Assembly: GCA_001304015.1 (NCBI GenBank)
Contig: LJUY01000078.1
Location: 1-10,323, forward strand
DNA: 10,323 bases
Origin: a candidate division Zixibacteria bacterium SM23_81
GTDB lineage: Bacteria > SM23-81
Reading direction: 5' to 3'
The notes beneath the pieces are model-generated. The model was not told the DNA's origin and made no database searches. It saw only the letters and a program-made list of their open reading frames with translations. Each line of letters begins with the position of its first letter. The stretch's first letter is position 1. This document shows, piece by piece, positions 1 to 10,323 of the stretch. Both the position numbers and the translations under genes were made by a program.

Positions 1-2
1 CA

Positions 3-221
3 TTGGAGCCTTTTGTCCAAAAAGTTGAGCAGGTAGGAGTCGAAGGCCAACAGATTTGTCCCAGGTGCGGAGCTGAAACGTCTCCCGAAATGAGGTACTG
101 TGGCGAGTGTGGCTTCAACCTGGCCTCAAAAGTAGGGGTGTCAACCTGCCCCATGTGCGGGGCTGAGGTACACTCCAGGATGAATTTCTGTGGGAGGTGT
201 GGTGTCCCCCTTGTGCCGTAA
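3..221 (+). CDS. Double zinc-ribbon protein (probably 5'-truncated)
   Basis: The open frame runs in from the window edge; the first usable codon is a TTG at base 3, but the true start may lie outside. The visible 72 residues hold two near-identical zinc ribbons. The first has cysteines at 19, 22, 33 and 36 and the second at 49, 52, 63 and 66. Each is CxxC-10 residues-CxxC, with a 30-residue period, so the two arose by internal duplication. Each ribbon should bind one zinc ion. In archaea such DZR-type ribbons are often the tail of a larger membrane or regulatory protein, or small stand-alone adaptors; nothing here tells which, so no function is assigned. It converges on the dehydrogenase gene downstream. 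Confidence 0.75.
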   Translation: MEPFVQKVEQVGVEGQQICPRCGAETSPEMRYCGECGFNLASKVGVSTCPMCGAEVHSRMNFCGRCGVPLVP

Positions 222-293
222 TGCATTCATCGTAGTTAATATGGTGGAGAGAATCTCTTAGACACGGATTCATCGGTGTCAATGGAAAATCCA

Positions 294-1328
294 TCATCGA
301 CTGTCTTGATCCAGCCCCAGCTCCTTCGCAAGTTTGACTATGCTGTCCCAGATTTCCTCAGGTAAGGGGATGCCCTCTTTCATCCGTTTCTCTTTCGTCT
401 CCCATTCAGGTTCACCTGGGATGAGCACTTTGTTGCCCGGTTCTGGTTCAACGGCTTTTACCTGGGCGATTAGCTGGTCTGTGTTCCGTTTGAAGTTGTC
501 CAGCCCCACGAAAGCCTCAGGGTTGATGGCTATCGCAAACACGCCATTCGCCGAGGGAGGTATACGGTTTGGGTTAGGCCCTGTCCTAGATCCCGTGAGG
601 ACAGCGCCGAGGAGCTCAGAGACGAGCTGAAGGCAGTAGCCTTTGTACAGCCCGAAGGGAAGGAGCCACCCCCCTTCTTTGACTGCGAATGGATCGTCAG
701 TGGGGTTATTATCACTGTCCCTGGCCCAGTGGGTTGGTATCTTCGCGTTTTTCGCCCTGGCGACGGATAATTTTCCGTCGGCGACGACGGATGTGGCGTA
801 GTCTGTTAGGAAGGGTTCGGTTTCTCCGGTGGGGACTGCCACGCTCAACGGGTTTGTCCCAAAGAACTTGCCGAGGCCCCCGAAGACCGAGACAGAGGGT
901 GTGCCGACGTTGACAAACATGAGGGCTATTATGCCCTGTCTTGCCGCCCAGTCGGTGTAGAATCCGATGCGGCCTATGTGGTTGCAGTTGAAGGCGCCGA
1001 TGGCGCTCACCATGTTTTCCTTCGCCTTTCTTACAGCAGCTTCGACGAGGTACTTGGCGGTGACTTGGCCGGGGGCCCATCTGCCGTCGATTAGGGCCGT
1101 GGTGGCCGTCTCCTGGACGATCCTGGGCTCTGCGTCGACCTGAATGTGACCGCCTTTGATGCGGTCAGAATAGGTCACGTAGTATTGCACGCCGTGGGAG
1201 TCGTGGCCCGTGAGGCTTGCCTCGACCAGGGTCTCTGCGACGAATTTAGCTTTCTCCTGCGTCAGCCCTTGGGCCTTGAATATTTCGGTGCCCAGTTTCA
1301 GAAGCATGTCTGCGGGTTGGAGGAACAT
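294..1328 (-). CDS. Malate/L-lactate dehydrogenase family (Ldh2) NAD(P)-dependent oxidoreductase
   Basis: A 344-residue protein of the Ldh_2 family (malate, L-lactate, L-sulfolactate, ureidoglycolate and related 2-hydroxyacid dehydrogenases with a non-Rossmann fold), at the family's usual length. Visible motifs are TGHDSHGV (residues 40-47), CNHIGR with a conserved histidine at 117, the nucleotide-binding GTNPLSVAVP (157-166), and the long LYKGYCLQLVSELLGAVLTG block (227-246). It should catalyse reversible oxidation of a 2-hydroxyacid to a 2-oxoacid in the cytoplasm; the substrate cannot be read from sequence. The frame stays open upstream to 1538, but that would overlap the neighbouring aldolase gene and adds a low-complexity Arg-rich stretch. 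The ATG at 1328 fits both the family start and a TATA element 27 bases ahead. Confidence 0.92.
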   Translation of the reverse strand: MFLQPADMLLKLGTEIFKAQGLTQEKAKFVAETLVEASLTGHDSHGVQYYVTYSDRIKGGHIQVDAEPRIVQETATTALIDGRWAPGQVTAKYLVEAAVRKAKENMVSAIGAFNCNHIGRIGFYTDWAARQGIIALMFVNVGTPSVSVFGGLGKFFGTNPLSVAVPTGETEPFLTDYATSVVADGKLSVARAKNAKIPTHWARDSDNNPTDDPFAVKEGGWLLPFGLYKGYCLQLVSELLGAVLTGSRTGPNPNRIPPSANGVFAIAINPEAFVGLDNFKRNTDQLIAQVKAVEPEPGNKVLIPGEPEWETKEKRMKEGIPLPEEIWDSIVKLAKELGLDQDSR

Positions 1329-1350
1329 GTCGATAGACAATGAGGCGAGG

Positions 1351-1360
1351 AGTATAAAGG
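1351..1360 (-). promoter_or_regulatory. TATA element of the Ldh2-family gene (leaderless)
   Basis: Read on the minus strand this is CCTTTATACT, centred about 27 bases before the ATG at 1328. That is the usual archaeal TATA-to-start-site distance, so the transcript would begin at or next to the start codon. It lies in the 53-base gap after the aldolase stop, so this gene can be transcribed alone. Seen by eye only. Confidence 0.55.
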
Positions 1361-1381
1361 TGTGAGGGCAGAGGAGCACTT

Positions 1382-2358
1382 TTATACCTTTGGCACGAGC
1401 TCGGCTATGCCCTGGAGGAAGGCTTCGATGTCCTCCATTTCGATGCCGTAGTGGGTGACGAGCCTCAGTCTGGAGGTCGTGCCCCGGCTCTTCCAGCCGA
1501 GCTTGGCGCATGCCTCGGTCCATTCGATTCCGGTCCATCCGAGGTCTGAGAGGTCGATGTAAACCATGTTGGTCTTCACGGGGTTGAGTATCTTTATGCC
1601 GTTTATCTCGCTCAGGCCTTCGGCAAGTCGTTTGGCGTTAGCATGATCGTTTACCAGCCTATCCACCATCTTCGTAAGTGCGACGATGCCGGGGGCTGCT
1701 ATGATCCCCACTTGCCGCCTCCCGCCACCCAGCATCTTCCGATACTTGCGGGCCTTCTTTATGAGGTTCTCTGGTCCAACTACCATGGATCCTATTGGGG
1801 CGGATAGGCCCTTGGAAAGGCAGATCTGAACGGTGTCGGCGTACTGGGTCAACTCTTTGACGTCGACTCCAAGGGCAATGGCAGCGTTGAAGACCCTGGC
1901 GCCGTCGAGGTGCACTCCTAGGCCGTGCTCTTTGGCCACGTCCCAGTCGGCCTTCATCTGGTCGACGGTTAGGGGGATGCCTCCTGAGGTGTTGTGGGTG
2001 TTCTCCACGCAGAGGAGGGAAGTGGGGGCGTGGTGGATATTGTCGCCCCTCACGGAAGCCCTGATGTCTTCGGGCTTGATCCAGCCCATCTCGCCTTCTA
2101 TGGTGCGGGCCATGAGGCTTCCCATGACGGCGAGTCCTCCAACCTCGTTCAAGTAGATGTGGCTGTTTCTTTCTAGGATGATCTCGTCGCCTCTGTTGGT
2201 GTGGGAGAGGATGGCCACGGCGTTCCCCTGGGTACCGCTGGTGACGAAGAGGGCGGCCTCCTTTCCAAGCATCTCGGCGGATAGGCGCTCGAGCTCATTG
2301 ACGGTGGGGTCGGCTTAGTGACCGTGTCGCTCCTGAAGTCGAGGTTCTTCTCTACCAT
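1382..2358 (-). pseudogene. ltaE: Low-specificity L-threonine aldolase, broken by a small deletion and frameshift
   Basis: PLP-dependent fold-type I enzyme that cleaves L-threonine or allo-threonine to glycine and acetaldehyde. The gene is in two frames. From the ATG at 2358 it reads MVEKNLDFRSDTVTKPT, the family's N-terminus, then leaves frame. The rest (from about 2305) reads TVNELERLSAEMLGKEA and continues intact, with the PLP-lysine motif CLSKGLSAPIGS, HLDGAR (PLP-binding Asp and Arg), ENTHN and SGTQGN. The family segment normally between the parts, about 20 residues including GDDVYGEDP, is absent. The join lies at GACCCC (2306-2311 on the plus strand as ggggtc), which fits loss of 61 bases between two GACCCC copies. 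A protein started at the internal ATG (2272, 296 residues) would lack the N-terminal arm and this loop. It could be a real null allele or an assembly error. Confidence 0.85.
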
Positions 2359-2404
2359 GAGTTTCAGCCTTCTCTAGAATGGGCGCGGAGGTTACTTAAT
2401 ATGT

Positions 2405-3055
2405 TTAACTATACCGGGATGCGTTCAGGTGTGACTGTTTGATGTGCTCGCCGGCGTTCTCGAGGACCGGAGTGCCATGCCCGGGGAGCATTATGTCCAC
2501 CTCTAGCTCGGTGAGCTTCCTCAGGGAATTGATGATTGCCTTGAGGCTGCCCGACTCCCCGTCACATCTTCCAAAGCTACCTTCAGGGAACACGGTGTCT
2601 CCTGAGAACAGTATCTTGCGATCCTCGTTGTAGAGACACACGCTGCCCTCTGTGTGCCCCGGGGTCCAGATGACCTCAAACGGCCCGATCTCCGTCTCGA
2701 TTAGGTCCCCGTCCTCGACTATCACGAGGTTTTGACCGAATCTTGAGGCTATGTACTTGGTGTCCAGTTTGTGGACGAAGACCTTGGGGTCGGCTCTCTC
2801 GAGGATGATGAAGGCTCCCATTGCGTGGTCATGGTGGGCGTGGGTGAGGACGATCCCTTTCACCATGTTTGGGGTCACACCGAGTTCCTCGAGCTGAGGC
2901 CAGACAGGATTAGCGTAATTGCCAACGCCAGTGTCAAATATCACGGCTTCGTCTTTCCCGACGACATAGATGTTGCTGCAAAGGCCTTCACCGATTATTA
3001 GATGTATGCCCTTTAATCTTTCTGAGTATTCGCCCAAATCAAAGGTCCTTGGCAA
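2405..3055 (-). CDS. Metallo-beta-lactamase-fold hydrolase (glyoxalase II-like)
   Basis: A 216-residue cytoplasmic metallohydrolase. The full dinuclear metal site of the family is present: THAHHDH (His72, His74, Asp76, His77), His134 in PGHTEGS, Asp153 in SGDTVFPEGS and His193 in PGHGTP. The order and spacing match glyoxalase II-like and archaeal MBL hydrolases; the physiological substrate (thioester, lactone, phosphodiester or other) is unknown. Flavodiiron or RNase J-type extra domains are absent. The start is a TTG at 3055, the only start available before a long stretch without ATG, GTG or TTG. A TATA-like TTTTTATT (3086-3093, minus strand) lies about 34 bases ahead, and a perfect palindrome sits between it and the start, suggesting operator control. 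The broken aldolase gene follows after 46 bases on the same strand. Confidence 0.9.
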   Translation of the reverse strand: MPRTFDLGEYSERLKGIHLIIGEGLCSNIYVVGKDEAVIFDTGVGNYANPVWPQLEELGVTPNMVKGIVLTHAHHDHAMGAFIILERADPKVFVHKLDTKYIASRFGQNLVIVEDGDLIETEIGPFEVIWTPGHTEGSVCLYNEDRKILFSGDTVFPEGSFGRCDGESGSLKAIINSLRKLTELEVDIMLPGHGTPVLENAGEHIKQSHLNASRYS

Positions 3056-3056
3056 T

Positions 3057-3078
3057 GTAAATCGACCACTCGATTTAC
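3057..3078. promoter_or_regulatory. Perfect 9-bp inverted repeat before the MBL hydrolase start (candidate operator)
   Basis: GTAAATCGA, a CCAC spacer, then TCGATTTAC: two perfect 9-base arms 4 bases apart, ending one base before the TTG start at 3055. A TATA-like element is centred near 3090, so the predicted transcription start (about 3063) falls inside the palindrome. This is the expected place for an archaeal repressor operator. As RNA it would form a 9-bp hairpin with a tetraloop touching the start codon. Which mode applies is inference. Confidence 0.6.
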
Positions 3079-3223
3079 GTAACTCAATAAAAACCCTTCC
3101 CAGTTGCCTTTTTTCAGTGCTCGCCCGTGCGCGTCATGGCGAGGCCCAATCCTAGAAAGGGGGGGATAAGCTCATTGAAGTTATTCCCTCCTAGAGAATC
3201 AACTATGTCTTAAATCTTATTTT

Positions 3224-3865
3224 CTAGGTGGTCCAAAGGGCGGCCTTACCTAGATACTCGTTGACCTCCCACTCCTTGACCGAGACATTGTCCACATCCA
3301 GAGCAAAGATAGAGTGGAGCCTTGCGTTCTTTATCTCTTCATAAGAAACAGGTGGGCTGGTGTAATAGAGGTCACAGAGCTTCTTGATCGTGGATATCTC
3401 TTCATCCGTTCTGAATCTGGGAGGTTTGGTCAGCGCCGGGTGGATCTGCATGATATAGTACGGCGGAGTAGCCAAGATGAACTTGTTTGCGAACCCGCTA
3501 TACCTTGTGACCTTGCTGGCAATTCTGGCACGGAGATACGTCAGAGGGTCGAGGGCGTTCTCCGGGGAGACAAAACCCGTCTCCACCTCGACGATCGCTG
3601 TGCCATAACCCTTTATGGCGTAAACGTCGCAGAGGACCTTGTCGACGGTGTGCTCGAGCTCCACCTCGAAGCCGCTCTTGATGAGGTGCATGGCACAGAT
3701 GAGCTCCAGGACAGAGTGGTTGATCTTCGCCTTGTTCATCTTGTTGAGCTTGATCAGCTTGTCCCTGAGCTCCACCAACTGGGCGTATTCAGCATCGTCC
3801 AGCCCTGCCCGCATCTTCCCGAGGATGATGTCCAGGTCATCCCTGAAGCGGTTCAGCAAACACAC
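3224..3865 (-). CDS. Uncharacterised protein with a PD-(D/E)XK nuclease-like core
   Basis: A 213-residue protein with no named family that I recognise. Residues 10-48 are charged and helical. Residues 49-97 look like the core of the PD-(D/E)XK fold: a helix with Glu54 (HSVLELICAMHLIKSGFEVE), then Asp80 (VLCDVYAI), then Glu93-x-Glu95 on a predicted strand (TAIVEVETGF). The usual lysine of ExK is replaced by glutamate, so metal binding is plausible but cleavage is uncertain. The following TRYSGFANKFILATPP (120-135) fits the helix-strand continuation of such domains. The start is a GTG at 3865; an ATG at 3870 is out of frame and stops after five codons. A TATA-like TTAAATAT lies about 40 bases ahead. 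A 200-residue antisense frame across this gene is a shadow. Confidence 0.75.
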   Translation of the reverse strand: MCLLNRFRDDLDIILGKMRAGLDDAEYAQLVELRDKLIKLNKMNKAKINHSVLELICAMHLIKSGFEVELEHTVDKVLCDVYAIKGYGTAIVEVETGFVSPENALDPLTYLRARIASKVTRYSGFANKFILATPPYYIMQIHPALTKPPRFRTDEEISTIKKLCDLYYTSPPVSYEEIKNARLHSIFALDVDNVSVKEWEVNEYLGKAALWTT

Positions 3866-3935
3866 CTCATCGTAGGCTTCTACTCCTTTGGGAGAGGCCT
3901 AATATTTAACTTGTAAGGTGGCGCCCTCAAGCAGA

Positions 3936-4355
3936 CTATTCTGACCGGTGCTTAATTTCCAAACCTAGACCAATCAGGGGTGCACATCCTTCCACCCTGA
4001 AAAGGTGGCTGGAGCACCTACAATCACTACAGCCGAACCCTTTCACGGGAACTCCTCTCTCTGAAACCGCATCTGCTATGGCACACTCGGTCTTGACATC
4101 AGACTCTCGAACGAATATCGAGTCAACGCTAACCTCTTCCGCCTTGAGTAGGTAGTCAATATGCCAGTGGATTGCCCCATAAGACCCCCGGCTTGTGTTC
4201 AGATGTCGCCTCAACCGGGCGTCGAGACCATTCATGGCTGATCCCACGTAAACATACATACCCTGGGGGAATGTCAGCTGGCCCAAGGCCCCGACATCAA
4301 GAACCAGATCTTTTTCGACTCTTATACAGAGACAGTAAGCCCCACGAGAGGTCAT
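3936..4355 (-). CDS. DUF123 / GIY-YIG-like nuclease-family protein
   Basis: A 139-residue protein of the archaeal-rich DUF123 family, related to GIY-YIG nucleases. Visible marks are the GIY-YIG-like strand pair ending in YVYVGSA (34-40), the helix with GLDARLRRHL (43-52), HWHIDYLL (63-70), a conserved Glu90-Cys91, and the family's cysteine-rich signature GCSDCRCSSHLF (108-119). Members occur alone or fused to endonuclease V or III-type repair enzymes; a role in DNA processing is inferred, and biochemical activity for stand-alone members is not something I can assert. The start ATG at 4355 lies about 24 bases after a TTTAAAAAA element. The gene is divergent from the HAD hydrolase. Confidence 0.88.
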   Translation of the reverse strand: MTSRGAYCLCIRVEKDLVLDVGALGQLTFPQGMYVYVGSAMNGLDARLRRHLNTSRGSYGAIHWHIDYLLKAEEVSVDSIFVRESDVKTECAIADAVSERGVPVKGFGCSDCRCSSHLFRVEGCAPLIGLGLEIKHRSE

Positions 4356-4373
4356 ACCTCTAATTATGGACCA

Positions 4374-4382
4374 TTTTTTAAA
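4374..4382 (-). promoter_or_regulatory. TATA element of the DUF123 gene
   Basis: TTTAAAAAA on the minus strand, about 24-26 bases before the ATG at 4355, consistent with a leaderless or near-leaderless transcript. It shares the 113-base divergent intergenic region with the HAD gene promoter. Confidence 0.45.
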
Positions 4383-4437
4383 GGAGTTCCGCTGTCATCA
4401 CAAGTTCAAGCGCACGGTTGCGAAAAGCCAAAAAATG

Positions 4438-4445
4438 AAAAATAT
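4438..4445 (+). promoter_or_regulatory. TATA element of the HAD hydrolase gene (leaderless)
   Basis: AAAAATAT centred about 27 bases before the ATG at 4469, the normal archaeal TATA-to-start spacing, with no Shine-Dalgarno motif between. A weak GGGG/CCCC inverted repeat (4453-4467) lies between it and the start codon. Confidence 0.5.
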
Positions 4446-4468
4446 GAGCTTAGGGGAACTATACCCCA

Positions 4469-5161
4469 ATGGTTGTAAAAGCGGTCATCCTGGATTTTGG
4501 TGGAACTCTGGCCTCGGGCCAGATCGACTGGGGTGAATACCATCTCGCCATCCAAGGCCTGCTGAAAGGCATGGGATTCCCAGTGAGCCTCAAGAAGCTG
4601 AAGAAGGCTATCGGAGCCTCCCTGGGTGAGCTCGAAAAGATCAGGTCCAGGGGCCAGGAGATGACCCTTGAAGAGGTCTACGGATCAGCCCTGAGCAAGC
4701 TGAGGCTACCGCCCGAGGAGGATATCCTTGAGATGATCCATAACCTCTTCAAGAGGCACTATATCTCAACTTTCTACCCATGCACCGAAGATGTACTTGA
4801 AAGGCTTGCCAAAGGTTACAATGTTGCCCTGATCTCGAACACCATGAGCGACCAGCCCAGGCTGCTATTGGAGGAGACAGGCTTGGACAGGTATTTCGAC
4901 GTGATCGTCTGTTCCAGGGATCTGGGCATCAGGAAACCCAACCCCAAGATCTTCGAATATGTCTTGGAGAGGCTCTGCGTCGAACCGGAAGAGGCGGTGC
5001 ACGTCGGGGACAGCATAGAGGCAGATATGGAGGGAGCTGTGGACTCAGGAATAACGCCCGTGTGGATCAAGAACCCTGAGGAGAGTCCATGGGCCGGTTA
5101 CGCGATTTCGAGTATCTGCGAGCTACCAGAGTTCCTTGAGAAAATTGACCCTAAAAGTTAG
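4469..5161 (+). CDS. HAD-superfamily hydrolase (putative phosphatase)
   Basis: A 230-residue haloacid dehalogenase-superfamily enzyme with an alpha-helical C1-type cap (about 20-100). Motif I is LDFGGTL with nucleophile Asp9, but the second aspartate of the usual DxD is Gly11. Motif II is LISNT (121-125), motif III is Lys156 in RKPNPKIF, and motif IV is HVGDSIEADMEGA with Asp181 and Asp186. This is the layout of phosphoglycolate-phosphatase-like HADs acting on small phosphorylated metabolites in the cytoplasm; the substrate is unknown. Loss of the DxD acid/base occurs in some HAD subfamilies and can go with altered chemistry, so phosphatase activity is likely but not certain. Its stop is 5 bases from the convergent methyltransferase stop. 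Confidence 0.9.
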   Translation: MVVKAVILDFGGTLASGQIDWGEYHLAIQGLLKGMGFPVSLKKLKKAIGASLGELEKIRSRGQEMTLEEVYGSALSKLRLPPEEDILEMIHNLFKRHYISTFYPCTEDVLERLAKGYNVALISNTMSDQPRLLLEETGLDRYFDVIVCSRDLGIRKPNPKIFEYVLERLCVEPEEAVHVGDSIEADMEGAVDSGITPVWIKNPEESPWAGYAISSICELPEFLEKIDPKS

Positions 5162-5166
5162 ATCTG

Positions 5167-5703
5167 TCATTTCATCACATAGATGTGTATTGAGTGGCTC
5201 CGATACCCCTCTTTGAACTTCAGGTTCCTAGCCTGCTGCCAGTTGGGGATGGAGAAGTCGTGGGTTATCACCCTGGCGCCTTGCCTGAGCTCCTGCTCTA
5301 GCTTCGGCCTGACCTTCTCGTTCGCTCCCGTTGTGAGGTACATCGTCACCACATCGGCGGGCTTGAGATCCATGTCGAAGATATTGCCGTGGATAATCTG
5401 GACTCTATCCGCCAGATCCAAGGATTTCACCTTCATCCTAGCTTCTTGGACTAGACGTTTATTGATTTCAACTCCCACGCCTCTCGCCCCAAACTCCTCC
5501 GCCGCCATGATCACGATCCTACCATCCCCGCAGCCTAGATCGTAGAGCCTCTCCCCGGGCTTCAGCTCGGCGCATTCGAGCATCTTCCTAACTACACTCA
5601 CAGGCGACGCGACGAATGGGGCGATCGAGTTACGTCCGTTGAACACGCTTTTATCCTCTGCCGGCTCTCGTTTTATGCATTGTATTTCCTCCAAAGCATA
5701 CAA
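5167..5703 (-). CDS. aKMT-like SAM-dependent protein lysine methyltransferase
   Basis: A class I methyltransferase of up to 178 residues that closely resembles the broad-specificity lysine methyltransferase aKMT of Sulfolobus. Visible features are the substrate-side FVASPVSVVRKMLE (30-43), SAM motif I LYDLGCGDGR (53-62), acidic Glu79 in VGVEI, the catalytic-face VVTMYLTTGANE (118-129), RPKLEQEL (132-139) and RVITHDFSIPNW (144-155). aKMT methylates surface lysines of many proteins including Cren7-type chromatin proteins; the same role here is inferred. The start is uncertain: the longest frame begins at a TTG (5703), but a GTG at 5646 matches the N-terminus of aKMT better and has a CATAAAA element about 28 bases ahead. 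An ATG at 5680 is out of frame and stops after nine codons. Confidence 0.88.
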   Translation of the reverse strand: MYALEEIQCIKREPAEDKSVFNGRNSIAPFVASPVSVVRKMLECAELKPGERLYDLGCGDGRIVIMAAEEFGARGVGVEINKRLVQEARMKVKSLDLADRVQIIHGNIFDMDLKPADVVTMYLTTGANEKVRPKLEQELRQGARVITHDFSIPNWQQARNLKFKEGYRSHSIHIYVMK

Positions 5704-5756
5704 TAAAAAGGGTGTGTAGAGTAGGGGTTGGTCAAAGGCTGATGCAAGGAAGATCG

Positions 5757-5762
5757 TTTATC
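5757..5762 (+). promoter_or_regulatory. TATA element of tag (leaderless)
   Basis: TTTATC centred about 27 bases before the ATG at 5787. It supports that ATG over the upstream in-frame start at 5712, which would precede the promoter. Confidence 0.5.
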
Positions 5763-5786
5763 TCTTTCATTTGGTATGAGTTACAC

Positions 5787-6374
5787 ATGGAAGGAGATTC
5801 GAAGGTCAGATGCTGGAATACAACCAACCCTCTATACATCGAATATCACGATAAAGAATGGGGAGTTCCTGTCATGGATGATGGGACGCTCTTTGAATTT
5901 CTAGTTCTCGAAGGTTTCCAGGCAGGCGTCAATTGGGAGCTGATCCTTAGGAAGAGAGAGAACTTCAGGAAAGCTTTCGACAATTTTGATCCTGTGAAGG
6001 TCTCTCAATACACCGACGAAGATGTGGAGAGGTTGATGAACGACGAAGGCATCATCAGGAACAGGCTCAAAATTACATCAACAATCAACAACGCTCAAAG
6101 GTTCTTGGAGGTGCAGAAAGAGTACGGCTCTTTCAGTGAATACATATGGAGGTTTGTGGATGGAAGGCCGATCAATAATCGGTTCAAATCGTTCAAAGAA
6201 ATGCCATCGAAAACAGAAACTTCGGAAGCAATGAGCAAAGACCTCAAGAAGCGAGGATTCAAGTTTGTGGGGCCTGTAATATGCTACTCGTTTATGCAGG
6301 CTGTCGGTCTAGTGAACGATCATCTTGTACATTGCTATAGACATGACGAAATTATCAGCTGTTTTAAGGAATGA
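5787..6374 (+). CDS. tag: DNA-3-methyladenine glycosylase I
   Basis: Base-excision-repair enzyme that removes 3-methyladenine from alkylated DNA. The 195 residues align with E. coli Tag almost throughout: YHDKEWGVPV (20-29), LEGFQAGVNW (41-50), KRENFRKAF (56-64), FDPVKV (67-72), IIRNRLKI (89-96), LKKRGFKFVGPVICYSFMQA (153-172) and GLVNDH (174-179). The zinc-snap ligands are present as Cys9, His21, His179 and Cys183 (E. coli 4, 17, 175, 179). The substrate-pocket Tyr20, Glu42 and Trp50 correspond to E. coli 16, 38 and 46. An upstream in-frame start (5712) adds 25 non-homologous residues and is rejected on promoter position. Tag is mainly bacterial, so acquisition by transfer is likely. It is encoded alone, with no ada or alkylation-response partner. 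Confidence 0.96.
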   Translation: MEGDSKVRCWNTTNPLYIEYHDKEWGVPVMDDGTLFEFLVLEGFQAGVNWELILRKRENFRKAFDNFDPVKVSQYTDEDVERLMNDEGIIRNRLKITSTINNAQRFLEVQKEYGSFSEYIWRFVDGRPINNRFKSFKEMPSKTETSEAMSKDLKKRGFKFVGPVICYSFMQAVGLVNDHLVHCYRHDEIISCFKE

Positions 6375-6583
6375 GAATACAACTCAACGGGCGCTTGTGT
6401 GCCTTGAGCAATTTAACGAATGCCAGCTGTCCATCGATTCGTTCATTGACAGCCTTGAGGTCGACTCCTTCGATGGCGCGCGCGTCCGGATAAACCCTTT
6501 TTCATATCATCGCGATAAATGACGAACTCATACTTTTCATGTGCGATTGTGGAGGTACAACATGTGTCTTTGATATTTAACAC
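6364..6583 (-). pseudogene. Possible small decayed minus-strand coding sequence (one-base frameshift)
   Basis: Between tag and the next gene, the minus strand reads from a GTG at 6583 through HEKYEFVIYRDDMKK, up to a five-A run near 6500. It then continues in another frame as VYPDARAIEGVDLK and AVNERIDGQLAFVKLLKAHK to a TAA at 6364-6366, overlapping the end of tag. Removing one A would join the two into about 72 residues. The composition is protein-like, but I recognise no family, and a competing plus-strand frame (6325-6522) covers part of it. It may be a remnant, a sequencing indel or chance. Confidence 0.25.
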
Positions 6584-6626
6584 GCGAACACAAAGGAAAA
6601 AACATAAAGAAAGAGTATCTGGATGA

Positions 6627-7289
6627 ATGGCGATCTATTCCAAACTTTCATACTCAGTAAATTTATACTTCGCGCGGAAATCAGTTGATGCCCTAGATTT
6701 ACCCCTCGAGTCCAGTCTTTTCCAGATAATTATGACCTTCCCCTTCAATGTTATACTGGTTATAGCATTGGTTTTGGTTGTTGGGATCATTCTGTCCTTC
6801 ACTAGGAAACCAGCACGCTCCAACACACCAAAGGTAGACGTGGAGAGCCAACCCACGCAGAAAGCGGGTGGAGCGATGCCCAAGATCACACGAGAGGTCA
6901 ACTTAGAAGGACATTCCGTGGAGGTCGTGCAGGGGGTAGAAGAGGAGATACCCCGGAGCTTCGAGGGCAACAAGGACGGGGTCGTCAAGCTTTACAACTG
7001 GTTCTACCGATTCGCTCAATGGAGATTAGGGGGTATTGCCGATAATATTACGCCAAGGGAATTCGTGAATATCGTTTCTGGTAAGATCCCCTCCGAAGGA
7101 ACCTCCGCCTTGATATATTTTGTGACGTGTTTCGAGATAGCAAATTACAGTAAAATCAATCTGGAGGAAGAGATGCTATTAAAGTGTTTGAAGGCTGTTG
7201 AAGTGCTGAAGGATCTAATTGAAGATGGGAGTTCGCGCGTGAGTGATGATGTTATAGAACTTACGGAGACCTCTCCAGTACTCAGCTAG
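6627..7289 (+). CDS. Single-pass membrane protein with DUF4129-like cytoplasmic domain
   Basis: A 220-residue protein with one clear membrane segment (NVILVIALVLVVGIILSF, 41-58), a linker rich in Pro, Lys and Thr (59-115), and a soluble helical domain (118-200). The soluble part has the pattern of DUF4129: VVKLYNWFYRFA, then ITPREF (141-146), then a region like ALIYFVTCFEIANYSK (161-176), and a final charged helix. DUF4129 domains usually sit at the C-terminus of transglutaminase-like proteins or beside MoxR/DUF58 genes; none of those partners is here, so this is an orphan and its function is unknown. The ATG at 6627 has a TATA-like ACATAAAG about 23 bases ahead. A second ATG (6732) just before the membrane segment is an alternative start. 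Confidence 0.8.
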   Translation: MAIYSKLSYSVNLYFARKSVDALDLPLESSLFQIIMTFPFNVILVIALVLVVGIILSFTRKPARSNTPKVDVESQPTQKAGGAMPKITREVNLEGHSVEVVQGVEEEIPRSFEGNKDGVVKLYNWFYRFAQWRLGGIADNITPREFVNIVSGKIPSEGTSALIYFVTCFEIANYSKINLEEEMLLKCLKAVEVLKDLIEDGSSRVSDDVIELTETSPVLS

Positions 7290-7507
7290 CATAAATAATA
7301 AGCGTGCACGTATCGCTTCTCTAATTCAGAAGACTATCGCCCGCGCGCGAGATTTTATCAACTAATTCATTTTTTCAGACAATAGATGTGGATAGGATCC
7401 CAACGGGAAGCTGAGAACATCCTCTAGGACAAAATTTTAATGCTCTGTAAACCTTTCGAGGGGCCTCGAAGGAGAATGAACTTTAAGTGGTCTTCGATGA
7501 CATCCTT
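7290..7507. other. Intergenic region between convergent genes, with hairpins
   Basis: No credible coding sequence. It holds a short CTTCT/AGAAG inverted repeat (about 7317-7332), a CGTGCACG palindrome, a GC-rich cgcccgcgcgcg patch, and a six-T run (7367-7372) that could end the plus-strand transcript. The second, stronger inverted repeat near 7455 is listed separately. Confidence 0.4.
7455..7470 (-). terminator. Inverted repeat downstream of the winged-helix operon
   Basis: TTCGAGG, then GG, then CCTCGAA: perfect 7-base arms, about 40 bases past the stop of the minus-strand operon. On that strand it is followed by AT-rich sequence including AAAATTTT (about 7431-7438). It may help end transcription or be a protein-binding palindrome. 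Archaeal terminators depend mainly on T-runs, so the call is tentative. Confidence 0.35.
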
Positions 7508-7768
7508 CTACTTTTGTGGTTCAATCCCTTTGGAGAACCCGAATGGCTCCGTAAACTCATGATATTGGGTAAGGAATCTATTTCCTTTATCTGTTGTGAA
7601 ATACCGCCCCCCCTCAGAATCCAGGAACCCGTATTCCGATAGTCTGGTGATGTACTTCTTGATTATCTTGAAGTTCAGATTGGCCTTGTAGACCATTTGA
7701 GTTTTTATGGCCCCTTCCTTTGCCACATTAAGAAGGTCGGCGCAGATGTCAAGATCGTTTCTTCTCAA
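7508..7768 (-). CDS. ArnR1-like winged-helix transcription regulator
   Basis: An 86-residue protein whose length and pattern match the archaeal single-domain winged helix of the HTH_45 / ArnR1-like type. The visible parts are a first helix with ICADLLNVAKEG (8-19), IKTQMVYKANLN (21-32), the recognition-helix region FKIIKKYITRLSEYGFLD (33-50), the beta wing GGRYFTTDKG (53-62), and a last helix. Such proteins bind DNA as dimers and often regulate their own or neighbouring genes. The start is a TTG at 7768 whose bases overlap the TGA of the upstream gene (TTGA), pointing to translational coupling. It is the last gene of a three-gene operon. Target genes are unknown. Confidence 0.85.
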   Translation of the reverse strand: MRRNDLDICADLLNVAKEGAIKTQMVYKANLNFKIIKKYITRLSEYGFLDSEGGRYFTTDKGNRFLTQYHEFTEPFGFSKGIEPQK

Positions 7769-8124
7769 GAACTTAGCCCCCTGGAATTACCTGTTGCTGA
7801 TTGCGCACGCGCATTACCTTGAACGCTAATCTGAGAACTCCCCACCTTGTCTACACTATAGAGTTTCTTGTAGACAGATTGCCACTTGCCTTCTTTCACA
7901 TTATCGGATATTTCCCTGATGACCTCTCGGAAAGCCCGCTTCTGATCGCTATCCTCATACTTGTAGTAGATAGCCGATAGATCCGACCATACCTCGCTCT
8001 TATCTAGCTCGAGATCCATCTTAGAAGGTGGAATTACTTTCGAAAGGTATCTCCTGATTCCTCCTAGCACGTTGTGTGTAATGTCGGATATTCCAATTTT
8101 TTGTGCTACGTTCATTTGGTACAC
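7765..8124 (-). CDS. Uncharacterised 119-residue protein in the winged-helix operon
   Basis: No family recognised. Residues 1-30 and 43-92 look mainly helical, with a charged middle (WSDLSAIYYKYEDSDQKRAF, 46-65) and a Trp/Tyr-containing helix (KEGKWQSVYKKLYSVDK, 77-93). The last 25 residues are Ser, Gln, Ala and Gly-rich and probably disordered. There is no signal peptide or membrane segment, so it is cytoplasmic. The GTG start at 8124 is favoured over the ATG at 8115 because an AGGAG motif (8135-8139) sits 10 bases before the GTG and overlaps the stop of the zinc-ribbon gene. Its TGA overlaps the next gene's TTG. Co-translation with a zinc ribbon and a winged helix suggests a regulatory or nucleic-acid-linked role, as inference only. 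Confidence 0.75.
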   Translation of the reverse strand: MYQMNVAQKIGISDITHNVLGGIRRYLSKVIPPSKMDLELDKSEVWSDLSAIYYKYEDSDQKRAFREVIREISDNVKEGKWQSVYKKLYSVDKVGSSQISVQGNARAQSATGNSRGLSS

Positions 8125-8137
8125 TATTTTTCAACTC

Positions 8138-8308
8138 CTAATCTGATTGGATGACCCATTCGTTCTTGGGGATAGAGCCCACGTGTTTTATGAGAACTGC
8201 ATTATCCGTCATTATGGAGAAGTCTGAGTTACATGTTTCACAGTGATAATTGTCGTTGGTGTGGGATACTTGGGACAGGCAGATCGGGCATGTGTTTAGT
8301 TCAACCAT
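8138..8308 (-). CDS. Small zinc-ribbon protein, first gene of the winged-helix operon
   Basis: A 56-residue protein starting at the ATG at 8308. It reads MVELNTCPICLSQVSHTNDN and onward, with Cys7 and Cys10 (CPIC) and Cys23 and Cys26 (CETC), a single four-cysteine zinc ribbon, followed by a short strand-rich tail ending NEWVIQSD. A textbook GGAGG (8317-8321) lies 8 bases before the ATG, and a TATA element (8349-8357) lies about 45 bases ahead, giving a leader of about 18 bases. The downstream gene starts 13 bases after its stop, with its ribosome site overlapping the TAG. Ribbons this small usually bind nucleic acid or protein partners; the role here is unknown. It is easily missed because of its length. 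Confidence 0.8.
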   Translation of the reverse strand: MVELNTCPICLSQVSHTNDNYHCETCNSDFSIMTDNAVLIKHVGSIPKNEWVIQSD

Positions 8309-8348
8309 TTTCTAATCCTCCACTTAGTCCTATAGCTGCTTTTGGTTT

Positions 8349-8357
8349 GATTTAAGG
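8349..8357 (-). promoter_or_regulatory. TATA element of the zinc-ribbon / winged-helix operon
   Basis: CCTTAAATC on the minus strand, centred about 45 bases before the ATG at 8308. The predicted transcript start, near 8326, leaves a short leader that contains the GGAGG ribosome site. This contrasts with the leaderless neighbours. Confidence 0.45.
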
Positions 8358-8418
8358 CTTCTCTAACGATTTTGGAAAGTATTTTCTGTTATAATCCAAT
8401 ATTTGCCTATTTTTTCCA

Positions 8419-8456
8419 TTTTTGAGATATTTTCCCAAAAAGGGAACTAATCTTAG
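8419..8456 (+). repeat. Copy 1 of a promoter-like repeat
   Basis: TTTTTGAGATAT (8419-8430), then TTTCCC, then AAAAAGGG (8437-8444), and TCTTAG (8451-8456). The same three blocks recur in the same order at 8909-8941. This copy lacks a good TATA core and instead holds a TTCCC/GGGAA hairpin. Confidence 0.5.
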
Positions 8457-8695
8457 AAACAGAGATCCGACACAAAATTATACCCTAAGTTTGGATACTG
8501 GTACAACTCCAAATACATTAACGATGTGTAACTATTATGTGCGCGTGATCAGTATAATCTTGGATTTTATAGTTAGTCCCATCTCGACAAGGTTTGTATA
8601 ATAAAAAGACCGCTTGGGCCATTTCTCATATTCTAGGGAAGTAACAATTGAACGTCTTTTCTTGAGACATTGTGTTCCTATTTGGAGGAATTTGA

Positions 8696-8752
8696 ATGTT
8701 AATGAAGATTAATACTGATGTGGTGCGCGTAACCGTACTACGTGCACTTTAG
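8696..8752 (+). CDS. Possible 18-residue peptide ORF with a strong ribosome site
   Basis: ATG at 8696 reading MLMKINTDVVRVTVLRAL then TAG, with GGAGG (8684-8688) 7 bases before it. A TATA-like TATAATAAAAAG lies about 90 bases upstream. The ribosome site is as good as that of the zinc-ribbon gene, but the ORF is so short that chance is a real possibility. No homologue is known to me. Confidence 0.2.
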   Translation: MLMKINTDVVRVTVLRAL

Positions 8753-8908
8753 GTGGATTTGGGTTAGAGCAAACCTGCGGTTCTTGGGATGATCTCTATA
8801 GTGAGGATAAATATTGTTGAAGACTGTGTTTTCGTTTTTAACTTAATCTTTATGGAAAATTGATACTTCTTTTTACACATTTTATCATCAATATTTCTAT
8901 TCATAATG

Positions 8909-8941
8909 TTTTTGAGATATATATTTAAAAAAGGGTCTTAG
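8909..8941 (+). promoter_or_regulatory. Copy 2 of the repeat, with a strong TATA core
   Basis: TTTTTGAGATAT (8909-8920) runs into ATATTTAAAAAAGGG and TCTTAG (8936-8941). The TATATATTTAAAAAA core is the strongest TATA-like sequence in the window. A transcript from it would begin near 8950 and serve the gene at 9035, passing through the 20-codon ORF at 8959. Confidence 0.5.
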
Positions 8942-8958
8942 TTTGTGAACGGAAAATA

Positions 8959-9021
8959 ATGGATAAGTGCAAATTTAAAATATCAAGATTGATTGCGCAG
9001 GTCACTATTTCATACATGTAG
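8959..9021 (+). CDS. Possible 20-residue upstream ORF
   Basis: ATG at 8959 reading MDKCKFKISRLIAQVTISYM then TAG, about 9 bases after the predicted transcript start of the strong TATA at 8909-8935. It stops 4 bases before a GTG and 13 bases before the ATG of the next gene, and is in a different frame. It could be an upstream ORF that affects translation of that gene, or chance. Confidence 0.15.
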   Translation: MDKCKFKISRLIAQVTISYM

Positions 9022-9034
9022 ACACGTGAGAAGA

Positions 9035-9361
9035 ATGAAGAACGTCGGAGCATCGAAAAAAGGTAGGGAAGAGGATCCCTTGTCGGTTCTTTACCAAATG
9101 GATGAGGATCGACATATTCACGAGGGGGAAGCCTTGATTATGATAATGAAGATGCTTAACGACGTCGAAAAAACTGATATGCTAAGGATTGGCCTCAGAG
9201 AGATCGTGGATTCCGATGAGGTGTTAGGTATGCGGTTACTGAATCTTCTCGATAGTATTATTGTGGGAATTAAAAGAGAGCAGATGGTACGTGCGAATAG
9301 AGAGTGGAAACATAGATTTTCGCGTATGTTTGAGCGCACACGACTCGATATGTATTCATGA
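9035..9361 (+). CDS. Uncharacterised helical protein
   Basis: A 108-residue protein from the ATG at 9035; in-frame GTG (9026) and TTG (8993) starts are possible but less likely, since a TTTAAAATAT element around 8971-8981 would place the transcript start after the TTG. It is all-helical by eye, with EALIMIMKMLNDVEKTDMLR, then DEVLGMRLLNLLDSIIVGIK and a basic C-terminal helix (REWKHRFSRMFERTRLDM). There are no cysteines, membrane segment or catalytic motif. The pattern of hydrophobic heptads and a basic tail would suit a small oligomeric nucleic-acid-linked protein, but that is speculation. No family recognised. Confidence 0.65.
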   Translation: MKNVGASKKGREEDPLSVLYQMDEDRHIHEGEALIMIMKMLNDVEKTDMLRIGLREIVDSDEVLGMRLLNLLDSIIVGIKREQMVRANREWKHRFSRMFERTRLDMYS

Positions 9362-9426
9362 GTACTTCTTGCACATGCGATGTACGCTCCGAAAGTGAAT
9401 GTGGATTGCACGCCTATGTGAAGCTT

Positions 9427-9519
9427 TTATTCGGCATTTCCCTTCTCCTTCTCAGCTGGTTTCCTCGTGGAATACATCACGTGCCTGTACGCCCACGCGA
9501 GCGCCAGTGACCAGACTTC
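9427..9519 (-). pseudogene. Possible C-terminal remnant of a lost gene
   Basis: Between two stops the minus strand reads EVWSLALAWAYRHVMYSTRK then PAEKEKGNAE and TAA. It has a protein-like end of hydrophobic helix, basic turn and charged tail, as in membrane-protein C-termini, and a GC-richer wobble than its surroundings. There is no start or ribosome site at its beginning. It may be the leftover end of a gene whose body was replaced. Evidence is weak. Confidence 0.22.
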
Positions 9520-9554
9520 TCAATCACATTTTTTGAATTGGGAAGATTCTGATT

Positions 9555-10040
9555 TCAGAGCGAGATGTTGTTGTCATTGGATTGTCGCGTGACGAACCTG
9601 AAGACTACACCCCTTCTGAACAGGGCGTTGAGCATCACCAGGAACATTACCACGATGCCCGCGATCACTCCTACTGCGAGGAGGATGTCGTTTCCCGTGG
9701 CATACCAGAGACCCTCGAATGTCCCATAGATCAGCTGATATGTGAGTATGCAGAACCTGGAGACCTTGACTTCTGGATCTTCGGTTAGAACCCATAGAAC
9801 CAGGAACACCATCGCTGACAGGTATCCTCCCATGAAGGCTACGAGGATGTTGCCGTGTTGATACTGGCATGATTCTATCAAAATTACTCCGTTGAGAACC
9901 CCGGAGTCGATGACGCCCTTGCCGCCCAGGAGGCGGAGGGTGGCAAGGTGGCCGTACTCATGGATCGTCGATGAGGCTATGAACAGGACTCCCAGCGTGA
10001 ATATGAAGTCGACTCCCTTCAAGGACTTTAATTTGCGCAT
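9555..10040 (-). CDS. Minimal M50-like (site-2-protease type) membrane metallopeptidase
   Basis: A 161-residue integral membrane protein. The first membrane segment (about 11-25) leads into STIHEYGHLATLRLLGG, with His27, Glu28 and His31 of the HExxH zinc site, as in M50 peptidases. Further membrane segments lie at about 64-87, 97-114 and 119-140. Asp118 in ATGNDILLA is in the right place for the third zinc ligand, which in classical M50 enzymes comes from NxxPxxxxDG; here the Asn-Pro part is missing. There are no PDZ or CBS domains. If active, it would cut membrane-embedded substrates; substrate and partner are unknown. The start ATG at 10040 has GGGAG (10050-10054) about 9 bases ahead and a TATATAAT (10074-10081) further up. 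It is divergent from the next gene. Confidence 0.8.
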   Translation of the reverse strand: MRKLKSLKGVDFIFTLGVLFIASSTIHEYGHLATLRLLGGKGVIDSGVLNGVILIESCQYQHGNILVAFMGGYLSAMVFLVLWVLTEDPEVKVSRFCILTYQLIYGTFEGLWYATGNDILLAVGVIAGIVVMFLVMLNALFRRGVVFRFVTRQSNDNNISL

Positions 10041-10073
10041 AATGTAATGCTCCCTTTTTAATGTTTAACTGAA

Positions 10074-10081
10074 ATTATATA
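10074..10081 (-). promoter_or_regulatory. TATA element of the M50-like gene
   Basis: TATATAAT on the minus strand, centred about 38 bases before the ATG at 10040, giving a leader of roughly 12 bases at the GGGAG ribosome site. Confidence 0.5.
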
Positions 10082-10100
10082 GAATTTTTCCTGTTGATGG

Positions 10101-10114
10101 GAGTCTATTGACTC
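10101..10114. promoter_or_regulatory. Inverted repeat between divergent promoters (candidate operator)
   Basis: GAGTC, then TATT, then GACTC: perfect 5-base arms flanked on both sides by TGATGG (10095-10100 and 10115-10120). It lies between the outward-facing TATA elements of the M50-like gene and the membrane-protein gene, so one regulator could act on both. Short arms make chance possible. Confidence 0.35.
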
Positions 10115-10127
10115 TGATGGTCTATAG

Positions 10128-10134
10128 TTTTATC
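10128..10134 (+). promoter_or_regulatory. TATA element of the partial membrane-protein gene
   Basis: TTTTATC centred about 39 bases before the TTG at 10170. The leader of about 12 bases would contain a GGTGG motif that could serve as a weak ribosome site. Confidence 0.35.
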
Positions 10135-10169
10135 TTCATATCCATGTAATGATGCTCGGGTGGACCTGA

Positions 10170-10323
10170 TTGGTCGAGCTATCTAGTCTGGTCGACATAC
10201 AGACCATCTCCATCGTATCAGCGGCTCTGAGTGTGGTTTTCGGGGTCTACAAGGGGCTCACGGAGCTAAGGAAGGTAGTCGAGACGAGACATGTGGAAAT
10301 GTTGCTGGAGTTTATTCGTCTGG
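10170..10323 (+). CDS. Membrane protein, N-terminal part (cut by window end)
   Basis: An in-frame TGA directly precedes the TTG at 10170, so the gene must start there or later; the next in-frame start is inside the membrane segment. The visible 51 residues begin MVELSSLVDI and continue with a membrane segment (QTISIVSAALSVVFGVYKGL, about 11-30), then a basic and helical stretch (ELRKVVETRHVEMLLEFIRL). This arrangement, a short head, D-x-Q-T-x-S-I, one membrane helix, and an R-rich helix ending in a [ML]xx[IL]RL pattern, resembles a family of archaeal membrane-anchored proteins that I associate with Bathyarchaeia. The cytoplasmic part and function lie beyond the window. Confidence 0.75.
   Translation, partial: MVELSSLVDIQTISIVSAALSVVFGVYKGLTELRKVVETRHVEMLLEFIRL

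Follow-up and report, generated by a model that had tools for sequence, protein, structure and literature searches.

A probable 61-base micro-homology deletion interrupts the threonine aldolase gene on a Bathyarchaeia contig wrongly binned with a bacterial genome

The stretch of DNA analyzed here (the window) spans the whole of contig C39 (10,323 bp), part of a genome bin of 3.07 Mb, and it carries on its minus strand, at 1382-2358, an L-threonine (L-allo-threonine) aldolase gene that is split over two reading frames. Was this gene broken by a real deletion in the organism, was it damaged only on the way to the assembly, or does it still encode a working enzyme in a shortened form? The first-pass annotation, made from the sequence alone, had recognized a threonine aldolase and proposed that about 61 bases were lost between two GACCCC repeats. 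The features needed to follow the argument are listed below.

2308..2358, minus strand: surviving N-terminal aldolase codons, MVEKNLDFRSDTVTKPT, in the original frame; the next P codon begins inside the repeat
2306..2311, minus strand: sole remaining GACCCC, at the join of the putative deletion; 61 bases short relative to all orthologues
1382..2305, minus strand: remainder of the threonine aldolase (TVNELERLSAEMLGKEA... to the stop) in the second frame, with no other stop or indel; the listed ORF starts from ATG 2272
2173..2304, minus strand: out-of-frame tail of the N-terminal ORF past the join, without a family match
297..1343, minus strand: malate/L-lactate dehydrogenase family gene (Ldh_2), downstream, a conserved neighbour
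2405..3055, minus strand: metallo-beta-lactamase-fold (MBL) hydrolase gene, upstream, a conserved neighbour

The N-terminal ORF (2358-2173, minus strand) starts from ATG 2358 with MVEKNLDFRSDTVTKPTP, the first 18 residues of the aldolase, and then runs into an out-of-frame tail before its stop, giving 61 aa in total. In the second frame the aldolase picks up again as TVNELERLSAEMLGKEAALFVTSGTQGN and is stop-free down to 1382; the ORF at 2272-1382 (minus strand) accounts for 296 aa of it and continues the enzyme in a frame different from that of the N-terminus. This 296-aa ORF matches the Pfam family PF01212 (Beta_elim_lyase) with 277 bits (cut-off 27) over profile positions 44-285, so that the first 43 profile positions are absent from the match. 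Both the PLP lysine region (CLSKGL, here within ICLSKGLSAP) and the DGAR motif (HLDGARVFNAA) are present in this remnant. The N-terminal RSDTVT motif is also kept in the window copy, but it is not joined in frame to a GDDVYGEDPT block. The gene belongs to PF01212 by descent, and its product is probably not functional.

Close orthologues (67-79% identity) were found in a scan of public genomes in Bathyarchaeia only, and more were obtained from the genomes around the best match. Six of them (L032, L033, L034 and L107-L109; 78-79% identity) share the order MBL hydrolase - aldolase - Ldh_2 with the window and differ from it in being all intact, with open frames of 350-395 aa. Most close Bathyarchaeia relatives have one such aldolase gene. 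The intact orthologue L032 aligns with the solved structure 1jg8 over residues 6-335 (E 4e-106), and the region from RSDTVT to the GDDVYGEDPT block is ungapped. The remnant resembles the L-allo-/low-specificity L-threonine aldolases (PF01212; structures 1jg8 and 9e97) in its PF01212 match; unlike them, the window copy lacks a 20-residue block, is shifted in frame at that point, and has an arginine at a conserved hydrophobic site. In the collection of papers searched, none treats threonine aldolase together with Bathyarchaeia.

The archaeal affiliation of these orthologues does not agree with the bin. The bin carries a bacterial RpoC (1,823 bits, above the cut-off) and no archaeal RpoA2 above the cut-off. 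These RNA polymerase models settled its taxonomy; a search of the bin with an archaeal SSU rRNA model detected no rRNA gene and so gave no taxonomic signal. From Ldh_2 through to the methyladenine glycosylase, the window genes correspond in order to those of Bathyarchaeia genomes, at 58-79% identity and with small local rearrangements. The tetranucleotide profile of the window correlates at 0.67 with that of Bathyarchaeia L032; for 18 samples of the bin the correlation is only 0.13-0.46. By synteny and composition, the contig is from Bathyarchaeia and has been misplaced in a bacterial bin, misbinning being the simplest explanation. Transfer of the whole archaeal segment into a bacterial genome is a less simple alternative, and the contig showed no bacterial features. 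The first 6.4 kb of the window are syntenic; the part at 6627-9500 holds sparse, small ORFs without matches in the loci fetched from relatives. The bin contains one other aldolase (on contig C40, intact, 45% identical to the window copy). Since the window contig is archaeal and misbinned, this aldolase probably comes from another organism, and we dropped it as a candidate functional backup.

When the window gene is aligned as DNA with 13 intact Bathyarchaeia orthologues, the only internal gap in the region of the join spans exactly 61 columns (48-108). Across the join, the family sequence reads KPTP-EMREAxxxAxxGDDVYGEDP-TVNELE. The spacing from KPTP to TVNELE is 20 residues in all 13 close relatives; over all loci fetched, some of which repeat one genome, it is 20 residues in 70 of the 73 matches and 23 in the other three, and a form without the block occurs in 0 of 73. 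Because 61 bases equal 20 codons plus one base, the same loss changes the frame. The expectations of the first-pass annotation are borne out in each of these respects: the enzyme identity, the size of the loss, the two frames, and the roughly 20 missing conserved residues, as well as the constant presence of the block in homologues and the absence of the short form from every orthologue compared. Natural length variation of the block was rejected on the same counts, and programmed frameshifting was rejected on the grounds that the 20 residues are gone and not merely out of frame.

At the join, GACCCC is present in one copy (2306-2311, minus strand). The hexamer occurs in the window about as often as expected (7 observed, 6.5 expected), and its significance is in its fit to both ends of the deletion. 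In the intact relative L043, the two homologous ends read TTACCGACCCCT...GAGGACCCCACC, with GACCCC occurring twice, 61 bp apart, while the closest relative, L032, has it at the left end only. In simulated deletions of 20-149 bp in ten intact orthologues, junction homology of at least 6 bases arose in a proportion of only 0.0019 (0.19%). The locus thus shows what is expected of a micro-homology deletion, namely one repeat copy at the join and, in the unbroken form, matching sequence at both ends; the exact ancestral bases at these ends in this lineage would be those that the relatives suggest. The earlier proposal of GACCCC at both ends, with one copy left, agrees with the single copy at the join and the pair in L043.

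The remnant shows no sign of long neutrality. Its dN and dS to L032 are 0.137 and 1.17. Over the three nearest relatives its dN spans 0.137-0.145, which is lower than the 0.159-0.193 found among those relatives, themselves intact. Relative-rate counts are balanced (11 v 24 and 19 v 15 against L032, 22 v 22 against L033). Of the 138 columns invariant in 10 relatives, three are changed in the remnant, and intact copies show 1-5 such changes. One substitution stands out: residue 185 of the ORF (window 1385-2272) is arginine (LGGGMRQ to LGGGRRQ), at a site that is hydrophobic in 103 of 103 homologues and methionine in 96 of them. It is a possible early sign of decay, or second hit. From the uninterrupted remnant and its normal evolutionary rate, it follows that the lesion is either recent or absent from the organism; the substitution pattern fits equally well an intact gene that was damaged solely in assembly.

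Taken together, the 61-column gap, the ever-present block, the GACCCC at both ends in L043, and the 0.2% chance of such homology support a real 61-base micro-homology deletion in a Bathyarchaeia archaeon, which we consider quite likely to have broken the aldolase gene, so that the cells that were sequenced carried it as a newly formed pseudogene. The mechanism put forward in the first-pass annotation is thereby supported. The deletion would have had both ends in the short GACCCC direct repeat, with one copy retained, and replication slippage or micro-homology end joining may have been the route. The 5' part of the gene would in this way have lost 20 conserved codons and one base. Translation from the normal start would then be out of frame past 18 residues and would stop after 61, so an active protein is very probably not made. 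The window gene is predicted to lack aldolase activity, and we favour the view that it has lost its function. A comparable event is known from the pyrE2 hotspot of Halobacterium salinarum, where spontaneous deletion at a short direct repeat was attributed to strand misalignment (PMC2816208); that hotspot loses 7 nt at 9-nt repeats lying next to each other, whereas the deletion proposed here spans 61 nt, involves repeats of 6 nt, and comes from an uncultured archaeon.

The main alternative is that the deletion is confined to the assembly or the library, through a chimeric molecule, a template switch at GACCCC during amplification, or the assembler's choice of a rare strain path, and that the gene of the organism is intact. 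Amplification artefacts likewise use micro-homology, the contig has a length of just 10.3 kb and has already ended up in the wrong, bacterial bin, and no clear relaxation is seen in the remainder of the gene, as expected of a functional gene. In the scan of public genomes and the set around the best match, the nearest genome stood at about 79% protein identity, which leaves room for a chimera in the library or a variant from a minor strain. Against this, no second copy or variant contig of the locus is present in the bin, and 6 bases of homology fall well below the length that could lead astray an assembler based on k-mers or overlaps. As the repeat is too short for assembly collapse, a real micro-homology deletion is favoured and an artefact appears unlikely; the deletion probably arose in living cells and not during library preparation. 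Of the two origins left by the first-pass annotation, a recent event is therefore upheld by the uninterrupted remnant and its normal rate, and assembly collapse is weakened by a repeat much shorter than assembler k-mers.

A working shortened enzyme, made by re-initiation at ATG 2272 or by frameshifting at the join, is far less probable. The long 296-aa open frame with its ATG persists, and the Lys, His and Asp/Arg motifs sit within it. However, a product restarted at ATG 2272 would have neither the DFRSDT motif nor the GDDVYGEDP block, and a frameshift product would still miss the 20 conserved residues. There is no Shine-Dalgarno-like sequence upstream of ATG 2272, a TAA lies just ahead of the join in the second frame, no counterpart of the short form exists in any orthologue compared, and the arginine at position 185 also speaks against it. 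More improbable still is that the short form has become fixed in the lineage and that the remnant, translated from the internal start at ATG 2272, is retained as a shortened protein for a different role.

The real deletion that we prefer involves no new mechanism and is probably an ordinary, recent gene-breaking event, a clean example of gene loss via short-repeat deletion in an uncultured archaeon. Automatic annotation could be misled here by the internal ATG into listing a 296-aa 'threonine aldolase', and the wrong bacterial assignment of the contig matters to users of the bin. Among the relatives, we observed two other irregular genes. Locus L045 (match from 6001; CP070659.1, isolate bin796) has a second aldolase copy that is N-terminally truncated, starting from query residue 55-56 at 66-67% identity; the same genome also has an intact aldolase, and the truncated copy looks like an independent fragment or pseudogene. 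In L032, the methyladenine glycosylase (1536-1716) appears as two short pieces in different frames and is probably degraded, and it is intact in the window and in L033.
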